IMG/VR virus record: IMGVR_UViG_3300036900_000205
Span: 1 to 43,879 of that record
Source: a virus
DNA length: 43,879 nucleotides
Reading direction: 5' to 3' (one strand)
The position numbers and the translations under genes were made by a program. Under the pieces are notes generated by a model. That model saw only the letters and a list, made by a program, of their open reading frames with translations. It made no database searches and was not told the DNA's origin. Of the stretch, positions 1 through 43,879 are shown one piece after another. Within the stretch, counting starts at the first letter, position 1; the number at the start of each line of letters is the position of its first letter.

Positions 1-80
1 ATTCTATTCTTTGTCCCGTTCCACGTTCGATTCGCGCCCATCCCGCACCTGATTCGCGGCACATCTGCACCCTATTCGCA

Positions 81-122
81 GGACATATGCAGGACATACA
101 TTCTGCATATTCATCAAATATG
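81..122. repeat. CATATG-type 11-bp phased array, site 1
   Basis: The cores ACATAT (83), ACATAC (94), GCATAT (105) and AATAT (117) recur at steps of 11, 11 and 12 bp, so they lie on one face of the helix. The array ends about 25 bp before a TTGACA box, a usual place for an operator or activator site. It belongs to a family of about ten such arrays in the window. Function is inferred. Confidence 0.6.
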
Positions 123-145
123 TTGCTATGGGTGCCATTATTTTC

Positions 146-175
146 TTGACACGCTTCGCAAAGTCGCCTTAATCT
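146..175 (+). promoter_or_regulatory. Candidate sigma70-type promoter for the first plus-strand operon
   Basis: A perfect -35 box TTGACA (146-151) is followed after 18 bp by TAATCT (170-175), a weak -10 box. It points at the clamp-loader gene starting at 235, with a leader of about 55 nt that carries a hairpin. It lies just downstream of CATATG array site 1. Confidence 0.5.
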
Positions 176-197
176 AAAAATCGTTCCACTAATTCCA

Positions 198-211
198 GAG
201 GGTTCGCCCTC
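198..211 (+). other. GAGGG-UUCG-CCCTC leader hairpin
   Basis: A five-base-pair stem GAGGG/CCCTC closed by a TTCG tetraloop, ending 23 nt before the start codon at 235. Almost the same sequence (TCCAGAGGG, then CGCCCTCAACACC) recurs in front of the next gene at 931-954. The pairing and duplication are visible. A role in mRNA stability or translational control is inferred. Confidence 0.55.
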
Positions 212-234
212 AACACCTAAGGATCGGTGACCGC

Positions 235-906
235 ATGTTTAACCTTTTCGGCAATTCTGATTCAGCGCAATCCGCGCTTGATTTTCCCACATCCCTCACA
301 GAACGCTATCGCCCTCGCACTATGTCTGAATTTGTTGGACTCGCGAAACCTAAAGCGCTTTGCGCCAAGCTAGCAACGCGCCCATTCGAGAGCGGCTGGA
401 TTTTTCTCGGCCCATCGGGCACAGGAAAAACAACAATGGCGGCCGCCCTGGCTGAATTGATTCCAGCTGAAGTGCATCACATTCCCTCGCAGCAATGCGA
501 CGTTTCCACGCTTGAGCGTATTTCAAATACTTGCCGATATGTGCCGATGGCAGGGAAACGGATGCACTTGATTCTTGTCGATGAGGCAGACCAGATGAGC
601 GCAGCTGCACAGCTGTTCTGTCTTTCCAAGTTAGACGGTACAGACAAACTCCCTAACACTATCTGGATCTTTACTTGCAATTCAGTTGATCGTTTTCAGG
701 ATCGATTCATTTCACGGAACCAGACAATCGAATTTTCATCCTATGGAATCGCATCCGAAGCCACGGCATTGTTAGAGCGCATCTGGACTGAAAATGCGCC
801 GCCAGATGCGGCAAAACCCAATTTCGGCCGGATTGTCAAAGAGAGCAATAACAACGTGCGGGATGCACTCATGCGACTCCAGACGGAACTAATGCTCGCT
901 GCATAA
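235..906 (+). CDS. AAA+ ATPase, clamp-loader (RFC/DnaX) like
   Basis: A 223-residue AAA+ ATPase resembling the motor domain of sliding-clamp loaders. Residues 22-35 (LTERYRPRTMSEFVG) match the typical RFC/DnaX N-terminus. Walker A is GPSGTGKT (59-66), Walker B is LILVDEAD (112-119), sensor 1 is around FTCN (146-149), an SR pair at 160-161 fits the trans-acting arginine finger, and a sensor-2-like arginine is in NNNVRDAL (205-212). It is shorter than bacterial DnaX and lacks the C-terminal collar and tau regions, as in phage-encoded loaders. It probably helps load a clamp or assists replication, but no clamp or polymerase gene is seen. The start at 235 has an AGGA box upstream. It leads a plus-strand operon with the ArdC-like gene. 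Confidence 0.85.
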   Translation: MFNLFGNSDSAQSALDFPTSLTERYRPRTMSEFVGLAKPKALCAKLATRPFESGWIFLGPSGTGKTTMAAALAELIPAEVHHIPSQQCDVSTLERISNTCRYVPMAGKRMHLILVDEADQMSAAAQLFCLSKLDGTDKLPNTIWIFTCNSVDRFQDRFISRNQTIEFSSYGIASEATALLERIWTENAPPDAAKPNFGRIVKESNNNVRDALMRLQTELMLAA

Positions 907-934
907 GGGCCTTTGGCCACGGCAATTCAATCCA

Positions 935-948
935 GAGGGCGCGCCCTC
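935..948 (+). other. GAGGG-CGCG-CCCTC leader hairpin (second copy)
   Basis: The stem GAGGG/CCCTC recurs with loop CGCG and the same flanks as the hairpin at 198-211 (TCCA before, AACACC after). It lies 23 nt before the ArdC-like start at 972. The stem is kept while the loop differs, which favours a structural role. The duplicated leader suggests shared post-transcriptional control of the two genes. Confidence 0.55.
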
Positions 949-971
949 AACACCACAAAGGACGGTGAAAA

Positions 972-1853
972 ATGAACGTATACGAATCAGTCACGAACCG
1001 GATTCTCGAACAACTGGACGCGGGAATCATCCCTTGGCGCAAGGAATGGAAAGCCACTGGTCACAGCGCGCTGCCATTCAATCACACCACTCAGAAACCC
1101 TATCGCGGTATCAATGTCTGGCTCTTGCTTGCCTCCGGCTTTTCAGATTCGCGCTGGCTCACCTATAAGCAAGCGCAATCTATCGGCGCGCAGGTGAGAC
1201 GCGGTGAAAAGGGTACACCTATCGTTTTCTGGTCCACGTTCGAGACTGAACGTGAAAACTCAAGAGGCGAAACCATAGAAGCGCGCATCCCGTTCGCACG
1301 TCAATACACGGTTTTCAATATTGAGCAATGCGATGGTATCCCGGCTGAATTGCCGTTCGATGCGCCTACCTTTGAGCCCATCTCAGCCGCACAAGCGCTG
1401 GCGGATGACTACTTGAGCCGCGAACACATCGAACTGCGTCACGGCGGGAACCGCGCGTTTTATGCGACTCGCCTTGATTACATTCAGCTGCCAGAGCGCA
1501 GCGCGTTCACTTCGCCCGAGGCATACTACTCCACTCTGTTTCATGAAATGGCTCATTCTACCGGGCATAAGATGCGCCTCGATCGCGGCTTTGAGGCGAG
1601 CGCAGTTTTCGGTTCCTCCGACTATTCCAAAGAGGAATTGATCGCCGAATTTGCCGCTGCCTATTGCTGCGCCGAAACCGGCATTTCCAACAGCCAGGTC
1701 GAGATAAATCACGCTGCCTATATTCAGGGCTGGATGCGCGCCTTGAAGAATGACAAGACGCTACTCGTCGCAGCTGCGCAGCGCGCGCAGCGCGCTGCCG
1801 ACCGCATCGGGAATCGTATGCCAGTGGCGCGCGAATTGGACGTGGCGGCATAA
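972..1853 (+). CDS. ArdC-like antirestriction protein (ssDNA-binding plus zincin domain)
   Basis: A 293-residue protein with the two-part layout of the plasmid antirestriction family ArdC. The N-terminal half (about 1-120, with NRILEQLDAG, RGINVW and KGTPIVFW) matches the ArdC single-stranded-DNA-binding domain. The C-terminal half has the zinc metallopeptidase signature HEMAHSTGH (191-199), with a downstream acidic helix (EELIAE) that can give the third ligand. ArdC proteins protect incoming single-stranded or newly entered DNA from restriction, and the domain pair is common on conjugative plasmids and some phages. RBS AAGGA precedes the ATG. It shares a hairpin leader with the upstream gene, which suggests early expression on entry. 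Confidence 0.88.
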   Translation: MNVYESVTNRILEQLDAGIIPWRKEWKATGHSALPFNHTTQKPYRGINVWLLLASGFSDSRWLTYKQAQSIGAQVRRGEKGTPIVFWSTFETERENSRGETIEARIPFARQYTVFNIEQCDGIPAELPFDAPTFEPISAAQALADDYLSREHIELRHGGNRAFYATRLDYIQLPERSAFTSPEAYYSTLFHEMAHSTGHKMRLDRGFEASAVFGSSDYSKEELIAEFAAAYCCAETGISNSQVEINHAAYIQGWMRALKNDKTLLVAAAQRAQRAADRIGNRMPVARELDVAA

Positions 1854-1932
1854 AAGGATGTTCTTTGGCAATGTTGCCTAGATAACCGCGCGGGCTGGCG
1901 CGTCATTCCGGCCCAAAGGAGAAAAACGAAAA

Positions 1933-2127
1933 ATGGATTCCTTGATTCTGATTCAATCTCTCGATGAAGCTATTCGCATTATCATGGCCGCGCGCAAGCC
2001 ACTTGCCGGCGGATCTCTTGCTCTATGGTCGCTGTTGGATCGTGCGGAAAATCATCTTGACATGCAAATAAAGGAACTCTTGGCGCCGCCCGTTCTCACC
2101 CATTTTGGGGATGTGAGAGAGGACTAG
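1933..2127 (+). CDS. Small hypothetical protein
   Basis: A 64-residue protein of unknown function with an unusually good ribosome binding site (AAAGGAGA, about 9 nt before ATG), which is the main reason to accept it. The sequence looks helical and slightly acidic, with no cysteine cluster, signal peptide or membrane segment. It follows the ArdC-like gene after 79 nt and precedes a zinc-ribbon-like gene on the same strand. No family recognised. Confidence 0.6.
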   Translation: MDSLILIQSLDEAIRIIMAARKPLAGGSLALWSLLDRAENHLDMQIKELLAPPVLTHFGDVRED

Positions 2128-2138
2128 AATCTAACGAA

Positions 2139-2393
2139 ATGAGTCGCCATGCGCCGTACAATTCCCTGCCGAATCTCTGCGAGTGTACTCACCCGCGCGC
2201 CCGTCATCCCGAGGATCTAGCCTGCCTCGATTGCAGCTGTATCAAATTTCGCACACGTCAGGAGCGTTTTGTATCCATCGGGTTCAACGTCATGCGCGGC
2301 CAGGAGAGGATCGCCACGGCCGTCTCGACGACAATGGCGCAGCGCATCGCGCGCGCGCTCAACCTACACAAACCAACTTCGCGAGGAATATAA
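2139..2393 (+). CDS. Small Cys/His-rich (zinc-ribbon-like) protein
   Basis: An 84-residue protein whose first third carries closely spaced metal-ligand candidates: CECTHPRARHPEDLACLDCSC (C-x-C-x-H, then H, then C-x2-C-x-C). Many small phage and plasmid proteins carry such knots. The rest (FVSIGFNVMRGQERIATA) resembles a small beta-sheet domain. It starts 11 nt after the preceding stop, so it is probably cotranscribed. The ribosome binding site is weak. Role unknown; DNA or protein binding through zinc is a guess. Confidence 0.55.
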   Translation: MSRHAPYNSLPNLCECTHPRARHPEDLACLDCSCIKFRTRQERFVSIGFNVMRGQERIATAVSTTMAQRIARALNLHKPTSRGI

Positions 2394-2438
2394 TCCACCT
2401 AACAGCGGTGACCAACCGCAGAAAAGAGAAACTGAAAA

Positions 2439-2637
2439 GTGACAAACACCCAGCTTTGGATTGCAACGGGTATTCCCACATTGGCCGTTCTCATCGGGCA
2501 TCCTACTCAACCAAACAGGCCTTTCGGAGATTCGGTCTCGCCTCAACACCATCGAATCCGACTTGCGCCGTTTTTACCAACTTCTCGGCGAGCATACCGG
2601 GCAAATTGATATATTGCGCAAGCACGCTAATCTCTAA
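2439..2637 (+). pseudogene. Small membrane-anchored coiled-coil protein, frame interrupted by one extra G
   Basis: Reading from GTG at 2439 gives a hydrophobic segment (LWIATGIPTLAVLIG), then the frame breaks at GGG (2496-2498). If one G is skipped, translation continues as a helical, charged tail (LSEIRSRLNTIESDLRRFYQ, later LGEHTGQIDILRKHANL) to TAA at 2635-2637, giving about 65 residues. The repaired protein aligns in layout with the intact gene at 29553-29768: an N-terminal membrane helix, then a coiled coil with matching R-x-F, H and I-x2-L positions. Either this is a homopolymer error, a dead copy, or +1 recoding. It is followed two bases after the stop by the RNA element at 2639. Function unknown. 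Confidence 0.6.
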
Positions 2638-2638
2638 A

Positions 2639-2677
2639 ACCTCTGCCGCGCCCTTTCTTTTCGGGTAAGCGGAGCGT
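2639..2677 (+). ncRNA. Candidate structured RNA element, copy 1
   Basis: The sequence ACCTCTGCCGCGCC, an 11-nt loop region, then GGTAAGCGGAGCGT. It folds as CCGC-GCC pairing with GGT-AA-GCGG, a 7-bp stem with an AA bulge. The same two blocks, with a different 8-nt loop, occur at 29768-29803, again right after a small membrane/coiled-coil gene. Here it is followed by two more small hairpins (GGAG/CTCC at 2678-2692, CTGAG/CTCAG near 2695-2712) and then a terminator. Not a tRNA or any RNA family I recognise. Confidence 0.45.
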
Positions 2678-2719
2678 GGAGCTGGTAACTCCCCCTGAGT
2701 ACGTAAGCTCAGAAAACAG

Positions 2720-2748
2720 CCGGCCATTCTTCGGAGTGGCCGGTTTTT
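2720..2748 (+). terminator. Rho-independent terminator
   Basis: The stem CCGGCCA (2720-2726) pairs with TGGCCGG (2737-2743) around a 10-nt loop, followed by TTTTT. It ends the first plus-strand operon and the small RNA-like element before it. Confidence 0.85.
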
Positions 2749-2796
2749 GTTTTCATGGCATATAATTCGCGCAGCTTAACCAAAAGTGCTCAGCTT

Positions 2797-2833
2797 GGCC
2801 GGCTTCGCCCCTCCACAGAAGCCGGCCTTTTTT
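2797..2833 (+). terminator. Second strong Rho-independent terminator
   Basis: A 10-bp perfect stem, GGCCGGCTTC (2797-2806) with GAAGCCGGCC (2818-2827), 11-nt loop, followed by TTTTTT. Two terminators in a row insulate the parA unit from upstream transcription. Confidence 0.9.
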
Positions 2834-2842
2834 ATTTGTGGG

Positions 2843-2871
2843 GCATATGTGCCATGTATATAAACAATATG
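2843..2871. repeat. CATATG-type 11-bp phased array, site 2 (parA upstream)
   Basis: CATATG at 2844 and AATATG at 2866 are 22 bp apart, with a degenerate TGTATA at the middle 11-bp position (2855). It lies between the terminator and the parA start at 2916, the expected place for an autoregulatory operator or centromere of a ParA/RHH system. Confidence 0.5.
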
Positions 2872-2915
2872 GGCGACACATCTGGGGCCTAGTGCACTAT
2901 ATTTTATGCAGCCTT

Positions 2916-3596
2916 ATGATTTGCGCGATCGGAAATATAAAAGGCGGAGTCGGCAAAACGACGCTCGCTGTCAATCTCGTAGTGGGGCTGGCGAAGCGGG
3001 GCCAGGACCTTCTTTTGATCGATGCCGATGAACAGGCCACGGCGTTGGCATTCACTGAACTGCGCACGACGCGCCATCCTGATGTGCCTACCTATACCGC
3101 CGTGGCCCTCCATGGCGCATCCATCCGTACCCAGGCCAGGCAGCTGGCTGGCCGCTACGATCACATCATCATTGACGTCGGCGGCCGCGATTCCATCTCC
3201 CTGCGCGCTGCGCTCACAGTTGCCAACCTGGTGGTGATTCCCGCCGCGCCTCGATCGTTCGATCTCTGGGGCTGCGACCAGACCGCGGAACTGGTGCGCG
3301 AGGCGCGCGAGATCAATGAGCTGCGCGCCGTTGCTGTCCTCAATGGTGCAGATGCCGCCGGACGTGACAATGCGGACGCCCTGGAGGCCCTGCGGCTTCT
3401 CGATGGCATCGAAGTATCGCCCTGTAGCCTGGGGCGCCGTAAAGCGTATCCCAATGCCGCCGCCGAGGGCCTGAGCGTGTTGGAGTTCCTTGATCCGATC
3501 AACCGCGAGGGAGCCCTCAAAGCCCGCGATGAGTTCTCGCAGCTCCTCGCGGCTCTGTTTCCGGAGAAACTGAAAAATGATCGCAAAAAAGCCTAA
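2916..3596 (+). CDS. parA: ParA-family partition ATPase
   Basis: A 226-residue deviant-Walker ATPase that drives low-copy plasmid segregation. Residues 1-15 read MICAIGNIKGGVGKT, with the ParA/MinD signature lysine in KGGVGKT (9-15), followed by the LLIDADEQ switch region and an IIIDVGGRD motif. I choose ATG 2916 because it places the Walker A at the usual distance from the N-terminus. An in-frame ATG at 2838 would add 26 residues of unrelated sequence. The length matches small (type Ib) ParAs with no N-terminal DNA-binding domain, which pair with ribbon-helix-helix partners. The next gene is such a protein and overlaps this one by 20 bp, so the two form a partition operon, isolated upstream by two terminators. 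Confidence 0.93.
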   Translation: MICAIGNIKGGVGKTTLAVNLVVGLAKRGQDLLLIDADEQATALAFTELRTTRHPDVPTYTAVALHGASIRTQARQLAGRYDHIIIDVGGRDSISLRAALTVANLVVIPAAPRSFDLWGCDQTAELVREAREINELRAVAVLNGADAAGRDNADALEALRLLDGIEVSPCSLGRRKAYPNAAAEGLSVLEFLDPINREGALKARDEFSQLLAALFPEKLKNDRKKA

Positions 3597-3816
3597 GTCT
3601 CAAAAGGATCTGAAAGCCGATAAGTTCATGCAGGCCGGCGCCGCAACGCCGGCTGCTGCAAATGGCACTCGCGAATTCAAGCCTGTATTGATCAACTTCG
3701 AGCGCAACTTGCTGCAGCGCATTGACGCCCTGGCCCTCAAGATGGGCATGAACCGCTCCGCGTTTATTGTGAATGCAGTCGCGGAGCGGGTTTTAAAGTT
3801 GGAGCGCGGCGAGTAA
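3577..3816 (+). CDS. Ribbon-helix-helix protein, probable ParA partner / centromere binder
   Basis: A 79-residue basic protein. Residues 1-30 look flexible (MIAKKPKSQKDLKADK and an Ala-rich stretch), as in ParG-type adaptors whose mobile tail stimulates ParA. Residues 33-76 fit a ribbon-helix-helix fold: a strand FKPVLINF, helix A NLLQRIDALALKMG, then NRSAFIVNAVAERVLKL with the typical N-R-S-A-F-I turn. The start overlaps the parA end by 20 bp, so the two are translationally coupled. RHH partners bind arrays of short phased repeats that serve both as centromere and operator. The 11-bp CATATG arrays, one just upstream of parA, are good candidate targets. The partner role is inferred from position. 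Confidence 0.82.
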   Translation: MIAKKPKSQKDLKADKFMQAGAATPAAANGTREFKPVLINFERNLLQRIDALALKMGMNRSAFIVNAVAERVLKLERGE

Positions 3817-3819
3817 CCA

Positions 3820-4134
3820 ATGAAAAGTTATCTGATCGCTCCCGATAATAAGTCGATCACTTGCTTATTTTGCTTCAAAACGTCCTTCCATCCCGAAGAT
3901 GTGAAGAATCGCTATTGCGGCAATTGTCACTACTTCCACCCGGAGAAGTTTTATGATGCGCGCCTCGCCTTCCCAACCACCATTGAAGAGGGACTAGCGC
4001 GTCAACTTCTTGCTGATGAACCAGGCGAATTTGAATCGCCACTGGATGCCATCGAGCGCGGGAAAAAGGAACGCAAAAAACAACGCGCTAAAGAACGTAC
4101 CCAGTTATTGAAGCGTCGTCGTCAGGGCGAATAG
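3820..4134 (+). CDS. Small zinc-ribbon protein with basic tail
   Basis: A 104-residue protein with an N-terminal zinc ribbon: C-L-F-C, then HPEDVKNRYCGNCHYFH, a pattern recurrent in small phage and bacterial proteins. The C-terminus is strongly basic (GKKERKKQRAKERTQLLKRRRQ), which would suit nucleic-acid binding. It starts 3 nt after the RHH gene, so it belongs to the partition transcript. Its last 30 bp overlap the 3' end of the convergent rep gene, and no terminator separates the two. Function unknown. Confidence 0.75.
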   Translation: MKSYLIAPDNKSITCLFCFKTSFHPEDVKNRYCGNCHYFHPEKFYDARLAFPTTIEEGLARQLLADEPGEFESPLDAIERGKKERKKQRAKERTQLLKRRRQGE

Positions 4135-4899
4135 CGGTAGAGCGGGCCGGGCATTGCGGCGGAAGATGAAATTAAGCCCGGTTACCTTCCGCCCCTTATT
4201 GATCGCGCGCCATTCGATGAGCCAGCCGTCATTGCGGAGTTCCTTGCAAGCTGGCTCGATAACTTTTTTCCGTACCCATGCGAAATTCTTGCGTGTGGTT
4301 TCGGTCACATTCATCGAGGTATTAAAGTCCTCGATTGAGATTTGCGCCCAACCGTCGCCGTCTTCATTTGTGTAAGACGCTAAAAGCTCTAGCATTTTCA
4401 AGCTATAAATCGACCGCAGCGGCGCTGCCTCGCCCAGCTGATATTTAGTGAAGTACTTCGTCAATCCCATGAGATGCGGTACGATTTCGCGAAAAAATAC
4501 CACTTCTACCCAGCCCTGCTTTTGGTAATAAGTCGCGCGCCCAATCCATCGAATATCCGTTTTTTTTACATCTTTGCTTCGGCTCAAGCGCCGATGTTCG
4601 GGCCAATAAAAATACGATTTTCTGTCAAATAACTTTTGAGCTGCATCTTGCAGAGCTTCATATGCTGTGTGGACCTCGATCCCGAAAGCGCGAGCGTATT
4701 CCTCGGCTGAGATTCTCACAGTCGGTTCATCTATCGGCCTATCGCGGCGACTGTCTAGCCGGGAAATGGCATAGATGATCAGGCGTTTTTCCGCATAGCT
4801 TAGGTTCGATCCTGCGCGCGCCAGCGCATTGCTCATAACAATCCAGCGTTCCGGGGCCGGATGCTCGATCTGATTATGCGAGAACTGAGGGCTTTTCAT
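4105..4899 (-). CDS. Rep_3 (RepB-type) plasmid replication initiator
   Basis: A 264-residue initiator of the Rep_3 family, with the two winged-helix halves expected. The first half begins near IVMSNALARAGSNLSYAEKR, the usual Rep_3 opening, and runs through an ISAEEYARAFG region. The second contains LRSIYSLKMLELLASY and a C-terminal GRKVTGLNFIF strand. These proteins bind iterons, open the origin and load the host replisome. Three iterons lie directly upstream at 4975-5035. The ATG at 4899 has a good AAGGG site. The gene converges on the zinc-ribbon gene with a 30-bp overlap. With ParA it shows that the element can replicate as a plasmid. Monomers probably initiate while dimers repress. Confidence 0.9.
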   Translation of the reverse strand: MKSPQFSHNQIEHPAPERWIVMSNALARAGSNLSYAEKRLIIYAISRLDSRRDRPIDEPTVRISAEEYARAFGIEVHTAYEALQDAAQKLFDRKSYFYWPEHRRLSRSKDVKKTDIRWIGRATYYQKQGWVEVVFFREIVPHLMGLTKYFTKYQLGEAAPLRSIYSLKMLELLASYTNEDGDGWAQISIEDFNTSMNVTETTRKNFAWVRKKVIEPACKELRNDGWLIEWRAINKGRKVTGLNFIFRRNARPALPLFALTTTLQ

Positions 4900-5266
4900 T
4901 TCTGCCCTTCAACTCTTTCAATCCGCTCCTATTGTGACCAAGTATCAAGCAAGGTACATGCCTGTGGAAAACACTCGGAATTTGGCACAATAGATCGGAA
5001 TTTGGCACATTAGACTCGGAATTTGGCACAATACACAGGTCTAAATTACTGATTATGCTGGACATCTATACCTTAGAAACAAGGGAAGAAACAAGTAAGA
5101 GAAAAGTACAAGGGCGCTTTTTGTGAATCTGTGGGAATTCCCCCGAAAAAACCTTTCCCAACTAGGGCAAAAGCAAAAGGCCAGAGGCTAAATCCCTTAC
5201 CTTCGTGCCGACCGAGGGACGGCTCCCCGCAGATTCCGGTTTCCGTCAGACTCTGAAAAGTTTCCG
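4900..5266. other. Candidate replication origin region (rep upstream)
   Basis: About 370 bp without a gene between rep and the early operon's last gene. It holds the rep ribosome binding site, a TGTGGAAAA sequence near 4963 that is one base from a reverse DnaA box, three iterons, an AT-rich stretch (5040-5110), and the tandem repeat entering at 5239. These are standard parts of an iteron origin. I could not place a promoter with confidence. Confidence 0.6.
4975..5035. repeat. Three direct repeats (iterons) upstream of rep
   Basis: Copies begin at 4975, 4995 and 5016, so the spacing is 20 and 21 bp (about two helical turns). Consensus: TCGGAATTTGGCACAWTAGA. Only 1-2 bases vary. Location and spacing match Rep_3 iterons. 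Confidence 0.88.
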
Positions 5267-5280
5267 TCAGACTCTGAAAA
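5239..5280. repeat. Perfect 21-bp tandem repeat
   Basis: Two identical 21-bp units (5239-5259 and 5260-5280), each starting GTTTCCGTCAG and ending ACTCTGAAAA. The second unit contains the stop codon of the gene ending at 5267, so the first is either a duplicated gene end or an extra binding site at the edge of the origin. The 21-bp period equals that of the iterons, though the sequence differs. Confidence 0.8.
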
Positions 5281-5482
5281 CATCGCGGGCCGCGGCGCGC
5301 GCTTCATCCTCGGTCTGAAAGTTCGAGACCTGGGCGCGGCCGGTCGGCAATCCGTCTTCGTGCTCGACCCAGCAGCTGCCCGACCAGGCCAGGCCGCGAT
5401 CGCGCGCGTTCACGATCACCCAGCGCCCGAACAGGTTCGGCTGTAGGCGATAGGGCGAGGAGGGCGGCAGCGGATCAGTCAT
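5267..5482 (-). CDS. Small hypothetical protein, end of early operon
   Basis: A 71-residue protein with a compact region FGRWVIVNARDRGLAWSGSCWV, a pattern (N-A-R-D-R-G-L-A-W-S-G) that looks conserved and beta-rich, followed by VSNFQTEDEARAAARDVF. I cannot name the family. The start at 5482 overlaps the previous stop as ATGA, so it is translationally coupled. Its stop lies inside the 21-bp tandem repeat. It is the last gene of the minus-strand early operon. Confidence 0.7.
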   Translation of the reverse strand: MTDPLPPSSPYRLQPNLFGRWVIVNARDRGLAWSGSCWVEHEDGLPTGRAQVSNFQTEDEARAAARDVFRV

Positions 5483-5847
5483 TTCAATTCCTCGACCACC
5501 ACGATGCAGTGCTCGTCTTTGTGCATACCCATCTGCCAGCTCTGCGGGATCTCAAATGCGCCCAGGCCCTTGCTGAATCCGAACATCTGGGCGATGACCA
5601 CCGTCGCTTCGGGACTGGGATACCTTTCCCCTGGCACCGAAACTGTCAGATGCCGGTAGAGGCTGCCATTATTGCCGGCGGTATATGTGAACACGCAGCG
5701 GAAGCCATCTGGGATGTGCAGCACGAAGCACGGATCATCACTGGGAACAGTCGTCGTCTGTCCCGGCTTGTAGATATTCTGCCGCGCATGCGCCATTAGC
5801 AACTGCGCCGCCTTCTCCGTGTCCTTGGTGATGATTAGCGCTCGCAT
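5479..5847 (-). CDS. Hypothetical protein
   Basis: A 122-residue soluble protein of unknown function with no clear motif. The start at 5847 is supported by a strong ribosome binding site on the minus strand (GGGAGGAG, 5-6 nt spacing). It overlaps the upstream gene's C-terminus by 110 bp in another frame, which is exceptional in this operon, where overlaps are normally 4-20 bp. Its own 3' end couples to the next gene by ATGA. Confidence 0.7.
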   Translation of the reverse strand: MRALIITKDTEKAAQLLMAHARQNIYKPGQTTTVPSDDPCFVLHIPDGFRCVFTYTAGNNGSLYRHLTVSVPGERYPSPEATVVIAQMFGFSKGLGAFEIPQSWQMGMHKDEHCIVVVEELK

Positions 5848-6178
5848 GACTCTCCTCCCTGATCATTTTCACCATTTCGGCGTGGCCGCGCTCGGCGGCT
5901 TCGCGGCTCATGTAGCGCCTCATTTCGTAGGCGTGGGGACCGCCGAAAACCATCGTCTCCCAGAGTATGGGCCGGTAGGTCAGCGGGTCGTGCATGGGGC
6001 TGAAATTGTAGTCGAGGGCGAGAAAGACCGTTGACACCCGGCCCAGCTCGCCCAGGTCGTCGAGGGCCACGCGGCGCAGCTCTCCCGAGTTCTCAAACCA
6101 CGCCGCCCATTCCAGATTTTCGTAGCACGGCACTGGCTGGCCGCGCTCGTCGAGGATGTACTGGCCGATCCAGCTCAT
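5738..6178 (-). CDS. Hypothetical protein, possibly over-extended at its 3' end
   Basis: A 146-residue reading frame. The first ~105 residues look genuine (YILDERGQPVPCYENLEWAA, later YEMRRYMSREAAERG). The last ~37 residues (after MIREE) are His/Gly/Ala-rich and lie entirely over the next gene's start, reading like an out-of-frame translation. Either the overlap is real, or a one-base error removed the true stop near 5850. The start at 6178 overlaps the previous stop as ATGA. Function unknown. Confidence 0.6.
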   Translation of the reverse strand: MSWIGQYILDERGQPVPCYENLEWAAWFENSGELRRVALDDLGELGRVSTVFLALDYNFSPMHDPLTYRPILWETMVFGGPHAYEMRRYMSREAAERGHAEMVKMIREESHASANHHQGHGEGGAVANGACAAEYLQAGTDDDCSQ

Positions 6179-6492
6179 GTCAGCGGTCCCTCCGGTGGCT
6201 GGGGCGGCTCGTCAATTGTGCGGTCCAGCTTTTCCTGATCCAATGCCGCGCGGAAGTCGCGAAATTCAATCAGCATCTGACCTGCGGCCTCGCGAGGCAA
6301 TTCAAACTTGCTGAAAAATTTCAGCACCATCGCATCGCACTCGGTACGCGAGCACATCACCAAAATGTCCATCGCGATGATGCGCGCCTGGGCCATTGTG
6401 AGTTGCGCGATCATGCCTTTTTCGTTGGAAAGTTGAACGTAGGGCTGCTGGTCTCGATTCGACACAATGCCGCTTACCCAGAAATCTGACAT
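6175..6492 (-). CDS. Hypothetical protein
   Basis: A 105-residue protein from ATG 6492 (MSDFWVSGIVSNRDQQPYVQ), with a small N-terminal beta region and a helical middle containing MAQARIIAMDILVMC. I do not recognise it. It starts 1 nt after the previous stop (TGAAATG) and couples to the next gene by ATGA. It is part of the early operon and probably involved in phage DNA metabolism or host takeover, but that is only position-based. Confidence 0.65.
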   Translation of the reverse strand: MSDFWVSGIVSNRDQQPYVQLSNEKGMIAQLTMAQARIIAMDILVMCSRTECDAMVLKFFSKFELPREAAGQMLIEFRDFRAALDQEKLDRTIDEPPQPPEGPLT

Positions 6493-6493
6493 T

Positions 6494-6790
6494 TCAGGCT
6501 TCCCGCTTTCTCTCTTCATATTTTGTGAAAAGGTGGGGTGCGAATTCCCCATAACGTTCGTGCGCGCGTAACGTCACCATTCCATTCCAGCTGATTCCCG
6601 CAATATAGAGGGGCGGGGCGAATATTTCGCTGAGCACTGGACCTCTAAATCGCAGGGGGATTTCAATCAGGGAGAAGGCGAGTTTCTTGCGCTCGAGATC
6701 CTCGGCCGGCATGATCAACGGATGCGGGCATATCGTGTTGCAATCCGCATCATCAAATTCAGCTTGGCATTCTTCGCAAGTAACTTTCAT
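6494..6790 (-). CDS. Small zinc-finger-like hypothetical protein
   Basis: A 98-residue protein from ATG 6790. The N-terminus has CEECQAEFDDADCNTICPH, with four cysteines and a histidine that could form a zinc site. The rest is mixed alpha/beta with no motif I know. It overlaps the upstream XRE gene stop as ATGA. Confidence 0.65.
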   Translation of the reverse strand: MKVTCEECQAEFDDADCNTICPHPLIMPAEDLERKKLAFSLIEIPLRFRGPVLSEIFAPPLYIAGISWNGMVTLRAHERYGEFAPHLFTKYEERKREA

Positions 6791-7071
6791 TTCGTCTTTT
6801 CTTTCGTGAGCCCATTGGCCGCGGCGATCCGCTTCCCCGCATCGGGTAGAACACGGTCCAGCACATCTTTGCCGTGGGTTCCGAGGGCCACGCACATGCG
6901 GACAAAAAGCATGACGGGAATGTCGGCGCCGGCTTCATAGCGGGCCACGCTGTTGCGGTGGATCCCAACCTTTTCGCCCAGCTGTTCCTGGCTCCATCCC
7001 TTTTCAGTCCGCAGCCGGCGAATCTCATCTCCCAGCTGAGTTTGAAAATCTTCTTCGCGCGTGACTATCAT
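6787..7071 (-). CDS. XRE-family helix-turn-helix regulator
   Basis: A 94-residue single-domain DNA-binding protein. The HTH core reads IRRLRTEKGWSQEQLGEKVG then IHRNSVARYEAGADIP (about residues 18-53), typical of Cro/C1-type regulators. The C-terminal extension is short, without a peptidase or dimerisation domain. It lies inside the early operon, coupled by ATGA on both sides, so it may feed back on early transcription. Its operator is not identified. The 16-bp inverted repeat at 12796-12837 and the palindrome at 40552-40566 are possible targets. Confidence 0.85.
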   Translation of the reverse strand: MIVTREEDFQTQLGDEIRRLRTEKGWSQEQLGEKVGIHRNSVARYEAGADIPVMLFVRMCVALGTHGKDVLDRVLPDAGKRIAAANGLTKEKTK

Positions 7072-7319
7072 GGTTGCTCCTTCGCCCACTTCACTGCACT
7101 CTCTACGAGATGTTCCCATCTGTCCGATTCTCTAATGTTCGCGGCCAACGAGCAGACCAGATACCAGGCCAGATTCGCTAATTGTTGCTCTGTTAGCTCT
7201 GCCGCCTTCTGCCGAAAGAAATTGCAGTTGTCCTTATATTTCTGAACTTCATTGTTAAACATCTCTGGCGACATACCATGCGATGGGTTTACCGGTACTG
7301 GGTCGTATTGCTCGGTCAT
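7068..7319 (-). CDS. Hypothetical protein
   Basis: An 83-residue, mostly helical, acidic protein from ATG 7319 (MTEQYDPVPVNPSHGMSPE), with a helix rich in Gln/Leu/Ala in the middle. No known motif. It overlaps both neighbours by 4 bp: the helicase loader upstream and the XRE regulator downstream. The placement next to the loader hints at replication, without direct evidence. Confidence 0.65.
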   Translation of the reverse strand: MTEQYDPVPVNPSHGMSPEMFNNEVQKYKDNCNFFRQKAAELTEQQLANLAWYLVCSLAANIRESDRWEHLVESAVKWAKEQP

Positions 7320-8029
7320 TTTTTGGCTCTCCAATCCGGCCCGGTCATGTCGACCCCGACGGTCATCTGCTGCAGCCGGCTGAACATCCTTGGCCCGATG
7401 CGTTCGCCTAACGTCTCCTGGCGCACGGCGCGCTCATAGTCATTGCGGACCTGGGCGCCGGCAGCCAGGTTGGGCAGGTTGGTAGTCACAATTACGGGAA
7501 CCGTACGGTTATAGAGTCCGCCGATGAGCAGCTCGATGGTTTCAAAAATCCAGTCTGTCGGCCGCGCCGCGCCGAGCTCGTCGATCACTACCAGGTCAGC
7601 CGAAAAGATGGGGCGCAGGATCTGGCTTTGCGTCTCGCGCGCTGCATCGTCATAGCTCGATCGCAGCCGGTCGAGCAGTTCGCGCACGTCGACGAAGCGG
7701 GCCTCGAGCCCCTTGGTATCGATCAGGGCGCGCGCCGTGCTGACCGCCAGGCGGGTTTTCCCGGTTCCCACACTGCCCGTAAACATCAGGCCGGTTTTGG
7801 TCTGCCCAGGCACGAATTCTTCAATGTAGCGCCGCGCCAGGAGCAGGGCCTTGCGCGTATGCGGGGCGGGTTCGAAGTTAGCCAGGTCGGCGCCGGCGTA
7901 TTCGGTGGGGCTCCCCAGCCTCCCGAGTCTCGCCCGCGCCTGTACTACACCCTGGCAGCCGCAGGGGGTCGATCCGCGCTCGGTCCGGATCAAACCAATC
8001 CCGCCGCATTGATTACATGATGTGCCCAT
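7316..8029 (-). CDS. DnaC/IstB-like helicase loader ATPase
   Basis: A 237-residue AAA+ ATPase of the DnaC type, from ATG 8029. An N-terminal zinc knuckle (CNQC at 5-8, CGC at 23-25) precedes the ATPase core. Walker A is GSVGTGKT (85-92), Walker B is LVVIDELGA (146-154), sensor 1 is VIVTTNLP, and an arginine-rich end (GERIGPRMFSRL) fits the arginine finger. Such proteins deliver the replicative helicase to the origin or primosome. No helicase gene is seen here, so the host DnaB is the likely partner. The start lies 17 bp inside the upstream gene. The alternative upstream start would add a proline-rich stretch unlike DnaC. Confidence 0.88.
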   Translation of the reverse strand: MGTSCNQCGGIGLIRTERGSTPCGCQGVVQARARLGRLGSPTEYAGADLANFEPAPHTRKALLLARRYIEEFVPGQTKTGLMFTGSVGTGKTRLAVSTARALIDTKGLEARFVDVRELLDRLRSSYDDAARETQSQILRPIFSADLVVIDELGAARPTDWIFETIELLIGGLYNRTVPVIVTTNLPNLAAGAQVRNDYERAVRQETLGERIGPRMFSRLQQMTVGVDMTGPDWRAKK

Positions 8030-8330
8030 TGCCGGCCTTCCTGGGCGTCTTGAGGCGTCCGGACGGTTTTTGGCTGGGGTGGATGCTGGCATCCTGGTCC
8101 GGCGCGCTGGCGGTGCCCTGGCTGGCCACAGGCGCCCCTAATACGGCGGCGGCAGATGGGTGATAGGAGACAATAGCCGCCCCATCCAGAGCTGCGCCCA
8201 GCTCGTTGCATTTCCGCAGCGCCATCCAGCGGGTTGGATAAAACAGCGCCTTGTCGATGCGGGCCACAATTCCCAGCGGGCCGACATATTGCCGATCGCG
8301 GGTCATAATCACGAAAAACTCGGGATTCAA
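8013..8330 (-). CDS. Hypothetical protein
   Basis: A 105-residue protein. The first half looks like a small mixed domain (FFVIMTRDRQYVGPLGIVAR) and the second half is Pro/Ser/Lys-rich and probably disordered. It starts with ATGA coupling to the upstream gene, and its end overlaps the helicase loader by 17 bp. Function unknown. Confidence 0.6.
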   Translation of the reverse strand: MNPEFFVIMTRDRQYVGPLGIVARIDKALFYPTRWMALRKCNELGAALDGAAIVSYHPSAAAVLGAPVASQGTASAPDQDASIHPSQKPSGRLKTPRKAGNGHIM

Positions 8331-8653
8331 AGGCTTCTCCTTTTATTCGCCTCCGGGGGAATGGCCTCGTTTGTTGCCTCGCCCCTGGCCTTGGCTAGCA
8401 GCGTCGCTATCCAGACCCAGCCTTCGCGCTGGTAGATCCGCTCGAGTCCGGCATACATTTCCGCTGCTGTCCGGAACAGATGAGCGTTCGCCCGCTCCTC
8501 GATTTCGCCAAGGCCGCCCATTAGAATGGCGATGCCGCCCGGCGCCTCGGGCGCGCGAATGATGAATCGGGCCCCAGTCCAATCGCCGATGGCTGCATCA
8601 AGTTCGAGTAGTTCCCATGGCTGGGGCGTGAAGTCCGGCATATCCTCGCTCAT
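8327..8653 (-). CDS. Hypothetical protein
   Basis: A 108-residue protein from ATG 8653 (MSEDMPDFTPQPWELLELDA). Much of it looks helical (LGEIEERANAHLFRTAAEMY), with a WVWIATLLAKARGE segment. I cannot assign it. A longer frame upstream runs antiparallel in the ATPase gene and is not credible. It is coupled to the ATPase stop by ATGA. Confidence 0.65.
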   Translation of the reverse strand: MSEDMPDFTPQPWELLELDAAIGDWTGARFIIRAPEAPGGIAILMGGLGEIEERANAHLFRTAAEMYAGLERIYQREGWVWIATLLAKARGEATNEAIPPEANKRRSL

Positions 8654-10359
8654 TGCAGAGCCTCCGCAAAATCTTTGGTGAGCCGAATCTCGCTGGAACC
8701 TTCGATCAATTCCAGAGTGCGCAGTCGACTCAAGGCATTGTTGAAGCCGCCGCCGGTGGCCGTGTACTCGCTCTCCTGGGCCAGTTCGTCTTTGGTCATC
8801 GAGCTCTGGAGGGCATTGGCCAGCACGCTCAGAATCGTGCGTTCGGCCCGGCCCAGCTTGCTTTGCCAGTGAGCCAGCAGCTGCGGCCCGGTGGGCAGCG
8901 GCTGGTAGTCGCCCAGCGCCTGGGCTCCCGCGTCGGTCAAGGTGAGCGGGTCCGAGCCGGTCAGCCAGCCCATCGAGCGGCACTTCGAGACGGAGTTCGA
9001 GAAGCCGCCGCCGTTGACCGCGTAACCGGCGTAGGCGGCAATCGTCGCCTTGGCGCTGGGGCCACGCTGCGCCAGCACGGTGAGGATCGACCGCTCGGCC
9101 TTGCCCATTGGCACGCCGGCGCCGCGCGGCAGGGGCTTCATGCCTTCGCCCTTGGCTTGAACGATGGCCGGCTTCACGGCAGCCTGGATGGCTTGACGGG
9201 CTTGTTGCCCCAACTTGGGCGGCGTCCAATCGTGATTGCCGATGATCTTTTCCAGTGCGGTCAGCACTGTCACACACTGGGCAATGTTCTTGCCGAGCAG
9301 CTCTTGCAGGTGCTCGCGATTGGCTGCGAGAACGCGTCCGATCTCAGCCTCCTGGGCGGCGGCCAGGGCGGCGCGGTCGATGGTCTCGATGCTTCCCTGC
9401 TTCTGGGCAAGCTGGCGCTTGAGCGCGGCAATCTCGGCGCGCAGCTTGGCGGGGTCATCGGCTTCAGCCTTCTCGATCACCTGCTGGAGATCCACGCGAA
9501 GGGCTTCGACATCCATCGGCGTAAGCACAGCCGCTTTGCGTTTCTGTCCCACTTTGGGCGTTGCCGAGGCATCGAAGGTAGTCTTCTGGTTAAAGCGAAA
9601 GCGGTCATAGATGCGCAGCCAGGACGGCGACCAGACATAGCCCTCGCCTTGCGCCAGGCCCGGCAGCTTCCCGACCAGCTGGCGATCGGCGCCGGCTTCC
9701 TGGACCCACTCCTCGAGCGCCTTGCGTTCGTGGGTGCCGTTGACCTGGAGCACAAACAAACACTCGACCTGGGACAGCACTTCCTTGTTGATCGACTGGG
9801 GGCGCTGCGAGATCATGGTCGCGCCGATGCCGTAGTTGCGGCCGAGGCGGATGATGTTCTCAAACGCGCCCAGCATACGGGCTTCATCTGGCATCACTCG
9901 CTGAGGGGCGAACAGCTGCGCTTCCTCAACAAATAGGTGCACCGCGGATTTTTGCGATTTCTTGAGATGAAAGAATTCTTCTGCGAAGTCGGCGGCAAAG
10001 CGTTTTCGTTCGCCTTGCCGGAACGCGGAGATGTCGAGAATCACGGAGACGGGTTTGTCGATCAGCAGCCGGGCCAGCTTAGTTCCCGCGTCGGGCAGGA
10101 TGGGCACGTCACCGTGCTCGCCGCCCACAATGAAAATGTCTTTGCCCTTACTCTTGCCATCGGCGGCCACGCGCAGGCCGTACCAATTGCCCACTGGGTC
10201 CACAATAATGATTTGTGCGTGCTGGTCGAGCATCTGCTCGGCCACCAGTCCAGCCAGATAGGTCTTGCCGCTGTTCTTTTTACCGATGCAGCCAAAGGTC
10301 TGCGTGACACCATCGAGAGGCAGAGCGAGATTCTTGGCCAGGTGCAATTGGTCATTCAC
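8650..10359 (-). CDS. HerA-like (DUF87) ATPase with two C-terminal winged-helix repeats
   Basis: A 569-residue protein from GTG 10359. The N-terminal ATPase has Walker A GKKNSGKT (26-33), an IIIVDPVGNW strand, LFVEEAQLFAP as the Walker B helix and an SQRPQSI region, all typical of HerA/FtsK/VirB4-type DNA translocases. A coiled-coil linker follows. The C-terminus holds two similar segments, ERSILTVLAQRG...GGGFSNSVSKCRSMGWL and ERTILSVLANAL...GGGFNNALSRLRTLELI, each readable as a winged helix. Together they suggest a motor that binds specific or structured DNA. It sits in the same operon as an SMC-like ATPase, so a role in DNA end processing, recombination or genome handling is plausible. The start overlaps the preceding stop by 8 bp (GTGAATGA). 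Confidence 0.82.
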   Translation of the reverse strand: MNDQLHLAKNLALPLDGVTQTFGCIGKKNSGKTYLAGLVAEQMLDQHAQIIIVDPVGNWYGLRVAADGKSKGKDIFIVGGEHGDVPILPDAGTKLARLLIDKPVSVILDISAFRQGERKRFAADFAEEFFHLKKSQKSAVHLFVEEAQLFAPQRVMPDEARMLGAFENIIRLGRNYGIGATMISQRPQSINKEVLSQVECLFVLQVNGTHERKALEEWVQEAGADRQLVGKLPGLAQGEGYVWSPSWLRIYDRFRFNQKTTFDASATPKVGQKRKAAVLTPMDVEALRVDLQQVIEKAEADDPAKLRAEIAALKRQLAQKQGSIETIDRAALAAAQEAEIGRVLAANREHLQELLGKNIAQCVTVLTALEKIIGNHDWTPPKLGQQARQAIQAAVKPAIVQAKGEGMKPLPRGAGVPMGKAERSILTVLAQRGPSAKATIAAYAGYAVNGGGFSNSVSKCRSMGWLTGSDPLTLTDAGAQALGDYQPLPTGPQLLAHWQSKLGRAERTILSVLANALQSSMTKDELAQESEYTATGGGFNNALSRLRTLELIEGSSEIRLTKDFAEALQ

Positions 10360-10492
10360 TCTCTTCGATTTCCTCCGTCTCCAGGTCGTTAAAAATCGTC
10401 TTGTCATCCCTGAAGCGATCGACCGCTTCGTGCTCGTCATCAGCCTCGATGATTCTTTCGGTCTCGGGCAGGATGACTCTGTACTTAGGCAT
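10352..10492 (-). CDS. Small acidic protein
   Basis: A 46-residue, strongly acidic protein (MPKYRVILPETERIIEADDE, ending DLETEEIEESE). The opening strand followed by DDEHEAVDRF resembles a small single-strand-helix domain. It starts 7 bp inside the upstream gene and ends 8 bp inside the ATPase gene, so its translation is probably coupled to both. Acidic miniproteins in early operons are sometimes DNA mimics, but nothing specific supports that here. Confidence 0.6.
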   Translation of the reverse strand: MPKYRVILPETERIIEADDEHEAVDRFRDDKTIFNDLETEEIEESE

Positions 10493-10715
10493 CGGTTCCT
10501 CCTTCATCATCAGCCGCGGCCGCTTCCAGCCCCGCGATCCGCGCCTCATGGTCAGAGGCGATGAGCAGCGCATATTTCCGCAGCCGGTTCAGGCCGCGAT
10601 TAGTTTTCTGCAATTCTTCGATGGCGAGTTGCAGATGCTCCTCCGTTTTTAGTTGCATTCCGCCCAGCAGCTCCACCTGTTGCGCAATGGCTTCGATCCG
10701 TTCGTCAATCGTCAT
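10485..10715 (-). CDS. Small coiled-coil protein
   Basis: A 76-residue, almost wholly helical protein (MTIDERIEAIAQQVELLGGM, later EEHLQLAIEELQKTNRGLNR) with heptad-like leucines and an acidic tail. It probably forms a coiled coil. ATGA coupling with the gene upstream and an 8-bp overlap downstream support it as a real gene. Function unknown. Confidence 0.7.
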   Translation of the reverse strand: MTIDERIEAIAQQVELLGGMQLKTEEHLQLAIEELQKTNRGLNRLRKYALLIASDHEARIAGLEAAAADDEGGTDA

Positions 10716-10921
10716 AGTTCCTTCTGCTCTTCCGTCTTCGTAAATGTGATGCCGTGCTTAATGATGGCTGAGGCTATGTCATCAGTCACATCGAATTTCT
10801 GGCCGGTGACAAGGATGTGCGATCGTCGTTTCGAATTCTTTGTGGGATGGACTTCCTTATAAGCACGGGTCGCATAAAAGCGCCGGCCCAGCTCCGACCA
10901 GAAAATGCGAATGGGCTTCAT
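10712..10921 (-). CDS. Small basic hypothetical protein
   Basis: A 69-residue protein from ATG 10921 (MKPIRIFWSELGRRFYATRA), basic in its first half, with ILVTGQKFDVTDDIASAII in the second. The start overlaps the zinc-finger gene stop as ATGA. No family recognised. Confidence 0.65.
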   Translation of the reverse strand: MKPIRIFWSELGRRFYATRAYKEVHPTKNSKRRSHILVTGQKFDVTDDIASAIIKHGITFTKTEEQKEL

Positions 10922-11091
10922 TGCGTGGTCTCCTTCGTTCTGCGGTTCTTGACCGTGACGGCCAACAGGACCATAGGCATGAAACATTTCTTGCAAAACG
11001 GCATCTCGCGACACTCTTCAGCGGGCCGGTCTTCCTTTATTCCGCAGCCTACGCATCTGAGTTTGAAAGTTGCGATTTGAATTTTAGGCAT
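10918..11091 (-). CDS. Small zinc-ribbon protein
   Basis: A 57-residue protein from ATG 11091. It contains C-V-G-C then C, and C-K-K-C (LRCVGCGIKEDRPAEECREM, FCKKC), enough for one zinc site. The start lies 8 bp inside the SMC-like gene's end, so translation is coupled. Such miniature ribbons usually bind nucleic acid or a polymerase. No direct evidence here. Confidence 0.65.
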   Translation of the reverse strand: MPKIQIATFKLRCVGCGIKEDRPAEECREMPFCKKCFMPMVLLAVTVKNRRTKETTQ

Positions 11092-12448
11092 CTTTTGCCG
11101 CCTCTTCGGTTTCCTCATTGCGGGCCACAACCATGCCATCCTCGAGCACGATCCCCACTTTGCCGCTCGAATCGACGCGCGCCATCCATACCTGGAAATC
11201 ATGTTGCTCGGCCAGCTCCGCGACAACCTTCAGGCCTTCCTCGTCCAACGCTTCGCCGTGGCGGATGCAGAGCACGCGCAGCTTAGGATTGCCAGCCATG
11301 CCGATGAGGCTGGCGATGCGGATCTGTTCGCCCTCGCCCAGGTTCTCGAGGGGAATGCCTTTATACTTCACTTCGCTCTCGTCAAAGGTGAGCCCGTCTA
11401 CGGGGATCTTCGCCTTGGCCAGCGCGGTGCGCTTCTTCTCTTCTCGAGCTTCCATGCGCCTGGTGAGGTCCTCCGCCGCGCGCCGCTTCTGGTCGAGCTG
11501 CGCCTGCAACTTATCCCATTGGGTACGGGTGTCGATGGCCCGGTTGGTGCGCTGCGCGCTCTGCAGCTCGGCCGTGAGCGCGGTCACATCGATGGGCTCG
11601 CCGGCCGACGCCGCCCGGAACTCCTGCTCGGCGCGTTTCCATTCCTGCTCGATTCCCTTCTGTTCGGTCTTGAGCGCAGCCAGCTTCGCCTCGGCTTGCT
11701 TCAGCTGTTCGCGCATCATCTCGATCGCTTTGTGCTGCGTTTCCGCCTCCTCCGCTTTGCGGGTCTTGTCCATGCCCAGCTGCGCGGCCTTCGCGCCCAG
11801 CTTTTGCTTGGCCTGAAATATCTCCTGCGCTTTGCGGTTGAGTTCGCCGGCGTCCTCGAGCTTTTTGAGGATGCCCGATTCGTCCAGCTTTTCTCTGGGT
11901 AGACCGGCCAATACGTTCAAACCCTTGACCTGGCCCTCGAGCAAATCGGCTTCCTTCTTGATCGCGTAGCGCTCGTCGTAGTCTTTCTGGTTCGCTTCCG
12001 CGATCGCATCAAAGTCCAGATCCACCTTGGCCGTCTTGCGCAGCTCCGTTACCTGCTCTTTTGGGGTCATGCGAATGAATTCGAGCGGGTCGAAAGTGAG
12101 TGAGGTAAACAGATCGTCGAGAAAGTCCTGCGGCGTTTTGTCGCGCTTGCCGTTGACCATCTCGAGGGTCAGCGTGGGGGGATTGCCTTCGCGTCCCAGA
12201 CTCCGGGTGATGATGCAGTCGCCCAGGTTGAGTTTGACTTTCATGCGCTCGGCGCCGTTGCGGATCACGGTTTGTTTTTTCGCCGGCAATGCCTTCTGGC
12301 CCTTCAGGGCGAACCATAGCGAATCGAGTACGCTGGTTTTTCCCTGCCCGTTCTTGCCCGTCAACATCACCACGCGCTTGCCGTCCGGCTGGATGGCGAC
12401 TACGCGGAGCTTCTTATAGTTCTCCGCTACCAGTTCAATGATTTTCAT
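11084..12448 (-). CDS. SMC/RecF/SbcC-like ABC ATPase
   Basis: A 454-residue ATPase with split ABC halves around a coiled coil. The N-terminus has FxxY-type NYKKLRVV and Walker A GKNGQGKT (31-38). A long charged helical middle (about 160-350) fits an antiparallel coiled coil. The C-terminus has the signature LGEGEQIRIA (370-379), close to the ABC consensus LSGGEQ, and a degenerate Walker B region VLCIRHGEALDEEG (393-406), in which the usual hhhhDE is altered. It is shorter than cellular SbcC but normal for phage relatives. It is the second gene of the early operon, and it probably acts in recombination or DNA-end processing, perhaps with the HerA-like ATPase downstream. Confidence 0.85.
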   Translation of the reverse strand: MKIIELVAENYKKLRVVAIQPDGKRVVMLTGKNGQGKTSVLDSLWFALKGQKALPAKKQTVIRNGAERMKVKLNLGDCIITRSLGREGNPPTLTLEMVNGKRDKTPQDFLDDLFTSLTFDPLEFIRMTPKEQVTELRKTAKVDLDFDAIAEANQKDYDERYAIKKEADLLEGQVKGLNVLAGLPREKLDESGILKKLEDAGELNRKAQEIFQAKQKLGAKAAQLGMDKTRKAEEAETQHKAIEMMREQLKQAEAKLAALKTEQKGIEQEWKRAEQEFRAASAGEPIDVTALTAELQSAQRTNRAIDTRTQWDKLQAQLDQKRRAAEDLTRRMEAREEKKRTALAKAKIPVDGLTFDESEVKYKGIPLENLGEGEQIRIASLIGMAGNPKLRVLCIRHGEALDEEGLKVVAELAEQHDFQVWMARVDSSGKVGIVLEDGMVVARNEETEEAAKDA

Positions 12449-12463
12449 TTTTGGTTTCCCTTT

Positions 12464-12775
12464 CTAGCTTGCCTTTCGTTTTTCATCCAACTCCCGCTCA
12501 ACCATTTCCAGCCGCCGATCTATTGCCAGCCTCTGCAATAGATCGTCAAGGCGGCTGTTCAACCCATCGAACCGCAAGGTGGTCTCACGCTGCAGATTGT
12601 CAAGACGTTCGTCGAAGCGGCTGTTCAATGCGTCTAACCGCAAATTTGTTTCGCGCTGCAGATTGTCGAAACGGAGCAACGTCTCGCGATAATTGCCGTC
12701 TAGCTTTTCCCGCAACGAGTTCATCTCCGGGGCGAGAACTGCTTGCATCGCCTTGATTACGTCGTCTACTACCAT
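12464..12775 (-). CDS. Coiled-coil protein with 22-residue tandem repeats
   Basis: A 103-residue helical protein from ATG 12775 (MVVDDVIKAMQAVLAPEMNS), with a good AGGAG site. Two 22-residue units, both starting DNLQRET and containing LNSR, make a regular coiled coil. The layout resembles the C-terminal tails of the two small membrane-anchored proteins, but there is no membrane segment in the chosen frame. It is the first gene of the early operon, just downstream of the inverted repeat and CATATG array, so it is probably the first product made from that promoter region. Confidence 0.7.
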   Translation of the reverse strand: MVVDDVIKAMQAVLAPEMNSLREKLDGNYRETLLRFDNLQRETNLRLDALNSRFDERLDNLQRETTLRFDGLNSRLDDLLQRLAIDRRLEMVERELDEKRKAS

Positions 12776-12795
12776 GCTGAGTTTTCTCCTGTAAT

Positions 12796-12837
12796 GCATA
12801 ATATCTTGTGCATTGAGGTAAGCACAAGATATTATGC
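12796..12837. promoter_or_regulatory. Perfect 16-bp inverted repeat, probable operator
   Basis: GCATAATATCTTGTGC (12796-12811) and its exact complement GCACAAGATATTATGC (12822-12837) flank a 10-bp spacer. It lies 21 bp upstream of the first early-operon start and directly beside CATATG array site 3. There is no T-run, so it is not a terminator. A dimeric repressor site is likely. In RNA it would form a strong 5'-leader hairpin. Confidence 0.75.
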
Positions 12838-12839
12838 GC

Positions 12840-12884
12840 GGATATGCAGGAAATATTTCCGGCATGGGCACGGCATATATCAGG
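12840..12884. repeat. CATATG-type 11-bp phased array, site 3
   Basis: GATATG, AATATT, CATGGG and CATATA have their first A or equivalent at 12842, 12853, 12864 and 12875, exactly 11 bp apart. It lies between the holin candidate and the early operon, upstream of the operon's start. This is one of the cleanest arrays. Confidence 0.65.
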
Positions 12885-12898
12885 CCTATACCCGGGCT

Positions 12899-13192
12899 TC
12901 AGAGGTTTTGATTTTTGTCTTTGCCCTGGGCCTCGGGCTTTTTAAGAGCTTCGCGATCCGCCTCGAGCTGCTCCTGGCTCTTTCTGTATTCGTCGATCGA
13001 GTGCTTACTCAAGGCCCCGAACGTCACAATCATCCCTGAGAAGAAATAGGGCCATAGTTTGCCCGTACCGAAATCTCTGGGAAACTGATACTTTGTGGGG
13101 TCCATCGCCGCGGCGGTCATGGCGGCGATGCCACCGCCTACCGCGGCCAGCAGCGAAGTCTTGATCCATTTGAGAGAGGCCCGTGTGTCCAT
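12899..13192 (-). CDS. Holin candidate, two membrane segments
   Basis: A 97-residue protein. A basic N-terminus (MDTRASLKWIK) is followed by a small-residue hydrophobic stretch (LLAAVGGGIAAMTAAAM), a loop, a second hydrophobic stretch (WPYFFSGMIVTFGAL), and a long charged C-terminal tail. This is the usual layout of class II holins, which open the inner membrane for a cell-wall hydrolase. It is at the end of the virion operon after the tail fibre and glycosidase genes, a common place for lysis genes. The hydrolase is 5 kb upstream at 18380-18784. Identification rests on topology and context only. Confidence 0.6.
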   Translation of the reverse strand: MDTRASLKWIKTSLLAAVGGGIAAMTAAAMDPTKYQFPRDFGTGKLWPYFFSGMIVTFGALSKHSIDEYRKSQEQLEADREALKKPEAQGKDKNQNL

Positions 13193-13201
13193 GGAGTTGG
13201 A

Positions 13202-14485
13202 TTAAATCTGCGCCAGATCGCAAACCGGAGGCAGCGGGTGAATGGAATTAAAGAAGTCGATCCATGCATAGCCGGCCTGGTTGATTTTTCCTTTCCAAAC
13301 CGGATCGGCGAGCATGTTGCCGCATTTGTTCGGGGAGTCCCATTGAAACCAGATCGCACAGGCGACATTGTTCTGGATCCGGATGAGGAGCGCATCCTTG
13401 ATCCACTGCGGAACTTCGTCCATGGGGATAGATCCATCGTCGGGATAGCCTTCGGTCCAATTCCATTCAGTATCCCAGATGGGATGAGTGCAACCGTAGC
13501 GCGCCATTACTTCGTTCACCGCCTCGAGGGTGGGACCGATGGCCGCGGCCGGTGCGCCTATGTCTGTGTAGCCATGAAAACTGACGATATGCGAATAGTG
13601 CTGAAAGCCCATCGATAGGTAACAATCAAGGGCCTGCTCGACGGTCGTCATGTTCTTGGTGGGCGTGGGTGTGGTCAATCTGCAATCTGGCGCAACTTCC
13701 TCTAGCACTCGCCAGAGCATGCGCTGCTGTTCCATCAAAATTTCGTCGGTGCCGTTCCAAAAAGCCAATGCATTAGTTTCGTTCCACGCTTCAAAAGTTT
13801 TGATCCTGAAAGTTCCATCTGGCCGGCGTACATGATCAAGCAACGCGCGAAAGAATTCCTCGAACACGTCGATCTGCGGCGGATAATTCGAATGCGGCGA
13901 TCGCACGCCTGGATCCTGCCACTCTGGGATGTAATCGGTCCGGTAGGCCCACTCTGGGGTATAGCAAAACGTGTAGAGGACTTGAATACCGCGCGCCTCG
14001 CAGATGTCTAGATTGCCGTCAAGGACGGTCCAATTGTAGGTTCCTGGCGCCGTCGCAATATCAGCAAATGAACATTGCGAGTCGTGCAAGCGCAATAGCT
14101 CCAGACCTTGGGGAAAAACATTTTCGCAATCGGTACAGCCAGGGCTTACTTCGTAACTCAGGTATCGACACTGCCCCCATGTCATCATGCGGGCCGCCGG
14201 CGGCGGTATTGGCGGAAAGGGAGGCGGTTCGGTATTCACGCGAATGTAGCTCGGGGTCCCTTCCCATCCATCGACGTTGATGGCGACTACTTCGAGCTGG
14301 GTTGCGCCCTCGGGCAGCTCGAGGACAAGCGGCGCCGCGGCGGTGGGGGTGGCATCACGCGCTACGATGATCGGCGGCGCCAGGGGGTTGAAAGCGTCAT
14401 CGACGGCCGAAACCCTAAATTCTTTGAGCGCGCTAAGCACAAGCGGATCGCTGGTGTAAGAAAATGTGATAAAAACGGAGGTCAT
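13202..14485 (-). CDS. Clan-A glycoside hydrolase, probable tailspike depolymerase
   Basis: A 427-residue enzyme from ATG 14485. Residues 1-85 look like a fibronectin-type beta domain (ITFSYTSDPLVL, TQLEVVAINVDG), and residues 100-415 form a TIM-barrel glycosidase of the GH39/GH5 kind. The acid/base is probably E236 in FEAWNE, the nucleophile E340 in IWDTEW, and other active-site aromatics occur in YTFCYTPEW and WFQWD. It has no signal peptide. It follows the tail-fibre gene and precedes the holin, so it is probably a virion-borne enzyme that degrades capsular or exopolysaccharide. A TTG start 6 bp upstream is possible but the ATG has better RBS spacing. Substrate unknown. Confidence 0.8.
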   Translation of the reverse strand: MTSVFITFSYTSDPLVLSALKEFRVSAVDDAFNPLAPPIIVARDATPTAAAPLVLELPEGATQLEVVAINVDGWEGTPSYIRVNTEPPPFPPIPPPAARMMTWGQCRYLSYEVSPGCTDCENVFPQGLELLRLHDSQCSFADIATAPGTYNWTVLDGNLDICEARGIQVLYTFCYTPEWAYRTDYIPEWQDPGVRSPHSNYPPQIDVFEEFFRALLDHVRRPDGTFRIKTFEAWNETNALAFWNGTDEILMEQQRMLWRVLEEVAPDCRLTTPTPTKNMTTVEQALDCYLSMGFQHYSHIVSFHGYTDIGAPAAAIGPTLEAVNEVMARYGCTHPIWDTEWNWTEGYPDDGSIPMDEVPQWIKDALLIRIQNNVACAIWFQWDSPNKCGNMLADPVWKGKINQAGYAWIDFFNSIHPLPPVCDLAQI

Positions 14486-14521
14486 ACCCAATACCGCCTT
14501 TGGTCGGGGAAAGTTTTTCCG

Positions 14522-17500
14522 TCAATGCGTAAGCCACGAATAGGTCGTTCCGTTATAGGAGCAAATGACCGCCGCCGTGATCGCTCCGCCACTGGTGTAA
14601 GCGCCCATATATGTCGGCGCAGTCGCATCGCTCACTGTCGCCTGTTCTCCCTTGATGCCTGCCGTGCAGGCTGGCAGAGCGGTGCCCGCCGCGCTATAGA
14701 GCGTGACCGGCAATACGGCGTTGCCGCTCATAATGCCGGCGCCGTTGATGCCGCCTACTTTTGTGGGAGTTGCGCCACCATTCCAGACGCTTAGGCCGGT
14801 GGTGCCTGAATTAGCAGTAGCGTTGATTTGAACATCGTTCGCTCCCGCCCCGGAGTTCATATTCGTCAATCCATTGGGAGCCATCAGAAGACGGCGAATG
14901 TTGGCTACGCTATCGAGTAGCTGAAACTGGCCCGAGGCCACCGCCATGTTCCACAAGATGGTTCCGGTATAACCTTCCCAATAAATTTGGCCGGTTTGAT
15001 TCGCTGTCAATCCTGGCTTAAAAATAAGCTGCTGCGCCGCATCGGCTCCATTTGCTAGGGTCAGAGTTTGCTTGATTGTCGTTGCCCCAAGATTTGCCGC
15101 GGGGGCGGTCACACCTTGAGCCAGTGTCAGGGTGCCTGCATAGTCTAGATTCGCGCTAGAAACCCAGGCCGAACCATTCCACTTGATGAAATCAAAAAAG
15201 TAAGAAAGGGAAGTGCTGCCAATACATCCGCCGATGATGGTGCCAAACTGCCGCGTTAGGCAGTTGACGCCCCATTTGCCGAATCCATCTGTATACCCTA
15301 TGGCCGGCAGATTCGGAGTCAGCCCCGTGGTGATTAACGGCCCACTTCCGTTGGCTCCCGATTGGATGCCGGCCGCTTTTGCGAAACCCTGAGCGATCTT
15401 ATTTTGACCACTGGAGGATGGATGCAGCGGAGGAGCAAGGTTGAGCACTACGTTGTTTGACATAAGGGCCGCGGTGCCGGAATCCGCGGTCGAGGCAATT
15501 GTTTCTTTCAACCCGGTCTGTACCTGAAATTGCGTACCGGAGAGGCCCGCCGCAAGCACCGTATATCCGTTAGTCGGGGTCGAATTTATACCTTGACATG
15601 CAGTTAACCCCGTAATGTAAATCTGAGTCCCGGCGCTCAATGTGTTGACTGCATTTAGTGTGGCTACTCCAGTCGACGCAACCGCGCAGTTCGTGATATT
15701 TGCGGCTGCCGTGACTGTTGAGGCAAAGTCCCGCACCGTATCCATGCTGGTCGGGAATACGGTTGCTCCGCAAGCCTTGTCACTCCAGCCTGCTATGTCT
15801 ACATATTGCACTCCGACAATCCCCATTGTGCGAAGAATGCTCGCTGCCGCCGCATGACTGTTGGAAAGTAAACAACTCGACACATTAAAAGCGTTGCCCT
15901 GTTCCGGCATGGCATTAGACATGATGAGATTGGGGCCGTCTCCACCGCCATAATTATTGGAATGCGGCATGGCCAGGAACATCGGGGTAAACAATCCGCT
16001 GCTGGTGGACTGCACCTTGAACGTATGCGCTCCCGGCGTGATCCCCGTGAAGACCGCTCCAATCCAAGTTAGGCCGCGAACATCGGCGCCGCCAAAACGC
16101 ACGTGCCCCAGATAGTTAGAGGAAAGCGTTGTAGAGTTGGACACTGCATCGGTTAACGGAGTTGAACTACCGTCCATGAATACCTGAAAACTGGCACCGC
16201 CATTTTGATAAGCGCCATAGACTAAACCAACCGTCCCTTTGTTTCCCACGATGAGCGAATTTGACAGTATGCTTTCGCCCGATATCGAACTTTGTTCAGC
16301 CAATGCCCAGACTGCGTACCATCCAATGTTGATAGTCGCGCCGGTTCCCGTGCCGCCGCTCGTGGATGAGATCCCGTTTACATATCCACTGCCGTAGGTG
16401 ACGAAATGGTAGCCTGTGATTGAATTCGACGCTCCAAGCGTATCAACCATAACCGTGGCGCAACTGCAGCTTCCTGCCTGGGTCAAGGTGAGCACATCAG
16501 ACACGGCATATCCCGTTCCCGCTGCTCCGATCGCGCTGTTTACCGGGACTAATGTGGCCCAGCTGCTGCCGGTGGGAGTGAACTGCCCACTGGTTGCGAA
16601 CCAGTATTTGTTGGTGCTGCTGGTGCCAAGAATCAGTCCTGCCGCTACCGCCGACTGTTGTTCTCCTAATTGGTAGCTCGCACTTGGAGCATTGTTTCCG
16701 TTCGCGGCATTTGTACCTATTTCCATAAAGTTCACGCGATTGTTGTGGTCAGTGGGAAGACTGCCGCAGGCGCCCACCATGTTGTAGGTTGTGTCTGCAA
16801 TAGCAGTGCCGCCCACAACACCCGTGCAGGTGATGGTGGTTCCACCAATCGTTGCCAGTTGGAGACCCCAGCCCAAACCGACTGGCAAGCCGGTTCCGCC
16901 ACCAATGGAATCGCTCCATACGCCAATCCCATTTTTGAGCGAGAAGGGCAACGCGCCGCAGGGTCTACCGGCGTCTACGGTATTCCCGTTGGCGTCGAAG
17001 TTGGCGCAGTCGTCTGATTGGGTTGCGCCGCTTGACCGCTGTATCAGTGGCCCATTGCCCTGACTGCTCAACCCCCCAAAAGTGCCACCCGCGTTGTATT
17101 GGATTTGCCCATTAGTACCGCCTGGATTTGCCGCCGTGCCGGTCGGCACACAGGTATTAGTGGCTGGGACATAGACGCCAGTTGAACAAGCGGAAGGCCA
17201 GGTTAATTGTGTGCCGGGGTCGATCGTTGTGATGTTGTATTTACAGCTCTGCGACAGCACATCGTAAACTTTGCCATTGATCAGGCAGTCTGAAGGCCAC
17301 TGCATTTCTGACGCTGTGATATTGAGGGTCGCACTTCCCGGTACGTTGAGATTCGCCGCATGTAGTGTGTGGGTCACTTTATCGTAGGTAAATCCGGCAT
17401 CGGCTCCCCAGGCCCCGGCACTATTGAATTGCACTTGTTGATCCGCGCCGATCGGCCCTGCGTTGATGCAGGTGTTCGACAGGTAGTTATAAGTCATGTA

Positions 17501-17620
17501 ATTGTTGTCGGAGCAATTCGGAGGCCAGCGAATTTGGGTATGCGGATTGGTCTGGGCGCTGGCAACAGCAGCGCATAAAAAAGCCATAACTACGCCATAC
17601 TTATGCCACGCAAAGCGCAT
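14522..17620 (-). CDS. Large tail fibre/spike with signal-peptide-like N-terminus and split SGNH hydrolase motifs
   Basis: A 1032-residue protein. Residues 1-22 (MRFAWHKYGVVMAFLCAAVA, then SAQ) look exactly like a Sec signal peptide with an A-x-A site, which is odd for a virion protein. Paired Cys/Trp repeats follow (WPPNCSDNN, WPSDCLING, WPSACSTGV), then the GQIQYNAGGTFGG motif common in phage fibres. SGNH/GDSL esterase blocks can be seen: SDSIGGGTG (S238), a GxND-like IGTN (around 302-304) and LHPSSSGQNKI (H733), with large beta-rich insertions between. It may deacylate host surface glycans. The start overlaps the short structural gene upstream by 20 bp and has a good AGGAGG site. Confidence 0.78.
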   Translation of the reverse strand: MRFAWHKYGVVMAFLCAAVASAQTNPHTQIRWPPNCSDNNYMTYNYLSNTCINAGPIGADQQVQFNSAGAWGADAGFTYDKVTHTLHAANLNVPGSATLNITASEMQWPSDCLINGKVYDVLSQSCKYNITTIDPGTQLTWPSACSTGVYVPATNTCVPTGTAANPGGTNGQIQYNAGGTFGGLSSQGNGPLIQRSSGATQSDDCANFDANGNTVDAGRPCGALPFSLKNGIGVWSDSIGGGTGLPVGLGWGLQLATIGGTTITCTGVVGGTAIADTTYNMVGACGSLPTDHNNRVNFMEIGTNAANGNNAPSASYQLGEQQSAVAAGLILGTSSTNKYWFATSGQFTPTGSSWATLVPVNSAIGAAGTGYAVSDVLTLTQAGSCSCATVMVDTLGASNSITGYHFVTYGSGYVNGISSTSGGTGTGATINIGWYAVWALAEQSSISGESILSNSLIVGNKGTVGLVYGAYQNGGASFQVFMDGSSTPLTDAVSNSTTLSSNYLGHVRFGGADVRGLTWIGAVFTGITPGAHTFKVQSTSSGLFTPMFLAMPHSNNYGGGDGPNLIMSNAMPEQGNAFNVSSCLLSNSHAAAASILRTMGIVGVQYVDIAGWSDKACGATVFPTSMDTVRDFASTVTAAANITNCAVASTGVATLNAVNTLSAGTQIYITGLTACQGINSTPTNGYTVLAAGLSGTQFQVQTGLKETIASTADSGTAALMSNNVVLNLAPPLHPSSSGQNKIAQGFAKAAGIQSGANGSGPLITTGLTPNLPAIGYTDGFGKWGVNCLTRQFGTIIGGCIGSTSLSYFFDFIKWNGSAWVSSANLDYAGTLTLAQGVTAPAANLGATTIKQTLTLANGADAAQQLIFKPGLTANQTGQIYWEGYTGTILWNMAVASGQFQLLDSVANIRRLLMAPNGLTNMNSGAGANDVQINATANSGTTGLSVWNGGATPTKVGGINGAGIMSGNAVLPVTLYSAAGTALPACTAGIKGEQATVSDATAPTYMGAYTSGGAITAAVICSYNGTTYSWLTH

Positions 17621-17807
17621 AAATCAAATCCTCCTCTTCGATTGAGAATGAAAGTGTGATGATGCCGCCGGTTTCGATGAATGCCGTGCCTCGGCGCAGC
17701 CAGATCCCGTTGTAGGCCACAGCGACCACGGGTACACCCGGCGCCACGAACATCTTGCCGCTGCCCGCGCAGGGCAGGTATTGAAGCCTAGAGGATGACG
17801 AAGGCAT
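17601..17807 (-). CDS. Short structural protein, paralogue of the previous gene's C-terminus
   Basis: A 68-residue protein. Its core (LQYLPCAGSGKM, VVAVAYNGIWLRRG, IITLSFSIEEEDLIYA) lines up with the last ~75 residues of the gene at 17788-18369 (DYLPCDGSA, LAVAYNGVLL, ITLNFTADPLDRI). So one domain was duplicated and now stands alone. The gene overlaps both neighbours by about 20 bp. Probably a small virion or tail-tip protein. Confidence 0.65.
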   Translation of the reverse strand: MPSSSSRLQYLPCAGSGKMFVAPGVPVVAVAYNGIWLRRGTAFIETGGIITLSFSIEEEDLIYALCVA

Positions 17808-18369
17808 CGATTCTGTCCAATGGGTCAGCGGTGAAATTTAGGGTTATGCCTTTGCCTGTGCTGTCAAGCGTGTAACTCAACGTGGGCATGGCTACGTTCA
17901 TCGGCAGGAGTACTCCGTTGTAGGCTACGGCCAGCACTGGACCGGGCGCGGTCCAGTTCATGGCTGAACCATCGCAGGGAAGATAGTCGAGGCTTCCGAT
18001 CGGGAATCCCCAGGGTGGAACTATCGGGACAAGGTTGCTGAGATTGCCGCCGCCGGATCCCCCGGTCCCGGTGAGTTTGTAATTCGCAGTCTGCACGACA
18101 TTCTTTTTGTCATCGAGTACGGCGATTTCATAAAAAGTGCCGGAAGGGAAGATAAATTCATTGCCCCACAAAACGAGCTGGATTGGCGTCGAGCCGACCT
18201 GCGGTCCTATCAGCTGCGGAACACCCGCATCGGCGATCATGCAGATTCCCTGCACGGCCGGCAGTATGGGCCCAAATCCACACAGGGTCACACGGAGAAA
18301 TCCCGCAATTCCTTCTCCTAAAATGCCCTCGAGATTGGCAATGAGGGTAAAGCCTGGCGTGGTGGACAT
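17788..18369 (-). CDS. Tail-associated structural protein
   Basis: A 193-residue beta-rich protein from ATG 18369 (MSTTPGFTLIANLEGILGEG). The middle has a Gly-rich hinge (TGTGGSGGGN), and the C-terminal domain repeats in the next gene. Lack of enzyme motifs, beta-strand pattern and position between the hydrolase and fibre genes point to a tail or baseplate-tip part that may anchor the fibre. No named family. Confidence 0.7.
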   Translation of the reverse strand: MSTTPGFTLIANLEGILGEGIAGFLRVTLCGFGPILPAVQGICMIADAGVPQLIGPQVGSTPIQLVLWGNEFIFPSGTFYEIAVLDDKKNVVQTANYKLTGTGGSGGGNLSNLVPIVPPWGFPIGSLDYLPCDGSAMNWTAPGPVLAVAYNGVLLPMNVAMPTLSYTLDSTGKGITLNFTADPLDRIDAFVIL

Positions 18370-18379
18370 GAGCTGTGCC

Positions 18380-18784
18380 TCACTTGAAAAACCAGACCGG
18401 CCCGATATGCGCGCAGCGCGGGTGATCCTCGGGCCGGTCGAGTACTTCCTTTTTGAACCAATCCGCAAATCCCAGGCCAGGGTCGGCATAGAACAGCGCT
18501 CCCCCCGTCAGATCGTCGCTATTGGCGCGGGTGTAAATTTCGTCGATGCGATTGAGTAATACCCGCACATTGTTGCTGCGTATGTTGGGCATATGCTCGG
18601 CATATGGATTGCCGCGTCTTTCGGGCGCCCGCGTCACTACCTCGAGCCAGTCTCCCCAGCCCGCGAAAACCCGGTTGCGCAGCACATAGGCGATGGCCAG
18701 CATGTTGTTCACGCCGCCATAGCGTTCGCCTTCCTCAATCGAGAAATGCGCCATCTGTGCCCGCACGTAGGAATCGAGGGTCAT
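18380..18784 (-). CDS. SleB-like cell-wall hydrolase
   Basis: A 134-residue enzyme candidate from ATG 18784. The pattern E-E-G-E-R-Y-G, NNMLAIAYVLRNRV, and later GALFYADP...W fits the cell-wall hydrolase (SleB/CwlJ, Hydrolase_2) fold, in which the early glutamate is catalytic and the asparagine-arginine pair is structural. It would cut peptidoglycan, either as the endolysin working with the holin or as a virion lysin for genome entry. The position in the internal-virion cluster favours the latter. No signal peptide. A CATATG array lies inside the coding sequence. Start is coupled to the upstream stop by ATGA. Confidence 0.72.
   Translation of the reverse strand: MTLDSYVRAQMAHFSIEEGERYGGVNNMLAIAYVLRNRVFAGWGDWLEVVTRAPERRGNPYAEHMPNIRSNNVRVLLNRIDEIYTRANSDDLTGGALFYADPGLGFADWFKKEVLDRPEDHPRCAHIGPVWFFK
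18580..18607. repeat. CATATG-type 11-bp phased array, site 4 (inside a gene)
   Basis: CGTATG, CATATG and CATATG occur with cores at 18580, 18591 and 18602, exactly 11 bp apart, within the hydrolase coding sequence (codons for NPYAEHMPNIRS). It is the only clear multi-copy array inside a gene, so coding constraint has not erased it. Confidence 0.55.
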
Positions 18785-19686
18785 ATCGCTTTCCCCAGCT
18801 TGATCTGGCGGTAGGCCTGCAGTTGTGATCGATACCAGGCGCCGGCTTCGCCCAGGGGCGGCCCAAAGGCGCTGTCCGCTTCCTCCTCGGTCAGAATCTC
18901 GGCCACGATCAGGACCAGCATGGCCGTGCGCCAGCCACGATATTTTTCCTTTGTTGCCACGCCATGTTCGTTGAAGCGCATGATGGACCATTCGGGTCCA
19001 TAGGGTTCCTGCAAGCTGGTGAGAGTGCGCTGCACCTTGCGCCCTTCGCGGCAGGCCAGAAAGTTCTGTGTCAACAGATTTTTCTGATGTTGATTCGAGG
19101 CCTGCGCCAGGCCGATGAGATAGCCCTGCTCATCCATCGGCTGGGGCTTCACCCAGGCGTTGATCCCGACCAGGCCCGCGGCGCTCCAATCGTTGAGCCA
19201 GATGCGCGCGTTGGCATGTTCATAGTCGCGCGCGTCGACGCCGGCGGCGCGCAGCTTCCGCATGACCGCGCTCGGATGCAGGATGTTGACCATGCGCGCG
19301 TCTTGGTTCTGCTTTCCCTGCCAGCGGTCCTGCTCCGGTAATTGCTGGTCTCGCGCCTTCTGGCAATTCAGCTCGAAAAGCTCGAGGCTTTCCTCAACCC
19401 AGGCCTGCGGCCGCAGCTCCATCTTTTCGAGATAGGCTCTCTGCTCGAGCAGCTGCAGTGCAGGATCATGGTGCGCGGGTGCGTCAAACTCGCGATCGAA
19501 ATCCTGATTGCGCATCTGCCGGCGCCTGGCTACGGCCGGGTTAAGAGCCTGCCAGTCGATCGCATCCCAATCCTGCTGGCTGGCCGCGCGCTTGTCCTTA
19601 GCCGCCGCGGCCTCGCGCGCCAGCATGGGATCATAGCGTTCGGTGGGCGCGCTTTGGTGCCACGGCTTGATGATGACGTTGGGCAC
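18781..19686 (-). CDS. Conserved-looking phage protein, unknown
   Basis: A 301-residue protein from GTG 19686 (MPNVIIKPWHQSAPTERYDP). It has a charged helical N-terminal half and a C-terminal half with RIWLNDWSAAGLVGINAWV and RGWRTAMLVLIVAEILTEEE. No membrane span or enzyme motif is certain. It lies between internal virion proteins and the hydrolase, and both junctions overlap (TAGTG upstream, ATGA downstream). Probably a virion or assembly protein. Confidence 0.7.
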   Translation of the reverse strand: MPNVIIKPWHQSAPTERYDPMLAREAAAAKDKRAASQQDWDAIDWQALNPAVARRRQMRNQDFDREFDAPAHHDPALQLLEQRAYLEKMELRPQAWVEESLELFELNCQKARDQQLPEQDRWQGKQNQDARMVNILHPSAVMRKLRAAGVDARDYEHANARIWLNDWSAAGLVGINAWVKPQPMDEQGYLIGLAQASNQHQKNLLTQNFLACREGRKVQRTLTSLQEPYGPEWSIMRFNEHGVATKEKYRGWRTAMLVLIVAEILTEEEADSAFGPPLGEAGAWYRSQLQAYRQIKLGKAI

Positions 19687-19997
19687 TATTCTCCTCTCTT
19701 CTCCAGCTCGTTTAGTTCGCTGCGCAGCATGTAGGAATAGGTTTCGGTGGTTCCTGTTCCGGTATGGCGGCTATTGATCCTGACGCCATCGTCCTTGATG
19801 TAACGCAGGACCACCGAGACGTCAGTAACCTTGCCCCATTCGCCGCGCTCGATTTGGCGCAACAGCATTCGCATTCGACCAGGAATGTCGTAATATGTGC
19901 CACGATCGATAGGCCGCAATCGCGACGCGCGCAGCATCTTCTTCTTGCGCTCCGCTTCGGTGTCGCACAGTCTGGCGGTTGGTATGGTTTTGTTCAT
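19686..19997 (-). CDS. Small basic phage protein
   Basis: A 103-residue basic protein (MNKTIPTARLCDTEAERKKK, RMRMLLRQIERGEWGKVTD), mainly helical with a short beta end. ATGA and TAGTG overlaps embed it between two larger virion-cluster genes. Function not recognised; an assembly or accessory virion role is inferred from position. Confidence 0.65.
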   Translation of the reverse strand: MNKTIPTARLCDTEAERKKKMLRASRLRPIDRGTYYDIPGRMRMLLRQIERGEWGKVTDVSVVLRYIKDDGVRINSRHTGTGTTETYSYMLRSELNELEKRGE

Positions 19998-22309
19998 TCC
20001 CTCACCTCACCGGCGCCGGTAGTTTCTTCCTCTTGCGGTGGTGGATTCATTGCGCCCATCATCTGCGCGATCGTGCGTGCGATCAGCGGTGCCGCGATCT
20101 TTGTTGACACTTCGTTACGGATGGCGCTTTCGAGCATGTTGCCAATGCGCGGCGAGGTCGCCGCGGTTCTCAAAATCCAGCGGAGACCATCGGAAGCGGC
20201 GGCGCCGCCTACAGCGCCCTGCCAGGGGCTTAATCCGAAATGGGGCGCTATCACACTCCCCGCGAATGCGCCGGCCCCGGCCTTGCCCGCGCGTCTGGCC
20301 AGCTCCGTATAAACTTCCCGGCCCAGCCCCTGTGTAGCGCGTGTGGTCTTCGAGTCTGAAAGCAGATTGGTCACGTTCTTGAGATTGCGCACGCCCTCTT
20401 TGCCGATGAGACCTTCGATCTGCTCCTGATTCGTTCCCTTGTTCAAATAGTCCTGAATCGACTTGGTACGCGGCCGTTCAATGAATCGCGGCATCCCCTG
20501 GGCGCCCTCTTCGTAGGTGACGCCGTTTAACATGCGTTCGACCAGGTTGTGCATTTCATCAAGTCGCGCCGAATCGCGCCATGCATTCTTGGCCGTCATG
20601 TAGTCTTCAAAACTGATCTGCGAACGGTGGGAATCGATCAGGTCGTTGATGGCTCCGTTGGCCTCGGCAAAGCGCTTCTGCGCATCCTCATATGCATCCA
20701 TCGTGGTGGTACGCCGCATCACCGCCTGTGCCTGTTTCGCGGCCTCTTTGTACTTGTTGAAGTCGCCGTTGCTGATCTGGTCGAGGCGTTCATAAACCGG
20801 CTTCGCGGCGCTCTCGACCTGCGTCGCCGCATCGCCAAAGGTATTGACGTTGCCTGCGGCCTCGCCCACGTTGACTGGCTGAAAGCGCGAGCGCGTATAA
20901 GCGGAGGAGTAATACACCTTCAACTGATCGGCGAGCTGCTGGCGCTGGCTCTCGATGGCGTTCTGCTGGCTTTCGCTGAGCTTCGAATATTCGGGACTTT
21001 GCTGCAGGTCCTCGATCTGGCGGAGCCAGCCTTCGGCTTCACCCGGGTTCGTGGATTGGAGATTGCCGCCGCCGCGAGCGGTATCGGCTGCCGGTTCCGG
21101 CGTGGTCGCGGTGCGAATGTCGGCGCCTTCCTGGCCTTCGGCCGCGGTCGGGCCGCCTGGGCGTATAGGTTCGCGGGTGGGTGCGCTGGCGGTTGTATAT
21201 TGCGGCTCTTTGAATGCTGCCCGGTCTGGCACCTTCGCAGCCGATTGCACCATCTCGCCCGTAGTTCCTTCGACCGTCGGTGTTCCCTGCAGGGTGAAGG
21301 TGAAAGGCTCGGCGTCTTCGCCGGCTGGCAGCATCCTGGCCGCTTCTTCCGTAGCCGGATAAACCGGCCGCATCTCGTTGATCCGGTCGAGCGCGGTAGC
21401 GGTTGCCTCCCGTGCGGTGTGGCCGACGACGTTGTGAAACAGCTGCTCCTGGGCCTGCTGGATCTCGGGCGCCTCGTCGGCACGACCGGGAACCGCGAAG
21501 CCTTTCTCGTTCACCTGGCGGTTGAGCGCCGGCGCTTCGAACGGTCTAATCTTGATGGTCTTCGGACCTTTTTTAGCCAGCCAGCGAGCTGTACCCTGCT
21601 CTACGGCTTCACCGGCCACGCTTGCGCCGCCGCCTAGAGCCGCGGCCACTGCCGCCTGATGTGGATCCTCGGTATGTGCATAGCCCTGGCCGCCCATCAT
21701 CAGCGCATCCTTGCTGGCCTTGAGGCCGATCCCGACCAGGCCCGCGATTTTGGGGTGAGCGCTGAGAAATTCGGCAACCTGCTGCGCGCCCTTGAGATTC
21801 TTCGCAGCGTCGACAATGCGTGCGCCGGTTTCGGTTGCTTTCGCTGCCGGCCCGGCCAACTTGAGTAATCCATCCGTGCCCAGATATTCAAGCACCTGCT
21901 CGCCGGCCGCGCCGATGTTCTCCCACATTCCCTGCGCTTCTCCTCCGGTGCGCAGCCAGTTGGCTGCATCCTGCATGTGTGCAGCTCCATGCGCGGCTAT
22001 GCTTCCCGGCTCGGTCGCCCCAGGTTTTGTCAGGGGTTTTGAAAGCAGATCCAGGATCGTCGCCGCCGGCTGCGCTGCACTCTTTACAACTCCGCTCACC
22101 ATGCCGCCCAGCTGGGGCGATTCCCAATCCTCGGGACCGCCTTTTCCCTCGAGATTTTTGGCCGTCCATGCCCCCAGGCCTCTGCCTCCGCTCGGCGAAG
22201 TAATCGGCTCCGCTTTGCTCATATCCACGGCAGGTATATCCATCCCCTCGCCCTGATCAATCGGGTCAATGGGCATGGCTTTGCTGAAGTCGATCGTTGG
22301 AGTGCTCAT
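19994..22309 (-). CDS. Large internal virion / ejection protein candidate
   Basis: A 771-residue protein with alternating Ala/Gly-rich hydrophobic patches (LVGIGLKASKDALMMGG, AGAFAGSVIAPHFGLSPW) and long charged helices, including QQLADQLKVYYSSAYTRSRF. Podoviruses commonly carry a large internal protein of this type, ejected to form a channel across the cell envelope. The gene order (nozzle, small internal protein, mid-size, large) supports the same role. No peptidoglycan hydrolase motif is visible inside. It overlaps its neighbours by 4 bp on each side. Confidence 0.68.
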   Translation of the reverse strand: MSTPTIDFSKAMPIDPIDQGEGMDIPAVDMSKAEPITSPSGGRGLGAWTAKNLEGKGGPEDWESPQLGGMVSGVVKSAAQPAATILDLLSKPLTKPGATEPGSIAAHGAAHMQDAANWLRTGGEAQGMWENIGAAGEQVLEYLGTDGLLKLAGPAAKATETGARIVDAAKNLKGAQQVAEFLSAHPKIAGLVGIGLKASKDALMMGGQGYAHTEDPHQAAVAAALGGGASVAGEAVEQGTARWLAKKGPKTIKIRPFEAPALNRQVNEKGFAVPGRADEAPEIQQAQEQLFHNVVGHTAREATATALDRINEMRPVYPATEEAARMLPAGEDAEPFTFTLQGTPTVEGTTGEMVQSAAKVPDRAAFKEPQYTTASAPTREPIRPGGPTAAEGQEGADIRTATTPEPAADTARGGGNLQSTNPGEAEGWLRQIEDLQQSPEYSKLSESQQNAIESQRQQLADQLKVYYSSAYTRSRFQPVNVGEAAGNVNTFGDAATQVESAAKPVYERLDQISNGDFNKYKEAAKQAQAVMRRTTTMDAYEDAQKRFAEANGAINDLIDSHRSQISFEDYMTAKNAWRDSARLDEMHNLVERMLNGVTYEEGAQGMPRFIERPRTKSIQDYLNKGTNQEQIEGLIGKEGVRNLKNVTNLLSDSKTTRATQGLGREVYTELARRAGKAGAGAFAGSVIAPHFGLSPWQGAVGGAAASDGLRWILRTAATSPRIGNMLESAIRNEVSTKIAAPLIARTIAQMMGAMNPPPQEEETTGAGEVRE

Positions 22310-24096
22310 TGCACGATTCCTAAGACTGTTCCTTTGTCATCGGTCCAGTAGGTTTTTCCGACGTTCGGTCCTGTGCCTGGCGCTTTGTGTGTAGCGCCTT
22401 GCGGCGGCTGCGCTGAAACTGTGAGCGTTGCCGGCGGTGCCGTAGTGGCTGCTGCCGGCGCTGCCGTCTGGTGCGCGAGGGGTTGGCCTACCCGACCAGG
22501 CCCGATGCCCCAGCGGGCGCGCAGATCGGCGGGGAAGGCAATGTAATCGAGCGGCCGCCCCAGCGCCTGCGCATCATCGAGAACGCTGCGCCAGGTTTCA
22601 TCGCGGCTCTGTCCGATCATCGAGAAAAATGCATCCCACTGCGCCGGCGAGAGTTTGCCGCCACTGGTCAGATTCTGTATGGCTACGAGCGCGGAATCGC
22701 TGATATTGCGCGCTCCCATATGTTGCTCGATCAGATCTTTGGTGATGCGCGCGCCCTTCACATTGCCGAACGTTCCGGAGATATGATTTGCGAGCATCTG
22801 TACGCTCTGCGCGCCAGTAGGAAAGTCTTTACCTTGTTTCCGCAGCTGCTGATACTCGTTGTAGACATTGCTTGAAAGCCGGTAGACCGTCTCTTTCCCC
22901 AGCGCCGGCGTCACGTTCTTGTCGTGCCAGGAATTGAATCCTTTGTCGCCGCCCGGGCCCCAATCTACATCCGTATCTTTAGCCGCCGCCTTGGCCTGAT
23001 TGAGCAGGGCCTGGGAACGTTCCTCATCAGCGCGCGCGTATTCAGCTGCGCTTTGGGCGGTACGCAAACCAGCCTCGCTCGCCGCCGTTTCCTGGCGGGT
23101 ATTTTGCGCTGCGGCCTCGAGGTCGCGTTTGTTTTTATCCGCGGCCGAGGCCATGACCCACTGCATCATCACACCGTTTTTGGTTCCTGCAGGGATGGTC
23201 ACGCCCTCGTCGTGGAGCTGGCCGTCATCGCCGGGCTGCTGAATCGTGAATTTGTAATCACGACTCGTCGGGCTGTTCTGCCAGTCGGGGGTTACGATGG
23301 CTGCGCGTACTCCGCCTTTCTTGCCGCCGCTGCTGATATCTGGAACCATGAAAACGCGCCCGTTGGCGTGATCCTGATGGATCTGCCGGTAACTCGCGGC
23401 GAACTTGAATGCATCGGTGGGGGTTTTAAAAGTTCCCAGATCTGTAGTGCCCGGCCCGCCATCCTGCAATATCTGCTGATAGGCATTCACCCGGTCGATA
23501 TCTTCCTGGTCGGCCTGCTGCTGTTCGTGCTGCAGCCGCCAGCTCGATTCAGCAACCTGGTGGGTGAGCATCGAGGTACGCGCATTGTTCAACGCTGTTG
23601 CCTGCTCGGCCTGCAGGTCCTCATTCGCCTCGCTGCGCTTCTGCTGGTACTGCTGCTCTACCTGCCTCTCCCCGGCCATGATGCCGCCCGCCGCCCCGCG
23701 CATGGCGCCGCCCGGCCCTTGCGTGCCGGCCGTCTGCGCCCCTGCATATCCGGTCAGCGCACCCGATATAATTCGCTTCCACTGTTCGCCCGGCTGCGAA
23801 ATCGTGCTGTGCGCCGTCATCTTGCCGGTTGCGGGATCGCGGTCGAAGGTCACATCATGGCTGCCGCCCAGAGCGTTCAAAATGCCGTGATAGACCTTGG
23901 CCCCGAAACTCTCCTTCTGGAGCTTGTCAAGCGTCTGATCGGCGGGCTCAAGGGGAATCTGCGGCGCCATCACCGGCGCAGTACTGGTAGTCTCGGCCAG
24001 GTCCTGCGCCGGCGCTTGCGACGCTTCAGGAGCAGGAGTGGCCGTCGCCGTGGCCCCGCCCGTTCCCGAATCTGCGTTGTCTGTTATGTCCGGCAT
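22306..24096 (-). CDS. Internal virion protein candidate, coiled-coil rich
   Basis: A 596-residue protein from ATG 24096 (MPDITDNADSGTGGATATAT), which opens with a disordered Ala/Pro/Thr-rich stretch. Long Gln/Glu/Ala helices follow (around GERQVEQQYQQKRSEANEDL and QETAASEAGLRTAQSAAEYA), and the end is Pro/Thr-rich. It looks like a podoviral internal virion protein. I prefer 24096 because a GGAGAG site stands 3-4 nt before CATATG; a longer frame upstream would cover the previous gene. The start codon lies inside CATATG array site 5, so a protein bound there would sit on the start region. Confidence 0.7.
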   Translation of the reverse strand: MPDITDNADSGTGGATATATPAPEASQAPAQDLAETTSTAPVMAPQIPLEPADQTLDKLQKESFGAKVYHGILNALGGSHDVTFDRDPATGKMTAHSTISQPGEQWKRIISGALTGYAGAQTAGTQGPGGAMRGAAGGIMAGERQVEQQYQQKRSEANEDLQAEQATALNNARTSMLTHQVAESSWRLQHEQQQADQEDIDRVNAYQQILQDGGPGTTDLGTFKTPTDAFKFAASYRQIHQDHANGRVFMVPDISSGGKKGGVRAAIVTPDWQNSPTSRDYKFTIQQPGDDGQLHDEGVTIPAGTKNGVMMQWVMASAADKNKRDLEAAAQNTRQETAASEAGLRTAQSAAEYARADEERSQALLNQAKAAAKDTDVDWGPGGDKGFNSWHDKNVTPALGKETVYRLSSNVYNEYQQLRKQGKDFPTGAQSVQMLANHISGTFGNVKGARITKDLIEQHMGARNISDSALVAIQNLTSGGKLSPAQWDAFFSMIGQSRDETWRSVLDDAQALGRPLDYIAFPADLRARWGIGPGRVGQPLAHQTAAPAAATTAPPATLTVSAQPPQGATHKAPGTGPNVGKTYWTDDKGTVLGIVQ

Positions 24097-24132
24097 ATGC
24101 TCTCCATATGTGCGCGATATGCTGCGCGTATT
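24084..24132. repeat. CATATG-type 11-bp phased array, site 5
   Basis: Five units in register: TTATG (24084), ATATG (24095), ATATG (24106), ATATG (24117) and GTATT (24128), each 11 bp apart. It covers the start codon of the 24096 gene and the whole intergenic gap to 24131. This is the longest array. Confidence 0.65.
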
Positions 24133-24763
24133 ACCCGCTAAATGGGCCCACGTTGAGCCGCCCCGCGGCGTTGCCCGCCACTCCCCCAAGTGCGCCCAGA
24201 ACCGAGCCCCACATGCTGTTTTGCTGCTGCGCGATCGTATTGGCTTCGCTGGCCGCGGCGTTGCCGGAACTGACCGTCGAGGATGAGAAGGCGTTCGGAT
24301 TCCATCCCGCCGCCAGTGCTTCATCGCCCTGTACAGCCTCGGTCCACATCTGGCGTCCCAGGTCATAACCCGATGTGGTGATGCCGAGGTTTTCGTTTGA
24401 TTGCTCGCCGGCGGCGGCAGCCGCGAGATCTGCCTGAAGCGATTGCGAACCGCCTGAAGTGATGTTGACGTTCGATGTGCCGCCACCCTGGGCTGCGATT
24501 CTCTGCTGGAGAGCGCGCTGCGCCTGCTCGAAGTTCCTCGCGGTGCCCTCGTTGGCCTGGGTGCGCAGCGCGGTCAGCTCGGCCGGCTGGAATCCCATTT
24601 GTCCCGGGCCTTTGTCGAGGATGGGCTTAAACTGCTGATTGAGCGTGTTCTGGATATCCTTGAAATTTGAATATGCAGTGTTGAAAGCCTGGATCTGGTT
24701 TTTGTAGAAGTCGGCTTCTTCCTGCTGCATCTCGGTTTGCGCTCTTGAAGGGCCGCCGCACAT
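24131..24763 (-). CDS. Internal virion protein candidate, small
   Basis: A 210-residue protein from ATG 24763 (MCGGPSRAQTEMQQEEADFY). The Met-Cys-Gly opening and helical Gln-rich body are like the small internal virion proteins of T7-like phages (gp14 position). The middle is Gly/Ser/Ala-rich (AAQGGGTSNVNITSGGSQSL), and the end is hydrophobic and Gly-rich (MWGSVLGALGGVAGNAAG), which could insert in a membrane during ejection. Start overlaps the preceding stop as TAATG. Confidence 0.65.
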   Translation of the reverse strand: MCGGPSRAQTEMQQEEADFYKNQIQAFNTAYSNFKDIQNTLNQQFKPILDKGPGQMGFQPAELTALRTQANEGTARNFEQAQRALQQRIAAQGGGTSNVNITSGGSQSLQADLAAAAAGEQSNENLGITTSGYDLGRQMWTEAVQGDEALAAGWNPNAFSSSTVSSGNAAASEANTIAQQQNSMWGSVLGALGGVAGNAAGRLNVGPFSG

Positions 24764-25230
24764 TACCCTACCTCCTCGGCCTTGCCTGGCTCGGCAATCG
24801 GGCGCACTAATTCGTGTTCGCTGTCGGTAAATCCCAACACTCGCTTGGCCATCGATCTGAGTTCCGGGTTTACAGTGTCGAAAATCCATTCCTCACAGCC
24901 GGCGCCAGCGAGGGCATTCTCGAGAAAAGCCATGCCGTTGAACAGGCCGCGTTTCACGCGCCCACGGTCTACTTCGCCGGCGGGCGCGAACTGGATCCGC
25001 ACCCGCGCCGCGCGGCTGAGGCGGATATAAAACATGACTCCGTTGTCGTCCTCGAGCGCATAGCAGCTGGGGCGCGAATCGGCAGCTAAAGGCCCGCTCA
25101 TGAAGTATTGAGCCGGGAACATTCCGCGGTGGTTTTCATCGCTGTTGACCCATTCATAAAGCCGCTCGAGATCAGCCAGGCTGTCGGCATTGCGCAGTGT
25201 GAGTCCGTCGAATTCGGCAAGAGCGTTCAT
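24763..25230 (-). CDS. GNAT-like acetyltransferase-fold protein in the virion cluster
   Basis: A 155-residue protein from ATG 25230 (MNALAEFDGLTLRNADSLAD). It reads like a small N-acetyltransferase: an early acidic helix, a central beta region (YALEDDNGVMFYIRLS), FLENALAGAGCEEWIFD, and an ending MAKRVLGFTDSEHELVR resembling the GNAT C-terminal strand. The R/Q-x-x-G-x-G/A acetyl-CoA loop is not clear, so it may be inactive. Similar proteins occur near tail genes of podoviruses. It overlaps both neighbours (ATGA before, TAATG after). Confidence 0.55.
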   Translation of the reverse strand: MNALAEFDGLTLRNADSLADLERLYEWVNSDENHRGMFPAQYFMSGPLAADSRPSCYALEDDNGVMFYIRLSRAARVRIQFAPAGEVDRGRVKRGLFNGMAFLENALAGAGCEEWIFDTVNPELRSMAKRVLGFTDSEHELVRPIAEPGKAEEVG

Positions 25231-25454
25231 AGGCCTGCCAGTGGAAGGTAACGTCGGAAGGGAAGTCGGCTGCCCCGATAAAACTGGCGCATGTACACAT
25301 CGGCTCCGCTCGCTATCGGAGGAAGGCTCGAGATCATCAGCGAATCGACGCCTAAAGCGATGTGTTCCTCGGCTGGGGGAACTGGCGATTGCGCCGGCGA
25401 TTCCACCGGCTCTGGTGTCGCCCGTATCGGTTGTGTCCGTGGTTTGCGTAACAT
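25227..25454 (-). CDS. Small proline-rich protein
   Basis: A 75-residue protein with a Pro/Glu/Ala-rich first third (MLRKPRTQPIRATPEPVESP) and a C-terminal part that may bind a partner (YMRQFYRGSRLPFRRYLPLA). The start overlaps the nozzle gene's stop as TAATG, and the end overlaps the next start as ATGA, so it is translated as part of the series. Function unknown, probably a virion accessory. Confidence 0.6.
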   Translation of the reverse strand: MLRKPRTQPIRATPEPVESPAQSPVPPAEEHIALGVDSLMISSLPPIASGADVYMRQFYRGSRLPFRRYLPLAGL

Positions 25455-28400
25455 TATTTCCTCGCCTTCTGCGGCAGCCGACCGTAAACGGTATTCGTGT
25501 ACAGTTCATTGGCGTAGTTCTCCGCTGGCCATACCAGGTCCTGCTGGTAGTGGCGGCATTTGATTACCGTCGATGGATCTTGCAAGGTCCACAATCTTTG
25601 CGTGCGAATGCTCTTTTGCACGGGCAGGTTGGGAGGATCATTTGTGATATTGCGCAGGGTGCGAAAGTCGGTGGAGTGGATGTGAGGCGAGCCGTAAATA
25701 ATCTCGTCAAAAAGCATCCGCACCGTGATCGCGCTGGCGTTGTCGATAAGCTTTTCTTCGGTCACCACAAACTGCACACCGGCCGTGGTGCCAGGCTGGG
25801 CCAGCACTACCGATGCCATGGTCGCGTGGGCCGTATAACTCACGCCGTTGTCCGCATTGGTAGTTGTGTCTCGTTTCAAGATTGGGTTGTTGTTGACGCC
25901 CGGCCCGACCAGAAGTGTTTTGACGCCTGGCGTAATTTCAATCGAAGCCATCGCTCTGACCTTGCCGGGCGAGGCGACAACGGCTGCAGGACTCCAGACA
26001 TTTCCGCTTTCGGGCGCCGAGACCGCCGCCATGCGAAACCAGAAGGTACTCCCATCAGCGACGTACAGGGCGGTGTCTTTCGAAAATCCCTGGTGCCAGG
26101 TCACATAGGTTTTGGCGGGGTCATAGTAGGTATCAAAGAAATCCGCGATTGGGAATCCTACTTCGAGCTCGCCCGCGCCGGGATCCATCGAAACCAGTTG
26201 ATGCGAGGTCAGCATGGCATAGGAAGTCGAACCATTCACGGCGAATGCATCCTGGCTGGCCATGCCAATGCCGGCCTGAAAATTCACCACATAGAATGGC
26301 GAATTGTCCGTTCCCTGACCGAGCACCGCCCATATATCGCTGGTTGTTATGCAAATCAGGCCAATCGACGTGGGCCAGCATATGATGCCTTTGGCGGGGA
26401 AAGTAAATCGATTCTTTGTCGGGAATGTCGAATTTCCCGCTCCTGTGACGGTATCCGGGCCGCCGCTCCAACGCAGTTGATTGTTGACATATCCCCAGAT
26501 GCGGCCGAGGTAGTAGCACTGCGGAACAAACCCGCTAGGTGGCGGGTCATTTCCATTGCTTCCCGCGATGGGCGCAGGGACCTGAGTGTTTAGCTGCCCG
26601 CTTGTCGGGGGCGCCGTGTCTGAATTTGGGTCTGCGGTGGTATCGGTATAAATCCACGTCTGCCCAGGACCGGGATTGGGAAACTCGTCATCGTAGAGCA
26701 GAGTGGATCCGCCCGCCATCGTTCGCCAGAGGATAATCGTGTCCCACAATGGATTGGGTAGACCCTGGCCCTGAATCACCGGCACATTCCCTACGGTGGG
26801 AACCAAAGGTATGCTGATCGGGCTGGCGGTCGAAATCTCAAGAGTGATCGAATTCTTTCCGCTGTAAGCCCACTGCCAGGGTTCTGTGGCCGCGGGCGCG
26901 AACGGCCCTCCATTGATCCAGGTCTGAGCACCATCGACTGTGCTTGCGCCGGTATCGGTTGCCCAGCTGGTCGGCGCCGCCGCTCCGGTCTGGGCTTGCA
27001 GCGTGGCTGATTCGATGTAACCCTGTTCATCGATCACCTTGATCGCAGTGCTCAGATTCTGAGTAGCTCCCGGCCAGGGCGCCCCGCTTGAGGTCGCGGG
27101 TCCAGTATTGCGCCAGGTCACCTGGAAGTCGCTGGTGGTAGTGCCGACGCCGTTATTCCAATTCGGCTCTGCAGCCCCACTGTTGCCGCTCACCGTGCAT
27201 TGGAAAACGCTGGTCACGGTGACGGGCTGCTGCTGGTAGTAGGTCACCCAGGTGCCGTCAAGATTCACCGTCACCGGCACGGTGATGTAGTAGGTGTAGG
27301 TGACCAGCACTGACTGGCCCACTGCGTAATGGTGCGAGGCTATCCAGGCATTCGAGCCTACGCACTTCCACTGGCAGGTGCCGTCATTGGTGATCGCGCC
27401 AACCGCGCTTCCCCAGCTGGCTGGAATCGCCGCTCCGGTCGTGCCGCCCACCACCAGTTGCTGCAGGTTGCCGCTCGGATCCGCAATGATGAACTGACCG
27501 CCAGGCGCGTACCAGGTGTTCACGGCATGCTTGGGGTAGATCGACGGTGTCGCAGTCATGGTGACGACTGGCGCAGTAGTAGGCCCCGCGGCGCCCCACG
27601 GTTGCACGGCTGGGCCTTTGTTGATCCATTGCTGCCCGCCATCGGGCGTGATCGCGCCCAGCACGGTTTGCCATAGGGGCTGAGTTGCTCCGGTCGGTCC
27701 CACAGCGGTTACAACGGTGCCCGTCTCCGACGAGTAGGGAGTTATGGGAAGTGTGCCCGTGGTCAGCCACCAGAATTGAGTATCGGACGCAACCTGCATC
27801 GCGATGCTCAGTCCGTTGAAGAACGGGCAAGTGCTCAAACCAGCGAACCGCAAATAAATGTTGGTGGCGATGTGAACTGGCGTCGCGGCGGAAAGGAAAA
27901 TCGTGGTTTTGAACTGCGCTCCGAAGGCCTCGATCTGGATATTGGTTAGATTGCCAATCTGGGTGCCAACTGATTGCTGGATGTTGCCATTGGAATCTAC
28001 GATGAAATCGCCGTAGTTATATGACGTGTTGGCGGCCCAGCTCTGGCCGCTCGTTACCCATTTGTGCGTGTTCACTCCGTCGCCGGCATACAAAATATTT
28101 CCGTCGCTGACAAAGCTGGTCCGTCCCGCGCCGGCGCTTTTTGCCCAGAGAATCTTATTTGTGTTGGGCTGTGTGACCTCGCGCACCGTGGGCGATGCTG
28201 AGCCTACACCGGCATCGCAATCGGCCAGCAGGCGAATCACTTCATCAGTGGCCGTGAACCCCCTGAATTCGTAGAAACGGTTGGTTGGTGGGAAAGGACC
28301 CGGGTTATAGACGCTGAGGCCTGGCCGGCGAATTAATGTCAACCGCGGCGAAATCTCCATATTGGCGCCGTCGATCAGACGGTCGTAGCGCATCGCCGAA

Positions 28401-28546
28401 TAAAACCTTGCATAGAGATAGGGGACAGCGCCCGGGCCAAGTGGATTGCCGTTGGTCCACATGCCCGTGAAAAATTCATTGACGTGCAGAGGCGCAGCTG
28501 CAGTGGGCTCTATAACGGCTCCTGCGGCCTCGAGCGCGTTCGGCAT
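25454..28546 (-). CDS. Tail nozzle (tail tubular protein B-like) with inserted beta-repeat domains
   Basis: A 1030-residue protein. The N-terminus (NEFFTGMWTNGNPLGPG, YLYARFYSAMRYDRLIDG) and C-terminal half (RLWTLQDPSTVIKCRH, plus the GSTSYAMLTSHQLVSMDPGA propeller-like stretch) fit podoviral tail nozzle proteins. Between about 160 and 550 are four copies of a segment like GAAxPxW, G-A-x-T-x-D-G, W-x-N-x-G-P (near 287, 372, 458, 522), each with a preceding Y-x2-G and G-N-x-Q-Q. These look like inserted Ig-like or carbohydrate-binding domains. The place right after the adaptor genes and length of about 1000 residues match a nozzle. Confidence 0.72.
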   Translation of the reverse strand: MPNALEAAGAVIEPTAAAPLHVNEFFTGMWTNGNPLGPGAVPYLYARFYSAMRYDRLIDGANMEISPRLTLIRRPGLSVYNPGPFPPTNRFYEFRGFTATDEVIRLLADCDAGVGSASPTVREVTQPNTNKILWAKSAGAGRTSFVSDGNILYAGDGVNTHKWVTSGQSWAANTSYNYGDFIVDSNGNIQQSVGTQIGNLTNIQIEAFGAQFKTTIFLSAATPVHIATNIYLRFAGLSTCPFFNGLSIAMQVASDTQFWWLTTGTLPITPYSSETGTVVTAVGPTGATQPLWQTVLGAITPDGGQQWINKGPAVQPWGAAGPTTAPVVTMTATPSIYPKHAVNTWYAPGGQFIIADPSGNLQQLVVGGTTGAAIPASWGSAVGAITNDGTCQWKCVGSNAWIASHHYAVGQSVLVTYTYYITVPVTVNLDGTWVTYYQQQPVTVTSVFQCTVSGNSGAAEPNWNNGVGTTTSDFQVTWRNTGPATSSGAPWPGATQNLSTAIKVIDEQGYIESATLQAQTGAAAPTSWATDTGASTVDGAQTWINGGPFAPAATEPWQWAYSGKNSITLEISTASPISIPLVPTVGNVPVIQGQGLPNPLWDTIILWRTMAGGSTLLYDDEFPNPGPGQTWIYTDTTADPNSDTAPPTSGQLNTQVPAPIAGSNGNDPPPSGFVPQCYYLGRIWGYVNNQLRWSGGPDTVTGAGNSTFPTKNRFTFPAKGIICWPTSIGLICITTSDIWAVLGQGTDNSPFYVVNFQAGIGMASQDAFAVNGSTSYAMLTSHQLVSMDPGAGELEVGFPIADFFDTYYDPAKTYVTWHQGFSKDTALYVADGSTFWFRMAAVSAPESGNVWSPAAVVASPGKVRAMASIEITPGVKTLLVGPGVNNNPILKRDTTTNADNGVSYTAHATMASVVLAQPGTTAGVQFVVTEEKLIDNASAITVRMLFDEIIYGSPHIHSTDFRTLRNITNDPPNLPVQKSIRTQRLWTLQDPSTVIKCRHYQQDLVWPAENYANELYTNTVYGRLPQKARK

Positions 28547-28550
28547 CCCT

Positions 28551-29255
28551 TTAGACCTCCCGTGCCCTGTAACGTTCCGCGGTGCCCAACTGTGTGCCCT
28601 GCACCTGGCTCATGACGCGCAGCCAGTTATTCAGGAAGATATTGCGCTCGAGATCGGTGAGGCCGCCCTGCGCAGCGAGCAGACTAGTCACGAATTTTTG
28701 GTTGTATTCGTTGAAACGAGTGTCATTGCCGATCAGAGACATGAGCGCGAGAAAGCCCCATTGCGCGATGTAGTTTTTGTCATCGGGCAGTGGCGCCCAG
28801 GTATAGGCCAGACTCATCAACAGGGGTGCGCGCTTCTGATAGGGAAGCACAACCGTATAGGCCTGGTCGGGCGCCGGCGTAAGCCGGAAGGTGATGTTTC
28901 CCGCTCCATCGTCAAGGAAGGGCGCGCACCATTGCGGCCGCGCCAGGCTGGCATCCATAGTGAGCAGATTTTTAACTGCGATCTCAAATGGCTTTCCGCC
29001 GCTCGTCGGCTTAACGTTCCCGCCCTCGAGAAAACCGAAGTCGGATAAGCCGGTTTGCGTATAGTCCTGGTCGCTAGTAGAAAAGGTCGCGAGCCTACGA
29101 TTGAACGGCCATGCAAACGGCGGTCCCAGAATCGTCTGCAAAACAAGGTTCGCTGACCCCAGGGCTGGTTCCATCCCGTTGATGAGAACGGGCTGTTGTT
29201 CGAGGAAGGCCTCGGACCAGGTCACCGTGTTTTGAACTGTGATCGTCGAAGGCAT
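28551..29255 (-). CDS. Head-tail adaptor / tail tubular A-like protein
   Basis: A 234-residue protein (MPSTITVQNTVTWSEAFLEQ). It has mixed beta strands and a C-terminal helical region (FLNNWLRVMSQVQGTQLG). It lies directly before the nozzle gene (4-nt gap), the standard place for the adaptor protein in podoviruses. No enzyme motif or membrane segment. I assign the role from gene order and size, not from a clear motif. Confidence 0.6.
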   Translation of the reverse strand: MPSTITVQNTVTWSEAFLEQQPVLINGMEPALGSANLVLQTILGPPFAWPFNRRLATFSTSDQDYTQTGLSDFGFLEGGNVKPTSGGKPFEIAVKNLLTMDASLARPQWCAPFLDDGAGNITFRLTPAPDQAYTVVLPYQKRAPLLMSLAYTWAPLPDDKNYIAQWGFLALMSLIGNDTRFNEYNQKFVTSLLAAQGGLTDLERNIFLNNWLRVMSQVQGTQLGTAERYRAREV

Positions 29256-29312
29256 AGCGGCGCGGCAAAGAACGCTCTGGCAGTTCTCCGCGACCTCCTT
29301 TCTTCCAATGCG

Positions 29313-29498
29313 TTACCGCTTCTTCTTCTTCTTCTTTGCCGCGCTCTTGCGCTTTTGCTTCAGCGCGATGGCCACCGCTTGGTTATTGGCTTTCGTCGCG
29401 CCGAACTTTTTTCGGGTGCGGGCATAGGTTTTGCCTTCATGCAGCTCTCGAATATTTTTTGAAACTGTCTTTTTCGACGTGCCCTTTTTCAGTGGCAT
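29313..29498 (-). CDS. Small, extremely lysine-rich protein
   Basis: A 61-residue basic protein (MPLKKGTSKKTVSKNIRELH), with NNQAVAIALKQKRKS then a terminal run of lysines from the repeated CTT on the plus strand. The middle (KTYARTRKKFGATKANNQAVAIALK) resembles small conserved phage proteins with a Q-A-x-A-I-A-L motif (DUF6496-like, family name uncertain). It may bind DNA or capsid. The lysine codon run is prone to slippage. Confidence 0.65.
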   Translation of the reverse strand: MPLKKGTSKKTVSKNIRELHEGKTYARTRKKFGATKANNQAVAIALKQKRKSAAKKKKKKR

Positions 29499-29552
29499 AG
29501 AGGCTCCGGTATATTTGGATCAGCGGCAAATCAACCGCATGGAGAAAACCGA

Positions 29553-29768
29553 ATGAACATACCCCAATACATGCCGTTTTTCCTGACGGCCTTTGTTCCC
29601 TGTTTTTTGGTTCTGGTGGGAATGTGGATGAACAATCAGCGCTTCGGCCAAATTGATAAACGGTTTGAAGAACTCAACACGCTCGTCCGCCATTTCATCG
29701 ACATCAGCATGGATCATGGTGAGCGCATCGCCACTCTTGAAGAGAGAACGGGTAAAAAGGCATCGTGA
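29553..29768 (+). CDS. Small membrane-anchored coiled-coil protein, intact copy
   Basis: A 71-residue protein encoded on the plus strand within the minus-strand virion operon. An N-terminal hydrophobic helix (MPFFLTAFVPCFLVLVGMW) is followed by a charged coiled coil (FGQIDKRFEELNTLVRHFID, ERIATLEERTGKKAS). The ATG at 29553 has GGAG about 8 nt upstream. The layout matches the repaired protein at 2439-2637. Directly at its stop begins the second copy of the conserved stem-loop element. Isolated orientation suggests its own promoter. It could be a lysis, inhibition or type-I-toxin-like protein; none is shown. Confidence 0.72.
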   Translation: MNIPQYMPFFLTAFVPCFLVLVGMWMNNQRFGQIDKRFEELNTLVRHFIDISMDHGERIATLEERTGKKAS

Positions 29769-29838
29769 CCTTCGCCGCGCCGTCTCCACGGTAAGCGGAG
29801 CGTCGGGTTGATCACCTGCAAGCCGGGCGAAAGACGGC
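29766..29838 (+). ncRNA. Candidate structured RNA element, copy 2
   Basis: The block ACCTTCGCCGCGCC (29768-29781), an 8-nt loop, then GGTAAGCGGAGCGT (29790-29803), with the same CCGC-GCC / GGT-AA-GCGG stem as at 2639-2677. An outer stem, GCCGTCT (29779-29785) with AGACGGC (29832-29838), is an alternative fold. It begins on the last base of the preceding stop codon. No T-run follows. Confidence 0.45.
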
Positions 29839-29859
29839 AAAATTCCAGGCAGCATTTTC

Positions 29860-30864
29860 CTATCTCCCCGGCCACACGTTGTAGAGGTACGGATTTGCGG
29901 GGCCTATTTCGATCCCGCCTTGTGCCGCCACCACGCCGCGATCCGGCACAAAGCCGGCGTTATCAGTTTCGCGGTCATTCTGTTTGAGCTGGGCCTCGAT
30001 CGCGGCCAGCCAGAGTTCACGCATTTTGGGGAATAAAACCCGCATCTGCGGATTGGGACTCATCTCGTAGCAATGTGCCTTGAAGCCATCGCGAAACCAT
30101 TTCGCCTGGTCATCGGGAATGGGATTGATTTGCTGCTGCATCAGAGTGAAAGGCGGCGGCGCCTGCATTTGGCCGACGACGTTAATCTGGTAAACCGTCG
30201 CCTGCTGAGGGGGAAGGGGCAAAATGCGAAAGCCCTGGCCCTCGGGATCGGCCACGGTCCATACGCAGCTGCCATCATTCACCGTTAGACCCTCGGCGCT
30301 GTTCGCTGCTGCAGCTGGCGCCACCGTGCCTGTAATGCCGTAGGTGGTCAGCACAAGGATGTTTCCCGCCGCGTCGACGATGTTGGTCGGCGGGTTGGTG
30401 GGCGTTTGCGGCGCTCCCAGCGGTTGCGTATAAGTTTTGTTGGCTCCCGGCCACACACCCTGCAGCAGTTCTTTGTTAGAGAACCACGCAATTTTCGCGG
30501 GTGGGTTGCCTGAAACAGACGTGGGCTGGAGATCGCGCACCACTTCGATCGGATAGGTTGGCTTGGGCAATTGAGTATTGTTTATATCCACCCAATAGGC
30601 TCCCTCGACCCATCCGATTGGCGCCGGCCAGTTCTTGCTCAGCTGTGCGTAGTCCTGCTGCCATGAGTTGGTGTAAAAGGGCGGAATCTTCTCGCGGTTC
30701 CACTTGAAATTGAAGCGTTGCGAAATCAGCTCCTGCATTACGTCGGTGGCGATGGTCAGTGCGGTGGCCACCGAAAAGCCGCCTGTCGGGATAACCGGCG
30801 CCAGCTCGCCCATGCTGGAGACGTGATCCGCGATGCTCTGGATACTGGTTGTGCTCGATCCCAC
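29860..30864 (-). CDS. Phage head-tail adaptor or connector protein
   Basis: A 334-residue protein from GTG 30864, which has AGGAG about 8 nt upstream. Its start (MGSSTTSIQSIADHVSSMGE, then LAPVIPTGGFSVATALTIAT) leads a helical domain with QELISQRFNFKWNREKIPPF. A beta segment near residues 170-200 (SAEGLTVNDGSCVW) resembles the D-G-x-x-W repeats of the nozzle. A C-terminal helix (MRVLFPKMRELWLAAIEAQL) follows. Position after capsid and before nozzle indicates a connector component. A second adaptor-like gene is at 28551-29255. Confidence 0.65.
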   Translation of the reverse strand: MGSSTTSIQSIADHVSSMGELAPVIPTGGFSVATALTIATDVMQELISQRFNFKWNREKIPPFYTNSWQQDYAQLSKNWPAPIGWVEGAYWVDINNTQLPKPTYPIEVVRDLQPTSVSGNPPAKIAWFSNKELLQGVWPGANKTYTQPLGAPQTPTNPPTNIVDAAGNILVLTTYGITGTVAPAAAANSAEGLTVNDGSCVWTVADPEGQGFRILPLPPQQATVYQINVVGQMQAPPPFTLMQQQINPIPDDQAKWFRDGFKAHCYEMSPNPQMRVLFPKMRELWLAAIEAQLKQNDRETDNAGFVPDRGVVAAQGGIEIGPANPYLYNVWPGR

Positions 30865-30868
30865 CGGT

Positions 30869-31417
30869 TTACTCCTGTGGTGCCGTTCCCCAAATGGATA
30901 CTGGCGCACCTATTTCATGGACCCCGATAACTGAACCGCAGGCCGCGCGGGTCACCAGCAAGTTATTCAGGTCGCTGGCATCGGTGATCTTCATGTATTC
31001 GCTGTCGACCAGGAGAACGTCACCAACGGTGGCAGTTAGAGTTTTGTCCGCGAGGGCCACGAGGCTATCGGTCGAGTCGTTCATTGCCATGTTGAGGACG
31101 CCCGTTTCGGTCGCAGGCGGATCAGGCGGTGGCTCAGATGGTTCGGGCTCTGTAGGCGACAACGGCTGCAACGCGCCAACCTGGGCGAGCGCGATGATCT
31201 GGTTGGGGCTCAGGCCGGGGGGAATGTCGTATTGAATGGGAGGAGCCTTCGTCTCGCGCGCCACGCGCGCGTTAGCTTCCTGATCAGCGGTCTCGGCGGC
31301 CGCAGGATCAACCTCAGCCGGTGTAAGTGCGGTCGGTGCGATGCCGGCCGGGTACATCAGCTCCTCGGGCGGGCTGCTCGTTGTGCCTGTGTACTTTTGC
31401 GGATGGTAGGCATTCAT
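30869..31417 (-). CDS. Phage structural/accessory protein
   Basis: A 182-residue protein from ATG 31417, with AAGGGGAA in front. The first part is Pro/Ala/Glu-rich (MNAYHPQKYTGTTSSPPEEL). The last ~75 residues form a beta-rich unit (LADKTLTATVGDVLLVDSEY, MKITDASDLNNLLVTRAACG) ending near HEIGAPVSIWG, similar to 'bounded by threshold' beta repeats of phage decoration proteins. The same frame can start upstream at 31519, adding a lysine-rich leader, but the leader may be a separate small gene. Confidence 0.68.
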   Translation of the reverse strand: MNAYHPQKYTGTTSSPPEELMYPAGIAPTALTPAEVDPAAAETADQEANARVARETKAPPIQYDIPPGLSPNQIIALAQVGALQPLSPTEPEPSEPPPDPPATETGVLNMAMNDSTDSLVALADKTLTATVGDVLLVDSEYMKITDASDLNNLLVTRAACGSVIGVHEIGAPVSIWGTAPQE

Positions 31418-31420
31418 ATC

Positions 31421-31519
31421 ATTCCCCTTTCGCGCGGCGGTATCCGGGCGCTTCGCCGCGCTTCGCTTTTTCCGCCCCGGTGCGGCCGTTTTGCTGGGTG
31501 ATTTTTTAGGCGGCGACAT
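31421..31519 (-). CDS. Possible small basic peptide needing a one-base correction
   Basis: ATG at 31519, inside the end of the previous gene, opens a frame that continues to the 30869 gene. If the A-run (31502-31507 on the plus strand as T) held one more base, it would instead encode MSPPKKITQQNGRTGAEKAK... ending in YRRAKGE and TGA just before ATG 31417. That peptide looks more natural and leaves a normal gene junction. A length error in the homopolymer or a real fusion are both possible. Confidence 0.35.
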
Positions 31520-31973
31520 TCGGAAGAACCTCGAAAATCTTTCCGCCGCTGGGCGAGTTATCGGTAGGGAAGCGGCTCCATTCGTTCCACTCGGCCACCA
31601 TGGCCTGGTAGCGGTCCGGATCCGTTTTGCGCAGCGCGCTATCGGGCTTCTCCACTTCCTTGCCGCAGCGCGTGCACATGATGACTTCGCGGCCGGTTGG
31701 GTAGGTGTTGCGATTGATGCTGTAGTCGTTGGCATTGCCATTGGCAAAGTTGTTATTCTTGCCGCCCTTGCGGTGTTTGCAGCGCGCCTGCAGCCGTGCT
31801 CTCTCAGCCAGGGCTTTTTTGTAGTCCTCGCCTTGTTTGCGCCGTGTGGCGGCCATGCGGTCTTTATGGTCTTTGCGCTCCGCCAGGCGTTCTTCAATCT
31901 CGGCGATCTGCAGTTCCTTCCAACGCAGCTCGATGGCTTCGGCGTCGGTGATGGTGGATCTCTCTTTGGGCAT
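31506..31973 (-). CDS. Phage protein with Cys cluster, unknown
   Basis: A 155-residue protein. The N-terminal half is a long charged helix (WKELQIAEIEERLAERKDHK), and CKHRKGG then MCTRCGKE suggests a zinc site (C-K-H... C-T-R-C). The last third is polar with WSRFPTDNSPSGGKIF. It is encoded directly after the major capsid gene, across a hairpin. A capsid-associated or DNA-binding role is possible. No family recognised. Confidence 0.7.
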   Translation of the reverse strand: MPKERSTITDAEAIELRWKELQIAEIEERLAERKDHKDRMAATRRKQGEDYKKALAERARLQARCKHRKGGKNNNFANGNANDYSINRNTYPTGREVIMCTRCGKEVEKPDSALRKTDPDRYQAMVAEWNEWSRFPTDNSPSGGKIFEVLPNVAA

Positions 31974-31991
31974 AGCAGTACTCCACGCCGG

Positions 31992-32022
31992 CGAGGGACC
32001 GGGCTCCGATCCGGGCCCCTCG
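31992..32022 (-). other. Strong hairpin after the major capsid gene
   Basis: CGAGGG/CCCTCG closes an inner CCGG/CCGG helix, directly 3' of the major capsid stop on the minus strand. No T-run follows, so it is not a full terminator. Such stems at this position can set a high capsid to downstream ratio by stabilising or pausing the transcript. Confidence 0.5.
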
Positions 32023-32029
32023 TCTTCGT

Positions 32030-33199
32030 TTAGCTGATAAGTGTCGGTGCGTCGATGAGCCGTACACGGCCAGTGGTATCGGGAACCACGCCGACAGCAA
32101 AGTTGAAGTTGTAAGCCGTGCTTCCGCCGATCATCATCGACGGATCGGACGGTGAGGCATCGTCATACCGTTTGGTGATGACTTTCAGATTGCGCCAGTC
32201 GCCGTCGCCGATGGCGGTGTTTTCCTTTGCGCCCATCGAAATCGTGATGAGGCCATTCTGGCCATAGATAGCGGTGCGAAAAGCGGTCACGCCTGCATGG
32301 GTGAGATAGTTGGGTGTTTGCGTCACGATCGAGCTTTCATGGAACCGAACGCCTGCCCACTCCATCACCTGAACATATTCACCCTCGCCGCCTGGCAGCT
32401 CCTTTAAGAGAGCCGTGCCTTCCACGCTGCGCTTCAATACGTCCGTTAGGCTGTTATTCGTGTTGTCGTTCAGCGCATCGCCCCAGGCAAAGGGGCAGAT
32501 CACGGCCGCAAACAGGCCATCCGCAAACGGTCTCACATTCCGCTGGCGCAATGAAGCCACCGCGGTGGTGATGTTGTTCTTGTTGAAGGGCACGTTATAG
32601 GCGTTCTGCTCGAGCACACTGGAATCGATGGCTGGCAGTCCATCGGTAGTGTTCTTGATCAGATATGCAACCGTGAGGGCGCATTGATAGGCCAGTTCCT
32701 TGCCGCCGTTTTCAAGCGCCGGATCAATCGCCAGCTGCATCGAGAAGCGTGAATAATTCAGGTAATCCGCGTAGTTCCCGATGGGGATCTTGTCGGTGAG
32801 GATGTTGATCGTTTCGCCGCTGCCGACTGTGCCTTCCGCAGCTTGAGCTAGATCCGGACCGAACGGAACATACTCGAAAAGGTTGAGCGTGTTTCCGCTG
32901 TTTTCCGGCAGTGGCCGCCTTTCGACGCACTGATAATGCGGTGTCTCGGCCTTCAGATTCTCAATGAAGTTTTTATCGTAATAGTTGACCTGCGTTTGGG
33001 TCAGGTTGCTGGTTTGGTTGCTGGCCGGTGAATAGCCGGCGCCCAGCCGGGCCTGAGTGGCGAGGGCGACGCCCTCTTCTTTCACCACATAGGCAATGGC
33101 AGAGCCCAGGATGGCCAGCGCATAGAGGAGTGGCTGCAGGATATTGCAGACTACCCACATCCTCCGCCGCGCAAAGGTGGCGTCTTCCCAAATTGTCAT
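32030..33199 (-). CDS. N4-gp56-type major capsid protein with hydrophobic N-terminal extension
   Basis: A 389-residue protein. From residue ~75 (YYDKNFIENLKAETPHYQCV, RRPLPENSGNTLNLFEYVPF) it follows the N4-gp56 major-capsid pattern, then runs through LNDNTNNSLTDVLKRSV and VITKRYDDASPSDPSMMIGG to a C-terminus typical of the family. Residues 14-40 (MWVVCNILQPLLYALAILGSAI) form one strong membrane-like helix, absent in most capsid proteins. The ATG at 33199 has a GGGAG site. No clear later start with a good site exists. The extension may be real, or a small gene joined to the capsid by an error. Confidence 0.82.
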   Translation of the reverse strand: MTIWEDATFARRRMWVVCNILQPLLYALAILGSAIAYVVKEEGVALATQARLGAGYSPASNQTSNLTQTQVNYYDKNFIENLKAETPHYQCVERRPLPENSGNTLNLFEYVPFGPDLAQAAEGTVGSGETINILTDKIPIGNYADYLNYSRFSMQLAIDPALENGGKELAYQCALTVAYLIKNTTDGLPAIDSSVLEQNAYNVPFNKNNITTAVASLRQRNVRPFADGLFAAVICPFAWGDALNDNTNNSLTDVLKRSVEGTALLKELPGGEGEYVQVMEWAGVRFHESSIVTQTPNYLTHAGVTAFRTAIYGQNGLITISMGAKENTAIGDGDWRNLKVITKRYDDASPSDPSMMIGGSTAYNFNFAVGVVPDTTGRVRLIDAPTLIS

Positions 33200-33226
33200 G
33201 GCACCGCTCCCATTCGCGGGAGGGGT

Positions 33227-34045
33227 CTAGCTCGCCCTGCGTTTCCTGGCGTCCTGGTTGGCGTAATAATCGACGCATCGAGCCAGTTCTGGATCGTTCT
33301 GCATCAGCCGCTTATAGGTCGCCGCGCTCATGTTGGCGATCTGCTCCCGCGTGAATTTCAACCGGATGACTGGCCTCGGCGCAGTTCCGCTAATGTCGCT
33401 TTGGCGGACGCTGGTCGAAAACCGGGTTGGAGTCGGTTGCGTTGGCGTGGGAGCATTCCGCCCCTCTGGAACCGTCTCATCTGTTGAGGGTGGGGCTTCC
33501 GTGGGCCTGGGCTGCAGCAGTTCTGCCGCGCTCAGCTCTTCGAAAGCCTGTGTGTAGTGCGCTGGATTGGTATGGTCGAGTCCCTGCGTTTGCAGGTAGC
33601 GAACCAGCTTGTTTTTGTTGTAATCGGACGGATACCACTCCGGAGTAGCTCTGGCAAACGTTGCTGCGGCGTCGACGGCCGCGCGAACTTCGCGATCCTG
33701 ATTCTCGGCCTCGTTGTTTTTGCGCAGCTCGCTTACCGGCCCGACTACGCTTTCGATGACTCTGGTCACGGCCTTATCGACGGTAGCCGGGTTATTCAAC
33801 TCGGCTACCGTCTGCATCCGCTCGGCTGGGGAAAGGGGCTGCGGAGCTGCAGCTGCCGCCGGCGTTCTGGCTCCATTCGGGCCCTGGCGCAGTTCTCTGA
33901 TGCGCTGGCCGGCCTGGATGGCGGAATCGGCCAGTTTTTCGTTGATTTCGTCCTTTGTGCCGCGAAAGGTCGAAAGCAGATTTCCCTCGGCATCGGTAAG
34001 CGTCAATTTGTGCTGGCCGTTGCCTAGATCTTCCCATCGCTTCAC
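33227..34045 (-). CDS. Scaffold or capsid-assembly protein candidate
   Basis: A 272-residue protein from GTG 34045, coupled to the previous gene by GTGA. It is highly charged and mostly helical, with low-complexity Ala/Pro stretches (RTPAAAAAPQPLSPAERMQT, PPSTDETVPEGRNAPTPTQP) and no catalytic motif. A basic C-terminal tail (KFTREQIANMSAATYKRLMQ) is typical of scaffold ends that bind the capsid. It lies just before the major capsid gene in the order, where scaffolds are expected. Assignment is by place and composition. Confidence 0.6.
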   Translation of the reverse strand: MKRWEDLGNGQHKLTLTDAEGNLLSTFRGTKDEINEKLADSAIQAGQRIRELRQGPNGARTPAAAAAPQPLSPAERMQTVAELNNPATVDKAVTRVIESVVGPVSELRKNNEAENQDREVRAAVDAAATFARATPEWYPSDYNKNKLVRYLQTQGLDHTNPAHYTQAFEELSAAELLQPRPTEAPPSTDETVPEGRNAPTPTQPTPTRFSTSVRQSDISGTAPRPVIRLKFTREQIANMSAATYKRLMQNDPELARCVDYYANQDARKRRAS

Positions 34046-34227
34046 AGCTGTACCCTCCGCGAAATCGTTATGACGCGATCCTGGGGAACGAAGCCGGCGC
34101 GCTGATCGATTGTTTTGATTACACGCATCTCACGGCGCCATTGCCGGTGCTCACGTATCGCGTTGAAAACAACGGGAATAACGCACATCAGAAAGAGAAA
34201 CACTGTGATAAAGAGAAACCACCTCAT
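34042..34227 (-). CDS. Small single-membrane-span protein
   Basis: A 61-residue protein from ATG 34227: MRWFLFITVFLFLMCVIPVV, then a basic tail (NAIREHRQWRREMRVIKTID). One N-terminal membrane helix, N-in or N-out unknown. Both junctions overlap (ATGA before, GTGA after). It could be a spanin/holin-type or membrane-anchoring protein. No family recognised. Confidence 0.65.
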   Translation of the reverse strand: MRWFLFITVFLFLMCVIPVVFNAIREHRQWRREMRVIKTIDQRAGFVPQDRVITISRRVQL

Positions 34228-34586
34228 GGTTGCACCTCGGTCGGGAAACCTTCGATTCCCTGCATCATTTCTTCCAGACTCGGCGGCGACTCCGGTTCCT
34301 GTTCCAGATCCTGCGTATGGTACGCATTTAACACTATTTTCTGAACATATTGGAAGAACAACCATGCAGACTTCGTGACCGCATGGCCTCCCAGGATCTC
34401 CTCGGGGTTTCCTACGCTGGTGTTAAAGTGGGCGGTTTCGAGTTCGATACATGCACGCTCCATGACATTCAGCAGTGATTCATAACGCGGATCCGTATAC
34501 AGCTGCGCGAGGCTCGCCTTCTCTTCAGGCGATAGCTCTACCTCAGTGACTTTGAGGGTTCGGGTTTTGCGCAGCCTGATTTCCAT
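34224..34586 (-). CDS. Conserved-looking phage protein, unknown
   Basis: A 120-residue protein (MEIRLRKTRTLKVTEVELSP). N-terminal strands are followed by helical LYTDPRYESLLNVMERACIE and a Pro/Glu-rich end. It lies between the Acb2-like gene and the membrane protein. The reading has no metal or membrane motif. It is part of the virion operon, but its function is not recognised. Confidence 0.65.
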   Translation of the reverse strand: MEIRLRKTRTLKVTEVELSPEEKASLAQLYTDPRYESLLNVMERACIELETAHFNTSVGNPEEILGGHAVTKSAWLFFQYVQKIVLNAYHTQDLEQEPESPPSLEEMMQGIEGFPTEVQP

Positions 34587-34628
34587 TTCCTAAATCACAG
34601 GTCCGTGGCGTTCCTGGAATTGGCGAGT

Positions 34629-34865
34629 TCATAATTTGCCGTGCAGTGCAATCGCAGAATTCGCGTAAGACAACGATTCTCGTACGGCCGACAGGGCCAG
34701 CTGCTGATCCATGCAAACCGGGGTCAGGGCCAGGATGGCATTTGCAAACTGATAAGCTGCGCGGCGCATCTCGGCATATTGCGTGTCTTTGGTGATGGGA
34801 TTGTGGTGATCCCTAAATAGTTCATGCAGGTTGTCACGGTGGATCAGGCCTGTGACGGGGCCCAT
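34629..34865 (-). CDS. Acb2/Tad1-like small helical-hairpin protein (candidate anti-CBASS sponge)
   Basis: A 78-residue protein from ATG 34865, overlapping the portal's end by 22 bp. It shows a pattern I associate with the Acb2/Tad1 family: an aromatic followed by H-x-N-P-I, Q-Y-x-E-M-R-R-A-A-Y-Q-F-A, T-P, then ALSAVRESLSYANSAIALH. The family forms a compact two-helix hexamer that sequesters cyclic oligonucleotide signals, shutting off CBASS defence in T4 (Vs.4) and Pseudomonas phage. What I see is the spacing of F/H-P, Y-x-x-x-R, and A-N-x-A-I-A. The functional claim is an inference. No strong ribosome site, so translation is probably coupled to portal. Confidence 0.6.
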   Translation of the reverse strand: MGPVTGLIHRDNLHELFRDHHNPITKDTQYAEMRRAAYQFANAILALTPVCMDQQLALSAVRESLSYANSAIALHGKL

Positions 34866-36994
34866 AGACTCTGATCGATCGCCTGCCGCTCCCACTTTCG
34901 TTCGTCCCATGTCGCTGCTTCGTCGCTGGCTTTTGCCAACAGGTCCTGCGCCAGCCTTTGCTCGCCCTGCTGATCGATTTCCTGCGCCTTTGCCTGGTGC
35001 CTGGCGCCGATCGCCGCTATCTGTCCCTGCACCTTTTGGACGCCGGGATTGTTTTGCTGATACTTCTGCGCTTCCTGGGCCGTCATCGGCCTTATTAACT
35101 CTCTTGCGTTTTTCCATTCGCTCACTTCCATGAACATTTCTAGCAGCTGCCGTACGTCGACCATCCAACCCATTGCATTCAACTGCTGGATGAGCGGCGC
35201 ATTCTCAAAAATCTGCACCATGAGGGGCAAGGCCTGCGCCATGGCTTTTTTGGCCGCCAGGTGCGCGCCGGCCAGGCATTCGAAGCGGTCCTCACTATCG
35301 TAAAAATTCTTCGCGTCGAGTTCGAAGGCCGCGCCCAGCTCATCGGAAAGAATGGTCCGAATCTGTTTGGGGCTCATGCGCGATTTCACATAGAACTCGA
35401 GCAGTTCGATAGTGGGCAGCAAAATGCCTTTTACGAAGTGGCCCACAGGCCCCTGAATCTTACCCGCGTTCGCCGCGATGATGCCTCCCGCTCCGGTAGC
35501 CGTGCGCGCCGCGCTCGATCCCCCGCGGGGCGGTAGACTGCCCTGGGTAAAAGCCTCGTCCGCGCCGGTGGTCGATTGCGCCTGCTGCGCGGCATTCTGC
35601 AGCGCGGTGAAAACTTCAGGGGGAACCTTGGGAAGCTCGATGATTCCAAAAACATCGCGTACGCTCTGGCCTGCTTTGGTGTCTACGTCGATGATGCCGC
35701 CCAGCCGCTGCCTGATTTGCTGGGTAGGTGCGTTGGCGCCGCGATCGCGCACAAACGTTTGGTTGACGGCGAAAGAGAGAATATCCAGCATCGCATCGGT
35801 GAGGCCTTTTTCGACGCGCTGATCTGAGCCCGCCAACCGTCCCACTCCGAGACCAAAGCCGGCATTGGGGATATTCCAGAAATTAGCGGCCATGAAGCCG
35901 ATGAAGGGCTGCTCGTGTTTTTCCTTGCGAATCAATACGCCTCGATCGCCACCCTCGGGAACGAGGACTGCATGGATGTAGCAGTCGTCGTGCCGTTCAA
36001 ACATTTGGATAGGGCGCTCGATCGGAGAAACGCTGGCCGGTTCCTCAGGATTCTGCGAATGATGGATCGCCCAATTCTGGCCGCCTAAATTCTGCTGCAC
36101 CTGGCTGGGCGCGCCGGCGTTGCCCTCGTGAGAAAAGAAATATGCCTTCAGGTCCTCTTCAGGGGGTATGTCATAGCCGCCTACCTGATTGCCCTCTTCG
36201 TCCACGATGATGGGCTGGTTGCGCAGCTTCTCGAGGTCCATCCAGGTGGGATAGGTGACGTGAATAACGTATTTCGCACCGGTATGCAGCGCATTGGCCG
36301 TATTCCAGGTGGGGTCGACCAGAACGCTGCCCAGGTCGCACATCTCGAAGGTGAGGCCTTCCTCGACCACTTCGGTGGGGCGCACTACCAGCTCTTCGCT
36401 CTCTTTGGTGTGCATCACCAGCTCGCCGCCCAGAGGGAGAGCCATCTTGATCGGCGCAGCTTTAGGCGAACGCAGCTTGCGGATTTTGGTATCGCGGCGC
36501 CAGCCCACTTTCACGATCACAGTGCCAAAGGTGGTCATGCTCTCGAGAGCGCGCTCGCTTACGTCCTCGAATTTGCACTCATCGAGCAGGGCACCATAGA
36601 GCGCGGTTTTTGCGCGTGCCGTGCTTTGGCTGGTCGCGGGCCTCGGCCTCACCAGAAAGGGCGGCATCTCGTAAAAAATGCCCGATTTCATCGCCGGTAC
36701 CAGGCTGTTCACGTGCTTGGCAACGGTGAAGCGGCTAATGTTGGCGCGCGCCACCGTCGATCCCTCAAAGGATGAATTGGTGCGCGGCGACTGATAGAGC
36801 ACATCGGCTTCGCGCCAGTGAAGGTTCCACTGCTTTTGTTCAAGAAAAGTACGGGCGCGCTCTGCATCCTGAATAGTGAGCTGCACGGCGCCGTCATCGG
36901 TATACCGCGGATCGAGTAGCGGGCCGCCCTCGATAATCACGTCGCTTGGTTCAAGGATCTGACTACCGTTCACCATGCCTGGAAGCGTGGCCAT
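34844..36994 (-). CDS. Portal protein
   Basis: A 716-residue protein. It fits the large podoviral portal: a long beta/alpha N-terminal half (ARTFLEQKQWNLHWREADVL, SFEGSTVARANISRFTVAKH), ALESMTTFGTVIVKVGW, a conserved RKEKHEQPFIGFMAANFWNI stem approach, and KGLTDAMLDILSFAVN in the channel helix region. The C-terminus is helical (IAAIGARHQAKAQEIDQQGE). The position two genes after the TerL/small-protein block and upstream of scaffold and capsid agrees. The gene starts at 36994, 2 nt after the preceding stop. Confidence 0.82.
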   Translation of the reverse strand: MATLPGMVNGSQILEPSDVIIEGGPLLDPRYTDDGAVQLTIQDAERARTFLEQKQWNLHWREADVLYQSPRTNSSFEGSTVARANISRFTVAKHVNSLVPAMKSGIFYEMPPFLVRPRPATSQSTARAKTALYGALLDECKFEDVSERALESMTTFGTVIVKVGWRRDTKIRKLRSPKAAPIKMALPLGGELVMHTKESEELVVRPTEVVEEGLTFEMCDLGSVLVDPTWNTANALHTGAKYVIHVTYPTWMDLEKLRNQPIIVDEEGNQVGGYDIPPEEDLKAYFFSHEGNAGAPSQVQQNLGGQNWAIHHSQNPEEPASVSPIERPIQMFERHDDCYIHAVLVPEGGDRGVLIRKEKHEQPFIGFMAANFWNIPNAGFGLGVGRLAGSDQRVEKGLTDAMLDILSFAVNQTFVRDRGANAPTQQIRQRLGGIIDVDTKAGQSVRDVFGIIELPKVPPEVFTALQNAAQQAQSTTGADEAFTQGSLPPRGGSSAARTATGAGGIIAANAGKIQGPVGHFVKGILLPTIELLEFYVKSRMSPKQIRTILSDELGAAFELDAKNFYDSEDRFECLAGAHLAAKKAMAQALPLMVQIFENAPLIQQLNAMGWMVDVRQLLEMFMEVSEWKNARELIRPMTAQEAQKYQQNNPGVQKVQGQIAAIGARHQAKAQEIDQQGEQRLAQDLLAKASDEAATWDERKWERQAIDQSLWAPSQA

Positions 36995-36996
36995 AA

Positions 36997-37206
36997 CTAT
37001 GCCCTGCCTTGGTTAAGCGAATCCTCGATGTTTTTGGCGACCTGTCTCAAAAGCGCGGGGAGAGCCACGGTTATTTCCGCCGTAGCCTGCACAGAAAAAC
37101 CATGCCCGAATTGGCCGTTTAAAACAATCAATACGGCGCCCTCGGCCTGGGCGCTTTCGCGTGCCTCTGTACAGAGCTGGTCATACTTTCCGGGGCCTAA
37201 CGCCAT
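36997..37206 (-). CDS. Small phage protein
   Basis: A 69-residue protein from ATG 37206 (MALGPGKYDQLCTEARESAQ). It has a beta-hairpin-like VLIVLNGQFGHGFSVQ and a C-terminal helix. The G-K-Y-D-x-x-C-T/E-A-R-E pattern recurs in small phage proteins of unknown function. Start overlaps the previous stop (TGATG). It lies just before the portal. Confidence 0.65.
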   Translation of the reverse strand: MALGPGKYDQLCTEARESAQAEGAVLIVLNGQFGHGFSVQATAEITVALPALLRQVAKNIEDSLNQGRA

Positions 37207-37448
37207 CAAATCACCATCCGTAAGGGGAACACGTCTTTTCGCTGCGGCGCGATGCATTCGCTCAGCTCGTGCTGAAACTGCGATTGGTCGGCTTCGTAGG
37301 GAGCTGCGATCCGGGTGATGACACATTGCACATAAATGCCGGTATCGGTTTTACCTTCCCAGATGCGGCCGGGAATTGCCGCTTTGCAATCATGCTCCCT
37401 GCCTTCGACCCAGACCATTTCATTGGTGCTTTCAATTGTGATTTTCAA
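37206..37448 (-). CDS. Small phage protein
   Basis: An 80-residue protein from TTG 37448 (MKITIESTNEMVWVEGREHD), with CKAAIPGRIWEGKTDTGIYVQ then a C-terminal helix. It looks beta-rich. I know this pattern only as a conserved phage protein of unknown function. Coupled to both neighbours. Confidence 0.65.
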   Translation of the reverse strand: MKITIESTNEMVWVEGREHDCKAAIPGRIWEGKTDTGIYVQCVITRIAAPYEADQSQFQHELSECIAPQRKDVFPLRMVI

Positions 37449-37514
37449 GTTTTAGACCTCAATTGATATTGCATCACGGTGCCATCGGCCGTTTTGTACC
37501 ATTCGCCCGGCCAT
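37445..37514 (-). CDS. Candidate 22-residue micro-gene with an apparent extra G
   Basis: Removing one G from GGG (plus strand CCC at 37506-37508) lets ATG 37514 read MAGEWYKTADGTVMQYQLRS, then KT and TGA, ending in the TTGA overlap with the next start. Without the change the frame gives an unlike peptide. The clean coupling on both ends (TAAATG and TTGA) supports the corrected reading. Confidence 0.4.
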
Positions 37515-37736
37515 TTAATTCACGCTTCCTATCACCGGCACGGCTTCAGTCTCGCCATCGATCACAAACAGAGATGGGGAGAAATAGCCGGTAAAGCCTT
37601 CGACTTTGACCATGCCTTCTTTGGTTATGCTGATGCAGCGCCGGCCGGTCCCGGGCTGCATATGGTTGAATCGCACGATATTGCCCAGGAGCCGTAGGGC
37701 CTCCGCCAGCTGTTCACTATGCTCGGCATTGTCCAC
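37515..37736 (-). CDS. Small hypothetical protein
   Basis: A 73-residue protein from GTG 37736 (MDNAEHSEQLAEALRLLGNI). It has a helical start and a beta-rich end (VKVEGFTGYFSPSLFVIDGE). It lies directly downstream of TerL on the minus strand, after a short gap holding CATATG array site 6, so it may lie at the start of a sub-operon. No family recognised. Confidence 0.6.
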   Translation of the reverse strand: MDNAEHSEQLAEALRLLGNIVRFNHMQPGTGRRCISITKEGMVKVEGFTGYFSPSLFVIDGETEAVPVIGSVN

Positions 37737-37749
37737 GTCTATTCTCCGC

Positions 37750-37766
37750 GTATGTCCGACATATAT
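37750..37766. repeat. CATATG-type 11-bp phased array, site 6
   Basis: GTATG (37750) and ATATA (37761) are 11 bp apart, in the 48-bp gap between TerL's end and the small gene beginning at 37736. Two units only, so weaker than others. Confidence 0.45.
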
Positions 37767-37784
37767 AACACACTTTGGAAACTC

Positions 37785-39446
37785 TCATCCTGTTAGTCCG
37801 GGCATCCAGTCAGAAAGCCCGAAACCGGGTTCACCTGGTTGCCATTCTTCCTCGGCTTCGGGGAATGGATCTGGCGTGGCGTATTCGGCTTTCCCGTAGA
37901 CGCGGTTGTATGCATCCTGCTCGATGTAGTTCTGGAAGGCCTCTTCATCCTGCATCTCAAAGCCTTCGGCCGCGATCGACGCCGGCAGGTGTGCCGCGAC
38001 CCGGCTCACCGCGCTGGCGACTTCGAACTCCTCCACCATGCCAAAGTGATAGAGCTGTCGGAATACTTCCTGCACATTGCCGATGTGGGCGCTGAAGAGC
38101 AGTCTGCCGCCGAGCAGGTGGGGCTCGGCGCTTTTGATGGCCAGGTTGCGGGCGGTGTCGTCCTGCAGAAAATCTCCCCAGGTGATTTCAACTCGCCAAT
38201 CCTGTTCGAGCGCTTCGTTGCGGATGTGCTGCTGCATGGTGCGGGCGCCCGGAGTGTCCTCGATTTCAACGCGATGGGATTCCCACTTTTTGGCCACGCT
38301 CACCACACGTCGCGCCAGGGCGCTGGGCGTGAGCTGCGCCCGTACCACTTCAACGATGGTCATACGGCCATCACGCTCGATGCCCACGGCGCAGGCCGCG
38401 TTCTTGCACTCGGCGTATTCGAAGCGCCAGGCGATATGCACGTTCTCATCATGCTGGGCAGCATCCTCGCTCACCTTGGCCGCTTCCAGTCTCTCTATTG
38501 GGAATGTGGGTACAAAGTTGCCTTCGGCCACGTTCATGTACTGCGTCCAGTAGGTTTCTGGGTCCAGGGCCTTCTCTTCTCTGAGGAATTGCCATGAAAT
38601 CTGCTCAGGAAACTGCAAAATGACATCGTCTTCAGTCAATTCGTCATCGTCGAGCTTTAAAGCGTGTGGGCGCCGGATATAAGCCGGTTTCCAGAGGAGA
38701 ATTGTCTCCTCGCCGGCCTTGGTAATCATGTCACCGTACAGGTCCATAGGACCGTAGCGCGTTCCGGTGATATCCACGTAGCCGCCTTCGCCCAGCATTT
38801 TCAGATTGAGGTAAAAATTCTTCTTCACCTTACGCAATCCGAATGAGGTTTGGCTGTTGCGGTTGTCCTGCACGTCTTCGCTCTTGATCCAGTCCGGATG
38901 CCAGCCTGAGAGCGATTGCTCGATCGAGACGCCCTTTACTGTGGGGTCGCGGCGGAACTTCGTTCGTGCCGGCGTGGTGAATTCGCCGGCCTTGTTCATC
39001 TTGTGGAGTACGTGTTCGGGAAAGCAAAGATGGAGGGCGCCCCGCGGAGCGCCCTCGGGACAATAGAAGTGGCTGGCCACTTCGGCCACAAATGCATCAG
39101 CCAGGGGAGAGTCGGGCGAATTAGAAGCCGTCATCACCATGACGGCCACATCCGGAAAGCCACATACGAGCTGTACGGTATCGGCAATATTGAAGGTTGT
39201 TTTGTAGGTTTTGCGCGGCAACAGAACGATGCGCCGGCGCTTCCTGCTTTGCTGAAAAATAGGTTTGGTCGGATCTTTCTTAATGAAGACGTCGGCCACC
39301 TGGCGGTGGCTCTCTTCAGTCACCTTGTCGTAGCCCAGCACATATTTGGTGAGCCAGAAAAGATCGGTCTGCATGCGCCAGCGTAGAAACTGGCGATACG
39401 ATTCGTCTTCGCTGATTCGAGCAATGTCGATTTCGTTTTCGGTCAT
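37785..39446 (-). CDS. terL: Terminase large subunit
   Basis: A 553-residue DNA-packaging motor. The N-terminal ATPase has a non-classical Walker A, LLPRKTYKTT (residues 75-84), as in other terminases with PRxxxKTT, a Walker B-like WIKSED (186-191), and coupling residues TASNSP. The C-terminal half reads like the RNase H-fold nuclease: HIAWRFEYAE, ERDGRMTIVEVVR, and later HLLGGRLLFSAHIG. Acidic residues sit at the expected nuclease positions, though the first is a Glu. The length fits podoviral TerL. It follows the His-rich small protein by ATGA. No small terminase is recognised with certainty. Confidence 0.88.
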   Translation of the reverse strand: MTENEIDIARISEDESYRQFLRWRMQTDLFWLTKYVLGYDKVTEESHRQVADVFIKKDPTKPIFQQSRKRRRIVLLPRKTYKTTFNIADTVQLVCGFPDVAVMVMTASNSPDSPLADAFVAEVASHFYCPEGAPRGALHLCFPEHVLHKMNKAGEFTTPARTKFRRDPTVKGVSIEQSLSGWHPDWIKSEDVQDNRNSQTSFGLRKVKKNFYLNLKMLGEGGYVDITGTRYGPMDLYGDMITKAGEETILLWKPAYIRRPHALKLDDDELTEDDVILQFPEQISWQFLREEKALDPETYWTQYMNVAEGNFVPTFPIERLEAAKVSEDAAQHDENVHIAWRFEYAECKNAACAVGIERDGRMTIVEVVRAQLTPSALARRVVSVAKKWESHRVEIEDTPGARTMQQHIRNEALEQDWRVEITWGDFLQDDTARNLAIKSAEPHLLGGRLLFSAHIGNVQEVFRQLYHFGMVEEFEVASAVSRVAAHLPASIAAEGFEMQDEEAFQNYIEQDAYNRVYGKAEYATPDPFPEAEEEWQPGEPGFGLSDWMPGLTG

Positions 39447-39757
39447 GCCATCTCGGGCTCGGGTTGCTGTTCCTGTGCTTCCGGTGGCGCGCCATCTTCG
39501 CCCGTCGCGGCGCCTACATCAGGCTGATCGCCCATATGTTCGTCGAAATGGGCTTGCTGAGCCTCGGCGCCTGGCAGGACGTGTTCTTCCGTATGCGAAA
39601 ACCCCTCGCTTTTATTCGCGGCGCCGTGGTGCTTATGAACGTGGGCGATGTAGCCTCCATTCGCGGCGCGTTCATAGTGAACGCCGTGGGTGTGCGTTTT
39701 CCCTTTCTTTTTGTGCTCTCCAGCGAGCGCACGCTTGATTTCATCCTCTGCAGCCAT
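39443..39757 (-). CDS. His-rich small protein upstream of TerL
   Basis: A 104-residue protein from ATG 39757 with a strong AGGAGGAT site. The N-terminus MAAEDEIKRALAGEHKKKGK leads into a His-rich middle (THTHGVHYERAANGGYIAHV, HKHHGAANKSEGFSHTEEHV) and an acidic, Pro/Gln-rich tail. The His clusters could bind metal. It sits where a small terminase often lies, but has none of its usual helix-turn-helix pattern. Its stop overlaps TerL's start (ATGA). Confidence 0.65.
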   Translation of the reverse strand: MAAEDEIKRALAGEHKKKGKTHTHGVHYERAANGGYIAHVHKHHGAANKSEGFSHTEEHVLPGAEAQQAHFDEHMGDQPDVGAATGEDGAPPEAQEQQPEPEMA

Positions 39758-39768
39758 CCTGAATCCTC

Positions 39769-39795
39769 CTATGTGGGGCATATGTTCCGCATAGA
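39769..39795. repeat. CATATG-type 11-bp phased array, site 7
   Basis: CTATG (39769), ATATG (39780) and ATAGA (39791) are each 11 bp apart, just upstream of the ribosome binding site of the His-rich gene and so of the TerL operon. Confidence 0.55.
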
Positions 39796-39848
39796 CGAAA
39801 ATTAGGCGAAACCGTTTGTACGAGTGTACTTCGTATGAACGTGCCGGA

Positions 39849-39870
39849 CATATGTAATGCATATGCCCGG
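39849..39870. repeat. CATATG-type 11-bp phased array, site 8
   Basis: CATATG at 39849 and 39860, exactly 11 bp apart, in the 146-bp gap between the His-rich gene and the virion-type gene at 39904. TACGAG/TCGTAT-like elements (39816-39837, 39885-39900) flank it. Confidence 0.55.
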
Positions 39871-39903
39871 CAAATCAATGAAAGTTTGTACGGCTCGTAT
39901 CGC

Positions 39904-40479
39904 CTAAAAGGCAATTTCGAAGTTGGCGAGGTTGCCCACGTTGGCGCCGGCGGTATTAAAGGTGAGTCCCACCGCGACGTAGAAGACGGGATCTGCGGGC
40001 TGTACGACTGTACCGCCCTGTGTCACGGGCTGGTTGCTGCCGTTGAGAAGCGTTATTCCCGCGGTGACCGCCGCGCTGGCGTCGAAGAGATTCATCACCA
40101 TCTGATTGAACGTTCCCTGCAGCAGCCCGCTGGTCGAATCGAAAATGACATTCGCTTCGATCCACCAGGGCGTCCAGGTGTTCGGCACGGTGCGCGCAGT
40201 TCCTGAACAAAGTTGGATCCAATTTGCGGGCACCAGCGGCGAGGCCGGGTATGTCTGCTGTGCATACAGAGTCGCTTTGGCCGTATAGGCGGCGCCGGCC
40301 GTGAAGAGATTCCCTTCAGCACGGATTGTGAATCGCTTGGCTTCGAGCGTGAGTTTGCCTGGTACTGGCAGAGAGCAGGCCAGGGCATTGTTCGATGCGA
40401 GTGAGAAAAGTTGGGCTGTGGCTACAGCTGCGGTAACCGGATTAGCCGGTGCAGCGCGTTTGATCGCAGAGCTGCTCAT
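39904..40479 (-). CDS. Virion surface/structural-type protein
   Basis: A 191-residue beta-rich protein (MSSSAIKRAAPANPVTAAVA, then VPGKLTLEAKRFTIRAEGNL, PVFYVAVGLTFNTAGANVGN). Polar, Thr/Ala-rich, without charged helices or catalytic motif, it looks like a virion decoration or surface protein. It has an excellent AGGAGGGG site 7 nt before the ATG at 40479, suggesting high output. It is separated from the TerL operon by 146 bp with two binding-type arrays, so it may be its own unit. Confidence 0.6.
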   Translation of the reverse strand: MSSSAIKRAAPANPVTAAVATAQLFSLASNNALACSLPVPGKLTLEAKRFTIRAEGNLFTAGAAYTAKATLYAQQTYPASPLVPANWIQLCSGTARTVPNTWTPWWIEANVIFDSTSGLLQGTFNQMVMNLFDASAAVTAGITLLNGSNQPVTQGGTVVQPADPVFYVAVGLTFNTAGANVGNLANFEIAF

Positions 40480-40551
40480 TGTCGACCCCTCCTTTTTGTG
40501 GGGAGAGAAATAAGCCGCGCGGCGACTCGCGTCTATGTCGTCAAGGATGAA

Positions 40552-40566
40552 CCGTATACGATACGG
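40552..40566. promoter_or_regulatory. Palindromic operator candidate
   Basis: CCGTAT-ACG-ATACGG, a perfect 6-bp inverted repeat with 3-bp centre. It lies between the XRE regulator's stop (40587) and the strong ribosome site of the virion-type gene (start 40479) on the same strand. It also shares TCGTATACG with the dispersed TCGTAY elements at 43.1 kb. Confidence 0.55.
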
Positions 40567-40586
40567 ACCGCAAGGGGGATTTACTT

Positions 40587-40817
40587 TTAGTCTACGGTGA
40601 TGAAAAGTTCTGTCATCTTTAGATTGAGGGCCTGGGAGATGCTGTAGACCGTTCGTATGCCTGGCTCAGCTTTCCCGTTTTCGATCTTGCTGAGATTGAT
40701 TCGGCTGAGGCCTGCAAGCGCAGAAAGCATCTCCTGCGTCATATCGCGCTGCTTTCGCCAGTAGCGAATGCGATCGCCAACCTTGATACAAACATCTATG
40801 GGCGGCCGCCTCATCAT
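40587..40817 (-). CDS. XRE-family helix-turn-helix regulator
   Basis: A 76-residue, single-domain HTH protein. The core DRIRYWRKQRDMTQEMLSAL, AGLSRINLSKIENGKAEPGI (about residues 15-53) is typical of XRE repressors. The start is either of the two adjacent ATGs. It is transcribed toward the virion-type gene and lies beside the palindrome 40552-40566, so it is a good candidate for a late or lysogeny regulator, perhaps paired against the early-operon XRE at 6787-7071. Confidence 0.83.
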   Translation of the reverse strand: MMRRPPIDVCIKVGDRIRYWRKQRDMTQEMLSALAGLSRINLSKIENGKAEPGIRTVYSISQALNLKMTELFITVD

Positions 40818-40884
40818 CCCAGCATCGGAGGGGTCCGCCGGAAACGTGTATCGTTAACATTACAACTTCAAAAAGAAGCTGGTT

Positions 40885-41196
40885 TTAGGTGATATGCAGT
40901 TCGTTAGCCATCACCATCTGGCCTGTGTCGATTTGCGATTCTGTTTTCTTCCTGGCCGGCCGTCCGGGGCGCATGCCCTGAGTCTCGCGGCGCCACTTCG
41001 CAAACAGTTTGCGTTCCTCCGGAGTTGAGGGCGCATTACAGTAGCGGCATTTGCCGAGATCGCGCCGCTGCCGGCGTGCGTTCTTGAGAATCTTCGCGCA
41101 GGCGTCAGTGCAGGTCACGGCCTTGCGAATAATCCGCGCCTCGGGCACCGGATTGCGGCATACACAACACCAGACTTTCATTGTCTTTGTCTTCAT
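40885..41196 (-). CDS. Zinc-finger-type protein with two Cys clusters
   Basis: A 103-residue protein from ATG 41196. It contains CCVCRNPVPEARIIRKAVTC then DAC, followed by CRYCNAPSTPEERKLFAKW, which read as two zinc knuckles, and a basic tail (RPGRPARKKTES). The start has a GAGGA site and overlaps the nuclease gene's stop as ATGA, so the two may act together. A DNA- or RNA-binding role is inferred. Confidence 0.7.
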   Translation of the reverse strand: MKTKTMKVWCCVCRNPVPEARIIRKAVTCTDACAKILKNARRQRRDLGKCRYCNAPSTPEERKLFAKWRRETQGMRPGRPARKKTESQIDTGQMVMANELHIT

Positions 41197-41564
41197 ACTT
41201 CCTCGATTTTGATTTTATGCAAGAGCCACGCCAAACGTTTTTTGATCTTGTAGACCTGAGTTTTTACTCCTTTAGCATCGAGCACATGATGACCGCTCTG
41301 ATCATCAAAGACGAAATCGGCAATATACGTAACACCGCGCTCCTGGCTATCGCCGGGCACTAACTCGATATGTTTTTGTTCTTGTAAATTCCAGATCGTG
41401 CCGGAGCTGGCCAGTGCATAAAGTCGCGTGGCTACATCTGCCTCGTGTTTCGATGCATATTTGCCAGCGCGCTCATTGCGAAATTTTGAGGGAGCGGCTT
41501 CGCGCTGACCGGTGACGAATTCGGTCCACGCTTGCCGATCGGCTTTGCGGCTCATCCTAGTCAT
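41193..41564 (-). CDS. DUF1064-type endonuclease (Holliday-junction resolvase-like)
   Basis: A 123-residue protein. The core fits the phage DUF1064 family: KYASKHEADVATRLY, an Asp in the YIADFVF strand, LDAKGV and a basic helix (KIKKRLAWLLH). These give the PD-(D/E)xK pattern E, D, D/A-K of VRR-NUC-like resolvases. It could cut branched phage DNA before packaging. Start is 41564, or 41555 if the second Met is used. Neither has a strong ribosome site. Confidence 0.8.
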   Translation of the reverse strand: MTRMSRKADRQAWTEFVTGQREAAPSKFRNERAGKYASKHEADVATRLYALASSGTIWNLQEQKHIELVPGDSQERGVTYIADFVFDDQSGHHVLDAKGVKTQVYKIKKRLAWLLHKIKIEEV

Positions 41565-41883
41565 AAATACAGTTGACGGCGCTTTGCGGTTGGAATATTT
41601 TCGCGTTTATGTCTGTTGAAAAAGTTGCTCCTAGTGTACCAGTTTTATGATGCGGTTCTTTCCCCAAATTTCGCTGTTTTCAATTCCTGTAGTTCACGTC
41701 GCCGCTGAGAAAAAATCTGCTGTTTTAGCAGCAGAAGGAATGTTCCAGTTTTCGAAAATTTGAAACGTTTTGGGCCTGTACTCGGACAGGATCAAGCGCA
41801 TTTGCGTGCGAGTGAAGCTGCGTTCGCGCGCGCATGTTGCTTGCTGTTTCCCTGTGCACAGCCAAATTTGTGGAGGAAAATGA
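41565..41883. other. Divergent intergenic region
   Basis: About 320 bp between the nuclease gene and the DUF1376 gene, which read away from each other. It contains one clear hairpin (see 41711-41735) and AT-rich stretches near 41680-41765, plus a GGAGGA ribosome site before 41884. I see no convincing -35/-10 pair, although both genes must have promoters here. Confidence 0.5.
41711..41735 (-). terminator. Possible minus-strand terminator or attenuator
   Basis: TCTGCTG (41716-41722) pairs with CAGCAGA (41729-41735). Preceding A-run (41711-41715) becomes a T-run on the minus strand, so a minus transcript reading from right to left would stop here, before reaching the nuclease gene at 41564. It could block antisense or attenuate a leader. 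Confidence 0.5.
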
Positions 41884-42954
41884 ATGGGCTCGCTGCCGCG
41901 CCATGTGATGTTGCTCGATGTGGGCGAACTTTTAACTTCTATCAAAGGATGGAGTCCCACTCGAAAAGGTATATATCTCGAGTTGCTCGCCTATTACTGG
42001 ATGCGAGGCCATCTTCCCAAAAAGCCTGAATCGTTGGCGCGCATCGCCCAGGTCCCTGCGGCCGTATGGAGAGATGCGGCCGTATTCGTGATGGAGCTGT
42101 TTCATCTGGGCGCTGACGGTGTTTATCACCACCCACAAGTGGATGAGCTGCGTAATGCGTGGCTTGAGAAGCAGCGCCGTATCAGTGAACAACGTCGCAA
42201 TGCGGTCAATGTGCGGTGGGCTAAATATCGCGAAAAACTACGTCAAATCGAGGGGGGAGAAAATCCAGCGAAAACGGCCGATACGGTCGTACAATCTCGT
42301 ATAAAAAATAATCCCCTTCAAGGTTCCCCCTCTGGACTCCCTCTCCTACAACCCCTAAAGCAAAAGCCAGGCAATAACGCGCGCCCGGCGCTCGCGCGTG
42401 GTTTGAGTGCCGAGGCCGGCAAGACCGGTCCGGTTCCGGGCTGGCGGCAGGCCGTCGAGGGGCAGCACAGAAGCGTAAATAAGGCGAAACCGTTGAATAT
42501 ACGCCGTATAGCCCGTCAGGCATCTGGGGGGGTAGGAAAGGCAGCAGGCGGTCGAGAAAAAGGCGGCAGGGTGCCTCCGAGGGGCCGGAATGGGCATTCT
42601 AGCGCCGTATCGGATCGGCAAAATGCCAAGTTTCTGGATGACGCTCGTTTTGCCGGTTTTTTGACCGAGGTAAAGCGTTACTGGAAAGCCATGAACAAAG
42701 AGGGCCCAGCCTGCCCTTCTTCGGACGCTGACAATTCCGCCCTGGCGCAGGTGCTTCGAGATGATCCCGCATTGACCCTTACGCAATTCAGGTCAATGCT
42801 GCACAACCGCGCGGATTCAGCGGCTGCGGGCGAGATCAACCCTTCTGCATTGCCGCGCACCTGGCTGCGCCAGATCGCGGAGTTTGCAACTGGCCCGCTC
42901 GATCGCTACGGCAAGCCATTACGAAGACCAGTGCGCGCTACACGCGCGTTCTAG
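41884..42954 (+). CDS. DUF1376-type replication protein with low-complexity linker
   Basis: A 356-residue protein, start supported by GGAGGA. Residues 1-95 (SPTRKGIYLELLAYYWMRGH, LARIAQVPAAVWRDAAVFVM) match DUF1376 N-terminal domains of phage replication proteins. Residues ~120-240 are basic and low-complexity (GKAAGGREKGGRVPPRGRNG), lacking folding signals, and hold copy (a) of the TCGTAY element. Residues 250-345 (FAGFLTEVKRYWKAMNKEGP, ALPRTWLRQIAEFATGPLDR) form a helical domain typical of the family's C-terminus. It probably works at replication initiation or helicase loading, alongside Rep and the DnaC-like protein. Confidence 0.8.
   Translation: MGSLPRHVMLLDVGELLTSIKGWSPTRKGIYLELLAYYWMRGHLPKKPESLARIAQVPAAVWRDAAVFVMELFHLGADGVYHHPQVDELRNAWLEKQRRISEQRRNAVNVRWAKYREKLRQIEGGENPAKTADTVVQSRIKNNPLQGSPSGLPLLQPLKQKPGNNARPALARGLSAEAGKTGPVPGWRQAVEGQHRSVNKAKPLNIRRIARQASGGVGKAAGGREKGGRVPPRGRNGHSSAVSDRQNAKFLDDARFAGFLTEVKRYWKAMNKEGPACPSSDADNSALAQVLRDDPALTLTQFRSMLHNRADSAAAGEINPSALPRTWLRQIAEFATGPLDRYGKPLRRPVRATRAF
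42280..42304. repeat. Dispersed TCGTAY element, copy a (inside a gene)
   Basis: GATACGGTCGTAC, three bases, CTCGTATAA: two TCGTAY half-sites exactly 10 bp apart, within the DUF1376 linker. Copies b and c share the sequence and spacing. Confidence 0.6.
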
Positions 42955-43036
42955 GAAGAGCAAGCTGCAATTCAGGCTCGAAAAAGGGCCGTACGGTCCG
43001 TATTTTCGAAGGGGCGAATTTTCGGCGAAAACGAGC

Positions 43037-43061
43037 TATACGGTCGTATCGGCTCGTATAA
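43037..43061. repeat. Dispersed TCGTAY element, copy b
   Basis: TATACGGTCGTAT, three bases, CTCGTATAA. Half-sites 10 bp apart, in the gap between the DUF1376 gene and the 43206 gene. A GTACGGTCCGTAT-like sequence lies at 42991-43003. Confidence 0.6.
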
Positions 43062-43100
43062 CCGGAAAACCAGGATGATGATGATGATGACTTCATGATA

Positions 43101-43117
43101 CATATGTTCTGCATATG
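43101..43117. repeat. CATATG-type 11-bp phased array, site 9
   Basis: CATATG at 43101 and 43112, exactly 11 bp apart, directly followed by TCGTAY copy c (43118). Confidence 0.55.
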
Positions 43118-43142
43118 TATACGGTCGTATACGCTCGTACAA
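43118..43142. repeat. Dispersed TCGTAY element, copy c
   Basis: TATACGGTCGTAT, three bases, CTCGTACAA, placed between CATATG sites 9 and 10, so the two element types alternate upstream of the 43206 operon. Confidence 0.6.
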
Positions 43143-43149
43143 CTGCGAT

Positions 43150-43177
43150 CTATGTCCTGCATATGTCGAACATATAG
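43150..43177. repeat. CATATG-type 11-bp phased array, site 10
   Basis: CTATG (43150), ATATG (43161) and ATATA (43172), each 11 bp apart, ending about 30 bp before the 43206 start codon. Confidence 0.6.
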
Positions 43178-43205
43178 ACGAGATGGGAGGGGGGTGAGGG
43201 GAACA

Positions 43206-43397
43206 ATGGAGCATTACACGAAGGGCACCGTACAGGTATCGGCCTGGTGCAAGGTTTGTCATCGTGAGACCATGCATCGTGTTGACCATGGCCGGCGTGG
43301 GCCTTGCCTTGAATGTATGAAGAAGCGAGAGCACGAGGCCACGATCGCGAGGGCCGCGCGGCAGTCACAGATGAAGCAGGGAGACCTATTCCGATGA
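43206..43397 (+). CDS. Small zinc-finger-type protein
   Basis: A 63-residue protein from ATG 43206, preceded by a purine-rich GGGAGGGGGG stretch. It has WCKVCHRETMHRVDHGRRGP then CLECMKK, four cysteines and histidines fit for one zinc site. The tail is helical and charged. Many phages carry such a protein of unknown function near replication genes. Its stop overlaps the next start as ATGA. Confidence 0.72.
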   Translation: MEHYTKGTVQVSAWCKVCHRETMHRVDHGRRGPCLECMKKREHEATIARAARQSQMKQGDLFR

Positions 43398-43681
43398 GAG
43401 ATGCTCTAGGCAACGAGTTGAAGATTGGAGATCTTGTGGCGGTGCAGCTGGCGCGCCCTTTGATCTACGGGCAGGTAGTTGAAGCCAGCGAAGGCGGCAT
43501 CGTGACCGGGATCAATCACAAGGGCAGCGCGGAAATGCGTCCTGGTCGCATCGTGATAGTGTCGCGGCATATTGTCGACTTCGATCCGCGTGTGCAGATT
43601 GATTCGTTACTGGCGCTACGTAATGACAATGCGTCGGCAGAGGATGTCCATGGCAAGCCATCCGAGACGTTGCCGAATTGA
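43394..43681 (+). CDS. Small hypothetical protein
   Basis: A 95-residue protein from ATG 43394 (MRDALGNELKIGDLVAVQLA), beta-rich with IVTGINHKGSAEMRPGRIVI, so possibly an SH3-like or beta-barrel domain, and a polar tail. Translation is coupled to the zinc-finger gene (ATGA). No family recognised. Confidence 0.65.
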   Translation: MRDALGNELKIGDLVAVQLARPLIYGQVVEASEGGIVTGINHKGSAEMRPGRIVIVSRHIVDFDPRVQIDSLLALRNDNASAEDVHGKPSETLPN

Positions 43682-43879
43682 AATGTGGCACGATTAGCCA
43701 CTAGATTAATTCAATTGCTCCGGTCGCCACTGATTTAAATCTGGGGGTCGCGCAAGTGTGCGTCTGCCAATGAAGTGAATTGAGACAAGGAAATGAATCA
43801 AAACAAGAAAACAAATGAAGATAAGAAAGGAAGTAGGGATGATGGTTGACAGTTAAACAATGAATCAATTAGAAATAAG
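43682..43879. other. Gene-free right end, purine-rich
   Basis: About 200 bp with no gene. There is a short GTGGC/GCCAC hairpin at 43685-43701 without a T-run, then a strongly purine-rich plus strand (43770-43845) and a promoter-like TTGACA. If the element is circular, this joins 1-234, making a 432-bp control region before the clamp-loader gene. Confidence 0.5.
43847..43876 (+). promoter_or_regulatory. Candidate promoter at the right edge
   Basis: TTGACA (43847-43852), 18 bp, then TAGAAA (43871-43876), four of six matches to TATAAT. It points toward the end of the window and, if circular, toward the first operon. The same TTGACA with 18-bp spacing occurs at 146-175. Confidence 0.4.

Follow-up and report, generated by a model that had tools for sequence, protein, structure and literature searches.

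A HerA-like motor with twin winged helices whose recognition residues mostly match within each protein

In type I restriction, specificity subunits carry two target domains that differ from each other, and exchange of these target-recognition modules on a conserved machine changes specificity. Among DNA motors, FtsK of the FtsK-KOPS system is a pumping ATPase whose C-terminal gamma winged helix is a candidate sequence reader (excerpt of PMC2680272), and HerA defense systems have fast-evolving winged helices alongside HerA (excerpts of PMC10853773 and PMC12839542). Our search of the literature, which went by titles, the openings of abstracts, and excerpts of these three papers and of PMC5365140, found no description of a HerA motor whose winged helices match. 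Here we analyze a stretch of viral DNA of 43,879 nt (IMG/VR record IMGVR_UViG_3300036900_000205; the window) that encodes a HerA-like motor with such a pair at its C terminus. We lean, if only slightly, toward the view that this protein translocates DNA, that both of its readers have a single target, specific to the element and quick to switch, and that its Rad50-like neighbor is separate and optional.

A one-strand operon in a phage with a plasmid replicon

By gene content, the whole window is a tailed phage carrying an iteron/Rep3/ParA plasmid replicon. Both the structural genes and the plasmid replicon that define a phage-plasmid are present, namely TerL, portal, capsid, ParA, a Rep initiator, Rep3 domains, and iteron-like repeats. 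The operon genes all lie on one strand and abut or overlap (Table 1), a compact run that bears out the preliminary description of two ATPases and a small zinc gene in one operon. The 56-aa zinc-ribbon-like protein had no match in PADLOC or NCBIfam, and a counterpart lies at 7964-8134 of a related locus (L006). Recombination nucleases, annealing proteins, and SSBs of the tested kinds were absent from the window.

Table 1. Features of the window discussed in the text
Feature	Position	Strand	Remarks
ParA-like partition protein	2838..3596	+	Context
Rep3-type plasmid initiator	4105..4899	-	Rep3 domains; context
Three iteron-like repeats	4973..5033		20 nt each, spacing 20 and 21; adjoin the Rep3-type initiator
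DnaC-like helicase loader (phrog_50)	7316..8092	-	Downstream part of the operon
105-aa protein	8013..8330	-	Function unassigned
107-aa protein	8327..8650	-	Look-alikes in L006 and L095 operons (by eye)
HerA-like motor protein	8650..10359	-	569 aa, GTG start; twin winged-helix tail
Winged helix 2	8662..8868	-	aa 498-566; recognition helix GGGFNNALS, resembling that of winged helix 1
Winged helix 1	8914..9120	-	aa 414-482; recognition helix GGGFSNSVS
Motor domain	9532..10359	-	aa 1-276; Walker A GKKNSGKT, Walker B LFVEEAQ, GRNYGIG...SQRPQ motif
51-aa acidic protein	10352..10507	-	End meets the HerA GTG
76-aa small protein	10485..10715	-	Coiled-coil-like by eye; no family match
69-aa protein	10712..10921	-	Function unassigned
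56-aa zinc-ribbon-like protein	10918..11088	-	CxxC...CxxC; overlaps the Rad50-like stop
Rad50/SMC-like protein	11084..12448	-	Family phrog_1499, 454 aa
Large terminase	37785..39446	-	The phage's own packaging motor; context

A HerA-like motor with matched winged helices

The open reading frame at 8650-10440 matches DUF87/HerA_C in Pfam, below the curated cut-offs, and its top PDB sequence matches are HerA proteins. Its true start is probably GTG 10359 rather than ATG 10440, a moderately supported choice from sequence, because the GTG overlaps the stop of the gene upstream and because the tblastn matches of relatives start between residues 13 and 32 when counted in the longer frame, in which the GTG is residue 28. 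Approximately residues 1-276 of the AF2 model (mean pLDDT 90.4) align to the HerA structures 8xav (Z 29.1, rmsd 2.4, 246 aligned) and 4d2i (Z 28.1, rmsd 2.9, 245 aligned), in agreement with the initial assignment as a HerA-like motor. The motor fold, Walker A, acidic Walker B (EEA), and GRxxGIG...QRP motif typical of HerA are all present. The N-terminal HAS-barrel is missing, with ∼25 residues before Walker A and the matched PDB HerA chains aligning from residues ∼110-152, and we therefore name the protein HerA-like and not HerA proper. We infer from the model that it is a ring-forming double-stranded-DNA translocase. (Structure predictions in this work were based on 60 and 67 sequence rows.)

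Beyond a linker that varies across the family, the full-protein model predicts two winged helices with high confidence (helices 420-432, 437-444, and 451-462 in the first; 504-515, 523-529, and 537-548 in the second), and the secondary structure of both tail repeats is that of a wHTH fold. Two winged-helix domain matches were found in 60 of 61 fresh relatives as well. The tandem winged helices read from the sequence at the outset are thus seen in the full-protein model too. Winged-helix Pfam families were matched weakly by several of 62 tail-domain rows, and the tails gave nothing better than E 0.013 against PDB sequences.

We then compared the two domains within each protein. Relatives were dropped if profile coverage was <90%, if they scored <120 bits, if they contained X, or if they were identical, leaving 136 full-length proteins including that of the window; removal of those that had a short motor or reached 95% identity left 133. 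Seven recognition positions and a set of control positions were selected after viewing 60 proteins and then fixed for a fresh sample (79 new full-length proteins, minus 17 that reached 90% identity to a protein of the earlier set and 1 redundant, leaving 61). At the seven positions, agreement between the paired domains of a protein was 0.925, compared with 0.308 when permuted (133 proteins; 2000 permutations, maximum 0.378). All seven were identical in 91 of 133 proteins and six or more in 122, with 11 matching at five or fewer. Nearest motor relatives, at a mean motor identity of 73%, agreed at 0.465 for the second helix and 0.449 for the first at these positions; of the 133 proteins, 106 had a better match in their own helix pair than in the relative, 16 an equal one, and 11 a worse one. 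The fresh sample behaved in the same way (0.932 within proteins vs. 0.293 permuted; nearest relatives 0.326 and 0.335), and its control positions agreed at 0.066 compared with 0.065 permuted. Among motors more than 75-80% identical, same-position domains of different proteins resembled each other roughly as much as did the paired domains of a single protein.

The agreement is confined to part of the tail, and many positions outside the recognition set agree at chance level. Excess agreement was also seen at 421/505, 437/523, and 446/532, outside the recognition helix, so the matched surface exceeds one helix. Codon choice at the matched recognition residues was nearly random (same codon at 46.4% of 798 positions vs. 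41.6% expected; at other matched residues, 47.2% of 2588 positions vs. 42.2% expected), and the match is therefore no recent DNA duplication. Together with the chance-level agreement at many positions, this leads us to reject gene conversion and recent duplication alike as the source of the matching.

The matched surface also changes quickly. The second recognition helix falls into 91 types with 106 Fitch changes in the 133 proteins, and 52 recognition types occur in the fresh 61. In one pair of loci, L025 and L028, 976 bp of motor DNA is common at 95.6% and the tails are different, which at the sequence level is one clear whole-tail exchange between near-identical motors. The motor of L012 is 87% identical to that of the window protein, and its tail is of another recognition type. 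The tail pair looks like a swappable address label.

The two winged helices might match through homotypic packing, with each other or with a common protein partner. What varies would then be an address by which subunits, or a partner specific to the element, are recognized, and not a DNA reader. The data show just a shared, fast-changing surface, one that takes in the beginnings of helices 1 and 2, and the FtsK gamma winged helix touches both DNA and a protein. However, the residues that match best lie early in the third helix, within its first half, and in the turn leading into it, with which ArsR/MarR-type winged helices read DNA, and the same winged helix was absent outside the motor gene in ORFs of at least 60 aa from 239 loci. 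We regard a protein address as rather unlikely, while giving it real weight; the matched residues strengthen the candidacy of the winged-helix pair as a sequence-reading end, the role that it was originally proposed to have.

A search for the DNA that such a reader might bind gave no target site. Repeat excess near HerA was not clear (27 of 116 full-size windows vs. 17 of 91 control windows). The window's repeats ACGGTCGTATNNGCTCGTA and TATGTYCTGCATATGT recurred in 0 of 239 loci and TACGGTCGTAT in 0 of 8 relative records. Twin words specific to a recognition type returned homologous, coding, or simple-repeat matches only; none of these, including a hairpin conserved among three mycobacterial loci, was accepted as a target site.

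Gene neighborhoods and the Rad50-like protein

The genes that recur beside HerA-like genes, whether phage- or plasmid-borne, are of the DUF5131, C5 methylase, ParB-like, DnaQ-like, and primase-helicase kinds. These neighbor families were named by one exemplar each, and clusters without members on the HerA strand, among them the two at the top, were treated as antisense shadows. One neighbor cluster, present in 18 of 130 and presumably ASCH-like, was rejected as a gene family, its exemplar having no Pfam match and finding only itself when searched alone. On actinobacterial plasmids, six records each had a single match region that spans 80% or more of the protein including the tail, and an FtsK/SpoIIIE-domain gene was present in 3 of 5 plasmid stretches examined. 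Rep3 was found in 0 of 20 relative records and a ParA-type (AAA_31) match in 3 of 20, which speaks against a tie to plasmid lifestyle; the family looks not to be bound to phage-plasmids.

These neighborhoods bear on whether the protein is a weapon or defense between elements, in which the readers would find competitor DNA, the motor would capture it as in HerA/FtsK "capture," and an arms race would vary the target. The motor does match HerA defense models, and published defense systems pair fast-evolving winged helices with HerA (excerpts of PMC10853773 and PMC12839542). Those systems have a nuclease, whereas no shared nuclease partner stood out near the HerA-like family, the nearest to an exception being a DnaQ-like exonuclease beside HerA in 11 of 130 clusters. 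We consider this explanation improbable.

The second ATPase, encoded at 11084-12448, belongs to phrog_1499 (E 1e-85). Its predicted fold is a Rad50-type ABC head with a coiled coil of short, helical arms, and the head aligns to 3qf7 (Z 19.3, rmsd 8.5, 292 aligned) and 4ncj (Z 18.7, rmsd 3.3, 246 aligned), so the SMC/SbcC-like label given to it initially holds. Canonical Rad50/SbcC proteins have the signature LSGGQ/E and Walker B DE. The window protein has LGEGE and RHG, and the family mostly SxAEQ and RDG (alignment by eye), and we therefore call it Rad50-like and not Rad50. The zinc-hook CxxC at the coil tip was found in 0 of 67 rows of the family. The protein probably binds ATP and serves a recombination exonuclease and an annealing protein by clamping or bridging DNA ends, and its hydrolysis of ATP may be poor. 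Among the best 80 relatives, a same-strand recombination exonuclease lay within 6 kb in 40 loci, a recombinase or annealing protein was present in 28, and any tested recombination gene in 46. Because the window is without the tested recombination genes, the case for a role in recombination here comes from relatives; we infer a separate, optional member of a phage recombination module.

The preliminary description had proposed one dedicated DNA-end or genome-handling complex of the two ATPases, like HerA-NurA with Mre11-Rad50, to be judged by gene neighborhood. We scanned the best 80 of 244, the best 80 of 378, and the best 80 of 319 relatives. The two genes share an operon here, occur together in 9 of 130 HerA clusters, and in all ten two-ATPase loci lie on the same strand with the Rad50-like gene upstream (10 of 10 for each); a distant named phage, MW202482, also carries both. 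A phage exonuclease precedes the Rad50-like gene in 6 of the 9 two-ATPase loci outside the window. The association is thus recurrent and not random. The two are nevertheless usually found apart. Of the HerA loci scanned by profile, 3 of the best 80 viral ones, 2 of 66 from genomes, and 1 of 6 named ones carried the Rad50-like family; in the other direction, 4 of the best 80 viral Rad50-like loci carried HerA. Among the loci with both, the Rad50-like match is fragmentary in L028, where it sits at the end of a contig (68 bits), and weak in L059 (116 bits). Searched whole, 2 of 13 HerA-bearing records contained phrog_1499, a third match, in L017, having been obtained via the Rad50-like protein. 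Tested recombination genes occurred in 7 of the best 80 viral and 7 of 66 genome HerA loci.

The closest relatives separate as well. Among the matches listed, the closest to the HerA-like protein (L005, 77-78%) had no Rad50-like gene in its 104-kb record, and the closest to the Rad50-like protein (L017, 75-76%) had no HerA. L095 likewise has the Rad50-like gene without HerA, and both L017 and L095 retain the interval up to the DnaC-like gene. NurA was absent from 10 of 10 records including the window (control genomes, 7 of 14 positive), and an Mre11/SbcD-type phosphoesterase (Metallophos) from 12 of 12 (controls, 14 of 14), and on these records we reject HerA-NurA and SbcCD membership. The co-occurrence counts and the closest relatives weigh heavily against an obligate complex, and a dedicated one, which relatives keeping one ATPase without the other fail to support, is very unlikely. 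There is scarcely any chance that the HerA-like protein is the phage's genome-packaging motor, as the label "terminase large subunit" on the matching phrog_2666 and the structural relation to the archaeal virus packaging ATPase B204 might suggest, since the window has a large terminase of its own and a portal, and the family is also plasmid-borne.

Proposed mechanism and comparison with described systems

If the HerA-like protein is a translocase with paired DNA readers, its subunits would assemble into a hexameric dsDNA-translocating ring in which all the winged helices, up to twelve of them, read the same short target. This DNA, particular to each phage or plasmid, would probably be repeated or consist of two halves. 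Binding by the winged helices would load or orient the ring at this target, and ATP-driven pumping would then move the element's DNA in replication, recombination, or segregation. The Rad50-like protein would act separately, holding DNA ends for such an exonuclease and annealing protein as described above, both ATPases riding in an early operon with the DnaC-like loader in the phage-plasmid of the window.

A broader possibility, which we hold tentatively, is a motor class with a matched, switchable address code, the same reader being present in up to twelve copies per ring, and the pair being exchanged by phages and plasmids as a cassette that redirects the motor to other DNA and serving incompatibility-like self-recognition in DNA handling. 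The protein code could then be solvable by comparing recognition types. If the tail reads DNA, the natural types on a conserved motor (91 in 133 proteins and 52 in the fresh 61) are ready experiments, tail swaps could directly test the substrate-choice rules of a DNA pump, and programmable loading of a dsDNA translocase would be on offer. Matched recognition residues between tandem domains also provide a signature for finding other twin readers. The Rad50-like family, found in phage recombination cassettes with degenerate ATPase motifs, raises a second question.

Of the described systems, Sulfolobus HerA (4d2i), HerA-NurA, HerA-Sir2, and HerA-DUF4297 share the motor fold and motifs (Z ∼20 to 29); the HerA-like protein differs in having C-terminal twin winged helices and no HAS-barrel, NurA, or common nuclease partner. 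FtsK is likewise a pumping ATPase with a C-terminal winged helix, here a candidate sequence reader (PMC2680272, in excerpt), but the window motor is nearer to HerA (Z 29) than to FtsK (Z 16.8), and each HerA-like subunit has two matched readers whose residues change between close relatives. The actinobacterial-plasmid DUF87/HerA-like genes belong to the same sequence family and differ in that no Rad50-like gene was found in five stretches. The Rad50-like protein shares its fold with Rad50/SbcC, SMC, and RecF heads, whereas its short arms, degenerate signature and Walker B, and lack of a zinc hook or SbcD/Mre11 set it apart from Rad50/SbcC. The likeness to type I specificity subunits lies in module exchange on a conserved machine, with the difference that the two domains of the HerA-like tail match each other.

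The operon and its replicon

The operon lies on the minus strand, with neighbouring genes that abut or overlap. Its motor gene likely starts at GTG 10359, because this codon overlaps the preceding gene's stop and tblastn matches open at residues 13–32 of the longer frame. Pfam matches to the motor protein reached only below-cut-off scores. The predicted structure (mean pLDDT 90.4) has the domain order motor, linker, and two winged helices, and its residues 1–276 align structurally with HerA motors (Z up to 29). The HAS-barrel, the pre-motor part of solved HerA proteins, is missing, and the protein is therefore named HerA-like. The family phrog_2666, named "terminase large subunit," also matches this motor, so that label may cover HerA-like proteins.

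The window is the entire IMG/VR virus record (43,879 bases) and encodes, besides a ParA-like protein and replication initiator, the large terminase, the portal, and the major head protein. Because the phage genes occur together with the ParA-like protein, the Rep3 initiator, and iteron-like repeats, we read the window from its gene content as a phage-plasmid, a plasmid replicon inside a tailed phage. No exact end repeat of 10–299 bases was found in the record. Two families of short repeats near its ends, absent from the relatives searched, are candidate partition or regulatory sites.

Features of the window, with the operon in order of transcription
Feature	Position	Strand	Remark
Rad50-like	12448-11084	minus	first in operon
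Zinc-ribbon-like gene	11088-10918	minus	
69-aa protein	10921-10712	minus	
Small protein	10715-10485	minus	
51-aa protein	10507-10352	minus	
HerA-like motor	10359-8650	minus	
Two small proteins after motor	8650-8327 and 8330-8013	minus	
DnaC-like loader	8092-7316	minus	
ParA	2838-3596		
Rep3-type initiator	4105-4899		both Rep3 domains
Small ORF	4874-5065		overlaps iteron-like repeats; probably spurious
Three iteron-like repeats	4973-5033		adjoin Rep3-type initiator
Perfect 21-bp tandem duplication	5239-5280		GTTTCCGTCAGACTCTGAAAA
DUF1064 / phrog_190 protein	41193-41564		annotated Holliday junction resolvase; distant from operon; possible nuclease of this phage
Short repeats near record ends, two families	43037-43062, 43118-43143, 42280-42305; 43103-43118, 43151-43166, 82-101 (inverted)		TACGGTCGTAT... 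and TATGTYCTGCATATGT

The two ATPases in relatives

The preliminary description placed a HerA-like motor and an SMC/SbcC-like ATPase in one operon, which the gene layout and the folds of both models bear out. It saw no nuclease in the operon and suggested a possible joint complex; a fixed complex of the two is not supported, and the two ATPases are mostly not a pair. By profile search, the Rad50-like family occurs in 3/80 viral, 2/66 genome, and 1/6 named HerA loci, and HerA occurs in 4/80 viral Rad50-like loci; these are lower bounds, as each locus spans a limited stretch and some of the contigs are fragmentary. The viral sets are the best 80 of longer lists, and one contig is counted in both. 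Among HerA-bearing records searched whole, 2 of 13 carried phrog_1499, the Rad50-like family. The closest motor relative (L005) has the motor without a Rad50-like gene across 104 kb, and the closest Rad50-like relative (L017), like a further locus (L095), has Rad50-like and DnaC-like genes separated by other genes, with no HerA among them. The association is nevertheless nonrandom: when the neighbors of 160 HerA loci were compared (130 clusters at 75%), 9 clusters had the Rad50-like family, on the HerA strand in 10/10 members and upstream in 10/10 loci. Of 50,697 phage records, the window's HerA-like protein matched one by tblastn, MW202482, which carries both.

In the window, a search for the tested exonuclease kinds gave no match, and only the distant DUF1064 protein was seen. 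In relatives, a nuclease is often present: in six of nine two-ATPase loci outside the window (L059, L101, L122, L127, L186, and L209), the Rad50-like gene is preceded by one for an exonuclease. The other three (L002, L006, and L028) showed none of these kinds, L028 being truncated by the end of its contig. In two of the six, phrog_3657 (L127:8868-9935, L059:5667-6827), a family of unknown function, lies between a RecE-like exonuclease and the Rad50-like gene, the slot expected for an annealing protein.

The Rad50-like model (mean pLDDT 89.3) aligns best with Rad50, SMC, and RecF heads. A CxxC hook is lacking in all 67 relatives aligned; judged by eye, Walker A is retained and the signature and Walker B region are degenerate, the window protein having LGEGE and RHG in place of the expected LSGGQ/E and DE. 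The protein may therefore bind ATP and hydrolyze it poorly. Of the viral Rad50-like loci, 40/80 have one of the tested recombination exonucleases within 6 kb on the same strand, 28/80 have a recombinase or annealing protein within that range, and 46/80 have any tested recombination gene there. The exonucleases include the RecE-like phrog_434 and the exonuclease VIII-like phrog_412, and named examples with such genes nearby are Caulobacter phage Sansa and Arthrobacter phage Sonali. From this gene context, we regard the Rad50-like protein as part of phage recombination cassettes. The window's protein matched 233 of the 50,697 phage records by tblastn, with at least 80% of its length covered in 87. 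Many Arthrobacter records among these label it "MRE11 double-strand break endo/exonuclease," a label that seems to be a misannotation.

HerA-like relatives occur in phages, bacterial genomes, and plasmids. Their recurrent neighbors in the 130 clusters, identified from an exemplar, are DUF5131 (25), C5 cytosine methylase (17), DnaQ-like exonuclease (11), primase-helicase (10), and ParB-like proteins (10). NurA was absent from 10/10 records searched and Mre11-type phosphoesterase from 12/12. Five actinobacterial plasmids inspected had no common partner of the motor gene; three had an FtsK/SpoIIIE-domain gene within the stretch.

Matched and switching winged helices

The finding is the tail. Within one protein, the two winged helices (mean identity 0.44) are more alike than same-position domains of relatives, which share 0.31–0.36 where motors are 25–75% identical and 0.46–0.47 where they are more so. 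In a joint alignment of 60 proteins, excess agreement is concentrated at particular positions: G450/G536, G452/G538, N455/N541, and S458/S544 agree in 96–98% vs. 25–43% expected, many other pairs agree no more than expected, and some excess falls outside the third helix (421/505, 437/523, 446/532). In the predicted model, the best-matched positions form the turn preceding the third helix and its first half, the DNA-reading part in ArsR/MarR-type winged helices.

At seven recognition positions around this helix, within-protein agreement across 133 proteins is 92.5%, compared with 30.8% when permuted (maximum 37.8% in 2000 permutations); all seven are equal in 91 proteins and at least six in 122. 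As these positions were picked after viewing the first 60 proteins, a fair test requires a new scan. In its 61 further proteins, agreement was 93.2% vs. 29.3% permuted, with only 32.6% and 33.5% for nearest relatives and 6.6% vs. 6.5% at control positions chosen beforehand. Recent duplication does not account for the match, given near-expected codon sharing (46.4% vs. 41.6% expected at matched recognition residues; 47.2% vs. 42.2% at other matched residues). Nor does shared ancestry account for it: nearest motor relatives, on average 73% identical, agree at 46.5% (second helix) and 44.9% (first helix), and the protein's own pair matched better in 106/133, equally in 16, and worse in 11.

On the motor tree, the residues at these positions in the second winged helix change 106 times among 133 proteins, giving 91 types. 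The window and L012 have motors 87% identical and different types, both copies being alike within each protein. Two other relatives (L025 and L028) have 976 bp of motor DNA in common at 95.6% identity and then, save for a short linker stretch, different tails, each internally matched. Because poorly matched proteins are few (11/133), we infer that the two winged helices are more probably exchanged as a unit than changed stepwise; at the DNA level, such an exchange is shown for L025 and L028 only. One phage contig (ends L254 and L298) has two HerA-like motors of different types, each nearly matched internally. Another (ends L025 and L076) has one full copy and one partial copy, which are 97.7% alike across 656 bp, perhaps an assembly feature.

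What the tail may read

The simplest account would be that selection makes both winged helices of a protein recognize one same thing, which would differ from element to element, with elements trading tails. Given the attached HerA-type motor and the analogy with the FtsK gamma domain and KOPS (available text of PMC2680272), the target is most likely a DNA address. Matching would also be expected if the winged helices recognized a protein partner or packed against each other. Searches of repeats near the motor and of type-specific words found no target site. Three mycobacterial loci (L182:2096, L018:1193, and L184:2068), one of them a plasmid, have a conserved GC-rich hairpin, GCGCTACA...TGTAGCGC, ∼5.7–5.8 kb upstream of the motor gene.

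Our searches of an open-access library gave no description of a matched, switchable twin reader on a HerA-like motor, although it may already have been described. Fast-evolving winged helices beside HerA motors have been proposed to localize defense machines to invaders, in the available text of PMC10853773 and PMC12839542. In those defense systems, as far as that text goes, the winged helices stand beside the motor; in the window's family, they are fused to it, doubled, and matched, and, unlike in the defense systems compared, no shared nuclease partner stood out.

Follow-up and report, generated by a model that had tools for sequence, protein, structure and literature searches.

The question raised by this locus is whether a small open reading frame (ORF), tucked behind the portal gene of an environmental virus, encodes an Acb2/Tad1-like protein that could sequester cyclic nucleotides and thereby block CBASS. 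The whole record, IMG/VR IMGVR_UViG_3300036900_000205, was analysed over its 43,879 nucleotides and is here termed the window. By translation of the window, the ORF was found to be encoded on the minus strand (34629..34865), a strand that the original prediction had not given, with 78 codons from an ATG at 34865 to a TGA at 34629; the plus strand across this interval is interrupted by stops. All of the motifs that had been quoted for the product were recovered, namely F17-x2-H-H-N-P, Q29-Y-x-E-M-R-R-A-A, T48-P and S66-Y-A-N-S-A-I-A. From its ATG onwards, the ORF overlaps the final 22 nt of the portal ORF (34844..36994, minus strand, 716 aa; Pfam SU10_portal, E=9.7e-14). An alternative GTG start at 34895, 30 nt upstream of the ATG, would extend the product to 88 aa (extension at 34866..34895, minus strand), and the two nearest relatives, L001 and L002, were found to have a corresponding N-terminal stretch. 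The hairpin ORF occupies a variable slot between the portal gene and a downstream gene of 120 aa (34224..34586, minus strand) that has no Pfam match and is kept after the portal in most relatives. Upstream of the portal, a 553-aa ORF (37785..39446, minus strand), also with no Pfam match, is presumed to encode the large terminase subunit based on its position and a P-loop-like motif. Codon comparison of the hairpin ORF to its two closest relatives gave a dN of 0.42-0.45 and a dS of 1.7-2.4 (near saturation); with dN well below dS, the protein is under purifying selection.

Family membership was examined by sequence profile. The only Pfam match of the hairpin protein was to PF24729 (Acb2_Tad1_hairpin) by hmmscan (E=3.8e-4), at 21 bits, which falls short of the curated cut-off of 27 bits; a search of the window's own record with PF24729 gave zero matches, in line with a sub-threshold member. 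The protein also matched phrog_1454. Direct searches for relatives were empty, whether by tblastn of the 78-aa protein against 50,697 phage records, by a scan of IMG/VR for close relatives or by phmmer against the PDB, and other IMG/VR contigs contained no identical stretch. Relatives were therefore sought through the neighbouring portal gene by use of 39 IMG/VR loci that encode a related portal protein. By this approach, the hairpin proteins of L031, L034 and L002 were found to score 50.2, 39.4 and 36.2 bits to PF24729, all above the cut-off. The L002 gene is located directly after the portal gene, like the window copy, and its product shares 55% identity with the window protein, which it bridges to a common FTYHPP...ANAAIA type. 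Hairpins of this FTYHPP type, from environmental and actinobacterial phages (phrog_1454), form the immediate subfamily of the window protein; they share with it the F-x-x-H, Y-x-x-x-R, P and A-N-x-A-I-A pattern and often adjoin portal or terminase genes. In the window protein, the Tyr and Pro of FxYHxP, both near-invariant, and the Arg of A-I/L-R have given way to other residues.

An independent profile was next built from 30 relatives, with the window ORF and its two closest relatives left out. The window protein scored 57.2 bits to this profile; of about 1,900 shuffles that were scored, the best reached 13.3 bits, and the best unrelated ORF of the window reached 12.9 bits. Experimentally established Acb2 proteins match PF24729 at 71.4 bits (Vs.4 of T4, PDB 7uq2) and 66.5 bits (Pseudomonas phage p26, PDB 8h2j/8ixz). 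Direct profile comparison to T4 Acb2 or p26 was weak; at the level of sequence, the bridge from the window protein to these two is the Pfam family that they have in common. The top PDB sequence match of the family profiles, 9ptq ('Acb2 homolog 43', 76 aa, deposited with six chains), is of the same length class as the window protein and aligned over 58 positions without gaps, although the similarity was weak (E=0.011 and 0.037) and the second helix of 9ptq is of a SREKS...TKL type. Since the relatives exceed the Pfam cut-off and the window protein reaches 57.2 bits to an independent profile, it almost certainly belongs to the Acb2/Tad1 hairpin superfamily (PF24729), of which it is a new, divergent member within an already known family.

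An AlphaFold model of the monomer, predicted from a 33-row alignment (pLDDT 85, pTM 0.73), placed helices at residues 10-16, 28-47 and 52-74. The Acb2 protomer consists of a short helix and two long antiparallel helices (PMC10419184), and this is the layout displayed by the predicted model, with a loop between the long helices that is about 20 residues shorter than in Acb2. When the model was compared to viral models by Foldseek, the best matches were mostly named 'Acb2/Tad1 hairpin domain-containing protein', the first with a TM of 0.70/0.77 and a probability of 1.00, and no match had E < 0.05. Foldseek against the PDB returned nothing significant, a result that says little either way, as the query is a 78-residue helical hairpin. 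Thus, the link to the Acb2 family that had been drawn from sequence patterns was borne out by sequence profiles, by relatives that share PF24729 above its cut-off with verified Acb2 proteins, and by a predicted protomer of Acb2 type that has the two-helix fold.

Based on this family placement, the hairpin protein is most likely a sponge for a cyclic oligonucleotide that serves the host as an alarm signal, in CBASS or a system related to it. Such a sponge would bind the alarm nucleotide stoichiometrically, without cleavage, and effector activation would thereby be held back during virion production. We estimate the probability of this explanation as a whole at about 0.52. From what is known of the family we infer a hexamer, the binding of a ligand and its identity, an anti-CBASS effect and late timing; sponge activity of the window protein is plausible, and the odds that it sequesters a nucleotide are about even, since the known stacking tyrosine is replaced by aspartate.

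This replacement was identified by comparison to T4 Acb2, which contacts cGAMP by stacking of Y8 and F82 and by polar contacts of H11, K23 and R79, and whose hexamer is held by L29, A66, A73 and A77 (PMC10097602). In that protein, Y8A reduces cGAMP binding more than 5-fold and F82A more than 25-fold (PMC10097602). In a joint alignment, the contact positions of the window protein were found to be Asp19 (Y8), Asn22 (H11), Arg34 (K23), Ser70 (R79) and Ala73 (F82), such that only the basic residue at K23 is kept; Arg at this position is invariant throughout the subfamily. The interface positions are Phe40 (L29), Ala57 (A66), Ser64 (A73) and Ala68 (A77), with small residues shared with Acb2 at A66 and A77. 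As the cGAMP-contact residues are mostly changed, the window protein is filed in the superfamily rather than as a proven Acb2. Some of these differences are common to the subfamily and, thus, do not refute function. Nearly all of the subfamily lacks R79 and F82, and in p26 the F82 position is occupied by Ala and the H11 position by Leu; T4 is therefore a poor template for R79 and F82, and only the change at Y8 is specific. Among 12 distinct hairpins found via the portal gene, which were not selected for motif, the Y8 position is occupied by Tyr in 10, by Phe in one and by Glu in one; thus, the Asp of the window protein is a real departure.

It is possible, with a probability clearly below that of the sponge, that the window protein retains the family and fold while its nucleotide pocket has been lost or re-specified. 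This copy would then be in decay or have a different ligand; it could, for instance, bind cyclic trinucleotides alone, at the trimer interface, or a nucleotide from outside CBASS. The Asp of the window protein, together with the Glu of L001 and the Phe of L003 at a position where Tyr predominates, is consistent with such a change, as are the Ser that replaces a subfamily Arg at the T68 position, the grouping of the window protein with L001 on fairly long branches, and the erosion of the C-terminal ANxxIA in L001, L003 and L007. By contrast, dN/dS is well below 1, the window protein keeps 12 of the 14 columns whose conservation across the family is 90% or higher, and Tyr is not universal: 9ptq, a hexameric entry, has Thr at this position, so a hairpin that lacks the Tyr may still be functional. 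The hairpin copies of L001:2657-2914, L003:3568-3885 and L007:3404-3754, from the same phage group, lack portions of the FTYH motif, of the ANxxIA motif or of both, which suggests relaxed or changed constraint in the lineage.

The sponge explanation draws further weight from the distribution of the gene. In the 39 related-portal loci, a hairpin ORF was detected directly after the portal gene in L001, L002, L031 and L034, as in the window, and between the terminase and portal genes in eight others (L007, L008, L011, L012, L021, L022, L036 and L038); the L007 copy is degenerate, and L003 has a degenerate copy further down. When only well-covered loci were considered (at least 1.5 kb before and at least 1 kb after the portal gene; n=26), the hairpin was present in 10. 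A gene that is optional and found on either side of the portal gene is accessory rather than structural, and such a distribution, typical of counter-defence genes, counts for a sponge. The original prediction had described the ORF as coupled to a structural gene. The ORF is located in a block of structural genes (compared to the vs region for T4 Acb2), and no promoter-like site was found on the hairpin strand between 34000 and 37500, which is compatible, if weakly so, with co-transcription. However, relatives have the hairpin gene before the portal, after it or not at all, so the portal itself is not its fixed partner; that the product may be virion-timed, as had been proposed, is something we infer.

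Similar arrangements were observed in unrelated phages. In the Gordonia phages Chidiebere and FlyingTortilla the hairpin gene shares a few bases with the portal gene, and in Arthrobacter phage Jasmine and Mycobacterium phage MalagasyRose it is located ahead of the terminase genes; all four are annotated 'hypothetical protein'. This placement directly behind the portal gene, here and in the Gordonia phages, or near the terminase genes, together with a domain resembling a capsid decoration protein that is nearby in several relatives and once fused to the hairpin, would fit a small head-assembly or packaging protein with no signalling role, whose match to PF24729 reflects fold only or a family in which not all members are sponges. 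We consider such a role unlikely, as the hairpin is found in a minority of the well-covered loci and on either side of the portal gene, many family members adjoin replication or other non-structural genes, and Pfam places the hairpin with verified sponges.

Several other variants were noted within the family. In Chidiebere (L098, 4004-6295) and FlyingTortilla (L120, 2998-5301), genes annotated as RNA ligase and VIP2-like ADP-ribosyltransferase are located directly 3' of the hairpin gene, with the hairpin, RNA ligase and VIP2-like genes all overlapping with the portal gene; these are possibly a cassette for host takeover or counter-defence. The hairpins of L092:1601-1999, L093:3498-3905 and L095:3483-3857 are an unusual family variant, with an insertion of about 40-60 residues in the region of the first long helix after FTYH...YxxIR. 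A Methanoregulaceae archaeon MAG also contains a contig with an FTYH-type hairpin gene (L096:640-888); the range of the family may extend to viruses of archaea, unless this is a binning error.

The domain near the hairpin gene of several relatives is a beta domain of about 90 aa with the pattern P-x-Y-x-SHK ... GGYxVxYxDGYxSxSP ... FExGYT. Its gene adjoins or is near the hairpin gene in L102, L012, L021, L038, L008, L114 and L116, in L008 it occupies the slot behind the portal gene by itself, and in L050:971-1498 it is fused to the hairpin in one ORF of 176 aa. Both sequence profile (E=0.0027) and fold search (E=0.0026, probability 1.00) related it to Dec, which decorates the capsid of phage L, and it is thus a Dec-like OB-fold domain, capsid-decoration-like in type. 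The L050 fusion was considered as a Tad1 and dropped, as profile and fold search point to Dec and no Tad1 appeared. In well-covered portal loci with near-duplicates removed, the Dec-like domain was present in 4 of 9 loci with a hairpin and 0 of 13 without (p=0.017, a post hoc value that ignores relatedness); it is absent from the window. It would be a long shot that hairpin sponge and Dec-like domain form a two-part portal-side module, in which the sponge could travel with the virion and be active as soon as infection begins, and of which the window copy has a re-specified pocket, with Asp for the stacking Tyr.

A Tad1-type anti-Thoeris sponge that binds gcADPR is highly improbable: one Pfam model spans both hairpins, that of Tad1 being C-terminal and in the family by its name, and Tad1 binds gcADPR as well as cyclic nucleotides (PMC12043709), but Tad1 has an N-terminal beta-sheet followed by two helices (PMC12043709) that is absent from the 78-aa, all-helical AlphaFold model of the window protein, and a companion gene for a beta domain was not detected in the window, so the layout is that of Acb2 and not of Tad1.

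The element that carries the hairpin gene had been described as a phage-plasmid. The window encodes a Rep3 replication initiator (4105-4899, minus strand) and a ParA-type ATPase (2838-3596, plus strand), which support this description and make it probable; when its portal region was compared to 72,556 plasmids, no similarity at the DNA level was detected. The nearest named phage relative infects Tunturiibacter, and the host may therefore be one of the Acidobacteriota, although the portal identity to this relative is only 35%. An ArdC-type anti-restriction protein (ArdcN plus zincin-like metallopeptidase) is encoded at 972-1853 (plus strand), in line with a further counter-defence gene alongside the hairpin.

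Taken together, these results mean that assignment to the hairpin family has now been tested in phages with no close cultured representative, and that Acb2-type hairpins are optional cargo near portal or terminase genes in several unrelated phage groups. As a naturally occurring variant that lacks the canonical stacking tyrosine, the window protein bears on how far the pocket of a nucleotide sponge may tolerate change.
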